Shown here piece after piece: positions 1-34,468 of a DNA stretch of 34,468 nt. Positions within the stretch are counted from its first letter, which is position 1. Each line of letters begins with the position of its first letter. The notes under the pieces are model-generated. The model ran no database searches. It saw only the letters and a program-made list of their open reading frames with translations, and was not told where the DNA came from. Source of the DNA: a virus; the IMG/VR virus record IMGVR_UViG_3300042539_001795, positions 1 through 34,468 of that record. The stretch is one strand, 5' to 3'. The position numbers were made by a program, and so were the translations under genes.

Positions 1-4
1 CTCG

Positions 5-220
5 ATGACTGATTTAATTCCAGAGCGTTGGTACTGGGTCAAGGAAACGGACTCCGACTGGTATCCGGCCATGCACCATCCGATGTGTGCAGGCGGCTGG
101 ACTAACTGCGACACGTGGGAAGACTTTGACGGCGACGTGGTGCAGTGGCAACTCATCCCCCTGCCTGAAGTTGATGCGTATGGCTATCCGCTGAAGCTCG
201 GCGACTTCTACGCCTCGTAG
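5..220 (+). CDS. small tryptophan-rich phage protein
   Basis: A 71-residue acidic protein starting at the first ATG of the window. The N-terminal part has a WYWV motif, then a WYPA...GGWTN pattern and a WQLIPLPE segment near residue 48. This spacing of Trp, Pro and Gly recalls the small DUF551-like proteins common in phages, a resemblance I judge by eye only. No membrane segment, signal peptide or zinc motif is seen. Only four bases precede the ATG, so an upstream start outside the window cannot be excluded. A terminator-like hairpin follows the stop, so this is probably the last gene of a plus-strand unit. Function unknown. Confidence 0.6.
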   Translation: MTDLIPERWYWVKETDSDWYPAMHHPMCAGGWTNCDTWEDFDGDVVQWQLIPLPEVDAYGYPLKLGDFYAS

Positions 221-237
221 CAAGAGGGGTGGCCGGT

Positions 238-268
238 GGCGGGTCCTCACGCGGTGTCCGCCTTTTTT
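238..268 (+). terminator. probable intrinsic terminator
   Basis: GGCGG at 238-242 can pair with CCGCC at 258-262, with a smaller CAC/GTG pairing possible inside the loop, and six T follow at 263-268. The position 17 bases after the stop of the first gene fits an intrinsic terminator. The stem is short (5 bp) and the loop long, so strength is uncertain. Confidence 0.5.
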
Positions 269-343
269 CCCGCAGCCGGCCGCTGCTGGATCGCCCAGAC
301 TCCTCCAAAAAGGGTCTAGGCCACAACACTAGCGAGTCCGCCC

Positions 344-393
344 CAGCCAGCGCGTGTTAAGAAAAGCAACCGCCGGGGCTTGCGTGCTGGCTG
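344..393 (+). repeat. long imperfect inverted repeat (hairpin)
   Basis: CAGCCAGCGCG at 344-354 pairs with CGTGCTGGCTG at 383-393. Eight outer base pairs are perfect, followed by one G-T wobble and two more G-C pairs. Two further wobble pairs (355-382 and 356-381) may extend the stem. The loop runs from about 357 to 380. It is the longest stem I see in non-coding sequence here. No T run follows, so it is not a simple terminator. Confidence 0.6.
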
Positions 394-451
394 TCCGTGT
401 GCAACACTAAGGGCAAGCCCGTCGAGGCGGGCCCTGTATTACTGATTAACA

Positions 452-694
452 ATGCACGATCCAACCACAGTCAAATTCGACCGCAGCAAACTCAGCCCTT
501 GGTACTTCTCCGTTAGCTGGGCTCGTATGCAGCTGGAGCAGAAGATCCAGCGGTTCCAAGGCTGGGGGCTCAGCACCAGCTACGACGAGACTCAGCTGGA
601 GCGGCTGCTCGACCTAGAGCAGTTCCTCAAGATGACCTGGGATGAGCGCATGGATGCGCTACAGATCGACCAACCTGCACAGGAGGTCAAGTGA
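452..694 (+). CDS. hypothetical protein, 80 aa
   Basis: Soluble, charged 80-residue protein with an aromatic N-terminal third (PWYFSVSW near residues 16-23) and a helical Glu/Leu-rich second half. I do not recognise the family. It is the first gene after the structured gap and has no clear Shine-Dalgarno sequence. Its TGA stop overlaps the GTG start of the next gene (GTGA), which indicates translational coupling and supports both reading frames. Probably a small early protein; no function can be assigned. Confidence 0.6.
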   Translation: MHDPTTVKFDRSKLSPWYFSVSWARMQLEQKIQRFQGWGLSTSYDETQLERLLDLEQFLKMTWDERMDALQIDQPAQEVK

Positions 695-948
695 GCCAGG
701 TACAGAGCATTGAGGAGATTCGTTTCGAAGGTGACCGCCTTGTCGTTAATGCCGTTGTTGATGACATGGTGGTGCGTTATCCGCAGACGCAGTTCGAGCC
801 GGCTGAGTGGGGGCCTGCCCTGTGCAGAGGCACCCTTTACTTTTCAGATGAAGACTTGATTCCAGCCACCGATGCCGAACTCCGGGCCATGCTCACCGAG
901 CGGGTCGATGACTGGGCTCCACTCGACACGTCTGATTGGGACGTCTGA
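691..948 (+). CDS. hypothetical acidic protein, 85 aa, GTG start
   Basis: An 85-residue acidic protein with a beta-rich N-terminal half (EIRFEGDRLVVNAVV) and a C-terminus rich in Asp and Trp. The GTG start is chosen because AGGAGG lies at 681-686, five bases before it, one of the few strong ribosome sites in the window, and because GTGA overlaps the previous stop. I do not recognise the family. It belongs to the run of coupled small genes and no function is evident. Confidence 0.65.
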   Translation: MSQVQSIEEIRFEGDRLVVNAVVDDMVVRYPQTQFEPAEWGPALCRGTLYFSDEDLIPATDAELRAMLTERVDDWAPLDTSDWDV

Positions 949-1198
949 AGCTCGTGACCTACGTAACCAAGACGACTACGACGACTGGTGCGTAGGGCTA
1001 GAGCCCATACCGGGGGATACGCACTGGGTCCGGGTTCGCACCTTGACCCAGCTTTACCGGCACCTCATCTACGTGTTTGCCACCAGCGACACCATCAGCT
1101 CCAATCGACTTGCACAGCTGGCGATCCACGAGATTCTCAAGTTGAGACTCACGGATCTCACCCAGATACGCCAGCAAGACCCCAACTACTTCGCATGA
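908..1198 (+). CDS. hypothetical protein, about 96 aa
   Basis: Reading frame ending at a TGA that overlaps the ATG of the next gene (ATGA), which supports it as a real gene. The start is unclear: ATG 908 is used here, giving a 41-base overlap with the previous gene, while ATG 872 would add 12 residues. The convincing part of the protein begins after residue 15 (EARDLRNQDDYDDW), so a weaker start near 932-935 is also possible. The middle has GDTHWVRVRTLTQLYRHLIY, a mixed beta/helix segment. No family recognised. Confidence 0.5.
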   Translation: MTGLHSTRLIGTSEARDLRNQDDYDDWCVGLEPIPGDTHWVRVRTLTQLYRHLIYVFATSDTISSNRLAQLAIHEILKLRLTDLTQIRQQDPNYFA

Positions 1199-1380
1199 CT
1201 GACTGGTACGCCGACTACTACCGCCAATCGCGGGGCTACAACGACAACGACATGCGCGAGCTGCGCAGTGTTCCACGCAAGCCCTCGACAAAGGTGCCGG
1301 ACGTGTTTAAGGACAGGTTTGCCACTCCTGCTGAGTACGATGCTTGGGTCGAAGAGCGTCGCCGCGACTACTTCGGCTGA
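1195..1380 (+). CDS. hypothetical small basic/aromatic protein, 61 aa
   Basis: A 61-residue protein beginning MTDWYADYYRQSRGYND and ending in a charged DAWVEERRRDYFG segment. The ATG overlaps the upstream TGA (ATGA), so translation is probably coupled. Reading this frame further upstream gives a His/Pro/Arg-rich sequence that is the shadow of the previous gene, so ATG 1195 is the sensible start. No family recognised. Confidence 0.55.
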   Translation: MTDWYADYYRQSRGYNDNDMRELRSVPRKPSTKVPDVFKDRFATPAEYDAWVEERRRDYFG

Positions 1381-1396
1381 ACTTGATCCAACACGA

Positions 1397-1654
1397 ATGA
1401 CTGAAACTGCAATGGTGCCCTTCTACCGCTCTTACCTGTTGGGCGGGAAGATGGTTTACCTGGACAAGCTTTCGGAGTTGTCCGACAGCGAGCTGAACAT
1501 GCTCAACATCGAGACTATGGCCTCGCTGGAGGAGGCTCGCCGCGACTACGAGGCCGTTGAAAACAAGCAAAGCGAGGAGGGCGGTTCTGTCTACCGCCGT
1601 CTCAAGGTGGCTGGTTACTTCCAGGCTGCCATCAAGCTTGAGATCCAGAACTGA
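1397..1654 (+). CDS. hypothetical helical protein, 85 aa
   Basis: An 85-residue, mostly helical protein. It has the segment LDKLSELSDSELNMLNIE near residues 22-39, followed by a charged helix (LEEARRDYEAVENKQSEE). ATG 1397 is chosen; a second in-frame ATG at 1412 would remove five residues. An earlier in-frame ATG at 1268 lies inside the preceding gene and gives unlikely sequence. No catalytic or metal motif. Function unknown. Confidence 0.6.
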   Translation: MTETAMVPFYRSYLLGGKMVYLDKLSELSDSELNMLNIETMASLEEARRDYEAVENKQSEEGGSVYRRLKVAGYFQAAIKLEIQN

Positions 1655-1687
1655 CCATCGCCTACTACACTGCACCCGTTCTTACAC

Positions 1688-2098
1688 ATGAGCATGTACG
1701 TTCTCTCTGAATCCCAGTTCGATCAAATCACTAAGGCGCTTGAGGCAGCACGCTTTGCGCTTGAGACGTCCCAGCACGTGCAGCTGGATCTGACCAAGCC
1801 CAAGCAGACCATTCCCCTGTCCGCTGGCGAGAAGCTTGTACGTACATCAGACGTACAAAAGGTCAAGTCTCAAAGTAAGACTCGTAAGTCCAGCCGCAAG
1901 GGGCAGCGGGGTGTGGCGGTATTGACTGAGCCCAAGGTGCTGGAGATCAAGCGCCAGCTGGCTGCTGGTGGTAAGACCGTTGGGGCGATTGCACGTGAGT
2001 TTGGCGTGCACATGACCACCATTAACTGCATCAAGTGGGGTAAGACCTGGAAACATGTGCAGATCCAGCAGCCGGTTCCTGTTGTGGTGGCTGACTGA
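1688..2098 (+). CDS. helix-turn-helix DNA-binding protein
   Basis: A 136-residue basic protein. The N-terminal 50 residues are helical and acidic to neutral, and a Lys/Arg/Ser-rich linker follows (about residues 57-75). The C-terminal part (about 78-125) reads as a homeodomain-like helix-turn-helix: LTEPKVLEIKRQLAAGGKT, then VGAIAREFGVHMTTINCI, ending with a KWGKTWKHV tail. This 'KVLEIK..L..G.....IA..FGVH..TI..I..G..W.HV' pattern is typical of phage proteins related to the DNA-binding parts of HNH nucleases, here without a nuclease domain. The stop overlaps the next start (TGATG). A regulatory or DNA-binding role is inferred. Confidence 0.75.
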   Translation: MSMYVLSESQFDQITKALEAARFALETSQHVQLDLTKPKQTIPLSAGEKLVRTSDVQKVKSQSKTRKSSRKGQRGVAVLTEPKVLEIKRQLAAGGKTVGAIAREFGVHMTTINCIKWGKTWKHVQIQQPVPVVVAD

Positions 2099-2613
2099 TG
2101 GGTGGGGTCTTGTGTGATCACGAGATCCATAACTTGGCGCGGCGGGGCTTGGTCTCGCCGTTCCAGGTGGAGCTTGTGAATCCCGCGAGTCTTGATGTGA
2201 GACTCGGTGAGAATCTGTTGGTTGAGGAGCCAAAGGTGCCTGCGTTACTTCCGCTCAGCATTGCTGGGCATACGCAGGAAAAGCCGTTCATGCTCCAGCC
2301 GCATCAATTCGTTCTCGCAGAAACGGTGGAGGAGTTCCACTTCCCGGATTGTGTTGCGGGGCAGTTGGCGCTCAAGTCGAGTCGTGCCAGGGAGGGGATT
2401 GAGCATCTTCTTGCCGGGTACATCGACCCCGGGTACAAAGGGCGGCTGACGCTGGAACTACAGAACGCTAGGTCTTTGCACGCTGTTGCGTTGTGGCCGG
2501 GTATGCGGATTGCGCAGATTGTGTTCCACAAGATGTCGATGTTGCCCGGCAAGAGTTACTCAGTTACAGGCCGTTATCACGGCGACACTGCTGTTCAGGG
2601 GTCTAAGGGATGA
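2098..2613 (+). CDS. dcd: dCTP deaminase / dUTPase-family enzyme
   Basis: A 171-residue member of the trimeric dUTPase/dCTP deaminase fold. Seen in the sequence: the N-terminal NPASLDVRLG (residues 28-37), the KSSRAREG loop (93-100) corresponding to the RSSxAR substrate loop of Dcd, DPGYKG (110-115), and LTLELQN with Glu120 at the position of the catalytic Glu of dCTP deaminase. ALWPGMRIAQIVF (131-143) follows, with a Gly-rich C-terminal arm. Dcd makes dUTP from dCTP; some members also hydrolyse dUTP to dUMP. It would feed thymidylate synthesis for phage replication, consistent with the DNA polymerase downstream. Deaminase against bifunctional or dUTPase activity cannot be settled by eye. It is coupled to both neighbours by overlaps. 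Confidence 0.85.
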   Translation: MGGVLCDHEIHNLARRGLVSPFQVELVNPASLDVRLGENLLVEEPKVPALLPLSIAGHTQEKPFMLQPHQFVLAETVEEFHFPDCVAGQLALKSSRAREGIEHLLAGYIDPGYKGRLTLELQNARSLHAVALWPGMRIAQIVFHKMSMLPGKSYSVTGRYHGDTAVQGSKG

Positions 2614-2852
2614 GCGATCCAGTTAATCAGCCCAGTCATTACACAGCTGGGCGCGTCGAGGTGATCGACGTCATTGAAGACTGGGTGAAGCACGCGCCCG
2701 ATGCTGTTGTTGGTGGGCTGCAATGGCAGGTCATCAAATACGTCAGTCGGGCGTGGCTTAAAAAGAACCCTTACGAGGATTTCTGCAAAGCCCGTTGGTA
2801 TTTGACTCGACTGATTAACACACTGGCGACAGAACCATACCGGGACCAATGA
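2610..2852 (+). CDS. DUF3310 (SaV-like) protein
   Basis: An 80-residue protein beginning MSDPVNQPSHYTAGRVEVIDVI, the signature of the DUF3310 family: VN-P-HY, then G-EVIDVI. A typical helical continuation follows (WQVIKYVSRAWLKKNPYEDFCKARWYLTRLI). This family is widespread in tailed phages, often beside nucleotide-metabolism genes; its biochemical role is unknown to me. The start overlaps the dcd stop (ATGA) and its own stop overlaps the next gene's start (ATGA). High confidence in family, none in function. Confidence 0.9.
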   Translation: MSDPVNQPSHYTAGRVEVIDVIEDWVKHAPDAVVGGLQWQVIKYVSRAWLKKNPYEDFCKARWYLTRLINTLATEPYRDQ

Positions 2853-3013
2853 GGTACTGGTGGCGGATTGTTGCCAAGGCGTTGGGTGAGAAGGCGCACC
2901 AGCACAATCGGATCGCTGATCAGGTTGCACTGGTGCGTTTTTGTATCTTGCTGGCTTACATGACTACCAACATTTTCATTTGCGCAGGAGTTATCCGGCA
3001 TTGGAACAACTGA
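2849..3013 (+). CDS. small membrane protein, 54 aa (MRYWW family)
   Basis: A 54-codon gene with an ATGA overlap to the DUF3310 stop. The protein starts MRYWWRIVAKALGEKAHQHN and then has one hydrophobic stretch (about residues 26-49, VALVRFCILLAYMTTN...) ending in a short VIRHWNN tail, so a single transmembrane helix is likely. I recall closely similar short proteins from cyanophages at comparable positions, all uncharacterised. The reading-frame overlap, the membrane segment and that recollection support it as real. It could be an inner-membrane anchor or an early host-takeover factor; this is speculation. Confidence 0.75.
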   Translation: MRYWWRIVAKALGEKAHQHNRIADQVALVRFCILLAYMTTNIFICAGVIRHWNN

Positions 3014-3026
3014 CTGCTACTGACTC

Positions 3027-3218
3027 ATGGTTACTACTAAACCTTTCAAACGCGGGGAAGAAAATTTCGCCGCGATTCTTACGCCGGAACTTGTACAGAA
3101 AATGCGCAGACTACAAGCAGAAGGATGGTCTTACCGGAAACTCGCGGATGAGTTTGATGTTGATCCAAAGCACGCTTGGCGTATTTGTAAAAGGATCGCT
3201 TGGAGCTGGGTTGACTGA
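3027..3218 (+). CDS. small helix-turn-helix protein, 63 aa
   Basis: A 63-residue basic protein. Residues 19-55 form a clear HTH of the resolvase/homeodomain type: LTPELVQKMRRLQAEGWSYR, then KLADEFDVDPKHAWRICK. It would bind DNA alone or as part of a complex. The stop overlaps the ATG of the next gene (TGATG). It resembles the C-terminal part of the larger HTH protein at 1688-2098 only in general fold. No target is evident. Confidence 0.75.
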   Translation: MVTTKPFKRGEENFAAILTPELVQKMRRLQAEGWSYRKLADEFDVDPKHAWRICKRIAWSWVD

Positions 3219-3427
3219 TGCGGTGCGCTAATTGTGATCACGAGCGGATTGATGTGGATCGCACTTGCCACGACACCGCTGAATCAATACTCCGCAAAAG
3301 GAAATGTTCTAATTGCGGGTACTCTGTTTTTACTGTTGAGGTAGAGCTGCCGCAGGGAGCTGCAATGCACTCTCGTAGGCATCTTCTTCGGCGTTTACCT
3401 GGGTTTTTACGAGTTCATTTTTCGTGA
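3218..3427 (+). CDS. NrdR-like zinc-ribbon protein, 69 aa
   Basis: A 69-residue protein with two Cys pairs, CANC at residues 3-6 and CSNC at about 30-33. RKRKC lies between them and the segment continues into G-YSVFTVEVELP. This is the layout of the zinc ribbon at the N-terminus of NrdR, the repressor of ribonucleotide reductase genes, but the ATP-cone domain of full NrdR is absent. Phages often carry such short versions. The C-terminal 25 residues are Arg/His/Leu-rich and look unstructured. A DNA-binding regulator is the likely role. Confidence 0.7.
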   Translation: MRCANCDHERIDVDRTCHDTAESILRKRKCSNCGYSVFTVEVELPQGAAMHSRRHLLRRLPGFLRVHFS

Positions 3428-3702
3428 TGGCTATTTCGATCAACAGCAGGCCGTGCCAGCAGTGTGGCAAACAAACAACCAACTCAGTGATGTGTATGAA
3501 GTGCTATCGCTCCAGTGCTGCAGGGTTACTGGAGATTCGCATGGAGAGGATTCGGCAGAGCTACAAGCCCCAGAAGGATGGGGGGCCGTGTCGGTGCTGT
3601 GTGCATTGGGACAAGCGGTGTTTGCTGGGACTTCCCGAGGGTGGGACACTCGCGGCAGCAGTGCTGTGCTCAGCGCGGGAGGTGGAAGACATGCTAGAGT
3701 AG
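3427..3702 (+). CDS. cysteine-rich putative zinc-binding protein, 91 aa
   Basis: A 91-residue protein (ATG 3427; GTG at 3424 would add one residue). It has an N-terminal zinc-finger-like CQQC...CMKC pair and a second Cys cluster CRCCVHW-KRCLLG-PEGG near residues 55-75, with a further Cys near the end. The two clusters suggest two metal sites. I do not recognise a named family, but short Cys-rich proteins of this kind are common in phage early regions. The start overlaps the previous TGA, and the gene ends 22 bases before the DNA polymerase. Confidence 0.65.
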   Translation: MAISINSRPCQQCGKQTTNSVMCMKCYRSSAAGLLEIRMERIRQSYKPQKDGGPCRCCVHWDKRCLLGLPEGGTLAAAVLCSAREVEDMLE

Positions 3703-3724
3703 TAGGGTACACGCCCCACCAGGC

Positions 3725-5551
3725 ATGACTATCCTCCAAGGCATCGAGCACCTCCACACGCTCGATGGTGCTTCATTTGTTGCGTTTGACGTTGAGACCA
3801 CTGGGCTTCAGCCGAAGTTCGGTGGTCTTCGCCTTTTGCAGTTGGCGACTTTCGGTAAGCCTCCAGTTGTGCTGGATTGCTGGAGCTTTAGCGATGAGGA
3901 CTGGATCACGCTGGAAGAGTTCTGCAGCGTTCCAAGGCAGTGGCTGGCGCACAACGCGGTGTTTGATCTCGGTTGGCTCCAGGAGCACGAGATCTATCCC
4001 GAGGGCAAGGTGTACTGTTCGATGCTGGCTAGTCGGATCTTGACGAACGGGTTGCCGAATTTGAAGCACGGGCTCCAGCACGTTGTGCATCGCTATCTCG
4101 GTCAGGACATTTCTAAGGAAGAGCAGAAGAGCGACTGGTCCGGTGATTTGCGCGTGGAGCAGATCGAATACGCGGCTAAGGATGTGGTCGTGTTGACCCA
4201 GCTGTGGGAGCAGATCACCAAGCGGATGGCTACTGGTGCGTTAATGCCGGCGTGGGAGCTGGAGTGTAAGGCGTTGCCGGCGATGGCGCAGTTATGGCGA
4301 ACGGGTCTTCCTTTTAATAAGGAATCGCTTATTAAACTCATCGAGGATTTGGATATTGAGCACCATGAAGTAGGTGAGAAGTTTATTGAAGACTTCGATG
4401 TTGCGTTACCTAAAGGACACAAGCTGTGTCGCGGGCTCGATGGGAAGTTGTTGTACCAGACAAAGCCTGGACCGAAAGGTAAGAAAGTAGACCCTAACGT
4501 CTTCAACCTCAATAGTCCTGCGCAGTTGCTTAAAAAGTTCACTGCGTTGCTTGGTGAGCCGCCGATGGATATGAAGAACGGTAAGCCGAGTGCCAGTCGT
4601 TCTGCGCTACAGGAATATGTGGGTGATCACAAAGTTGTGGCGGATTACTTGCGGTGGAAGAAAGTAGAAAAGCGTAGACAGATGGCGGAAACGCTGCTTA
4701 AAAACTATTCGGAGGATGGGTTTATTCGTGCCAGCTATATGCAGCTTGGGGCTGATACGGGGCGCATGTCGTGTATTTCGCCAAACCTGCAGCAGGTACC
4801 GAGGGATTCGCGTTTTAGAGCTGCGGTGCAAGCTCCAGCTGGCTGGAAGCTGGTTGTTGCGGACTACGGGCAGATGGAGTTGAGGCTTGCGGCGGCAGAA
4901 GCACAGGATCCCTTAATGACGGAGGTGTTCCAGCAGGGGAAGGATCTCCATACGATGACGGCGACGCAGATTTATGGGGTTGCGGAGGATGAGGTTAAGA
5001 AGGAACAGCGGCAAATCGCAAAGTCGGCAAACTTCGGATTGCTATACGGAAGTGGCGCAAAAGGGCTCAGGAATTATGCGGCAGCAACCGGAATCCAGAT
5101 GGATCTTGATGAGGCGGCGGAGGTGCGGCAAAAGTTCCACGCTGCATATAAAGGCATCTCCGCATGGCAGCGTAAGAATGCTGCAGCTGCTGATGCGGCT
5201 AAGGACAATCCATCTATCCGCATACGCATCTCGGGCCTGCGGCGGTTTCTACCGGGTGAGCACAACAAACTCACCACGCGCTGCAACACTCCAATCCAAG
5301 GGGCAGGTGCTGCAGTCCTCAAACTTACGCTCGGCAAACTGTGGCCGCTGCTTCACGCCGACGGGGAAGACTTGGTGCGTTTGGCCGGCGTGGTGCATGA
5401 CGAAATCATCCTGCTCGTCAGAGAAGAACACGCAGACACCTGGGCGCTCCAGCTGCAAACCGTGATGGAGGAAGCTGAAGCTCGTTGGTTGGGTGATATT
5501 CCGCCGCTTGCTGAAGCTAAGGTCGGGAATAGCTGGCAAGAGGCCAAGTGA
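3725..5551 (+). CDS. polA: DNA polymerase I (family A) with 3'-5' exonuclease
   Basis: A 608-residue replicative DNA polymerase, shorter than bacterial Pol I because the 5'-3' exonuclease domain is absent, as usual in phages. Exonuclease motifs: FDVETTG (Asp22, Glu24), HNAVFD (Asp81) and YAAKD (Tyr149, Asp153). Polymerase motifs: A at DYGQMELR (380-387), B at the O-helix KSANFGLLYG with Lys433 and Phe437, and C at HDE (558-560). All catalytic carboxylates are present, so proofreading and synthesis should both be active. Phe437 occupies the place of E. coli Phe762, the ancestral residue; Tyr or Leu variants also occur in viral PolA and have been linked to lifestyle. The next gene begins inside its stop (GTGA). 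Primase and helicase must lie outside this window. Confidence 0.97.
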   Translation: MTILQGIEHLHTLDGASFVAFDVETTGLQPKFGGLRLLQLATFGKPPVVLDCWSFSDEDWITLEEFCSVPRQWLAHNAVFDLGWLQEHEIYPEGKVYCSMLASRILTNGLPNLKHGLQHVVHRYLGQDISKEEQKSDWSGDLRVEQIEYAAKDVVVLTQLWEQITKRMATGALMPAWELECKALPAMAQLWRTGLPFNKESLIKLIEDLDIEHHEVGEKFIEDFDVALPKGHKLCRGLDGKLLYQTKPGPKGKKVDPNVFNLNSPAQLLKKFTALLGEPPMDMKNGKPSASRSALQEYVGDHKVVADYLRWKKVEKRRQMAETLLKNYSEDGFIRASYMQLGADTGRMSCISPNLQQVPRDSRFRAAVQAPAGWKLVVADYGQMELRLAAAEAQDPLMTEVFQQGKDLHTMTATQIYGVAEDEVKKEQRQIAKSANFGLLYGSGAKGLRNYAAATGIQMDLDEAAEVRQKFHAAYKGISAWQRKNAAAADAAKDNPSIRIRISGLRRFLPGEHNKLTTRCNTPIQGAGAAVLKLTLGKLWPLLHADGEDLVRLAGVVHDEIILLVREEHADTWALQLQTVMEEAEARWLGDIPPLAEAKVGNSWQEAK

Positions 5552-5718
5552 TCCAGGAGGATTTTGAGTACCGCGTTCGGATGCACGCGCGTCACGGTGG
5601 TACTCATGATCTTTACATTGTTGCTCCAGATGCTTTCACCGCACGGATGAAGGCACTGGAGCTTTGTCCTGAGCATCGCCCCCAGTCGGTGATGCGAGTC
5701 TCAGATTGTGTCTCATGA
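5548..5718 (+). CDS. hypothetical protein, 56 aa, GTG start
   Basis: A 56-codon gene starting with GTG that overlaps the polymerase stop (GTGA) and ending at a TGA overlapped by the next ATG (ATGA). The protein begins MIQEDFEYRVRMHARHGGTHD and contains DLYIVAPDAFTARMKALEL, a compact alpha/beta pattern. The double overlap is the main reason to accept it. No family or function recognised. The position suggests co-translation with PolA. Confidence 0.6.
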   Translation: MIQEDFEYRVRMHARHGGTHDLYIVAPDAFTARMKALELCPEHRPQSVMRVSDCVS

Positions 5719-5924
5719 GTCGCGCCCGCACGGGAAGAGAGTTGGTGATGGAGTGGTTGATGCGGGAGATTCGTGCGGCGAAGACGGCGGATTTGCAGCG
5801 GGCTGCGGCGTTTTTGGAGTGGGCGCGGGATGTACGTAAGGGATGCTCCAAGCAGAGGGGTGGGGCGCGTGTGGCGCAGTCCAATGCTTGGCGCAAGCGG
5901 GTGGATGACGATGTGCGGTGGTGA
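5715..5924 (+). CDS. hypothetical basic helical protein, 69 aa
   Basis: A 69-residue, strongly basic protein that looks almost entirely helical (RELVMEWLMREIRAAKTADL, AAAFLEWARDVRKG) with an Arg/Lys-rich tail. ATG 5715 is chosen because it overlaps the upstream TGA (ATGA); an earlier in-frame ATG at 5706 lies within the previous gene. It could bind nucleic acid or a polymerase partner, but this is conjecture from charge alone. The operator-like sequence begins immediately after its stop. Confidence 0.6.
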   Translation: MSRARTGRELVMEWLMREIRAAKTADLQRAAAFLEWARDVRKGCSKQRGGARVAQSNAWRKRVDDDVRW

Positions 5925-5957
5925 GACTACTGTGACGCAGTATGCTACTGTGTAGCA
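5925..5957. promoter_or_regulatory. operator-like inverted repeat and repeated half-site
   Basis: TGCTACTGTGTAGCA at 5943-5957 is a perfect inverted repeat with 6-bp arms and a 3-bp centre. The half-site CTACTGTG within it also occurs at 5927-5934, 18 bp upstream. The site lies in the 49-base gap just before the ribbon-helix-helix gene at 5974. RHH proteins usually bind tandem or inverted half-sites of about this size near their own promoters, so autoregulation is the natural reading. I cannot place -35/-10 boxes with confidence. Confidence 0.6.
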
Positions 5958-5973
5958 GACTAGACCGCAGGCC

Positions 5974-6243
5974 ATGCCCCTGAACCACGGAAACAAGTAC
6001 TACTGCCAGCTGCTGATTGACCCCAATCGCTACAAGCTGGCGGAGAATCTTGCGTCCCAGGAAGGCAAGAAGGTTACGGCGTACTTGCGAGAGCTGGTGT
6101 ACGCAGGTTTGGCCTTGAGGTCGTCCGAGTACAAGAGTGCGCAGGAGGCGGACGAGGCGGCGTGGAGAGATTCGGTGAAGCGGCGAGTGGAGGGGCGGAT
6201 GCGCTCCAAGCAAGAGGGCAAAGTGTCAGAAACTGACGCATGA
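5974..6243 (+). CDS. ribbon-helix-helix (CopG/Arc-like) putative repressor
   Basis: An 89-residue protein whose first half fits the ribbon-helix-helix fold. There is a beta strand YYCQLLID (about residues 9-16), a helix PNRYKLAENLASQEG, and a second helix KVTAYLRELVYAGLAL, with a turn at GKK. RHH proteins bind DNA as dimers through the strand pair. The second half is charged and helical (AWRDSVKRRVEGRMRSKQEG) and may add contacts. An operator-like inverted repeat lies 17 bases upstream of the ATG and an inverted copy of its 10-bp core is found just downstream of the gene (6300-6309). Both suggest autoregulation and control of the following gene. Confidence 0.7.
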   Translation: MPLNHGNKYYCQLLIDPNRYKLAENLASQEGKKVTAYLRELVYAGLALRSSEYKSAQEADEAAWRDSVKRRVEGRMRSKQEGKVSETDA

Positions 6244-6299
6244 GACTCAGTTGTGTTTCGTGATATACCGACAGTTGCAGCGGGCAGCCTTTAAGCTTA

Positions 6300-6309
6300 C
6301 ACAGTAGTC
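6300..6309. promoter_or_regulatory. inverted third copy of the operator core
   Basis: CACAGTAGTC at 6300-6309 is the exact reverse complement of GACTACTGTG at 5925-5934. It lies in the 77-base gap between the RHH gene and the next gene, 12 bases before ATG 6321. I did not see the 8-bp core elsewhere in the window. Its position suggests that the same regulator controls the downstream gene. Confidence 0.5.
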
Positions 6310-6320
6310 ACTTGAGAGCA

Positions 6321-6536
6321 ATGACGCGCTATGTCGTCATGGTCGAGGATCGCTGGGTTACGGCGGTTTACGGCCCTGGTAAAGGAATCGGTCTCACCGG
6401 CGCCAAGGAGGATGCATCCTCGTGGGTCACATACGAGCGGGCTGTCGCTGCGGCGCGAGTTGTTGCTGAGTGCACTAACAGTCCTGTTGCTGTGCATAGC
6501 GTTGATGAACCCACCTACCCCCGGTCATGGAAATAG
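6321..6536 (+). CDS. hypothetical protein, 71 aa
   Basis: A 71-residue protein with an alternating beta pattern (RYVVMVEDRWVTAVYGPGKG), then a helical segment (YERAVAAARVVAECTN) and a short Pro-rich tail. ATG 6321 is preferred over a TTG at 6312. It resembles the small two-strand/one-helix proteins common in phages, without a named match. It lies just downstream of the operator-core copy, so it may share regulation with the RHH gene. Its 3' end overlaps the next gene by 10 bases. Confidence 0.55.
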   Translation: MTRYVVMVEDRWVTAVYGPGKGIGLTGAKEDASSWVTYERAVAAARVVAECTNSPVAVHSVDEPTYPRSWK

Positions 6537-6850
6537 TGTCGTTCCAGGAACAGCAAGATCCCGAACTCAGGCTCGGTGAAGGTCGCTCTCGTACCAGTGC
6601 AGAAAAGGCTTGGCTGTTTGAGCTGAAGATCTGGTTGCCTGGGCAGGGGGCGATGCGGGATTTGGTGCGGGCTGAGTCGCTCCAGCAGGCGATTGAGTTT
6701 GCGCAGAATCGTTATCCGAACTGCAAGGTGGAGGTGCCGGCAACGGCAGCCAAAAAACCTAAGCTGGCTCGTGCCAAAAATGGGCCGCGTGAAGCTGCCC
6801 GGCGTCGTCTCAAACTCGTGGAGAAAAAAGGTGAGTCAACTAATCGCTGA
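6527..6850 (+). CDS. hypothetical basic protein, 107 aa
   Basis: A 107-residue protein. The central part (about residues 26-70) has a beta-strand/helix pattern, LFELKIWLPG...RDLVRAESLQQAIEFAQNRYPNCKVEV, that looks like a small alpha/beta domain. The last 35 residues form a Lys/Arg/Ala-rich tail (KKPKLARAKNGPREAARRRL) that could contact nucleic acid. No named family recognised. It overlaps both neighbours by 10 to 20 bases. Confidence 0.6.
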   Translation: MEIVSFQEQQDPELRLGEGRSRTSAEKAWLFELKIWLPGQGAMRDLVRAESLQQAIEFAQNRYPNCKVEVPATAAKKPKLARAKNGPREAARRRLKLVEKKGESTNR

Positions 6851-7001
6851 CTGGGCACGCCAGAGCTGGGGTCGAGTCATCGTGGACCAAAACCGCGCTG
6901 ACCTTCTTGACAGGCTGTACTTCTGGGACGGACGGGACAAAAAGGACCACCCGCTACATAGCACCTACACGGGGTTGTACCAGAAGTACAACATCAACTA
7001 G
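6831..7001 (+). CDS. hypothetical protein, 56 aa, GTG start
   Basis: A 56-codon gene starting with GTG at 6831, overlapping the preceding gene by 20 bases. GGAG at 6820-6823 gives a plausible ribosome site. The protein begins MSQLIADWARQSWGRVIVDQ and contains LYFWDGRDKKDHPLHSTYTGL. I recall similar small proteins from cyanophages, all uncharacterised. It is the last plus-strand gene of the early arm, and its TAG overlaps the stop of the converging minus-strand gene. Confidence 0.6.
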   Translation: MSQLIADWARQSWGRVIVDQNRADLLDRLYFWDGRDKKDHPLHSTYTGLYQKYNIN

Positions 7002-7219
7002 ACGGAATCGCGGTCCATACCAAAATGATCGGCCAGGTTGTCTGCGGCTTCGCGGATAGCCCAGGCCGATTTTGTGCGTTCCAGCTGGTGGAGAGTGTTC
7101 AGGACAAGGGCGGCTTCCAGCAGGGCGCGATAGTCCTGTTTGTTGAACAGGTTGACTAGCCACTGGTCCGTGGCTGCTTTGTGGAAGCTGGACTCGGGGC
7201 TGTGTTCGATTGGGCGCAT
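6998..7219 (-). CDS. hypothetical helical protein, 73 aa
   Basis: A 73-residue, mostly helical protein (WLVNLFNKQDYRALLEAALVLNTL, then a second helix SAWAIREAADNLADHFGMD). No metal or catalytic motif is visible. Similar small proteins occur among cyanophage accessory genes; function unknown. It starts two bases after the endolysin stop, so it is in the same transcript, as the last gene of the minus-strand block. Its stop shares the tetranucleotide CTAG with the stop of the converging early gene. Confidence 0.6.
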   Translation of the reverse strand: MRPIEHSPESSFHKAATDQWLVNLFNKQDYRALLEAALVLNTLHQLERTKSAWAIREAADNLADHFGMDRDSV

Positions 7220-7221
7220 GG

Positions 7222-8349
7222 CTAGTTTTTGCGGATTCGCATGAACCAGCCTGTGTCGTTGCCTTCGATGAGCCAGCGAGGCAGCCAGTTCTTTCTGGAA
7301 TAGGCGATGCCTGCTCCTCCTTTGTTGCTGGCGTAGCCGCCGTTTAGGAGGTCGGCCTCACCGAATGGGTCGTTATGGATGAAGTGCGTTGGGGTATAGC
7401 CCACCACTACGGTCCAGTGGCCTGTGCCGCTGGGTTTTGTTATAGGTCCTTTGTGTAACCAGCCGGTTGGAACAGGGCGACCGCTGGCGATTTCGTTTTC
7501 GAGATCTTCGACTGTGCCATCCATTTCAAAGGTGGCGGTTAGTCCCAGTGCTTTGAGGGCGGCGATTTGTGCTTTGGGGTCGGTGGTGTCGCCAAAACGT
7601 GCACGAAGACGGTTGTATTCGTAATCGCCGGAGATCTTGCCGTAGTACCGAGCCACCATGGCGCAGCTGGAGCTAAAGCACTGGCGGTAACCGGTTGCTC
7701 CATCGTCAGCGCCCAGCTGGTACTCGTATGGAACTTTTAGTAGCTTTTGATCTGGTGGAACGGCAGGTTTAGCTCCAGCGTGCTGTTCCATCAGCCGAAT
7801 CAACTTCTCCGGGTATGTAGGATCTGTTGCGTAACCTTCTTTGTGTAACCATTTAGCGGCTTCTTCGCGGGTGGCAGCGTTATTGCAACCTTTGTAATTC
7901 TTGTAATCCTTGTACCAGTGGTCGACAAGGTACATCACGCAAGACAGCAGATCGGGGAAGTCGATAAAGCTGTCGGTGATTGTGATCCACTGATTGTTGA
8001 TAAATTCTTGTGTTTTTTTGTCGCTGCCTTCTCCTTTTAGGCCGAAGAAGTTATTTCTGCCGGATACAAGTTTTCCGTAGTTGGATTCCAAAGCCCATTG
8101 GGCGGCGACGAGTTCTGGGAATTTGGCGCCAGCGACGCGGGCGGCTTCGAGGATTCCTTCCCAGCTGTTGGGAAAGCTGGTTTGCTTGCCGGCGACAGCC
8201 CAAGTCTTGAACCAGCCCTGGTCGCGGCCCAAGATGTGCGGGTTGGCCTTGTTGATGGCGCCTTCCAGTTCGGTAAGGGCCGCCATTTGGTGAGGCAGTC
8301 CTTTGTAGAACCGGAATAGGTCGATCAGTCGGATCGTGTTTTGCGCCAT
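7222..8349 (-). CDS. endolysin: GH73 glucosaminidase plus C39-like peptidase
   Basis: A 375-residue two-domain lysin. Residues about 60-180 match the GH73/FlgJ glucosaminidase family: VAAQWALESNYGK with Glu88 as the probable acid catalyst, then NNFFGLKG. This domain cuts the glycan strand of peptidoglycan. Residues about 205-375 resemble the peptidase C39_2 fold: YRQCFSSSCAMVARYY (Cys224 or Cys229), GTGHWTVVVGY (His311) and NDPFG (Asp327), giving a Cys-His-Asp set. No signal peptide is seen, so a holin is expected. The start has AGGAGG a short distance upstream on the minus strand. Attack on both glycan and peptide would suit the thick cyanobacterial wall; alternatively the C39 part could act in the virion. 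Confidence 0.85.
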   Translation of the reverse strand: MAQNTIRLIDLFRFYKGLPHQMAALTELEGAINKANPHILGRDQGWFKTWAVAGKQTSFPNSWEGILEAARVAGAKFPELVAAQWALESNYGKLVSGRNNFFGLKGEGSDKKTQEFINNQWITITDSFIDFPDLLSCVMYLVDHWYKDYKNYKGCNNAATREEAAKWLHKEGYATDPTYPEKLIRLMEQHAGAKPAVPPDQKLLKVPYEYQLGADDGATGYRQCFSSSCAMVARYYGKISGDYEYNRLRARFGDTTDPKAQIAALKALGLTATFEMDGTVEDLENEIASGRPVPTGWLHKGPITKPSGTGHWTVVVGYTPTHFIHNDPFGEADLLNGGYASNKGGAGIAYSRKNWLPRWLIEGNDTGWFMRIRKN

Positions 8350-8376
8350 TGCCGCCTCCTGCGTTGTTGTTTGGGG

Positions 8377-8397
8377 CGCCGCCGTTCTGGGGCGGCG
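8377..8397 (-). other. GC-rich hairpin between holin-like and endolysin genes
   Basis: CGCCGCC at 8377-8383 pairs perfectly with GGCGGCG at 8391-8397 around a 7-base loop. It lies in the 49-base gap between the small membrane protein gene and the lysin. Neither strand has a T run after it, so it is not a standard terminator. It could slow transcription or stabilise an mRNA end. Confidence 0.5.
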
Positions 8398-8398
8398 G

Positions 8399-8536
8399 TC
8401 AGCGCTTTGGGAAAATCACCTTCAGCGCTTTGAGTACCAGCTGGATCCAGCTGTTTTCTTTGATGGGAAGTAGGGCGATCACCTCAGAGCCGGCGGCCAC
8501 GATGATGGCGATGGTTGCTGCCGTGGTCGGATCCAT
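8399..8536 (-). CDS. holin-like small membrane protein, 45 aa
   Basis: A 45-codon gene reading MDPTTAAT, then one hydrophobic helix (residues about 8-24, IAIIVAAGSEVIALL), then a short amphipathic basic tail ending in PKR. One membrane helix, a basic C-terminus and a place directly upstream of the endolysin are typical of small phage holins or antiholins. I recall related short proteins in other cyanophages. No Shine-Dalgarno sequence is evident. The assignment as holin rests on context, not on a family match. Confidence 0.6.
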   Translation of the reverse strand: MDPTTAATIAIIVAAGSEVIALLPIKENSWIQLVLKALKVIFPKR

Positions 8537-8635
8537 GCGAAATAGGGAATCTGCAGGAAGTTTAGCTGTACTAGACAAGAGTTCCTGCGCACGTAAGAGT
8601 TTCTACCGCTACATTCCGTGTAGCCACTGCTGGGT

Positions 8636-8956
8636 ATGGACCATCGGATTGAGGATGGCGAATACTTAAACAAGAAGGAAGCAAAAGCAAGATTTAGACA
8701 ATCAATTCTTAAACAGTGGGGCAATTCGTGCGCCTATTGCGGTACGGATTTGGGACGTTCTGCCACGCTGGATCATGTGCACCCGAAAATTCGAGGCGGG
8801 CATACGCACCAGCAGAATTTGGTGGCTTGCTGCTTTGGGTGCAACATTTCGAAGTCAGCGGAAGACTGGCTGGAGTGGTACAGGGACCAGCCGTTCTGGG
8901 AGCCGCATCGGGAAGATGCGATTATTACGTGGATTACTGAGGGACTTGTTGCTTAG
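8636..8956 (+). CDS. HNH endonuclease (opposite strand to its neighbours)
   Basis: A 106-residue HNH nuclease. It has CAYC (residues about 32-35), the core LDHVHPKIRGG (about 45-55), then NLVACCFGCNISK, giving two Cys pairs for structural zinc and the His-Asn-His metal site. This is the layout of compact phage HNH proteins, including homing endonucleases and the nicking nucleases of packaging machines. It is the only plus-strand gene among the lysis genes, and its last 23 bases overlap the 3' end of the minus-strand gene at 8934. Free-standing homing endonuclease is the best guess from its isolated, reversed position. An inverted repeat with 7-bp arms (8553-8559 and 8582-8588) lies upstream. 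Confidence 0.85.
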   Translation: MDHRIEDGEYLNKKEAKARFRQSILKQWGNSCAYCGTDLGRSATLDHVHPKIRGGHTHQQNLVACCFGCNISKSAEDWLEWYRDQPFWEPHREDAIITWITEGLVA

Positions 8957-9119
8957 GGTCCCAGCCCATGCCTTCGAGGTACATCATTGCGATGTAGTGG
9001 TCTTCGGCGTAGCGGCAGATGCTGTCCTTGCAGGCGCGGTAGTACAGTTCGCCGCGCTCGTTTTCCAGCTGATCCAGGCTGAAGCCGTTGCCGTAGTCGG
9101 TGGTGTTGACGACGCTCAT
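8934..9119 (-). CDS. hypothetical protein, 61 aa
   Basis: A 61-residue acidic protein with aromatic-rich helices (GELYYRACKDSICRYAEDHYIAMMYLEG is split here over about residues 23-50). I recognise no family. The start overlaps the stop of the upstream membrane/coiled-coil gene (ATGA), indicating coupled translation. Its 3' end runs 23 bases into the HNH gene on the other strand. Its place within the lysis group suggests, but does not show, a role in lysis. Confidence 0.6.
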   Translation of the reverse strand: MSVVNTTDYGNGFSLDQLENERGELYYRACKDSICRYAEDHYIAMMYLEGMGWDPKQQVPQ

Positions 9120-9367
9120 TTTTTGCTGCCGACGGTCATTTCGATGTGACGCACGCGGGTTTCGAGATCGGTGAGCCGTTCTTTGGAGTCGTTTTTGAGT
9201 TCTTGGATGTCGGCAGCGACGGTGCTGACGGACTGGTCCAGCTTGGCGACTTGCATAAAAAGGCCAGCTAAACCGACCACAGCAGCGGTCAGCAAAGCTG
9301 GCACGATTTGGTTGAAGGGGTTTTCAGGTGGTTTGGCAGTGACTAGCGCCTCTTCGTGGTGATCCAT
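9116..9367 (-). CDS. membrane/coiled-coil protein, possible holin or spanin-like
   Basis: An 83-residue protein with a polar N-terminus and one transmembrane helix (about residues 21-40, IVPALLTAAVVGLAGLFMQV). A coiled coil follows to the end (about 41-80, LDQSVSTVAADIQELKND, then RLTDLETRVRHIEM). A single helix followed by a coiled coil is seen in XhlA-type holin partners and in inner-membrane spanins. With the endolysin 800 bases away, a lysis role is likely. Which type cannot be decided; no lipobox is present. Confidence 0.65.
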   Translation of the reverse strand: MDHHEEALVTAKPPENPFNQIVPALLTAAVVGLAGLFMQVAKLDQSVSTVAADIQELKNDSKERLTDLETRVRHIEMTVGSKK

Positions 9368-9398
9368 TGCGAGGCATACTGCCGACCTTTTTACTAAT

Positions 9399-9536
9399 TT
9401 AGCGGCCTTGGCCGACCAGTTTTTTCTTGCCGCGACGGCGTGGACGGCTGTGCTGGCCGTAACCAGCCCGAGTAGTTTTGGGGCGGCCGGCTTTGTGGTC
9501 GACGCGCCCCAGTGCTGTTTTGCTTTTGACTGCCAT
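9399..9536 (-). CDS. very basic small protein, 45 aa
   Basis: A 45-residue protein starting MAVKSKTALGRVDHKAGRPK and ending in a SRPRRRGKKK tract. I count 15 Lys/Arg and one acidic residue. The RPRRRGKKK run suggests binding to nucleic acid or packaging inside the virion. I recall near-identical short proteins in other cyanophages, which supports the frame. No Shine-Dalgarno is present. It could condense DNA, bind RNA or cement a structural protein; nothing in the sequence decides. Confidence 0.65.
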   Translation of the reverse strand: MAVKSKTALGRVDHKAGRPKTTRAGYGQHSRPRRRGKKKLVGQGR

Positions 9537-9538
9537 GG

Positions 9539-9700
9539 TTAGTAGGTACCAGCGTCAAACGACGCTTCAATCGCGGTTACTCTACCTTCAAGAGCGTCAA
9601 ACGCCGACTCTGAAATTTCGCCGCTTCTAACAGTGACGATTTTTCCATCGTCCGAAACTGTAACTGTATTTTCAACAGTAGTTACGTACACAGCTGTCAT
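9539..9700 (-). CDS. small beta-rich protein, 53 aa, C-terminal DAGTY
   Basis: A 53-residue protein with alternating beta sequence (AVYVTTVENTVTVSDDGKIV) followed by a short helix (AFDALEGRVTAIEASFDAG) and ending in FDAGTY. The ending is like that of the fibre at 14136-15809 (VDEGTY) and the small protein at 13969-14127 (IDEGEY), so it may be a fibre-associated protein. Its start overlaps the upstream stop (ATGA). A short internal repeat encodes FDA twice. Confidence 0.6.
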   Translation of the reverse strand: MTAVYVTTVENTVTVSDDGKIVTVRSGEISESAFDALEGRVTAIEASFDAGTY

Positions 9701-10035
9701 GTCGTGTACCCTTCGGAGACAAAAATAGTTCCTTCTAGATAGTACTCTTTTAGCCCTGCGGTATTTGTAAGTAGTACGTCATAGTAAGTTTCATTTGGGA
9801 ATGTAGTTGTTTGTTCGTCTGTCAACGAAATAGCAACAGTACCAGCTACACGATTTGTGTAGGCGACTGCAAAGTCTGCGTACTTGGTTGTACGTGCTTG
9901 GTTCCAGGCTTGCGCAGCTACTGTCCAGCCTGTGAGGTTAATGGCCGCGCCCAAGGCATCTTTGAACTCCAGCGTCACGTAGTAATCCGCACGACGCTGA
10001 AGACTAATGTTATAGATCCCAGGGCTTACGGCCAT
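9697..10035 (-). CDS. probable virion/tail protein with beta-sandwich domain
   Basis: A 112-residue protein with the pattern YNISLQRRADYYVTLEFKDA, then GAAINLTGWTVAAQAW, VAGTVAISLTDEQTTTF, YYDVLLTNTAG and YLEGTIFVSEG. This order of strands (...DLTGW...AQ, ...G.V.ISLT..., YDV.LT...G..) is what I associate with the small Ig-like or baseplate-upper-protein-type domains of tailed phages. Most likely a minor structural component or fibre adaptor. It is coupled by ATGA to the next small gene. Confidence 0.55.
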   Translation of the reverse strand: MAVSPGIYNISLQRRADYYVTLEFKDALGAAINLTGWTVAAQAWNQARTTKYADFAVAYTNRVAGTVAISLTDEQTTTFPNETYYDVLLTNTAGLKEYYLEGTIFVSEGYTT

Positions 10036-10065
10036 AGTGCACCTCTTGTGGGCAGTCTAGCTAAG

Positions 10066-10173
10066 TCACCAGTAGCGGTCTTGCCAGTCGTAAGTGCGGC
10101 TGTACTGCCAGATCATACCTGCAAGAATCAGGCCAATCAGCAGTAGAGCGCCAGCGACAATCAGCCAGCCCAT
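10066..10173 (-). CDS. 35-residue single-pass membrane miniprotein
   Basis: A 36-codon reading frame whose product is MGWLIVAGALLLIGLILAG followed by MIWQYSRTYDWQDRYW: one hydrophobic helix and an aromatic, charged tail. It overlaps the 3' end of the upstream gene by 13 bases. This arrangement and the near-ideal membrane helix argue that it is translated, although a frame this short could arise by chance. A third candidate for a lysis-related membrane protein. Confidence 0.5.
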   Translation of the reverse strand: MGWLIVAGALLLIGLILAGMIWQYSRTYDWQDRYW

Positions 10174-10472
10174 GGCACACCAGCCGCTTTAGACGGATGG
10201 CGCTGCTCGTTAATCTGAGCTTGCAGGGCAGCTTCGATTTCGTTGACTTTTTCTTCGCCGCCTAGGGCTTCCTGTACCCAAGCAACTACGAGGTCTTGGG
10301 TCAGATCTGCGTAGGGGATCAGGTTTTCGGGGCGTTCAAAGCCGATGGAGCCATACGCCGAGCTGGAATACGTGCCATCGTTGGCCGAAATTCCATAATG
10401 TGCAACGAACACAAAGCCGTCGTCGGTTTCGCGCTCAAGGGTGTTGATACCCCACGTAAAGGTGGTGGCCAT
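10161..10472 (-). CDS. DUF7936-like conserved phage protein, 103 aa
   Basis: A 103-residue protein beginning MATTFTWGINTLERETDDGF, with FVAHYGISANDGTYSSSAYG and a C-terminal region VAWVQEALGGEEKVNEIEAA followed by a short KAAGVPW tail. I know this pattern from many cyanophage genomes (DUF7936). Its function is unknown; the strand-rich first half and KAAGVPW tail suggest a small structural or fibre-associated protein. It ends by overlapping the 35-residue membrane miniprotein gene. Confidence 0.8.
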   Translation of the reverse strand: MATTFTWGINTLERETDDGFVFVAHYGISANDGTYSSSAYGSIGFERPENLIPYADLTQDLVVAWVQEALGGEEKVNEIEAALQAQINEQRHPSKAAGVPWAG

Positions 10473-10549
10473 GATGAAGAACCAGACTGGTACAGAGTAC
10501 TTGGGTTACAGCCCGCTGGGAAGGGTCGACTGTCCACCCTAGAGAAGGT

Positions 10550-10818
10550 GACTACTGGGCTTCAAGCTCGTCGGCGATGGCGAGGAGACGCTGGCGGGTT
10601 AGCCGTCGCTCGTGTTGTCGAAAGTGCCCAAGGTCAGGCGCAATGGGAGGCAGATCCATTTCGGTCGGCACCACCTGATCTGCAGCAGCTCGCAGGGCGG
10701 CGGCAACTCGCTTGGATCCAACCAACGGTTTTTCGCAGTAGTACGCATCCAGTACGGTTTGTGCGGCAGGTGAAAGTTCAGACATAGAAGTGGAAGCGAC
10801 TACTGGGCGTCAAGCTCG
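10550..10818. repeat. pair of 21-bp direct repeats at two gene 3' ends
   Basis: Bases 10550-10570 and 10798-10818 match at 20 of 21 positions. Both copies begin GACTACTGGGC and end TCAAGCTCG on the plus strand. Each contains the stop codon and the last codons of a minus-strand gene (10552-10785 and 10800-10967). Confidence 0.8.
10552..10785 (-). CDS. small helical protein ending ELEAQ, 77 aa
   Basis: A 77-residue protein starting MSELSPAAQTVLDAYYCEKP, then VAAALRAAADQVVP, and ending LLAIADELEAQ. I recall this two-helix layout (SPAAQ.VLDA, ALRAAADQVVP, LLAIA.ELEAQ) from many small proteins in phages of cyanobacteria and other aquatic bacteria; function unknown. Its last six codons share nearly identical DNA with the end of the neighbouring gene at 10800-10967. 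Confidence 0.7.
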   Translation of the reverse strand: MSELSPAAQTVLDAYYCEKPLVGSKRVAAALRAAADQVVPTEMDLPPIAPDLGHFRQHERRLTRQRLLAIADELEAQ

Positions 10819-10967
10819 GCAGGACGAGTCCAAATCGTGTGCAGTTCATCGCATTTACGCCTTAGTTGATCCGTTTTTAGCCAGTAATCTAGTGGCGACG
10901 TAAAAGTATCTGGGTTGATTTCTCGGATGATAATTGTTTTGTTTTGGTGAACTGGGAACTTGGCCAT
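10800..10967 (-). CDS. hypothetical protein ending ELDAQ, 55 aa
   Basis: A 55-codon gene. The protein starts MAKFPVHQNKTIIIREINPD, has TSPLDYWLKTDQLRRKCDEL, and ends AELDAQ. The body is unlike the neighbour at 10552-10785, but the last residues and their DNA are nearly the same, suggesting a shared or recombined 3' end. No Shine-Dalgarno; the leader is A-rich on the coding strand. No family recognised. Confidence 0.6.
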   Translation of the reverse strand: MAKFPVHQNKTIIIREINPDTFTSPLDYWLKTDQLRRKCDELHTIWTRPAELDAQ

Positions 10968-10987
10968 TGTTTTGTTTTTGAATGATT

Positions 10988-11356
10988 GTTAATGGTAATG
11001 GCTAGCCGTTCAGACCTAAGTGATTCCGATAGGTTCCGAGTAAATCTTGTAGATTTTGCACCTGCTCCGGCGTCCACTGCGGTAAGTCGCTAAGGTCTAA
11101 AACTTTTGACGCTGCCATGCCGGAGCTGGTTTGCATGATGTGTTTATGCAGCGCGGCCTCCAGCGTTTCGACCCTGGCACAGAGATCGCTCAGTTCTTGC
11201 AGCTCGGGTTGAGCAAGGGCGGCGCGGGCTTCAGTGGCCAAAGCATGTGTTTCGCGTCGGTCATCCATCAGGAGCTGCCGGTAATGATCCAGCTCATCAG
11301 CCATGCGGGCGCAAAGCTCTCGGAAGTCAGTCATGGGTGATTAGTGGTAATGGCTA
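10988..11356. repeat. pair of 17-bp direct repeats at gene junctions
   Basis: Bases 10988-11004 and 11340-11356 match at 15 of 17 positions and share GGTAATGGCTA. On the minus strand each copy lies just after one gene and before the start of the next (before 11334 and, at greater distance, before 10967). They may be a shared leader element or a homology point for swapping small genes. Confidence 0.65.
11002..11334 (-). CDS. hypothetical coiled-coil-like protein, 110 aa
   Basis: A 110-residue protein with a helical N-terminal half: MTDFRELCARMADELDHYRQ, ARAALAQPELQEL and SDLCARVETLEAALHKHI. The segment 'MTDFR.LCA...L' followed by 'LCAR' and 'RAALA.P' is familiar from small cyanophage proteins of unknown function. 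The C-terminal half has DLSDLPQWTPEQVQNLQDLL, another helix. Likely a small soluble oligomer; no function assigned. Confidence 0.65.
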   Translation of the reverse strand: MTDFRELCARMADELDHYRQLLMDDRRETHALATEARAALAQPELQELSDLCARVETLEAALHKHIMQTSSGMAASKVLDLSDLPQWTPEQVQNLQDLLGTYRNHLGLNG

Positions 11357-11357
11357 C

Positions 11358-11561
11358 TCAATTTGGCCAGGCTTCATCGGCTACGGACCAGAGGTGATCT
11401 ACAAACTTCTGGAGTTCCTCTCTGTTCTTGAAATCTTGCTCGTAATACGAGTCATCATCGTTCGACAAAAAGACCCTGCCGTTTTTTACCCAAGCGGTGT
11501 GTTGGCAGTGTCCACCATCTGGATCGAAATCGGGGTCGGGGTCGTAAGCTTCAAAGGTCAT
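11358..11561 (-). CDS. hypothetical acidic protein, 67 aa
   Basis: A 67-residue acidic protein with an Asp/Pro-rich start (AYDPDPDFDPDGGH), a short beta hairpin (TAWVKNGRVFLSND) and a terminal helix (REELQKFVDHLWSVADEAW). The Asp-rich start could bind metal. It is the first gene of the accessory block after the fibre genes, preceded by a 120-base gap. No family recognised. Confidence 0.55.
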   Translation of the reverse strand: MTFEAYDPDPDFDPDGGHCQHTAWVKNGRVFLSNDDDSYYEQDFKNREELQKFVDHLWSVADEAWPN

Positions 11562-11638
11562 GGTTTCTAGGGAACTGTGGCCAGGGGCAGGAGGTGCAAA
11601 CTCGCTGCCCCACCACTATACGCTTGACGCGGGCGATC

Positions 11639-11670
11639 AGACCATATTGGTGACATCAACAAAATGGTCT
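11639..11670. repeat. 7-bp inverted repeat after the S74 fibre gene
   Basis: AGACCAT at 11639-11645 is the reverse complement of ATGGTCT at 11664-11670, with an 18-base spacer. It lies in the 120-base gap (11562-11681) between the fibre gene and the accessory block. There is no T run on the minus strand, so it is not a normal terminator; an operator or weak processing hairpin is possible. A TATAGT-like -10 box on the minus strand lies near 11615-11621, without a convincing -35. Confidence 0.4.
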
Positions 11671-11681
11671 AGTGAGTAGGA

Positions 11682-13931
11682 CTACACGCCCTCAAGGGCT
11701 GCAACTTTGGCCTCCAGGGTTTCAATCTTGGCGACTGCTTCCTGCAATGCTTTCACCAATCGAGCCTCAGTCTTGGACCAACCAGTAATCATCAACATAT
11801 CGTCTTCGCCTCTTTTGTTGACTACATCAGGGTAAATCTGTTGCATCTCTTGGGCGATGAATCCAATTTGATGGCCGCCACCTTCTGATTCGATGTAATC
11901 AAACTCAACAGGCCGCAGACCAAGGATATTTTCAAGCTGAGGTGGCAGATCTTCGATATTTTCTTTTAATCGAATATCTGATGTTGACCCAAAAGCCGCA
12001 GTATTTGCTCCGTTTGCCGTGATACGCCCGCAGTTGGCTCCACCGTTATTAACCTGAAATTGAATAAAATTTTGCGCTGTAGTTGTATCATTATCAAACT
12101 TTGTAACAAGGATTGATTGGGTAGCGGTATCTCCTGTAACGCCTTGTGTCCCTAATGCGGATTCTATTGCGCTGGATGTTTTTGCAAGCAGCCGGTAAGA
12201 CGTGCTTGGAGTCGCATTTATGCCAACATTTCCGGCGTTACTAATCCTCATCCGTTCCGTCGGGCTGCTCGCTCCGTCGGCAGTAGTGGAGAACACTAAT
12301 CTGCCCGGCATGTCGTTGGCGCCGGGGATGCCGTCTACTTCTGCAAAGATGTAAGCAGCATTTACAAAACTTGTTCCATCGGAACCGCGCCAAGCCAGAT
12401 AACCAAGATTGTCGCCGTCGGCAACTGAAGTTAGCGAACCATCAGTCGTTCCGCGTGATCTTTGAAAATCAAGTACAGAGCAGGCATCCTCGCCTGTACC
12501 ACAATAACTTGTAAGATTGACACCGCCATAATTACCGGCTCCTGTACTGGTTACAGCAAATTTCTGGTCTAGGCGCAAATTATTAGAAGCACTAGACGTG
12601 CCAACTAACAACCTGCCGGAGCTGTCGATGCGGGCGCGTTCTGTGTTGTTGGTGCCAAAGATTACGGAGCCGGTTGAATACTGCTGAAGTAGTGAAAAAT
12701 CATATGGAGAAACGTTGTTGAAATAAAGCTGGCCAAAGGCCGTTCCGCCGTTAGCAAACTCAATTCCAGACTTAAATGCACCTGTCGTATCTATGCGAAT
12801 AAAGTTGTCAACAGTAGCGCCGGAGACTTCTAGTTTGCGATTTGGCGCAGTAGTGCCAATCCCTACTCGGCCTGAGGAGTCGATAAAGATTCGATTTGCA
12901 TTAGCGGCTGAGTCGTAAAGGAAGAAATTCTGACTGTTGAGCGCTTGCCCTAGCTGAAATCCGCCTGCACCCGCTCCACCACTTGTGAAGTTGATTTGTG
13001 AGTTGCCAGCCCCAGCACTATGGGCAATGTTTAATACACGGTTAAATGTGCCAGCTCCATTTACGTCTAATGTTGTACCAGGGCTACTAGTCCCCAGACC
13101 TAAGCGGCCACTGGAGTCCAGGCGCATACGCTCGGTATCGTTGACGCCAAACGCGAGCGGATGGTTAGTAACTGTCTTGAGATTGACCAGGGTAGCGTTT
13201 GAGTCTGCGGAATAAACGCCGCGGACTGTTGCGGAGTTGCTAGAGGTTACGAATGAACCACCACGACCTCCTAACGCCTCAATAGTCGGACCGTATCCGA
13301 AAACCTGATAATCAACAGGCGAGCCTGTACCTACTCCAATATCCCCGTTGCTATTAACAAACAACCGCCCAGTGCCATTAGTCGAGATGGCTACTTGGTC
13401 TGCTCCGGGGGAGTAGATGCCTGTATTCGTGTCGCCAGTGAAGGTAATCGTCGGTGCGCCAGCAGTACCCAACGGATGCTGCGCAATGCTGTCGAATGTT
13501 GCGGTGCTGGTAACGTCCAGCGTGCCAGGCACGTCTACGTTGCTGGTCCACTCAACACCGGTGCCAGCAGCATCGGTTTGGATGAGCTGGCGGGCAGCAC
13601 CGTCTTGCAGTTTGGAGACAGGCAGTTCATCGGCGACGATGCCGACCCAAGTGCTGCCGTTCCAGACTTTCATCTGAGCAGGGGACACACTTGTGTCCAG
13701 CCACTGCTCACCTGTGTAGTTTCCGCTGCTTCCGCCAGAAGCCGGCACACTGTTTGGTGCCGTGGTGCCGACGTGCACCGGGCCTACTTTGACAATGCCT
13801 GTGCCAGCAGAATCCTTGAAAAACAGGCCGGGGCTAGCGGTGTTTGTGTTGATTGCGAGCTGACCGTCAACAATCGTTGTTGTGGGACGCTTATTTGCAG
13901 TGCTGCTACGAAGATGCTTGTACGTGGCCAT
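11682..13931 (-). CDS. tail fibre with C-terminal S74 self-cleaving chaperone
   Basis: A 749-residue fibre. The N-terminus (MATYKHLRSSTANKRPTTTI...GQLAINTN) is the anchoring type seen on cyanophage fibres. The middle holds repeated segments of the form 'RIDSSGRLGLGTSSP', five or six copies, typical of beta-helical trimeric shafts. From about residue 650 comes an intramolecular chaperone of the S74 family: SDIRLKENI with the Ser651-Lys656 dyad, GFIAQEMQQIYP, and a C-terminal helix (LVKALQEAVAKIETLEAKVA) that helps trimerisation. The chaperone folds the fibre and is cut off before Ser651. It probably binds the host surface. Confidence 0.9.
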   Translation of the reverse strand: MATYKHLRSSTANKRPTTTIVDGQLAINTNTASPGLFFKDSAGTGIVKVGPVHVGTTAPNSVPASGGSSGNYTGEQWLDTSVSPAQMKVWNGSTWVGIVADELPVSKLQDGAARQLIQTDAAGTGVEWTSNVDVPGTLDVTSTATFDSIAQHPLGTAGAPTITFTGDTNTGIYSPGADQVAISTNGTGRLFVNSNGDIGVGTGSPVDYQVFGYGPTIEALGGRGGSFVTSSNSATVRGVYSADSNATLVNLKTVTNHPLAFGVNDTERMRLDSSGRLGLGTSSPGTTLDVNGAGTFNRVLNIAHSAGAGNSQINFTSGGAGAGGFQLGQALNSQNFFLYDSAANANRIFIDSSGRVGIGTTAPNRKLEVSGATVDNFIRIDTTGAFKSGIEFANGGTAFGQLYFNNVSPYDFSLLQQYSTGSVIFGTNNTERARIDSSGRLLVGTSSASNNLRLDQKFAVTSTGAGNYGGVNLTSYCGTGEDACSVLDFQRSRGTTDGSLTSVADGDNLGYLAWRGSDGTSFVNAAYIFAEVDGIPGANDMPGRLVFSTTADGASSPTERMRISNAGNVGINATPSTSYRLLAKTSSAIESALGTQGVTGDTATQSILVTKFDNDTTTAQNFIQFQVNNGGANCGRITANGANTAAFGSTSDIRLKENIEDLPPQLENILGLRPVEFDYIESEGGGHQIGFIAQEMQQIYPDVVNKRGEDDMLMITGWSKTEARLVKALQEAVAKIETLEAKVAALEGV

Positions 13932-13968
13932 GCCTTAACTCCCTGCGGGACGGCGTTACTGGCCAAGT

Positions 13969-14127
13969 CTAGTATTCACCTTCGTCGATTTCGAATTCAT
14001 ATTCAGCGAGTGTTTCCGTGATCGTTTTGAACTGCACGTAGTAATCGACATTGCTGACCTTTACAAGCAGCTCACCCGGTGTGCCTCCTCTGGGCAGGTT
14101 TTCGCCGTTGTAATTGAAGCCGGACAT
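13969..14127 (-). CDS. small protein ending DEGEY, 52 aa
   Basis: A 52-codon gene between the two fibre genes. The protein starts MSGFNYNGENLPRGGTPGEL, continues LLVKVSNVDYYVQFKTI and ends EYEFEIDEGEY. It is beta-rich with an acidic tail. The ending matches those of the upstream fibre (VDEGTY) and of the protein at 9539-9700 (FDAGTY). It begins eight bases after the fibre stop, so it is probably co-expressed and may be a fibre accessory protein. Confidence 0.6.
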   Translation of the reverse strand: MSGFNYNGENLPRGGTPGELLVKVSNVDYYVQFKTITETLAEYEFEIDEGEY

Positions 14128-14135
14128 GCCACTGC

Positions 14136-15809
14136 TCAGTAGGTGCCTTCATCAACAGTGCCAATAGTCATGGCACCGGTCGAATTGTTGACCTCGATTT
14201 CGGTGGTTTCGAGGACGATGCCCAGTGTTGATGGTGTGGCGATTTGGACGCGGCCCCACAATGTGGTCAAAGCTGCTTCGGCGTCCGCAACGCCGGTCAT
14301 GGCGGGCGTTAAGGAGCTACCAGCAAAAGTGACGTCTCCAGCATCAATAACGCTGATGCCGGCACCAACCAAGTTGACGTGTGTCCAGGTTGTACCTTGG
14401 CCGGGGCTAAGGATCCAGTCGCCAACGTCAAGGGAAACCGCAGGGGCGGGTGATGTGCCAGTGCCGGCAGTAGTTACCAGCAGATACACACCAGCGCTAG
14501 ATGCTGTTGGTGAGATCAGTGAAGATCCGACTGTCAGGCCAGCGCCAGCGCCGTAGGTGTTCAGGCTGGCAATGGTGTTGGTGTTTGCGTTGTAGGTACC
14601 GCCAAAACGCAAGTTGGCCTGAGCGCCAAATTCGTTGTTGAGCGGGAGGTAGTAGCCCTGTGGAGGAGAAACTTGGCCAACCCACACGTAGGCGGTACGG
14701 TCAGTGGGGTTGATCCAGAGCTGGCCCGCAAACTCAGGAACTGGCTGGCTGCTACTGACTTGCGCGATGCCGTAGTCGGCAAGCTGTTCTGCCGTGACGC
14801 TATTGGCAGCAAGCCGCGCTGATGCAAACGTGCCAGTCGTAATTTTGCTGGCGTCTAGTTCGGGAATATCTGTTGCGGACAGTGCCAGTGCAGCAACAAT
14901 GTGGCCTTGGCTGTCGTAGGTGACTTTGGCAGCACTTGCCGGGGTGATCGAGTTGTTGTGATTGAGTGTTCCAGCGCCGTCGACACCGAGACCGGAGCCG
15001 GGCTTGACTACACCGATGCTGCTGGACGTGGCGACTGGAACGTCGGCCGCGATGATTTGCCGGCCGGCGGTCACCAGACCTTTGGCGTTGTACTGAACGA
15101 CGTGATAATTGCTGGCTTCGGCGGTGACCGTGTTGTTGATGACGACGGTGTCGCCGCTCATCGTCAGGCCGTTGCCATTGACGACAACCGCACCTTTGGC
15201 ACTGGTGGTTGCTGTTGGAAGATCGCCCGCAGCAATCGTGCGGTACCCGACAGCTCCAGCAGCGGAAGTCGGACCAGCGAGGAATTGCGCTGCTGCGCCA
15301 GTAGCGTCCAGTGAAGTTGTGATCGTGACCTGATCACCGGATGTAGTGACGGTCAGGTTGACGATGCCGGCTGTGTCACCGACAACGGTGTTGATGCTGC
15401 CTGCGGCTTTAATGCTGACCCAAGCGCCGCCGTTCCAGCAGTAAATCTTGCTGTCGTCGGTGTCCAGTGCGATCTGACCAACGAATGCGCCAGAGGCGGG
15501 GAGCGTTGTGACGAGATCGACGGTGGATTCGTCGGCCAGTTTGGCGGCGGTTACAGCGTCGTTGGTGAGTTCGCCCGTGTTGACGCTGGCGTCCTGGAGT
15601 GCATCGCCGCTGATGGTATTAGCACCAAACAGGATCTTGGCGCTCGGGATTGTCGCGTCGGCAATCAGCGTGACGGCGTTACCGACAAGGTCAGTAACCG
15701 TGATTTTTTTGGTCTCGCTGGCGCTGATGTCCGCAATCGCCAGAAGGTCGCCTGCGGCCAAGTTGCCGCCAGCAAGAGCCGCCAGTTCCGTAATCCTGAG
15801 ATCGGCCAT
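14136..15809 (-). CDS. tail fibre / receptor-binding structural protein
   Basis: A 557-residue fibre-like protein rich in Gly, Ala, Thr and Val with almost no Cys. The start MADLRITELAALAGGNLAAG, followed by DLLAIADISASETKKITVTDL, is a common N-terminus of cyanophage fibres. The body alternates segments such as 'DLPTATTSAKGAVVVNGNGL' and 'IPELDASKITTGTFASARLA', which fit elongated beta structure, with a WIN/WVGQ 'label' segment near residue 370. It ends VDEGTY. No S74 chaperone is present, unlike the other fibre. It probably attaches to the distal tail next to the tip complex. Confidence 0.8.
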   Translation of the reverse strand: MADLRITELAALAGGNLAAGDLLAIADISASETKKITVTDLVGNAVTLIADATIPSAKILFGANTISGDALQDASVNTGELTNDAVTAAKLADESTVDLVTTLPASGAFVGQIALDTDDSKIYCWNGGAWVSIKAAGSINTVVGDTAGIVNLTVTTSGDQVTITTSLDATGAAAQFLAGPTSAAGAVGYRTIAAGDLPTATTSAKGAVVVNGNGLTMSGDTVVINNTVTAEASNYHVVQYNAKGLVTAGRQIIAADVPVATSSSIGVVKPGSGLGVDGAGTLNHNNSITPASAAKVTYDSQGHIVAALALSATDIPELDASKITTGTFASARLAANSVTAEQLADYGIAQVSSSQPVPEFAGQLWINPTDRTAYVWVGQVSPPQGYYLPLNNEFGAQANLRFGGTYNANTNTIASLNTYGAGAGLTVGSSLISPTASSAGVYLLVTTAGTGTSPAPAVSLDVGDWILSPGQGTTWTHVNLVGAGISVIDAGDVTFAGSSLTPAMTGVADAEAALTTLWGRVQIATPSTLGIVLETTEIEVNNSTGAMTIGTVDEGTY

Positions 15810-15855
15810 GCCCGCAGCTTCCTGGCAGTGCTTACAGTTAAACCCAGTCTAGGGC

Positions 15856-16752
15856 TTACTCCAGTTCTTCCAATAGCAGGTAAGACGTTGGATCCTGTTC
15901 CAGTTCGATCTTGCCGTCGGATTCTTGCAGCAGGTAGCGTTTTTGCTGCGTGCGGGCCTTTAAGCGGATTGGTCCAGTGGCTACAAAGTCAATCGTTCCA
16001 ACGATCACGCTGTCCGGCGTAAAATTTACTGCTGCACTTGTGACCAGTGCATCAAATTCCCACCATAATGCGTCATTAATTTGCGTTGCAGAAAAAGATC
16101 CTGTTTGGGCTGTAGTATTTTCAGCTTTTACGTAAAATTTGCCGTGAAAAGATGAGCCCACTTCTGTACGGACCACGAGCTGCATCAAGTAATGGACAGG
16201 TTCTGTTCCAGCGACGTTGGTGTAGTCCCAGTGTGCGGTTAGTCTGCCGCTTCCTGTGATCAGGCTGCTGTATTGCTGGCGGTGCTGATCGCTGAGTGTT
16301 GTGATGTCGACTGTTTCGCGGTTTGTGTTGAGTTCGTATTCAACAACATCAGCGAGGATGCGGGAGTCACGATCTCGAACAGTTACGCGGATCGGGATGT
16401 TTCGCGTAATCGTTGTAAGGCTTATTCGGCCTGCTGTACTGCCTTCTAAGCTGTCGTCGAAGTTGTTGTACAGCTTAATTCCACCGAGTTCGTCTATAGC
16501 TACGTACCAGTTACCGCTGGTTTGGACGCTACCGACTGTCCAGCCCGCTGCAGATACAAAGTCTAAATTTGTGCCGTCCGTGGTGGCTATTTCAATTAAA
16601 TCGCCACTGACTAGGTAACCTTCGTCGAAATCGAAACTGAAGCGATCTCGCTCAGTGTTTACGTCCGAAGGATTGACGATGGACTCCAGTGACCCTTCTA
16701 GAGACTTACGGGTCAGTTCAATTTGGCCGATTTGACCTAAGTAGATGCCCAT
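15856..16752 (-). CDS. tail protein with tail-tube-like C-terminal domain
   Basis: A 298-residue structural protein. The first half has short beta strands (MGIYLGQIGQIELTR...). About residues 120-260 contain the signature I associate with tail-tube proteins: VEYELNTNRETVDITTLSDQ, then SSLITGSGRLTAHWDY and VIVGTIDFVATGPIRLK. It thus looks like a tube-fold protein with an extra N-terminal domain. It lies downstream of the tip gene, not at the usual tube position, so it may form a distal ring or tail ornament. It overlaps the next tail-tube-like gene by one base (TAATG). Confidence 0.65.
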   Translation of the reverse strand: MGIYLGQIGQIELTRKSLEGSLESIVNPSDVNTERDRFSFDFDEGYLVSGDLIEIATTDGTNLDFVSAAGWTVGSVQTSGNWYVAIDELGGIKLYNNFDDSLEGSTAGRISLTTITRNIPIRVTVRDRDSRILADVVEYELNTNRETVDITTLSDQHRQQYSSLITGSGRLTAHWDYTNVAGTEPVHYLMQLVVRTEVGSSFHGKFYVKAENTTAQTGSFSATQINDALWWEFDALVTSAAVNFTPDSVIVGTIDFVATGPIRLKARTQQKRYLLQESDGKIELEQDPTSYLLLEELE

Positions 16753-17177
16753 TAGATAGTTACCGCCGTTAGTGCTCCAGTGCCTTGGAAGCTGATCTGA
16801 ACAGAGCTGACTTCACCCACGCTGGCACCAAACGAGACGCTGGTGATGTAAGCGGTCAGTTGCACGTCGCTGTTTGCATTGCCGTCCACCAAGCGCAGAC
16901 GCATTGTGACGGTATCGCTGCTGGATACACCAGCAACACGCAGCACTTTCTTCAACGCAGTGGCAGCGTCGTTGCGGCCTGTGTCGTCTTTGTAGTACAG
17001 CAGTGTGGCGCTGCCATTGAATTCCTGCACGCCTGGTACGTAGCTGCGCTGCGATTCGCCAAGCGTGGTGGTTTCCAGCGTTTCGAGCGAGCCAGTTAGC
17101 GTCCAGTTGCTGACTTTGATTTGCTCCACGCCATCAATCAGCAGGCGGCCGTCGCGTCCGGTATAAATCTTGGCCAT
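16752..17177 (-). CDS. small tail-tube-like protein
   Basis: A 141-residue protein matching the tail-tube pattern: MAKIYTGRDGRLLIDGVEQI, then VSNWTLTGSLETLETTTLGE, VQEFNGSATLLYY, LRLVDGNANSDVQLTAYITS and VSFGASVGEVSSVQISFQGTG. Tube proteins form stacked hexamer rings. Because a larger major tail protein is encoded at 26306-27079, this second one may form the tip-proximal end of the tube or a distal ring. It starts and ends in one-base overlaps with its neighbours, so its amount is presumably set together with the tip complex. Confidence 0.7.
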   Translation of the reverse strand: MAKIYTGRDGRLLIDGVEQIKVSNWTLTGSLETLETTTLGESQRSYVPGVQEFNGSATLLYYKDDTGRNDAATALKKVLRVAGVSSSDTVTMRLRLVDGNANSDVQLTAYITSVSFGASVGEVSSVQISFQGTGALTAVTI

Positions 17178-17551
17178 CAGATCACCGCCACCAGATTCAC
17201 TGTAACGCTGCTACGGCCGGGTCTCACTGAGCGGATTTGCGGCTCGCTTTCGTAGCGCCACTTCGTGCCAGGTGGCGCATCCAAGGTTGCCGCGCTGCCG
17301 TTCCAGCCGTTTTGTGTAGCGGAAGGAAGTGTAAAAGTGCGAAGTGTGCCGATGTTTGAGTTGAAGTCGTCGATGAAAAGCTGGGCGTTTGCGTCAGTCA
17401 CGTTTTCGTAGCTAAGACCAAGCTTGGCGTTAGTACGTTGGGATCCGTACAAAATTCGGATCTCGGCGCCCGATTGTGAGTTGTAATTTTTGATGGGCCA
17501 CGCTCCAGGGCTGAACTCGCGGCTGGTTGGCGTCAGTGTCGGAAAAGCCAT
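17177..17551 (-). CDS. minor tail protein, 124 aa
   Basis: A 124-residue beta-rich protein with MAFPTLTPTSREFSPGAWPI, then AEIRILYGSQRTNAKLGLSY and FIDDFNSNIGTLRTFTLPSA. The pattern of strands and its position directly after the J-like tip gene suggest a component of the distal tail, similar to small proteins of cyanophage tails. No catalytic motif. One-base overlaps with both neighbours (TAATG type) indicate coupled translation. Confidence 0.65.
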   Translation of the reverse strand: MAFPTLTPTSREFSPGAWPIKNYNSQSGAEIRILYGSQRTNAKLGLSYENVTDANAQLFIDDFNSNIGTLRTFTLPSATQNGWNGSAATLDAPPGTKWRYESEPQIRSVRPGRSSVTVNLVAVI

Positions 17552-20500
17552 TATTCCAGTACGCGGAAATTCGCCTCAGTGAGCACGTCCTTAGCCACAA
17601 TGCTAACGCCCGTGGAATCGACGGGCACTTCTACGGCGCTGATATTTACCAAGCCATCCTCGTCCAGCGTTAGTTGCTCCACTTGATAAACGGATGCGCT
17701 GGTCTGAAGGCTGAGCAACGTAAACAGACAGCCGCGCAAAGCGGAATCTGTGACGGCGTTGTTTTGGATCGCAATGCGTTGCTCGGTTACAGCTCCAGTG
17801 CTGGGGTTGTAGATCAGGGCGTCGTAGGTCCCGTTGGCGATGGAGGTTACGCTGACCAGGGTGCCAGCGTCAGTGATGCCGCCGTTGTTGGTGGCGCTGT
17901 AGGTGGTGGCTTCGGTGATAATGCGGATGTAGGAACCGGGTTGGATGCCGAGGGCGTCGGGTACGGTCTTGAAGCTGACGGTGTGAGTGACGCGGCGGCG
18001 GATGCTCAGCAGGAACCGTGCGGTCTTCAGTGCTTGGGCACGGTTGGTGCAGAAGTCAGTTAGATCGAAAGCTTGCTGGGTCGTGGAACGGCTGCCTTCG
18101 GGGATGTCGGCCCAGTCGACCAAAGCGGAGGCTTGTGTCGGCAGATCGTTTTCAACGGTGACGCGCCAGGTAACCAAGGCGCGGAAGTTGGCGCGTTGGG
18201 CGGCGTCGATGTACTGGACCTGCAAGCTGTCTTGGATGATGTTGCCCGAGGTGAAAATCTGCTCGATTGCGATGGGCGTGGTGCTGATCTGGTAGCTGCT
18301 GTCGTAGGGCAGCGCCGGCATCATGCCGAATCGGCCGTTTTTGATCGTGAAGTTACAGAGCTGCAGCGCTGCGTTGTCGTAGAGGAACGAGCGCAGGCTG
18401 TCGCTGTCTTCCACCACGCCGTCAAAGAAGATCTTGTTGGCGCGTAAGTACTGGGCGGTTGTGGTGAGTGATTCGACGTCGATCAGCTCTGTGGGGACAA
18501 CATTGCCGACACCTTGGCTCTTGCTGGTCAGGAGGTAGTAGACAAGATCGGCGAAAAGGTTGCTGGGTTTGTTGTCCTGCTCAATCAAGCGGTAAACGCT
18601 GATGCCGGTTGGGACCCAGGCGCGGATTTGACCGATGCCGCCAAGTTGACCGCTGGACTTAACGGTGAATCCCAGTGTGGACATGCCGTAGTACTCGGCG
18701 AGTGTTTCGTTGGAAATGCATTCGTTGACGTAAACGATCTGATGCTCGGGTCCGCTTTCGTTGGACTTGGTCAGCTCCAGATAATGGCTGCAGTCTGAGA
18801 CCTGTGAGTTTTCCTCAAAGACGCGCTCAGCGCTGCTGACTGTAGAGCTGTTGACTGTCGATACGGCTTGGACAGCAGTAACAGCAAAGGCAACGTTGAC
18901 TGCCGAGTAGCCGCCTACGCGCGAAAAGTCATTGTTGACCGGAATGACGACAGTGAATCTGTGGGATGTATTCCACGTGCCGTTTGCAGAAATGACGTTG
19001 TAAGAGACGTTTGTCCACTGGTAAGGATTTCCACGATTTGCGTTGAGATAGACCTGACCAATGGTGACGCCAAGTGTGCCAGCTACAGATGTGGCGTTTA
19101 CGTTGAAAACAATTTGCCCCACGCCGGGCTTATCAAATGTGATGGTGGCGCTGCGGACGCGACCGGCATAATCGCGTGCATATCCCAGTTTTTCGGTAAG
19201 CCACGCATTGACGACTTGCTGGATACTGCCGTTGTTTGAGCTTTGGTCGTATTGGGATAGCGCTGTTGGGAGCGTGGTTTGGGTGGTGGTTACTATGCTG
19301 CCCTCTTGCGGGTCTGTTACAAGTTCGTCGTTTAAGCGAATGTCAGCAATAGTTATAGTGTCATCGCCGTTGGTTGTGATTCTAAAACCGCCATAGTCTG
19401 TGTCTAAATCTATTCCCAAGATGCTGCCAGTATTCGCATTTAAGCGGATAACTCTGTTTGTATCTATGCTGTTGATTGCAATATCCGATCCCGTACGCGG
19501 AATAAATCGGTACTCGTAATATCCAATTTGCTTAGGACGAATGCGGATGTAGTTGTACTGATCGACTGGTGCATTACCAGTCACGCAGAAAACTTGCGGC
19601 ATCCTGCGCCAAGGCTGCTGGGCTTGGCCATAAACCTGAACTGGGCGTACCCAAATAGAAAAGCACGATGTGCGCTCAAAGTACTTATCCATTCGAGGCG
19701 TTGTAAGCGTAATGTCCTGCTTATCGAGTTGGTGCAGTTTGAAAGGCGTAGGAATTGCGTTGAAGTTGCACAGGCCGTTGGCGCGGTTCCAGACTTGGCT
19801 GCGGAGTCCAATTTCGATCACTTGGGCATCACGTCGCACAGGACGGATGCTTGCCATGTGCAGACGGCAGATGTTGAAGAAAGCTGCGCCGCAGTGTTTG
19901 TTGGGGTTGAAGATGCTGCCTTCATAGCCGCCAAGAGGCTCTTCTACTGTTCTTCTGCCGGGCAGCCCGACAGTTGCTACGCCGGTAATTGCTGTGCAAC
20001 GAAACTCAATCCTCTGTGTAATTCCTTTTTTCCACGTATCAGGACTTCTTTTTTCAACGACCCACACCGAAGCACCAATAATCCACTTGGATCCAATCGC
20101 TAGCAAATCGGATGCACGGGCTCGCCACGAATCAGCAGATGTTTTTAGATCTTTGACGTTTACTTCTGTGTCTTTGAAGTCATCTTGATTGAAATCTTTC
20201 CAGTTATTACCATTGATTTCAAATGTTAAGGTATCATTTTCTGCTACCGCCACGATTGTGCGATCTCTTACGTCGGCACCGCCATTGGTTCCGCTGTGTG
20301 CAACAAACCCCATGCGACGGGAGTAAGCACGTCCCACACCTGGCATCCCTACTTGCCCGATATCTTCTTTCGGTTGACCTGTATATAAATGGAGAACATC
20401 GGCATCTGAACCTGCGATTTTTCGGCGGCGGGCTTGGGTTTCAAACCGTGCCTCTTTGTTATCAGGGCCTTCGGTTGCTGCATAGGGCGCCGAGATAATT

Positions 20501-21417
20501 TCCCAGTTGAAGCGGAATGCCGTGCCGTTGTGGATTGGCTCGGCTGTTCCAAACGACGTATCCGCTTGCGGGGTGTACGCCATGGAAAATCCTTGGCTGA
20601 ACTGGCCATCCTCGGTTGGAGCGGTAAAAATCTGGCGGCCAACAGTGCCGCTGGCGCCACCTTGATCTGTACCAGCAATGCGCCGGCTGGGCGTAGGGCG
20701 ATTTTCACCAAGCTGGGAGGACCAGTAAACAGCAAAATCGCGGTTGCCGAGGCTGTTCAGCGCTGTGGTGCCAACGCGGATGCCGCCAAGCTGGGGGGCC
20801 TCACTGCCGTACTCGCCAGCGACGTAGATACCTTCAAACGCTTGGTAGCTGCCGTAGCTGTAGATGCGGCTCCACACCAGTGCAGGCGCAAGAATCAGAC
20901 CGCCGGTTAAAGCGCCGTCAGCGCCAGTGCCTCGCTTGCCAAACGGGATAGGAATTGGCTGACCGTATTCAGCAAGGGCGCTGATGTTATCGAAACTGGT
21001 GGTTTGATTGAAGCGGGTAGGTCCGATTTGATCGGCTAGTTTTTTGCCTTTGATCTTGGCCGGCGTTTCAAGAGCTGGAGCTTTTGGTGCCAGAAGAATG
21101 CTTATAGCAGTAAGCGCCAAGCCGATTGCAACATTAACTGCGATGGTTGTTGCAACAGATTTTGCGGATACCGCTACAGCAGCAACTACTGGCACCATTG
21201 CCGCATAAATTTCGGGGATATTTTCATACTCAGCCGGACGCACATAAGCCGCATCGCGTGCGTAACGGACAAATTCTTTGTATTCCTGTTCAGTGCAACC
21301 AAGCGCTTCAATCAGCGCAATCTCATACGGTAAGAGCGGCGGATCGTAAAGCTTGCCACCGGTTTCCAGTCCACTGCGGAAATCAAGTGGTTTATGAATA
21401 GGATGCCACTCTGCCAT
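17551..21417 (-). CDS. J-like tail tip / central fibre protein
   Basis: A 1288-residue tail tip protein. Residues about 73-112 hold an Ala/Val-rich hydrophobic pair of helices (MVPVVAAVAVSAKSVATTIA...), then ALAEYGQPIPIPFGKRGTG, the usual entry to the 'Phage-tail_3/gpJ' core. Further on come SHYLELTKSNESGPEHQIVY (about residue 900), LTTTAQYLRANKIFFDGVVE and FTIKNGRFGMMPALP, followed by a segment AQALKTARFLLSIRRRVTHT typical of the C-terminal part. gpJ-like proteins form the central spike and contact the receptor. It has no obvious fibronectin domains. Its start overlaps the upstream NlpC/P60-like gene by 106 bases. Confidence 0.88.
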   Translation of the reverse strand: MAEWHPIHKPLDFRSGLETGGKLYDPPLLPYEIALIEALGCTEQEYKEFVRYARDAAYVRPAEYENIPEIYAAMVPVVAAVAVSAKSVATTIAVNVAIGLALTAISILLAPKAPALETPAKIKGKKLADQIGPTRFNQTTSFDNISALAEYGQPIPIPFGKRGTGADGALTGGLILAPALVWSRIYSYGSYQAFEGIYVAGEYGSEAPQLGGIRVGTTALNSLGNRDFAVYWSSQLGENRPTPSRRIAGTDQGGASGTVGRQIFTAPTEDGQFSQGFSMAYTPQADTSFGTAEPIHNGTAFRFNWEIISAPYAATEGPDNKEARFETQARRRKIAGSDADVLHLYTGQPKEDIGQVGMPGVGRAYSRRMGFVAHSGTNGGADVRDRTIVAVAENDTLTFEINGNNWKDFNQDDFKDTEVNVKDLKTSADSWRARASDLLAIGSKWIIGASVWVVEKRSPDTWKKGITQRIEFRCTAITGVATVGLPGRRTVEEPLGGYEGSIFNPNKHCGAAFFNICRLHMASIRPVRRDAQVIEIGLRSQVWNRANGLCNFNAIPTPFKLHQLDKQDITLTTPRMDKYFERTSCFSIWVRPVQVYGQAQQPWRRMPQVFCVTGNAPVDQYNYIRIRPKQIGYYEYRFIPRTGSDIAINSIDTNRVIRLNANTGSILGIDLDTDYGGFRITTNGDDTITIADIRLNDELVTDPQEGSIVTTTQTTLPTALSQYDQSSNNGSIQQVVNAWLTEKLGYARDYAGRVRSATITFDKPGVGQIVFNVNATSVAGTLGVTIGQVYLNANRGNPYQWTNVSYNVISANGTWNTSHRFTVVIPVNNDFSRVGGYSAVNVAFAVTAVQAVSTVNSSTVSSAERVFEENSQVSDCSHYLELTKSNESGPEHQIVYVNECISNETLAEYYGMSTLGFTVKSSGQLGGIGQIRAWVPTGISVYRLIEQDNKPSNLFADLVYYLLTSKSQGVGNVVPTELIDVESLTTTAQYLRANKIFFDGVVEDSDSLRSFLYDNAALQLCNFTIKNGRFGMMPALPYDSSYQISTTPIAIEQIFTSGNIIQDSLQVQYIDAAQRANFRALVTWRVTVENDLPTQASALVDWADIPEGSRSTTQQAFDLTDFCTNRAQALKTARFLLSIRRRVTHTVSFKTVPDALGIQPGSYIRIITEATTYSATNNGGITDAGTLVSVTSIANGTYDALIYNPSTGAVTEQRIAIQNNAVTDSALRGCLFTLLSLQTSASVYQVEQLTLDEDGLVNISAVEVPVDSTGVSIVAKDVLTEANFRVLE

Positions 21418-21656
21418 TGGACTCCGAATTCAGGTGGCTTGGCGCCAAACAGAATGATGTCACCATCGTAGATGGGAGCATCCAGAGTGTCGCAGTAAAC
21501 CGACAGCTCCCGCAAGATGCCGCGTGGGCTGAGCCGATACCAATCGTCAGCGACGTCTGGTGGGTTTTTACCTAGGGCTTTTAGCGCGTCGATGACGAGG
21601 TGGATGCAGTCGTCACCGCCGTATTCATAGCGTCGGCCAATCAGGTGCTCACACAC
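21312..21656 (-). CDS. NlpC/P60-like tail protein, GTG start
   Basis: A 114-residue protein. YEYGGDDCIHLVIDAL (about residues 10-25) is the catalytic-Cys motif of NlpC/P60 peptidases (Cys17), and YDGDIILFG is the typical Gly-Asp strand. The usual 'H-V-G/A' with the catalytic His appears replaced by GVQWQSGILFINHL, so the peptidase may be weak or inactive; a His follows in INHL. In lambda-like phages this protein (gpK) joins the tip complex. GTG 21656 is chosen since it lies at the upstream stop (8-base overlap); ATG 21737 would overlap by 89 bases. Its 3' end overlaps the J-like gene by 106 bases. Confidence 0.75.
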   Translation of the reverse strand: MCEHLIGRRYEYGGDDCIHLVIDALKALGKNPPDVADDWYRLSPRGILRELSVYCDTLDAPIYDGDIILFGAKPPEFGVQWQSGILFINHLISAVDWKPVASFTIRRSYRMRLR

Positions 21657-22101
21657 TGATTTGAGCTGTAAACGGAATGCTGCCGACCTGCCAGCGATGA
21701 AGGCGGCGCCCCGGGATGTTGGTTTGAACCGCGTCAAGCACTGAGTTTAAGCTGACTTGGATGTTGACCTCATCCCAGCCGCCGCTAGAGCAGGTGCCCC
21801 AGTAGGTGTAAAGGGTGCGCTGGACTGCTCCAGTGGAGGGTTCCCAGAGCACCGTGGTGACCTTGGCAACCCATAGGTTATCGAGAGCCTCGACAATCCA
21901 CGCGCGGGTCATTTCAATGTTTGCAAATTGAATTGTGGCGTCGAGGTTGTCGCCTTGGAGCGTGGCTACCGCTCCACCAAAACTGAACGGCAGAAACAAG
22001 TAGCCGTCTACGTTTTGGTTGATCGCGTAGTTCTGAAAGCGGTATTGGGCGGCTTGGCCGCTGGGGCCGATGTCGAGCAGGTGGCCGTAGGCGTATTCCA
22101 T
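21649..22101 (-). CDS. minor tail protein (gpL/DUF1833-like)
   Basis: A 150-residue protein with MEYAYGHLLDIGPSGQAAQY, then LFLPFSFGGAVATLQGDNLD, NIEMTRAWIVEALDNLWVAK and IQVSLNSVLDAVQTNIPGRR. The order tape measure - this gene - NlpC/P60 - J-like matches the lambda H-M-L-K-J order, and the 'VSLNSVLDAVQTNIPGRRLHR' end is typical of the gpL/DUF1833 group. It builds the distal tail hub. Its start overlaps the tape measure stop by one base. Confidence 0.75.
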   Translation of the reverse strand: MEYAYGHLLDIGPSGQAAQYRFQNYAINQNVDGYLFLPFSFGGAVATLQGDNLDATIQFANIEMTRAWIVEALDNLWVAKVTTVLWEPSTGAVQRTLYTYWGTCSSGGWDEVNIQVSLNSVLDAVQTNIPGRRLHRWQVGSIPFTAQISV

Positions 22102-25100
22102 CAGACTCCAACAGAACGGCGGGTGGCGGCGCTGTTTTTCAGGCTGCGCATGGCGCGGCGTTCGCCTTGGATGGCGCCCTGTTGGGCAGCGTGTGCCATG
22201 CCGGCTCTGAACTGGTCAGCTGTAACGTAGTCCACATTGTTGATGCGTTCCACGCTGTAGCGGACGTCGATGGGCGCCATCGGGGCTGTTGCTGTACCGC
22301 CGCTTTCGCTGCTGGAGCCGCTGCCGGCAATGACGGATTCGCCACGGGCGCCACGCGAGTAGCGGGACATGGCGGCCGACATTTTCGACTGCGGGATGAC
22401 GTATTCCGGCTCACCGCCTTCTCCGATCAAAGCGCGAGTGGGACCAGTTACAAAACCACCTTCGGCAAAAGCTCCTCCCGCAAACATGGGGCCGTTCGAT
22501 AAAGCCCCGGTGCCTGTCAAACCTGGAAGACTCATATCGCTAGCAGCAAAACCAAGAGGATTTAGTAAACGTTGAAGTAATTGAATTGCTTGTAATTTTA
22601 GTGCTTCGGCCGCAATACGCGCTGCCATGTCAATAAAATAATCTCCGACACTCTTGAAGAAGTTAGATAGTCCTTCTCTAGCAGTCATTGCACCAGAAAC
22701 AATACCTTTGAAGGATGCAGAAAAAGCGTCGCCTATGGCGGTAGCTGCGCCGATAATTTGATTTGTTGGGTCGGTTAAAGCGGTTATATTTTCTTGTATT
22801 TCTTTTATGGCGTCCGGTAGTCGCATATCAAAGATTTCGCGCATACCGGTGTCGTCCCATGTAATGCCACCACGCAAGTCATCTAAGGTGTTTTTTACTG
22901 CTTCGTCTATGTCACGAGCAAGCTCACGCAACTCGTCGTCACGCTGTAGTTGCGCATCTTTTAAGCGTACAATTTCTTGCGCACGTATTACAGTTTTTTC
23001 TGTTTCGTAGTTTGCATTAAGTAGGGCTTTAGCTGTATCACGGTTAATGTCCGCAACTTTTTGGTCGTATTCCAAGCGAATTGCTAGCTCTTTATTGCCT
23101 TCGAAAAGTGCGTCGCGTATGCCGTCTTGGGTGACGGACATAAGCTTCATAGCTTCAAGATCTTCACGGAGTAAGGCCGTGCGATCTTCGGGCGGTTTTG
23201 GTCCTTTTTTACCGGCACCACCCGTAGGGCCGAATTCGCTTGGTACCGTGAACGATTGGACTGGTGTGCCAGGGCGTGGTATTCCGGCAGGCCAGTTTGC
23301 GCCATCCATTCCGGCGTTCAGGTTTAGCGATGTTGCTAAACCACCCCTATTTTTTCCCGCTCCTGCAAGTCGCGCTATGTTTGATAGAACTGTGTAAGTA
23401 GCGCTAAGTCCGGGAATCATATTTGATATTGCTGTAGCCACAACTTGGATAGTTCCCGGTATAGCGTAAAAAGCACTAGCAAATTTAACACCGAGTTCTA
23501 CAACGTAAACGCCTAGTGAAATAACTTTACCGGTAATCTCAGCCAACTTAACTACTGCGGGTGTAATCGCTAAAACTATGCGCTCAAAGGCTGTAGTAGC
23601 GGTATTTTGAATACTGATAAAGCTATTATTTATGCCTGTAGTTGCGTTTGTAAATGCGTTACTCATTGCAGTCGCAGCTTCTTCGTAGCTACTCCTGACT
23701 TTTGTAGCTCCTGCGGTGCCTGCGTTGGCTACCTCGACAAGAGTGTCGATCAAACTTTGGACGGATATTTCACCGTCTTTAGCCATTTTCAAGATTTCGG
23801 ACCTGCTTACTTTGTACTTATCTGCTAGTGCTTGTTGGATATTTATGCCTTGACTTGTGAGTTGGTTAAGAGTTGCTTGGGTTACTTTTCCGGATTCCAG
23901 TGCGCTGGTGATTGAGTTGCCGGTTTTTTCGAATGACCCACCGTATGCTTCTGTGAGACGGGTTACGAGCTGGATTGCTTTTGCCTGATCTTCAAGGGCT
24001 AAGCCAACACCACGGATATTTTGAATAACAGCGGTAAATTTATCTACATCGGTATTTGCAACCTTAAAGGCGTCGGAAAGTTGCTTTGTTTGTTGAGTAG
24101 AAAAGCCGATGTCCTCACCAAGCTGTTTTATAGCTTGACCTTTAGAAGCAATCTCACCTAAAAGTGTGCCGAGCAGCGAACCAGCGAAGCTACCGCCGGG
24201 ACCTGCAAGACCACCAACTAGACCGCCGATGGCGCCACCGGCTGCTGCTCCACCGCTTTGGCCGAACAGTAGAGGGAATGCACCGCCGATAATGCTGCCG
24301 CTAATAGCTCCACCGATACGTCCGCCAACACCTCCACCACTTCTAGATGCTGCTGCTGTTGGAGGTAGAGCGGGACCTTGAACACCAAAGCCAGCATTTT
24401 GTATGAGCTGCCTTCGAGCAGCCTCGCTCGCTAAGCGTTGACGTGCTGCAACACTAGCCGCGCCCTCTCTACTCCGAATAGCCGATACTTCCTTTGCAAT
24501 CTGTAGTTCACGTTCTCGTGCAAGATTGAGGCTTTCTTGCGCTCGTTTAGCGTCTGCAATAGCGACAGCAGAGTTTTGATCAAGTCGCTGTAAGTTGGCC
24601 GCCAAACCTACCAGTTGCTGCCTTGTAGCAGCCATTCGCTGCAAAATTTGCTGTTTCTGTGCTGCTGTACGAAGACCCTCTTGTTCCGCTGCTGTCATAG
24701 GTAAGGCAACGGGGAAACCCATTGCCCCTGCTCCAGCTAACGGTCCTTGCATTAACGTGCCTGATTTCCCGGCAAGGAAACTGGCTCGTTGCTGTTGCCG
24801 AGCCAGTAATTCATATACTTCTTGGGTACCTCGAACAAGATTTTGCTGGCTTTGAACTTTTTCGTTCAGGACCGCAGCACTTTTTTCTTCTAGTCGCAGT
24901 AATGCTGCTTGAAGTGCAGCCTCATCTTGTTTACTTTGAATAATGCTTCGAACACGTTCTGCTACTGGGGATGTTTGTCCTACTAATGTGTTAACCGCTG
25001 ATGCTGGTCCAGGGCCAATAGGTCCAGCATATTGAGTGGTGCCAGCTAAAAATTTTTCTTTCTTTCGTTCGGCTTGTAGTGCTACGGACGCAGCTTTTTG

Positions 25101-25631
25101 GTCCAAAGTAGCGTTTGTTTCCAAACGCCTTCTTTCTTCTAATGTTGCTAAAACTTCTTCTAGCTCTTTAGCACCTTTTCTTTCGGCCAGTATTTGCTCG
25201 GTGCGTCCACGTAATTGAGAGGATAGTGCGACAGGAGAAGCTTGACCTGGACCGATGGGGCCACCGTATTGTGTAGTCTCTTTTATACCAGCAGCCGCAA
25301 GCTTTGCTTTACGCTCTTGTTCAGTAATTTGTTTGAGTAGTTCAGCTCTCTCGCGTAAACCAGTGTTTAGTTGATCAGTTACTCGTACATAATCTCGTGC
25401 AGCATCTGTTGCTTCTTTAGTCCCTAGCGCTACATCATTAAAACTATCCGCAGCGTTCGCAACAAGTCTGCTTAAATTATTAATGCTGCGTGGTATACCG
25501 CCTTCACTTAATGTTTGAATATCTCTATTCAAACGATCTACTGCTTGAGCGCTTTTATCTAATTGGGTTTGGAGGCCCTGAAGCTCTCGTGCGCCTCTAA
25601 CAGCAATTTGGATTTCAGCTAAATACGCCAC
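22101..25631 (-). CDS. tape measure protein
   Basis: A 1176-residue tape measure protein, GTG start. The first half is long helical sequence with repeated blocks (three copies of 'TTQYGGPIGPGQASPV' or close variants). A Gly/Ala-rich hydrophobic stretch follows (IGGAISGSIIGGAFPLLFGQ...), then the conserved tape-measure domain around TSQGINIQQALADKYKVSRS and EISVQSLIDTLVEVAN. The C-terminal part has FAEGGFVTGPTRALIGEGGE and PEYVIPQSKM, a common ending. At about 0.15 nm per residue the tail would be near 175 nm (inference). The hydrophobic stretch may cross the host membrane during DNA entry. A terminator lies just upstream. Confidence 0.92.
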   Translation of the reverse strand: MAYLAEIQIAVRGARELQGLQTQLDKSAQAVDRLNRDIQTLSEGGIPRSINNLSRLVANAADSFNDVALGTKEATDAARDYVRVTDQLNTGLRERAELLKQITEQERKAKLAAAGIKETTQYGGPIGPGQASPVALSSQLRGRTEQILAERKGAKELEEVLATLEERRRLETNATLDQKAASVALQAERKKEKFLAGTTQYAGPIGPGPASAVNTLVGQTSPVAERVRSIIQSKQDEAALQAALLRLEEKSAAVLNEKVQSQQNLVRGTQEVYELLARQQQRASFLAGKSGTLMQGPLAGAGAMGFPVALPMTAAEQEGLRTAAQKQQILQRMAATRQQLVGLAANLQRLDQNSAVAIADAKRAQESLNLARERELQIAKEVSAIRSREGAASVAARQRLASEAARRQLIQNAGFGVQGPALPPTAAASRSGGGVGGRIGGAISGSIIGGAFPLLFGQSGGAAAGGAIGGLVGGLAGPGGSFAGSLLGTLLGEIASKGQAIKQLGEDIGFSTQQTKQLSDAFKVANTDVDKFTAVIQNIRGVGLALEDQAKAIQLVTRLTEAYGGSFEKTGNSITSALESGKVTQATLNQLTSQGINIQQALADKYKVSRSEILKMAKDGEISVQSLIDTLVEVANAGTAGATKVRSSYEEAATAMSNAFTNATTGINNSFISIQNTATTAFERIVLAITPAVVKLAEITGKVISLGVYVVELGVKFASAFYAIPGTIQVVATAISNMIPGLSATYTVLSNIARLAGAGKNRGGLATSLNLNAGMDGANWPAGIPRPGTPVQSFTVPSEFGPTGGAGKKGPKPPEDRTALLREDLEAMKLMSVTQDGIRDALFEGNKELAIRLEYDQKVADINRDTAKALLNANYETEKTVIRAQEIVRLKDAQLQRDDELRELARDIDEAVKNTLDDLRGGITWDDTGMREIFDMRLPDAIKEIQENITALTDPTNQIIGAATAIGDAFSASFKGIVSGAMTAREGLSNFFKSVGDYFIDMAARIAAEALKLQAIQLLQRLLNPLGFAASDMSLPGLTGTGALSNGPMFAGGAFAEGGFVTGPTRALIGEGGEPEYVIPQSKMSAAMSRYSRGARGESVIAGSGSSSESGGTATAPMAPIDVRYSVERINNVDYVTADQFRAGMAHAAQQGAIQGERRAMRSLKNSAATRRSVGV

Positions 25632-25667
25632 CGCATTGCTACTGATCGGTACTTCAGTTTACGCGAC

Positions 25668-25693
25668 AAAAAAGCCGCCGGGTTAGCGGCGGC
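25668..25693 (-). terminator. intrinsic terminator before the tape measure gene
   Basis: GCCGCCG at 25674-25680 pairs with CGGCGGC at 25687-25693 around a 6-base loop, and six A at 25668-25673 give six T on the minus strand after the stem. This is a complete intrinsic terminator for minus-strand transcripts coming from the major tail and chaperone genes. The TAA stop of the frameshifted chaperone (25683-25685) lies in the loop. Confidence 0.8.
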
Positions 25694-26209
25694 GTTTGGC
25701 CTTGTCCATCTCCTTTTGCTGGTCTTCGTTCAGGATTTGGAAGTAGGCGCTCCAGCCGAGTAGTTCTTCGGCGGTCATTGAGGTCCGAACTTCGGTGAGG
25801 GTTAGGCCCAGCTCCTTGGCAACGCCGAATTGGAGCATGAGCCAGTTGTCCTTGCGGAGTTCGGCGCTCAGGATTTTGGGTCGATGGGCTCGGCGTCGTC
25901 GGTCAGGATCGCCAGCATCAGAGCTTGAAGGTCTTTGTCCTTGACTTCGTTCTTTAGGACGTCCACTTCGCCGACGCTGAAGAGTTTGGCGCCGGATTCG
26001 TCGAGGGCCTTGGCGATCAACAGTTGGAGTGCGAAGGCGTTGGCGTCGTCGGACTTGGCTTGTTTCTGGGCGCGTTCGCGCTCAGCCATCGTCAGCGGTG
26101 CCACCCACATTTCAAATGTGCTGCCGTCGGACAGGTCTACTACTTTTTTGACTGGCTCCAGGTTGGCGGCCTTGCGGAGACGGTCGATTGCGCGTACAGG
26201 AACGGGCAT
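25683..26209 (-). CDS. tail assembly chaperone, long form by -1 frameshift
   Basis: A fusion of the 113-residue chaperone frame with a second frame read after a -1 slip at C-CCA-AAA (25874-25880). I translated the -1 frame by hand: it is open for 63 codons, begins ILSAELRKDNWLMLQF after the slip, and ends LGWSAYFQILNEDQQKEMDK followed by basic residues. Total about 175 residues. This is the arrangement of lambda gpG/gpGT and many siphoviruses: the long form binds the tape measure and recruits tube subunits and is not in the virion. The gene lies exactly between the major tail protein and tape measure genes. The 'GWSAYFQIL' segment is typical of the T part. Confidence 0.87.
25868..26209 (-). 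CDS. tail assembly chaperone, short form
   Basis: The unshifted product, 113 residues: MPVPVRAIDRLRKAANLEPV, KKVVDLSDGSTFEMWVAPLT, MAERERAQKQAKSDDANAFA and a helical acidic C-terminus ending EPIDPKS. The middle 'F.MWVAPLTMAERERA' is what I expect of the gpG-like chaperones of siphoviruses. It would help tail tube polymerisation on the tape measure protein. No Shine-Dalgarno is evident. It follows a terminator, so its mRNA comes from read-through or from a nearby promoter I cannot place. Confidence 0.85.
   Translation of the reverse strand: MPVPVRAIDRLRKAANLEPVKKVVDLSDGSTFEMWVAPLTMAERERAQKQAKSDDANAFALQLLIAKALDESGAKLFSVGEVDVLKNEVKDKDLQALMLAILTDDAEPIDPKS
25874..25880 (-). promoter_or_regulatory. 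-1 programmed frameshift site C-CCA-AAA
   Basis: On the coding (minus) strand the heptamer reads CCCAAAA with frame C-CCA-AAA, which fits the X-XXY-YYZ rule for -1 slippage. It is placed two codons before the zero-frame TGA. The -1 frame continues open for 63 codons into a chaperone-type C-terminus. Confidence 0.85.
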
Positions 26210-26252
26210 ACCAGTGTTTGGGGTATGGGATTAGTGTAGCGGAGTAGAAATG

Positions 26253-26279
26253 AAAAACCCCGGCTGGGGGCCGGGGGTT
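26253..26279 (-). terminator. intrinsic terminator after the major tail protein gene
   Basis: CCCCGGC at 26258-26264 pairs with GCCGGGG at 26270-26276 around a 5-base loop. Five A at 26253-26257 give a T run on the minus strand. It follows the major tail protein gene and precedes the chaperone gene. Confidence 0.85.
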
Positions 26280-26305
26280 GCTGAACTGGCTGCGACAGCA
26301 GACTA

Positions 26306-27079
26306 TCAGGCTGCGGTGCTGAAATCGAAGGTCGGGGTGCCAGCAGGGCGGAAGTTGACGGTCACCGATTGGGCGTCGTCGGGGTTGATGTTCAGGCTGG
26401 CCGAAGTCAGTACTGCATCGAAGGCAATCGAGCGGCTCAGGGTTTCGCTCAGGGTGCCGCCGCTGAATACGCGGTCGGTGTAGAGCTTGAAGGCGGCGCC
26501 AGTCTGTTGGCGCTGGAGCACGTCCTCGATCATGCGGTTGGACAGGGCGGCATCCTCATTGGTCATGTAGACCGTTGCGGTGCCGGTGCCATCGCCGAAG
26601 CCGCTGATGTAGCTGCGGAAGGGCACGTACTGGCCGGGGGTTTGGCCGATGGTGGTGACGTCGATCTCAGCGCGGCTGATTTCGAAGCTCCAGTCGCGGA
26701 CTTGACCGACAACGGCAAAGTCGGCGTAAGAAACCTCGAACTCGTTGGGGGCAGCAGCGGTACCTGTGGTCGTCAGATCCACTGCAGCACCGCCAGCGGT
26801 GGCGGAAACTTTCAGCACACCCGAGCTAGCGGTGTAGGCAATCACGTAATACGTGGTGCCTGCAGTAAGACCAGCGGGCAGAGTGCCGGTGCCGGCACCG
26901 CCGGTTTGGCTATTTACCACGCTGAACTTGACGGGATCGCCGATTTTGAAGTTCAGGAACGGCGCAACAGTGATTTCTTCGTTGGCTGTGCTGACTCCGG
27001 CGGTACCGAAGGTGCCGGTGGTGCCGGCGGGCTTGTAGTAGAGGGCGCCGGACGTGCCGGACAGAACGGTGGTGGCCAT
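26306..27079 (-). CDS. major tail (tube) protein
   Basis: A 257-residue protein (ATG 27079; a TTG at 27091 would add four residues). The tube fold is seen in the flanks: MATTVLSGTSGALYYKPAGT and, from about residue 127, VGQVRDWSFEISRAEIDVTT, FRSYISGFGDGTGTATVYM and LTSASLNINPDDAQSVTVNF. Residues about 40-115 are an inserted beta domain (FKIGDPVKFSVV... TTYYVIAYTASSGVLKVSAT) that likely decorates the tube surface. It is the highest-copy tail component, fitting its own terminator directly downstream. It lies between tail terminator and chaperone genes, the standard position. Confidence 0.87.
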   Translation of the reverse strand: MATTVLSGTSGALYYKPAGTTGTFGTAGVSTANEEITVAPFLNFKIGDPVKFSVVNSQTGGAGTGTLPAGLTAGTTYYVIAYTASSGVLKVSATAGGAAVDLTTTGTAAAPNEFEVSYADFAVVGQVRDWSFEISRAEIDVTTIGQTPGQYVPFRSYISGFGDGTGTATVYMTNEDAALSNRMIEDVLQRQQTGAAFKLYTDRVFSGGTLSETLSRSIAFDAVLTSASLNINPDDAQSVTVNFRPAGTPTFDFSTAA

Positions 27080-27099
27080 AGGGCGTACCAAGTGGACGT

Positions 27100-27144
27100 T
27101 GTTGGGCGGGCACTGCCCGGCTTAATACAGGTTAGCGCCCAACA
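27100..27144 (-). promoter_or_regulatory. 9-bp inverted repeat upstream of the major tail gene
   Basis: TGTTGGGCG at 27100-27108 is the exact reverse complement of CGCCCAACA at 27136-27144. Inside lies a second small hairpin, GGGC-ACT-GCCC at 27108-27118. The repeat occupies most of the 75-base gap between the tail terminator gene and the major tail gene. On the minus strand a TGTATTAAG sequence in the loop resembles an extended -10 box, so a promoter is possible. No T run, so not a terminator. Confidence 0.5.
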
Positions 27145-27154
27145 CAAACATTTC

Positions 27155-27586
27155 CTATGACAACACAGTCGCTACGTAGGAAGTTTCGATGCGTCCCATG
27201 AAATGGGGAGATTCTTCCGTAGTAGAAAATGTTGGGCCGTTAATCTCACCGACTTTGAAATAAACACCGCTAGTGCTTTTTGTACTGTTGTTGATGGTTT
27301 CCAGTACGTTTACGGCAGTCGTTAGCAAAGTTTGGTTGCGGGCTGGGCCTTTGCCTTTTTCTGTGAAAATGCGGATGACAACTGCACCACGAGCGTTGTC
27401 CACGCTGGAGGTAAGAGTGGGTTCGTTGGTAATGCCGAAAGTAACATTGACGCGGACGTATTCAGTGGTTGTGTTGGGTGGGACGGCCGTGATGTTGTCG
27501 AAGTAAACCGGTACTGCTGGTACCAGGGCGCCAAATGCTGTAAGCAGTGGATTTTCGACGGCGGCGCGGATGGCTTGGTAGTTCAT
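27155..27586 (-). CDS. tail terminator / completion protein
   Basis: A 143-residue protein: MNYQAIRAAVENPLLTAFGA, then VPVYFDNITAVPPNTTTEYV, RVNVTFGITNEP, a VVIRIFTEKGKG strand and a helix TLLTTAVNVLETINN. This fits the DUF4128/gpU group of proteins, which cap the tube at the head side. It sits between the gp10-like connector and the major tail gene, the expected place. Its start overlaps the upstream stop (ATGA). Confidence 0.75.
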   Translation of the reverse strand: MNYQAIRAAVENPLLTAFGALVPAVPVYFDNITAVPPNTTTEYVRVNVTFGITNEPTLTSSVDNARGAVVIRIFTEKGKGPARNQTLLTTAVNVLETINNSTKSTSGVYFKVGEINGPTFSTTEESPHFMGRIETSYVATVLS

Positions 27587-28188
27587 CGGGGGCTTCTTAG
27601 CGCGGCGTCCATTTCTAGTTTGACTGCACGGTTTATTCCGGCGGATGCGTAGGTAGCTAACCAGTCCAAGGGGGCTGTACGACTGGCACTTCCGTTTGGT
27701 CTACCGCCTGTTGTCTGGCCCCTGTACGTGTTGGGTAGACGAGTTGTGTCTTGGGGATCCCACTTACTCAAACCGAGTTGTGTTTGAGGAATTACAGCAT
27801 CCTTGGGACGAATAAATGTTCCTTGTACTTCATCAGTGGCTTCAGCGGCGTAAGGGGAAAAGTTGGAGATCCTGTAGACGATTTTGTCTTTTAAGACTGT
27901 TGTTCTAAATAGTGTTGCTGTGGCTTGGCGACCGGTAAATGGGGTAGATGTAAATTCGACTGGGCGGGGTTCGCCGGACTGGCCGTCGCCTTTGACAAGT
28001 TGACCTTGGGGGCCTTCGATTTGCCAAGAGTTCGAAAACTTTCCGGTCCAGCTTGGGCCGGCTTGTTGTACTTCTCGGACAACGCGCTCGGCTGCCAACG
28101 TAGGGCCGATCAATGCGAGTGATCCGCCTAGGCGGTCAAGCTCCTCTGCGAGTTCTTTGCCCCCTTGCCAAAAACCTTTCTTAGCCAT
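27583..28188 (-). CDS. HK97 gp10-like head-tail connector / neck protein
   Basis: A 201-residue protein with helices at the start (GGKELAEELDRLGGSLALIG) and the segment AERVVREVQQAGPSWTGKFS - NSWQI, which recalls the 'A..V...ap..TG.LR.SI' core of HK97 gp10-like proteins. After that it has FTGRQATATLFR and NFSPYAAEATDEVQG (the typical 'YA...E.GT' position), with a long basic C-terminal arm. gp10-like proteins join the connector to the tail. Overlaps with both neighbours (TAATG and ATGA). Confidence 0.7.
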   Translation of the reverse strand: MAKKGFWQGGKELAEELDRLGGSLALIGPTLAAERVVREVQQAGPSWTGKFSNSWQIEGPQGQLVKGDGQSGEPRPVEFTSTPFTGRQATATLFRTTVLKDKIVYRISNFSPYAAEATDEVQGTFIRPKDAVIPQTQLGLSKWDPQDTTRLPNTYRGQTTGGRPNGSASRTAPLDWLATYASAGINRAVKLEMDAALRSPR

Positions 28189-28565
28189 TACTGCGGCCTC
28201 GCAATAAAGGTGTGCATGACCGGATTGTCCCCGCGATAAGACGTAATGTTGATGATCTTGGCTTCGCGGGTGGCGCCGTCTTGGGTGTATTGGATGCGGT
28301 CGGCTTCAGTGGGGTAATACGTTCCAAGCTCACTGGTGCCAATGATGACCTTGAGGTCGGTGGTTTGGTACAAACCTTCGGATTCGCGCGGGTTGAGGCG
28401 GGTGATGACGGCTTTGACTGTGACAGTGGTGTCGGAGCCGGTGACTGCTCCAGTCGTTGGGTTGTAGGTGCGTGGGGTGGCGGTTTTGATGTACGTGATG
28501 TTTTGGCCCCAGTCGGCAAGGAGTGAGGTCGGGATGGGGGCGAAGGTGGTGTCGATTAAGCCCAT
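28188..28565 (-). CDS. head-tail adaptor / minor structural protein
   Basis: A 125-residue protein beginning MGLIDTTFAPIPTSLLADWG, followed by QNITYIKTATPRTYNPTTGA and a beta-rich second half (VTVKAVITRLNPRESEGLYQ, DLKVIIGTSELGTYYPTEAD). The pattern of a small beta barrel between the DnaT-like connector and gp10-like genes fits the head completion (gp16-like/stopper) role. ATG 28565 is preferred; ATG 28655 would overlap the upstream gene by 89 bases with unlikely sequence. Confidence 0.65.
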   Translation of the reverse strand: MGLIDTTFAPIPTSLLADWGQNITYIKTATPRTYNPTTGAVTGSDTTVTVKAVITRLNPRESEGLYQTTDLKVIIGTSELGTYYPTEADRIQYTQDGATREAKIINITSYRGDNPVMHTFIARPQ

Positions 28566-28566
28566 G

Positions 28567-29103
28567 TCAACCTCGGCGGAGGCGGACGGCGTAGTTGGTG
28601 GCGCCGCCCATGCAATAGGCGCCGAGGTATGTCTGGAGCCAGGGGTATAGGTCAAAGACGTTGTTCACCATGCCTGGTGTCATGGAACTGGACTTGTATT
28701 TGACTTTGAGTTCGCCGAGTTCGACTTGGTCGTAGAGACCGGTCGTGCCGGTGCTGCCCGTGATGGCGTCGGTGTCGTTGGCAAGGGCGCGTGCCAGTTC
28801 GTAGGTGGCGACTTTGATTTCTGTTGGGATAACAGTGCAGACCAGTTCGATGCCGTCAACCTCAAAGTCTTCGCGGGGCCACTTCAGGGCTTGCGTGGTG
28901 GTGCAGCGGTCGCCGTAGAAGCTGAGGGCGTCGATCCAGCGGGTGGCGCTGATCAGGGCGCGGTTCTTTTGGTCGTCGGTTTTGTTGGTCCAGGTCGCGG
29001 AGTCCGGGACGGTTTCGAAATAGGTGTTGGCAGCGGCCAACGTCACGTAGCTGTTGGCTGACGCGCCGGCAACAGTGGCATCAATGACGGCAGCCACAAT
29101 CAA
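28567..29103 (-). CDS. head-tail connector (DnaT-like / gp6-like)
   Basis: A protein of up to 178 residues: ASANSYVTLAAANTYFETVP, then KNRALISATRWIDALSFYGD and RCTTTQALKWPREDFEVDG. The features 'SY.TLAAAN.YF', 'ALI.AT..ID' and 'Q.L.WPR' are characteristic of the DnaT-like ssDNA-binding family annotated in many siphoviruses, now usually read as an adaptor protein below the portal. The start is TTG at 29103 or, two codons later, GTG at 29097. AGGA lies upstream of both. The TTG overlaps the previous stop. Confidence 0.75.
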   Translation of the reverse strand: MIVAAVIDATVAGASANSYVTLAAANTYFETVPDSATWTNKTDDQKNRALISATRWIDALSFYGDRCTTTQALKWPREDFEVDGIELVCTVIPTEIKVATYELARALANDTDAITGSTGTTGLYDQVELGELKVKYKSSSMTPGMVNNVFDLYPWLQTYLGAYCMGGATNYAVRLRRG

Positions 29104-29294
29104 TACATCCTTTGTTTGAGTCTAGCGCCAGTGCGTGATTTCCTTTGTTTGGCTGTTTCGCGCAAAATCATTGAGTGGTAAACCTTGGCGCCAAACATTT
29201 CCAGCTCGGCTTGGGCTTCTAGGTGTTGGCCGTATTGGACGTCAACAAAGCTGCGACAGTTATCCTGTAGTACGAAGAGACGCACTGTACTCAT
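29100..29294 (-). CDS. hypothetical basic protein, 64 aa
   Basis: A 64-residue protein starting MSTVRLFVLQDNCRSFVDVQ, with YGQHLEAQAELEMFGAKVYH and a basic C-terminus (RETAKQRKSRTGARLKQRMY). ATG 29294 is chosen because the upstream extension to 29366 is the shadow of the opposing gene. Its ATG shares CATG with the ATG of the plus-strand gene at 29293. No family recognised; it lies first in the connector group after the capsid terminator. Confidence 0.6.
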   Translation of the reverse strand: MSTVRLFVLQDNCRSFVDVQYGQHLEAQAELEMFGAKVYHSMILRETAKQRKSRTGARLKQRMY

Positions 29295-29568
29295 GCCTGC
29301 TCGCAAAGCTGCTGACAGCCTAGAAGTAAAGGAGGAATCCGCACCATCTGCGTTGCCTGGTGACACCGTGCGCTCACTGGAGCCTGTTGCTGAGGCAATC
29401 CGCGAAATGTTTGCTGCGGGTAAAGATGCAGAGACGATCCAGCAGGAGTTGGCTGTTAGTCCGCATGTATTTCGTGAGTTGCTGAGTCATTCGTACAAGA
29501 TGGTGGGGCGGGCTCCAGAGATTTTTGAGTATCAGGAGCGGATTCGGATTGGTAAGATTGAGGGTTGA
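29293..29568 (+). CDS. small HTH-like protein on the opposite strand, 91 aa
   Basis: A 91-residue protein encoded against the late genes. The N-terminal 30 residues are charged and flexible. Residues about 33-75 read as helix-turn-helix: VAEAIREMFAAGKDAETIQQ, then ELAVSPHVFRELLSHSY. The C-terminus is basic (EYQERIRIGKIEG). It resembles small regulatory or HTH proteins. It starts in the same CATG as the minus-strand gene at 29100-29294 and ends just before a bidirectional terminator, so it looks like an independent unit. A regulator of the late genes is a reasonable guess only. No promoter is certain. Confidence 0.6.
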   Translation: MPARKAADSLEVKEESAPSALPGDTVRSLEPVAEAIREMFAAGKDAETIQQELAVSPHVFRELLSHSYKMVGRAPEIFEYQERIRIGKIEG

Positions 29569-29575
29569 GTAGATA

Positions 29576-29610
29576 AAAGAAAAGGCCCCCGGTTTGGGGG
29601 CCTTTGTTTT
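29576..29610. terminator. bidirectional intrinsic terminator after the capsid gene
   Basis: AAAGGCCCCC at 29581-29590 pairs perfectly with GGGGGCCTTT at 29596-29605 around a 5-base loop. T-rich sequence follows on both strands (TTTGTTTT on plus; TTTTCTTTT on minus). It serves the capsid gene on the minus strand and the small gene at 29293-29568 on the plus strand. Confidence 0.92.
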
Positions 29611-29625
29611 GGCTTGGCCTGAAAA

Positions 29626-30735
29626 TCAGGCGTAAGCGGTGGTATCGAACGGGGTGTTGACCAGCAGGCGGCAAAGGGGCACTTGCTTGGTGGTGCTGTA
29701 CACCAGGCTCCAGGAGGCGGTGTCGCCCAGGTTGCCGGTGGTGGCAGCGTTGGTCGGGTTGTCGCCGGCCACGTTCCACTTGGTGCCGGTCACGTGGTAA
29801 CCGTAGTGGTAGTCGACAGCCAAGATGTCCTGCATTGACAGGATGTTGCGGTCTGCGCCAAGGCGGAGATCTTGTTGGATGCCCTCGGAAACGACGCCGC
29901 TCTGGAAGAGGTACACGGGGTACTTCTTGGCGTGGGTCGAGGTGCCGCCGGTCAGTGCGACCAGTTGGTCGTCGATCACCACGCGGAGACCAGCGAAGGT
30001 CGCCACTTCGGTTTGGGTCACGCCCACACCGCCGCCGCCCCACACGACGGAGCCGCCTGTGGACAGTGCGGAGGTGCTGAAGGTCAGCATCCCCACCTGT
30101 TGCAGGTAGTAGGCCACGTTGGAGTGCATGGCGATGGAGTCGAGGTTGTCGCCTCGCTCACCCAGCAGGGCCTTGGCGGCCACCACGTTGGCAACGTTCA
30201 GGAAGTTGGCCTCGGTCATTGAACCGGGGACACCAGCAAACGTCTTGTTGGTTTGGTTGGGGCCGAGCACGCCGGCGCCACTAATGCCGCCGAACAGACC
30301 GGTCAGTTGGGCCACCAGGGTGGCGGTCTTCAGCTTGTTGATGGCAGCGGTCAGCTGGTTGCGGACGTGGCTGAGGGGGTCAGCGCCAGAGCCGAGTTTG
30401 CTGAGGTCGTCTGCGGCGTAGGCGAAGCCACGGTGCAGAATCGTCATGATCTGCTCGTCGGCAGTGACGTTCTGGGCGGTCAGATAACCCAGGCCACCGT
30501 TCCAGCTGGAGGTGGAGAGGATCTGGGTTTCGGTGGGGGCGATGGGGTCGAAGAAGGGCACGCGCACGCGGGTGCCGCCGGCACGGGCGTCGAGGGCAGC
30601 GTTGCGCTGGATGATGCCGCTCTGGACCCACTTCGATTGCTCGAAGATGCCTTCAGCGGTGTACTGAAGAAACTCGGGGCGAGTTACAAGGTTCGAGAGA
30701 AAAGTTCCCCCGAAGTTGCTGTTAGATGCAGACAT
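29626..30735 (-). CDS. major capsid protein (HK97-fold family)
   Basis: A 369-residue major capsid protein: MSASNSNFGGTFLSNLVTRP, EGIFEQSKWVQSGII, then TRVRVPFFDPIAPTETQILS. The segments ADEQIMTILHRGFAYAADDL and ISGAGVLGPNQTNKTF and the C-terminal QDLRLGADRNILSMQDILAV - DYHYGYHVTG match the capsid family common in cyanophage and other aquatic siphoviruses. GGAG lies eight bases before the ATG on the coding strand. It is followed by a strong terminator and preceded by the scaffold gene, as expected for the most abundant protein. Confidence 0.9.
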   Translation of the reverse strand: MSASNSNFGGTFLSNLVTRPEFLQYTAEGIFEQSKWVQSGIIQRNAALDARAGGTRVRVPFFDPIAPTETQILSTSSWNGGLGYLTAQNVTADEQIMTILHRGFAYAADDLSKLGSGADPLSHVRNQLTAAINKLKTATLVAQLTGLFGGISGAGVLGPNQTNKTFAGVPGSMTEANFLNVANVVAAKALLGERGDNLDSIAMHSNVAYYLQQVGMLTFSTSALSTGGSVVWGGGGVGVTQTEVATFAGLRVVIDDQLVALTGGTSTHAKKYPVYLFQSGVVSEGIQQDLRLGADRNILSMQDILAVDYHYGYHVTGTKWNVAGDNPTNAATTGNLGDTASWSLVYSTTKQVPLCRLLVNTPFDTTAYA

Positions 30736-30782
30736 TGGGTAGCTCCGGTGGAGTCAAGGTTGGGGAGGTTGCCCCACAGGGG

Positions 30783-31490
30783 CTAGAGGCCGGCTTCTGC
30801 TTTAAGCAGCCTGGCTTTGTCGGGGTCGCTGGAAAGCATCATCATTTGCTGAGTGACGTTCCAGCTGTCCTTAGACCAGGGGTTGGTTTGGCCGGGGAGG
30901 GAGGTATTGCGGGCACTACCCGTAAGACCCATGCCGGCGCGGTTCGTGGCTGCAAAATGGTGCTCGTAGCCGCTGCCGGGATTTTTCAAGTTGGAGATGT
31001 ACTCGCCAACTGGAACTTCGACGCCTCCAACAACAGCCACAGGCTGTCCATCTTTAGCGCGTAGGTTCTCCTGAAGTAAACGATACAGCTGATCGGGTGC
31101 CAGTGCACCAGCCTGGGAGAGTTGTGCGATTGCGGCGGATTTCACTTGTTCTTGGGTGAATCCTTGGCGAATTTGTTCGACTTCGGATTCTTTTGCTGCG
31201 AGTTGTTGTTTGAGTTCGGCGACGGTTTCTTGTGCTTGTTCCCAGAGAGTTTTGAATTCGCCGGATTCGGCGAGTTTGGCGGTTTTGGCGGATTCTTGCG
31301 CTACGCGGAGGTCTTCGATTTGTTTTTGGAGGGTTTCGCGGTTTTCGCGGTCTTTGCGGCGTTCGGCGATCAACTCTTGGTTTTTCGCGCGAAGCGCTTC
31401 GAGTTGGGCGGCCAGATCGGAGCTATCAGCCACAAGCTGAGGGGCAACAGGCTCCACAGGAGTCACTGGTGCTTGCTGTTCTTCGGGCAC
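30783..31490 (-). CDS. scaffold protein
   Basis: A 235-residue protein, GTG start. After a Pro/Gln/Val-rich leader it has a long coiled coil from about residue 20 to 110 (LAAQLEALRAKNQELIAERR, LQKQIEDLRVAQESAK, ELKQQLAAKESEVEQIRQ). A more globular C-terminal part follows (GVEVPVGEYISNLKNP, WNVTQQMMMLSSDPDKARLL). Coiled-coil proteins directly upstream of the capsid gene are scaffolds that guide procapsid assembly; the C-terminal part would contact the capsid protein. No protease is encoded here, so removal without cleavage is possible. Confidence 0.82.
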   Translation of the reverse strand: MPEEQQAPVTPVEPVAPQLVADSSDLAAQLEALRAKNQELIAERRKDRENRETLQKQIEDLRVAQESAKTAKLAESGEFKTLWEQAQETVAELKQQLAAKESEVEQIRQGFTQEQVKSAAIAQLSQAGALAPDQLYRLLQENLRAKDGQPVAVVGGVEVPVGEYISNLKNPGSGYEHHFAATNRAGMGLTGSARNTSLPGQTNPWSKDSWNVTQQMMMLSSDPDKARLLKAEAGL

Positions 31491-31525
31491 AGTTGTGTAT
31501 TACTTGGACATTTCTAGATTAGCAG

Positions 31526-32968
31526 TTAAGACATAGAAGACTCGTCCATAGTGTCGCTGGAGTCGGGTTCGTCCTCTGTTTCGGGTTGTTCTGTGATGGC
31601 GGTTGCGGGTTTGCCTGCGGCTTCTGCTTCGTCTTCGACGTTGATGTTGTCGGGGAGGACTTCGCCGCGACGCAGGATTTCCAGCAGCATGGCGTCGCTG
31701 ATCTTGCCCATTTGGTTGAGTTGTGCCAGCACGGAGACGTCTTGGCCGATCAGGCGGTAGTAGTCGAAGTCGCGGTCGATGGTGATTTCGGGCGGTTCCA
31801 TGCCGACGTATTGGGCGGCGAAAGCGAAGGCTTGGTTGAGGGCGCTTTCCAGTTCTTGGCTGATGATCGAGAGGACGCTGTTGCTTTGGGCTTGGTCGAT
31901 GCGCTTGGCCTCGGCAGATTCGGCGACGAATTTTTGGCCGAAGAGTTTGGTGACCCCCAACGTGGACATTTGGGATGCCAGTGATTCCAGTTCGGCCATT
32001 TGGGCGTCGAAGCTGGTGGCGTCGGCTTGGACGTAGTACGCCTTGTTGCCCGGTTGCATGGCGATGGCGTAGTTCACGCCCATCGTTGCGGAGCCGGTGG
32101 TGTCGTCCCAGCCCTCTAGGACAAGGGTGGGCATGGCGGCGATGTGGAGGGCGTGGATTAGGTCAGCTTGGCGTTGGTAGTGGGTGATGTTGAGGTTGGC
32201 AATGTCCAGCAGTGGGGGCTGGGATACCAGCAGGCCACGGCGGTTGCTGTAGATCGGGACGAGGGGGATTTCGGTGAGGCTGTAGCCGCCGGTGGCGGTG
32301 AACTCCACGAGTTCTTGGCCGAGGGTGTAGAGGTCGTAGCGGCCGGGGTAGATGACGCGCATTTCCTCGACTTGTTCTTCGCCGAATTCGTTGAGGGGGC
32401 GGACGTCGTAGTCGTGGATGCGGACTTGTAGTAGGCGGTTGGTGCCAGATTCTTTGCGCCAGCCCCAGATTTGAGGGGCGTCGACGTGGACGAAGTAGGG
32501 GCGGCGGCCCATGGCGCGTTCTTCGGCCAAGTTGCGAGCTTCGCTTGCTGCCGGGTAGTCAACAAGAATGGCGCTGTGGCCGTAGGTAAGACTACTTACC
32601 AAGGCGCGGCGGGCGTATTCGTTGATGTTCGAGCCGAGGCCGTCGATGTTTTGGGCGAGTTCCAGCCAGTAGGGGTCACCCTCGATGTGGATGGGTTTGC
32701 GGAGGATGGCGCCAGCAGCGGTTTCGATGAGGCGGCTGGTGTAGGGGCTGAGGACGCTGCGGTCGACGCGGGTTTGGTAGGCGTCGTCGTCTTCGCGCGG
32801 TTCCTGAGGGAGATAGGTCTCGCTCATGTCGCGCAGGTAGTTGGTGCCGTTAGTGACGGCGGCCATAACGCTCCAGTCCGGCATCATGCCGATGACTTCG
32901 AGGCTGCGGACGAACGGGGATTCGCTGACTACAGCTCCAGTTGGGGGGACGTTGGCGCTGTAGACCAC
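31526..32968 (-). CDS. portal protein (DUF4055-like)
   Basis: A 480-residue portal protein. Seen: NGTNYLRDMSETYLPQEPRE near residue 40, AYQTRVDRSVLSPYTSRLIE, RRALVSSLTYGHSAILVDYP, then LLDIANLNITHYQRQADLIH (about residue 255), and the helical 'crown' region with SQMSTLGVTKLFGQKFVAES and AEAKRIDQAQSNSVLSIISQ. The combination 'Y...Q..DL.H' and 'ESAEAKRI..AQ' is typical of the DUF4055 portal family. It ends with an acidic disordered tail of about 40 residues. Twelve copies form the DNA entry ring. The terminase should lie upstream, beyond the right edge. Confidence 0.9.
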   Translation of the reverse strand: MVYSANVPPTGAVVSESPFVRSLEVIGMMPDWSVMAAVTNGTNYLRDMSETYLPQEPREDDDAYQTRVDRSVLSPYTSRLIETAAGAILRKPIHIEGDPYWLELAQNIDGLGSNINEYARRALVSSLTYGHSAILVDYPAASEARNLAEERAMGRRPYFVHVDAPQIWGWRKESGTNRLLQVRIHDYDVRPLNEFGEEQVEEMRVIYPGRYDLYTLGQELVEFTATGGYSLTEIPLVPIYSNRRGLLVSQPPLLDIANLNITHYQRQADLIHALHIAAMPTLVLEGWDDTTGSATMGVNYAIAMQPGNKAYYVQADATSFDAQMAELESLASQMSTLGVTKLFGQKFVAESAEAKRIDQAQSNSVLSIISQELESALNQAFAFAAQYVGMEPPEITIDRDFDYYRLIGQDVSVLAQLNQMGKISDAMLLEILRRGEVLPDNINVEDEAEAAGKPATAITEQPETEDEPDSSDTMDESSMS

Positions 32969-33000
32969 GGCTAGGCTCCTACTTTGTACTTATTTTGGCA

Positions 33001-33198
33001 TCAATCATCGTCGTCTTCCTCGTCGTCGGGGTCAGCGATGGGTACCAGTACTTCGATGCCTTGGGCGAGCATGGAGACGAAGCCGCCCAGGATTTCGGGG
33101 TTTTGGGGTGATTTGAAGACAAATGTGGCGTGAGTAAGGCCGTCTTCAGCATCAATGTCGATGTGAATACAGCCTCCGTTTACTGTTTGGATGGCCAT
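33001..33198 (-). CDS. small acidic protein, 65 aa
   Basis: A 65-residue protein with a beta-rich first half (MAIQTVNGGCIHIDIDAEDG - LTHATFVFKS), a hydrophobic helix (ILGGFVSMLAQGIEVLV) and a run of Asp/Glu at the end (PDDEEDDDD). Acidic tails of this kind occur on small decorating or assembly proteins. It is placed between a minor structural gene and the portal, so a head-related role is likely but not shown. It overlaps the upstream gene by one base (TAATG). Confidence 0.6.
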   Translation of the reverse strand: MAIQTVNGGCIHIDIDAEDGLTHATFVFKSPQNPEILGGFVSMLAQGIEVLVPIADPDDEEDDDD

Positions 33199-34457
33199 TA
33201 GCGGCTGATTTCCTCCCAGTCCATTGATGCGTGTACGTTAGACGTTGACACGCTTGCTGTAACAACAAGACTTAGTTCGTAGGGGGTTGCAGTAAGGCCG
33301 TTGCGTTCCAGCTGGAATTTGAACAGGGCTTCTTTGAGGATGTCTATGGATTCCTTGCTTTGGTTGGTGGAACTGAAGTAGCCCTGGGCCAAGATGCGTC
33401 CGCCGGTGGTGGCGGTGCCGGTGAGGTTGTATTCGACGCTGGATTCGCTTCCAGCACTTGTCCAGGTGCCGCCGGTAGTGGTGGTATTAGCCATTACGCG
33501 CCAGTTGTAGTTGGCGTTGGTTGTGGCGCCAAGAATAGATAAAGCGGTAAGGATAACGATTGCGTCTAAAGCTGTTGATTTAAGGCGTAAGGAAATAACT
33601 GGGTAGTAAGTGCCTGCAGTAGTGAGAGCGTGAGGTGCGGTTATGTTTGTGCCAATGGCTTGTTGGAGGCCGCGTAGTTCGTAGCCGCCTTCGGAGAGGA
33701 CCGTGGAGCAGACTTGTTTGAGGGTGCTGGCGCTAGCGGTCGCGGCGGTATTTGTGATTTCGTAGCGGAGGGGAAGGGAAGCGGTTGTGATGTAGGTGGA
33801 GGTGATGATGTTGGCGTGGTGGAAAGAGTGGCAGTGGATGAATTTGCCGTTGATGATGAAGCCCATGCGGACTGTGCCAAGGCCCAGCCACTCGATGTCC
33901 ATCCAAAGGATTTGGGATTTGGTGAGGTCGAGGGTGAGGTTGGAGGGGCCGGTGCCGTTTAGGGGGTCGGTGTTCCAGTCGGATTGGGCGACTCGGGTTT
34001 CGACGAGGGAGCCGGTGGAGGAACTGCGTTCGACGAAGGAGAGGGTGGTGTTGTTTAGTTCGACGTACATGCCGTTGGTGGCGCCGTAGTAGCCGACGCG
34101 CTGGCGGAGATTTGTTTTGGCGGGGTTAAATGTAAAGGTGGACATGACCAGCAGGGATTTTCCTGGCTGGTAAGAGAAGCATTTGGTGGTTTCGCGTATA
34201 ACTGAGGAGCCAGAGGCGGCGGTTACGGCGAGGTTGACGAGGCCGGCGCTGGCGTCAAACGTGGTCGTGCCGCCGGTTGCGGTGGAGGTGCTCCAGAGGC
34301 CGTTGTCGTGGTAACGGTGGCTGGAGTCGAAAAGGGTGAGTGGGTTGGATGTACGAACGCGGCCGAAGGCGTCGGTGGCTCCAGCAGAGGCTGCGCCGCC
34401 TGCGGAGGTGCCGAAGGGGTAGGGAGTGGTGACGGAGCTGGTGTGACGTAGGTACAT
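33198..34457 (-). CDS. minor structural protein with lectin-like beta domain
   Basis: A 419-residue protein beginning MYLRHTSSVTTPYPFGTSAG, then DAFGRVRTSNPLTLFDSSHR and QPGKSLLVMSTFTFNPAKTN with RVGYYGATNGMYVELNN. This N-terminal region is one I associate with virion proteins of marine and freshwater phages. The rest is beta-rich with frequent Thr/Ser and no enzyme motif. It could be a head fibre or ornament, given its position upstream of the portal. Only 11 bases lie between the ATG and the window edge, so a longer reading frame outside cannot be excluded. Confidence 0.7.
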   Translation of the reverse strand: MYLRHTSSVTTPYPFGTSAGGAASAGATDAFGRVRTSNPLTLFDSSHRYHDNGLWSTSTATGGTTTFDASAGLVNLAVTAASGSSVIRETTKCFSYQPGKSLLVMSTFTFNPAKTNLRQRVGYYGATNGMYVELNNTTLSFVERSSSTGSLVETRVAQSDWNTDPLNGTGPSNLTLDLTKSQILWMDIEWLGLGTVRMGFIINGKFIHCHSFHHANIITSTYITTASLPLRYEITNTAATASASTLKQVCSTVLSEGGYELRGLQQAIGTNITAPHALTTAGTYYPVISLRLKSTALDAIVILTALSILGATTNANYNWRVMANTTTTGGTWTSAGSESSVEYNLTGTATTGGRILAQGYFSSTNQSKESIDILKEALFKFQLERNGLTATPYELSLVVTASVSTSNVHASMDWEEISR

Positions 34458-34468
34458 CGGCGGCCTCG

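Follow-up and report, generated by a model that had tools for sequence, protein, structure and literature searches.

A probable programmed -1 ribosomal frameshift at C CCA AAA in a gpG/gpGT-type tail assembly chaperone, within a protein family comprising a +1 clade

Introduction

In a viral stretch of 34,468 nt (IMG/VR record IMGVR_UViG_3300042539_001795; hereafter the window, i.e., the whole stretch of DNA analysed), the gene located between those of the major tail protein and the tape measure protein almost certainly encodes a tail assembly chaperone of the lambda gpG/gpGT type, whose long form would be produced by programmed -1 ribosomal frameshifting at the slip word C CCA AAA. As such, the device is ordinary and widely known among phages, its slip word being uncommon, and the GenBank relatives examined carry no frameshift annotation. 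The frameshift of lambda gpG/gpGT was reportedly studied by Levin et al. in 1993 and by Xu, Hendrix and Duda in 2004, 2013 and 2014. It has been reviewed together with a cited product ratio of 30:1 (PMC5009743), and an efficiency of 6-7% was measured in two HK97-like chaperone genes (PMC3711429). Respective to CCCAAAA as the slip word of a tail chaperone, nothing was found in the open-access literature, where the text matches correspond to ribosome-binding sites or primers.

The slip site and its conservation in close relatives

The zero-frame gene terminates with the codons GAC CCA AAA TCC TGA on the minus strand, with CCCAAAA in the phase C CCA AAA one codon ahead of the stop (Table 1). In the -1 frame, 65 codons are open when CCC AAA are included, down to a TAA at 25685-25683 on the same strand. 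The coordinates and frames proposed in the first-pass annotation for the gene, the heptamer and the end of the extension are all correct, and the 63 codons it attributed to the extension are the right count past the heptamer. Only eight in-phase words of the form X XXY YYZ (Y being A or T) occur in the minus-strand genes examined in the window (7,639 codons); of these, CCCAAAA alone lies close to a stop (at 10 nt) and alone has a -1 extension exceeding 46 codons. After base shuffling of the extension, 13% of the versions still remained open for 65 codons, so that the open frame by itself is weak evidence.

Table 1. Features of the window (positions on the stretch) and extensions of the related +1 clade (positions on the respective loci)
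Feature	Position	Strand	Basis
gpG-like tail assembly chaperone, zero-frame gene, 113 aa	25868..26209	-	ORF, PHROG matches, AlphaFold/Foldseek
Slippery heptamer C CCA AAA	25874..25880	-	Fixed codons in relatives
Zero-frame stop TGA, 10 nt from first heptamer base to stop	25868..25870	-	Position invariant in 80 relatives
T-like -1 extension, 65 codons + TAA, fusion of 175 aa	25683..25880	-	PHROG matches, periodicity
Reduced synonymous diversity, possible cis-acting element	25833..25894	-	Observed/expected ratio, permutation
Major tail (tube) protein, upstream neighbour	26306..27091	-	phrog_158 E 6.5e-4
Tape measure protein, downstream neighbour, 1176 aa, GTG start	22101..25631	-	Pfam TMP_3 E 2e-12
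Tail terminator (neck/tail module context)	27155..27586	-	Phage_tail_terminator_5 E 6e-8; phrog_179 E 3e-13
+1 extensions	L199 1501-1695; L205 1546-1740; further loci L287-L445

Using the extension as a query, 80 loci were retrieved from IMG/VR, nearly all at 88-100% identity, and 553 relatives were confirmed overall. All 80 of these loci keep the heptamer CCCAAA(A/G/C), the +10 position of the zero-frame stop and an extension of 65 codons, and in none of them is the extension interrupted by a stop in the -1 frame, a finding that the first-pass annotation would have counted against the frameshift. With the window included (81 loci), the heptamer reads CCCAAAA in 71 cases, CCCAAAG in eight and CCCAAAC in two, where weaker A-site re-pairing is expected, which counts against a tandem slip. 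In six loci (L041, L048, L050, L052, L053 and L081), a -1-frame TGA stands immediately 5' of CCC (gaTTGACCC or similar) and a ribosome making the fusion must thus change frame within CCCAAANNNN, i.e., ten bases from CCC through to the zero-frame stop.

Codon statistics were drawn from 43 representatives, each at less than 95% identity. The GAC and CCA codons at the slip site are each present in 43/43 of them, CCA accounts for 30 of the 133 other Pro codons of the same genes, and the Pro codon three positions 5' of the slip site varies between CCC, CCA and CCG. The place of the zero-frame stop is constant and its identity is TGA in 39 representatives, TAA in three and TAG in one. Diversity at codon positions 1/2/3 amounts to 0.093/0.029/0.291 upstream in the zero frame and to 0.065/0.032/0.291 downstream in the -1 frame; the triplet periodicity changes from the zero to the -1 frame at the slip site and, judging from the substitution pattern, both halves of the chaperone gene are under purifying selection. 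Together with the in-phase heptamer, the comparison across the 80 relatives bears out the initial assignment of the shift site to C CCA AAA and, at the level of sequence, is the decisive evidence that the frameshift site is real.

Identity of the products and gene neighbourhood

Against the PHROGs, the zero-frame product matches phrog_20784 (E 5e-32; function not annotated) and, weakly, PHROG 344 "tail assembly chaperone" (E 4.5e-4), the latter being matched at about 1e-5 in L199 and in phage S-2L. The families matched by the chaperone of the window are also matched in all clades tested. An AlphaFold model built from 32 aligned zero-frame proteins was of low confidence (mean pLDDT 60.6); for this model, the top two Foldseek hits were both chains of the HK97 tail assembly chaperone 2ob9 (probability 1.00, E 1.1e-3 and 1.4e-3), followed by YqbN (3klu). 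VIA-align returned Z 7.6 and 6.7, two small proteins (5ir0, 3fgx) and then a drop to 2.7, the comparison of the zero-frame model with 2ob9 giving Z 7.6 over 103 residues at 16% identity. The PHROG 344 match and the low-confidence fold moderately suggest that the zero-frame product is related to known tail assembly chaperones. As for the extension, it matches phrog_26456 of unknown function (E 8.5e-7) as well as the tail proteins phrog_337 (E 3e-5) and phrog_14766 (E 3e-4), in keeping with the tail-chaperone-like C-terminus initially noticed. The gpG-type identity put forward at the outset is likewise favoured by PHROG 344, the folds 2ob9 and 3klu, and the location of the gene, flanked by those of the tail tube and the tape measure.

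In Pfam, no family matched either half. The match of the fusion to RNA_pol_A_bac was weak and under the cut-off of that family, and phmmer against the PDB matched only protein A constructs, with E values no better than 0.016; both were discarded as chance. A DNA-level search of phage records gave no match. The closest relatives of the portal and chaperone are cyanophages, and the tape measure protein matches Synechococcus phages only, so that the host is likely a cyanobacterium, as far as such relatedness can indicate.

Slip words and slip direction across the family

The nearest cultured phages are cyanophages, in which other slip words occur at the same place. In KBS-S-2A, the word is A AAA AAC followed at once by TAA, and the extension (L082 4321-4503) has no annotated gene. 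In S-H1, the site reads A AAA AAC GAC TGA and the extension (L083 3354-3539) is annotated as a separate, later-starting downstream CDS. In S-2L, the slip word is C CCA AAG. The slip word varies among contigs of the KBS-like clade (A AAA AAA, A AAA AAC or C CCA AAA), and many of these contigs have a -1 frame that begins exactly at this word or one codon earlier, which leaves 13 nt with the stop counted in; in the S-H1-like clade, A AAA AAC or A AAA AAA is followed by GAY TRA. While the heptamer varies, its place and phase are constant, which argues for compensation by another slip word. Loss of the heptamer without replacement, a point raised in the first-pass annotation, was thus encountered in a single cultured lineage, the heptamer being otherwise kept or swapped for an in-phase slippery word. 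This exception is Prochlorococcus phage MED4-184 (L085 2989-3004), where the two frames overlap by 16 nt with no canonical heptamer; the one obvious candidate there, perhaps in use, is slippage of a single tRNA at A AAG. In one contig (L096, around 1498-1510), C CCA AAA AAC TGA presents the overlapping in-phase words C CCA AAA and A AAA AAC right before TGA, and may plausibly represent an evolutionary intermediate between both heptamers.

A large and mostly marine related clade possesses the same chaperone and extension, the latter being in the +1 frame at AAA AGN TRA (Table 1). This arrangement was first found in the marine virus AG-345-A17 (L086 3341-3532) and in contigs L199-L206. Two further scans added 159 loci, and 164 were analysed, among which 161 exhibit the +1 arrangement; the three others are a true -1 member (L365), a locus cut by the contig end (L413) and a calling artefact (L289), whose extension is the same as that of L199. 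Over the 161 loci, the site reads AAA AGC TRA (122), AAA AGT TRA (21), AAA AGA TAA (2) or AAA AGC AAA/GAA TAA (16), and the overlap of the frames is just 8 nt in 139. The Lys codon at the site is AAA in 148/148 parsed loci, with AAG at 389 of the 1,564 other Lys codons there. Since the extension opens at AAA and the zero frame closes after AGN, full re-pairing is possible only if tRNALys slips forward by one base; such a slip, from AAA to AAA on AAAA, would account for all +1 loci.

A tree built from 51 fused proteins places the +1 sequences together on one side of a branch with strong support (100/99). With midpoint rooting, the +1 clade is flanked by the side of the window and KBS and by that of S-H1, the branches being long and the root not fixed. 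The presence of +1 and -1 clades in this tree requires at least one switch of direction and, given the long branches and the root, it gives no ancestral direction. It is very probable, then, that the direction of frameshifting has switched within one chaperone family (PHROG 20784 plus 26456), namely between -1 at heptamers, as in the clades of the window and of S-H1, and +1 at AAA AGN TRA, as in the mostly marine clade. No description of a switch of direction inside one recognisable tail-chaperone family was found in the open-access literature.

Possible stimulators around the slip site

Around the slip site, synonymous diversity dips to about 0.28-0.45 of the expected value (Table 1), compared with about 0.6-0.9 in most other parts, with a permutation p of about 0.03-0.04 that is indicative only, the representatives being related. 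This dip has its centre at the slip site and speaks in favour of the frameshift. A further synonymous dip is found near codons 35-46 of the extension. Respective to RNA folding, the 121-nt MFE in the window has a z of -3.4 and the 110 nt downstream fold with a mean z of -2.3 compared with shuffles in 24 relatives, whereas the 60 nt downstream are not more stable than shuffles. In 28 relatives, pair counts revealed no covariation beyond shuffles or slid partners, and RNAalifold gave ten pairs with a compensatory change in none. With a stem devoid of covariation, a structural stimulator is not claimed. Upstream, no clear Shine-Dalgarno-like stimulator was seen in the window clade which, like the stem devoid of covariation, counts against the frameshift, although downstream stem-loops or pseudoknots and upstream Shine-Dalgarno stimulators are frequent but not universal in gpG/gpGT-type chaperones. 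Within the KBS-like clade, the A AAA AAA branch (L098-L152) exhibits a Shine-Dalgarno-like GAGGTGG or GAGGTTG about 8 nt 5' of AAAAAAATAA.

Alternative explanations

A sequencing or assembly error, or the decay of a gene broken by an indel, could be suspected from the way the -1 frame picks up immediately and encodes the remainder of the domain, as expected from an error of a single base. Nonetheless, an identical split, heptamer and stop position recur in 80 independent contigs, the split is present in differing form in cultured phages, an in-frame fusion was found in 0 of about 450 loci examined and purifying selection bears on both halves; ruled out by the relatives, this explanation is vanishingly improbable. 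A separate gene, with its own initiation or with reinitiation past the zero-frame stop, is how the extension appears in the S-H1 annotation, and an ATG does exist at codon 14 of the extension in the window. The conserved extension residues PKxLSAELRKDNW are nevertheless encoded upstream of this ATG, in many loci of the KBS lineage just 10 nt of the -1 frame precede the zero-frame stop and no start codon is present, and the fixed CCA AAN codons would be left without explanation, which makes a separate gene very unlikely.

The slippage could also be transcriptional rather than ribosomal, and runs of seven to eight A at the site in related clades make polymerase slippage possible there. Transcriptional slippage usually needs runs of about eight or more A or T. 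In the literature, the runs concerned are described as An with n > 7 (PMC3711429). At the site, neither the window nor any of its 80 nearest relatives exceeds four A and three C, and with only four consecutive A in the window such slippage is extremely unlikely; besides, it gives no role to the phase-specific CCC of X XXY YYZ.

Proposed mechanism and significance

With programmed ribosomal frameshifting as the preferred reading, most ribosomes would complete the 113-aa chaperone, while in a minority, at C CCA AAA, both the P-site tRNAPro and the A-site tRNALys would re-pair one base back, from CCA AAA to CCC AAA, presumably by tandem slippage as in lambda. The slipped ribosome would exit the zero frame three bases ahead of TGA and produce the 175-aa fusion with its 65-residue C-terminal domain. 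In vivo, this presumably happens in the phage considered here. By analogy with lambda, the short form would act as a chaperone that coats the tape measure protein, and tail-tube subunits would be recruited by the T-like tail present in the long form, so that the slip rate would set the ratio of both forms. In chaperones of the gpG/gpGT type, both products are made, with the long one in the minority; neither is present in the virion, and they are required for tail length.

From these results, the PHROG families 20784 and 26456, so far of unknown function, gain a joint identity and a mechanism, and records are corrected such as those of KBS-S-2A, where the extension is missing, and S-H1, where it appears as a separate gene. 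Follow-up is mainly deserved by the wider family, in which slip words change and one branch uses +1. It represents a natural experiment, where -1 slips on several heptamers and, in a related clade, a +1 slip yield one and the same two-part chaperone, and where flanking stops pin the slip to 8-10 nt. It thereby allows asking whether the direction and word of the slip track the tRNA set of the host; no tRNA gene was found in the window.

Comparison with known systems

Compared with lambda gpG/gpGT, where the slip word is G GGA AAG, the window has C CCA AAA and its zero-frame stop comes after one codon; in Pfam, no sequence similarity to lambda gpG/gpT is detectable. The nearest solved fold to the zero-frame product, as judged from a low-confidence model (pLDDT 61), is that of the HK97 tail assembly chaperone gp13 (2ob9). 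A Shine-Dalgarno-like element 5' of the slip word is likewise known from dnaX, which resembles in this respect the A AAA AAA branch but not the window clade. In KBS-S-2A, CPKG_00058 and the extension are homologous to both halves of the chaperone of the window, with 61% over the fusion, the extension being also in the -1 frame and abutting the zero-frame stop; the difference lies in A AAA AAC with TAA directly after it in place of C CCA AAA. Among unrelated tail chaperones, the direction is known to differ, the frameshift being -2 in Mu (cited in PMC2628397) and +1 in the haloarchaeal virus HSTV-2 (PMC5009743, PMC8211752). Both have the same gene position and purpose but a direction differing from the -1 of the window, and the relevant comparison for them is the +1 clade rather than the window itself.
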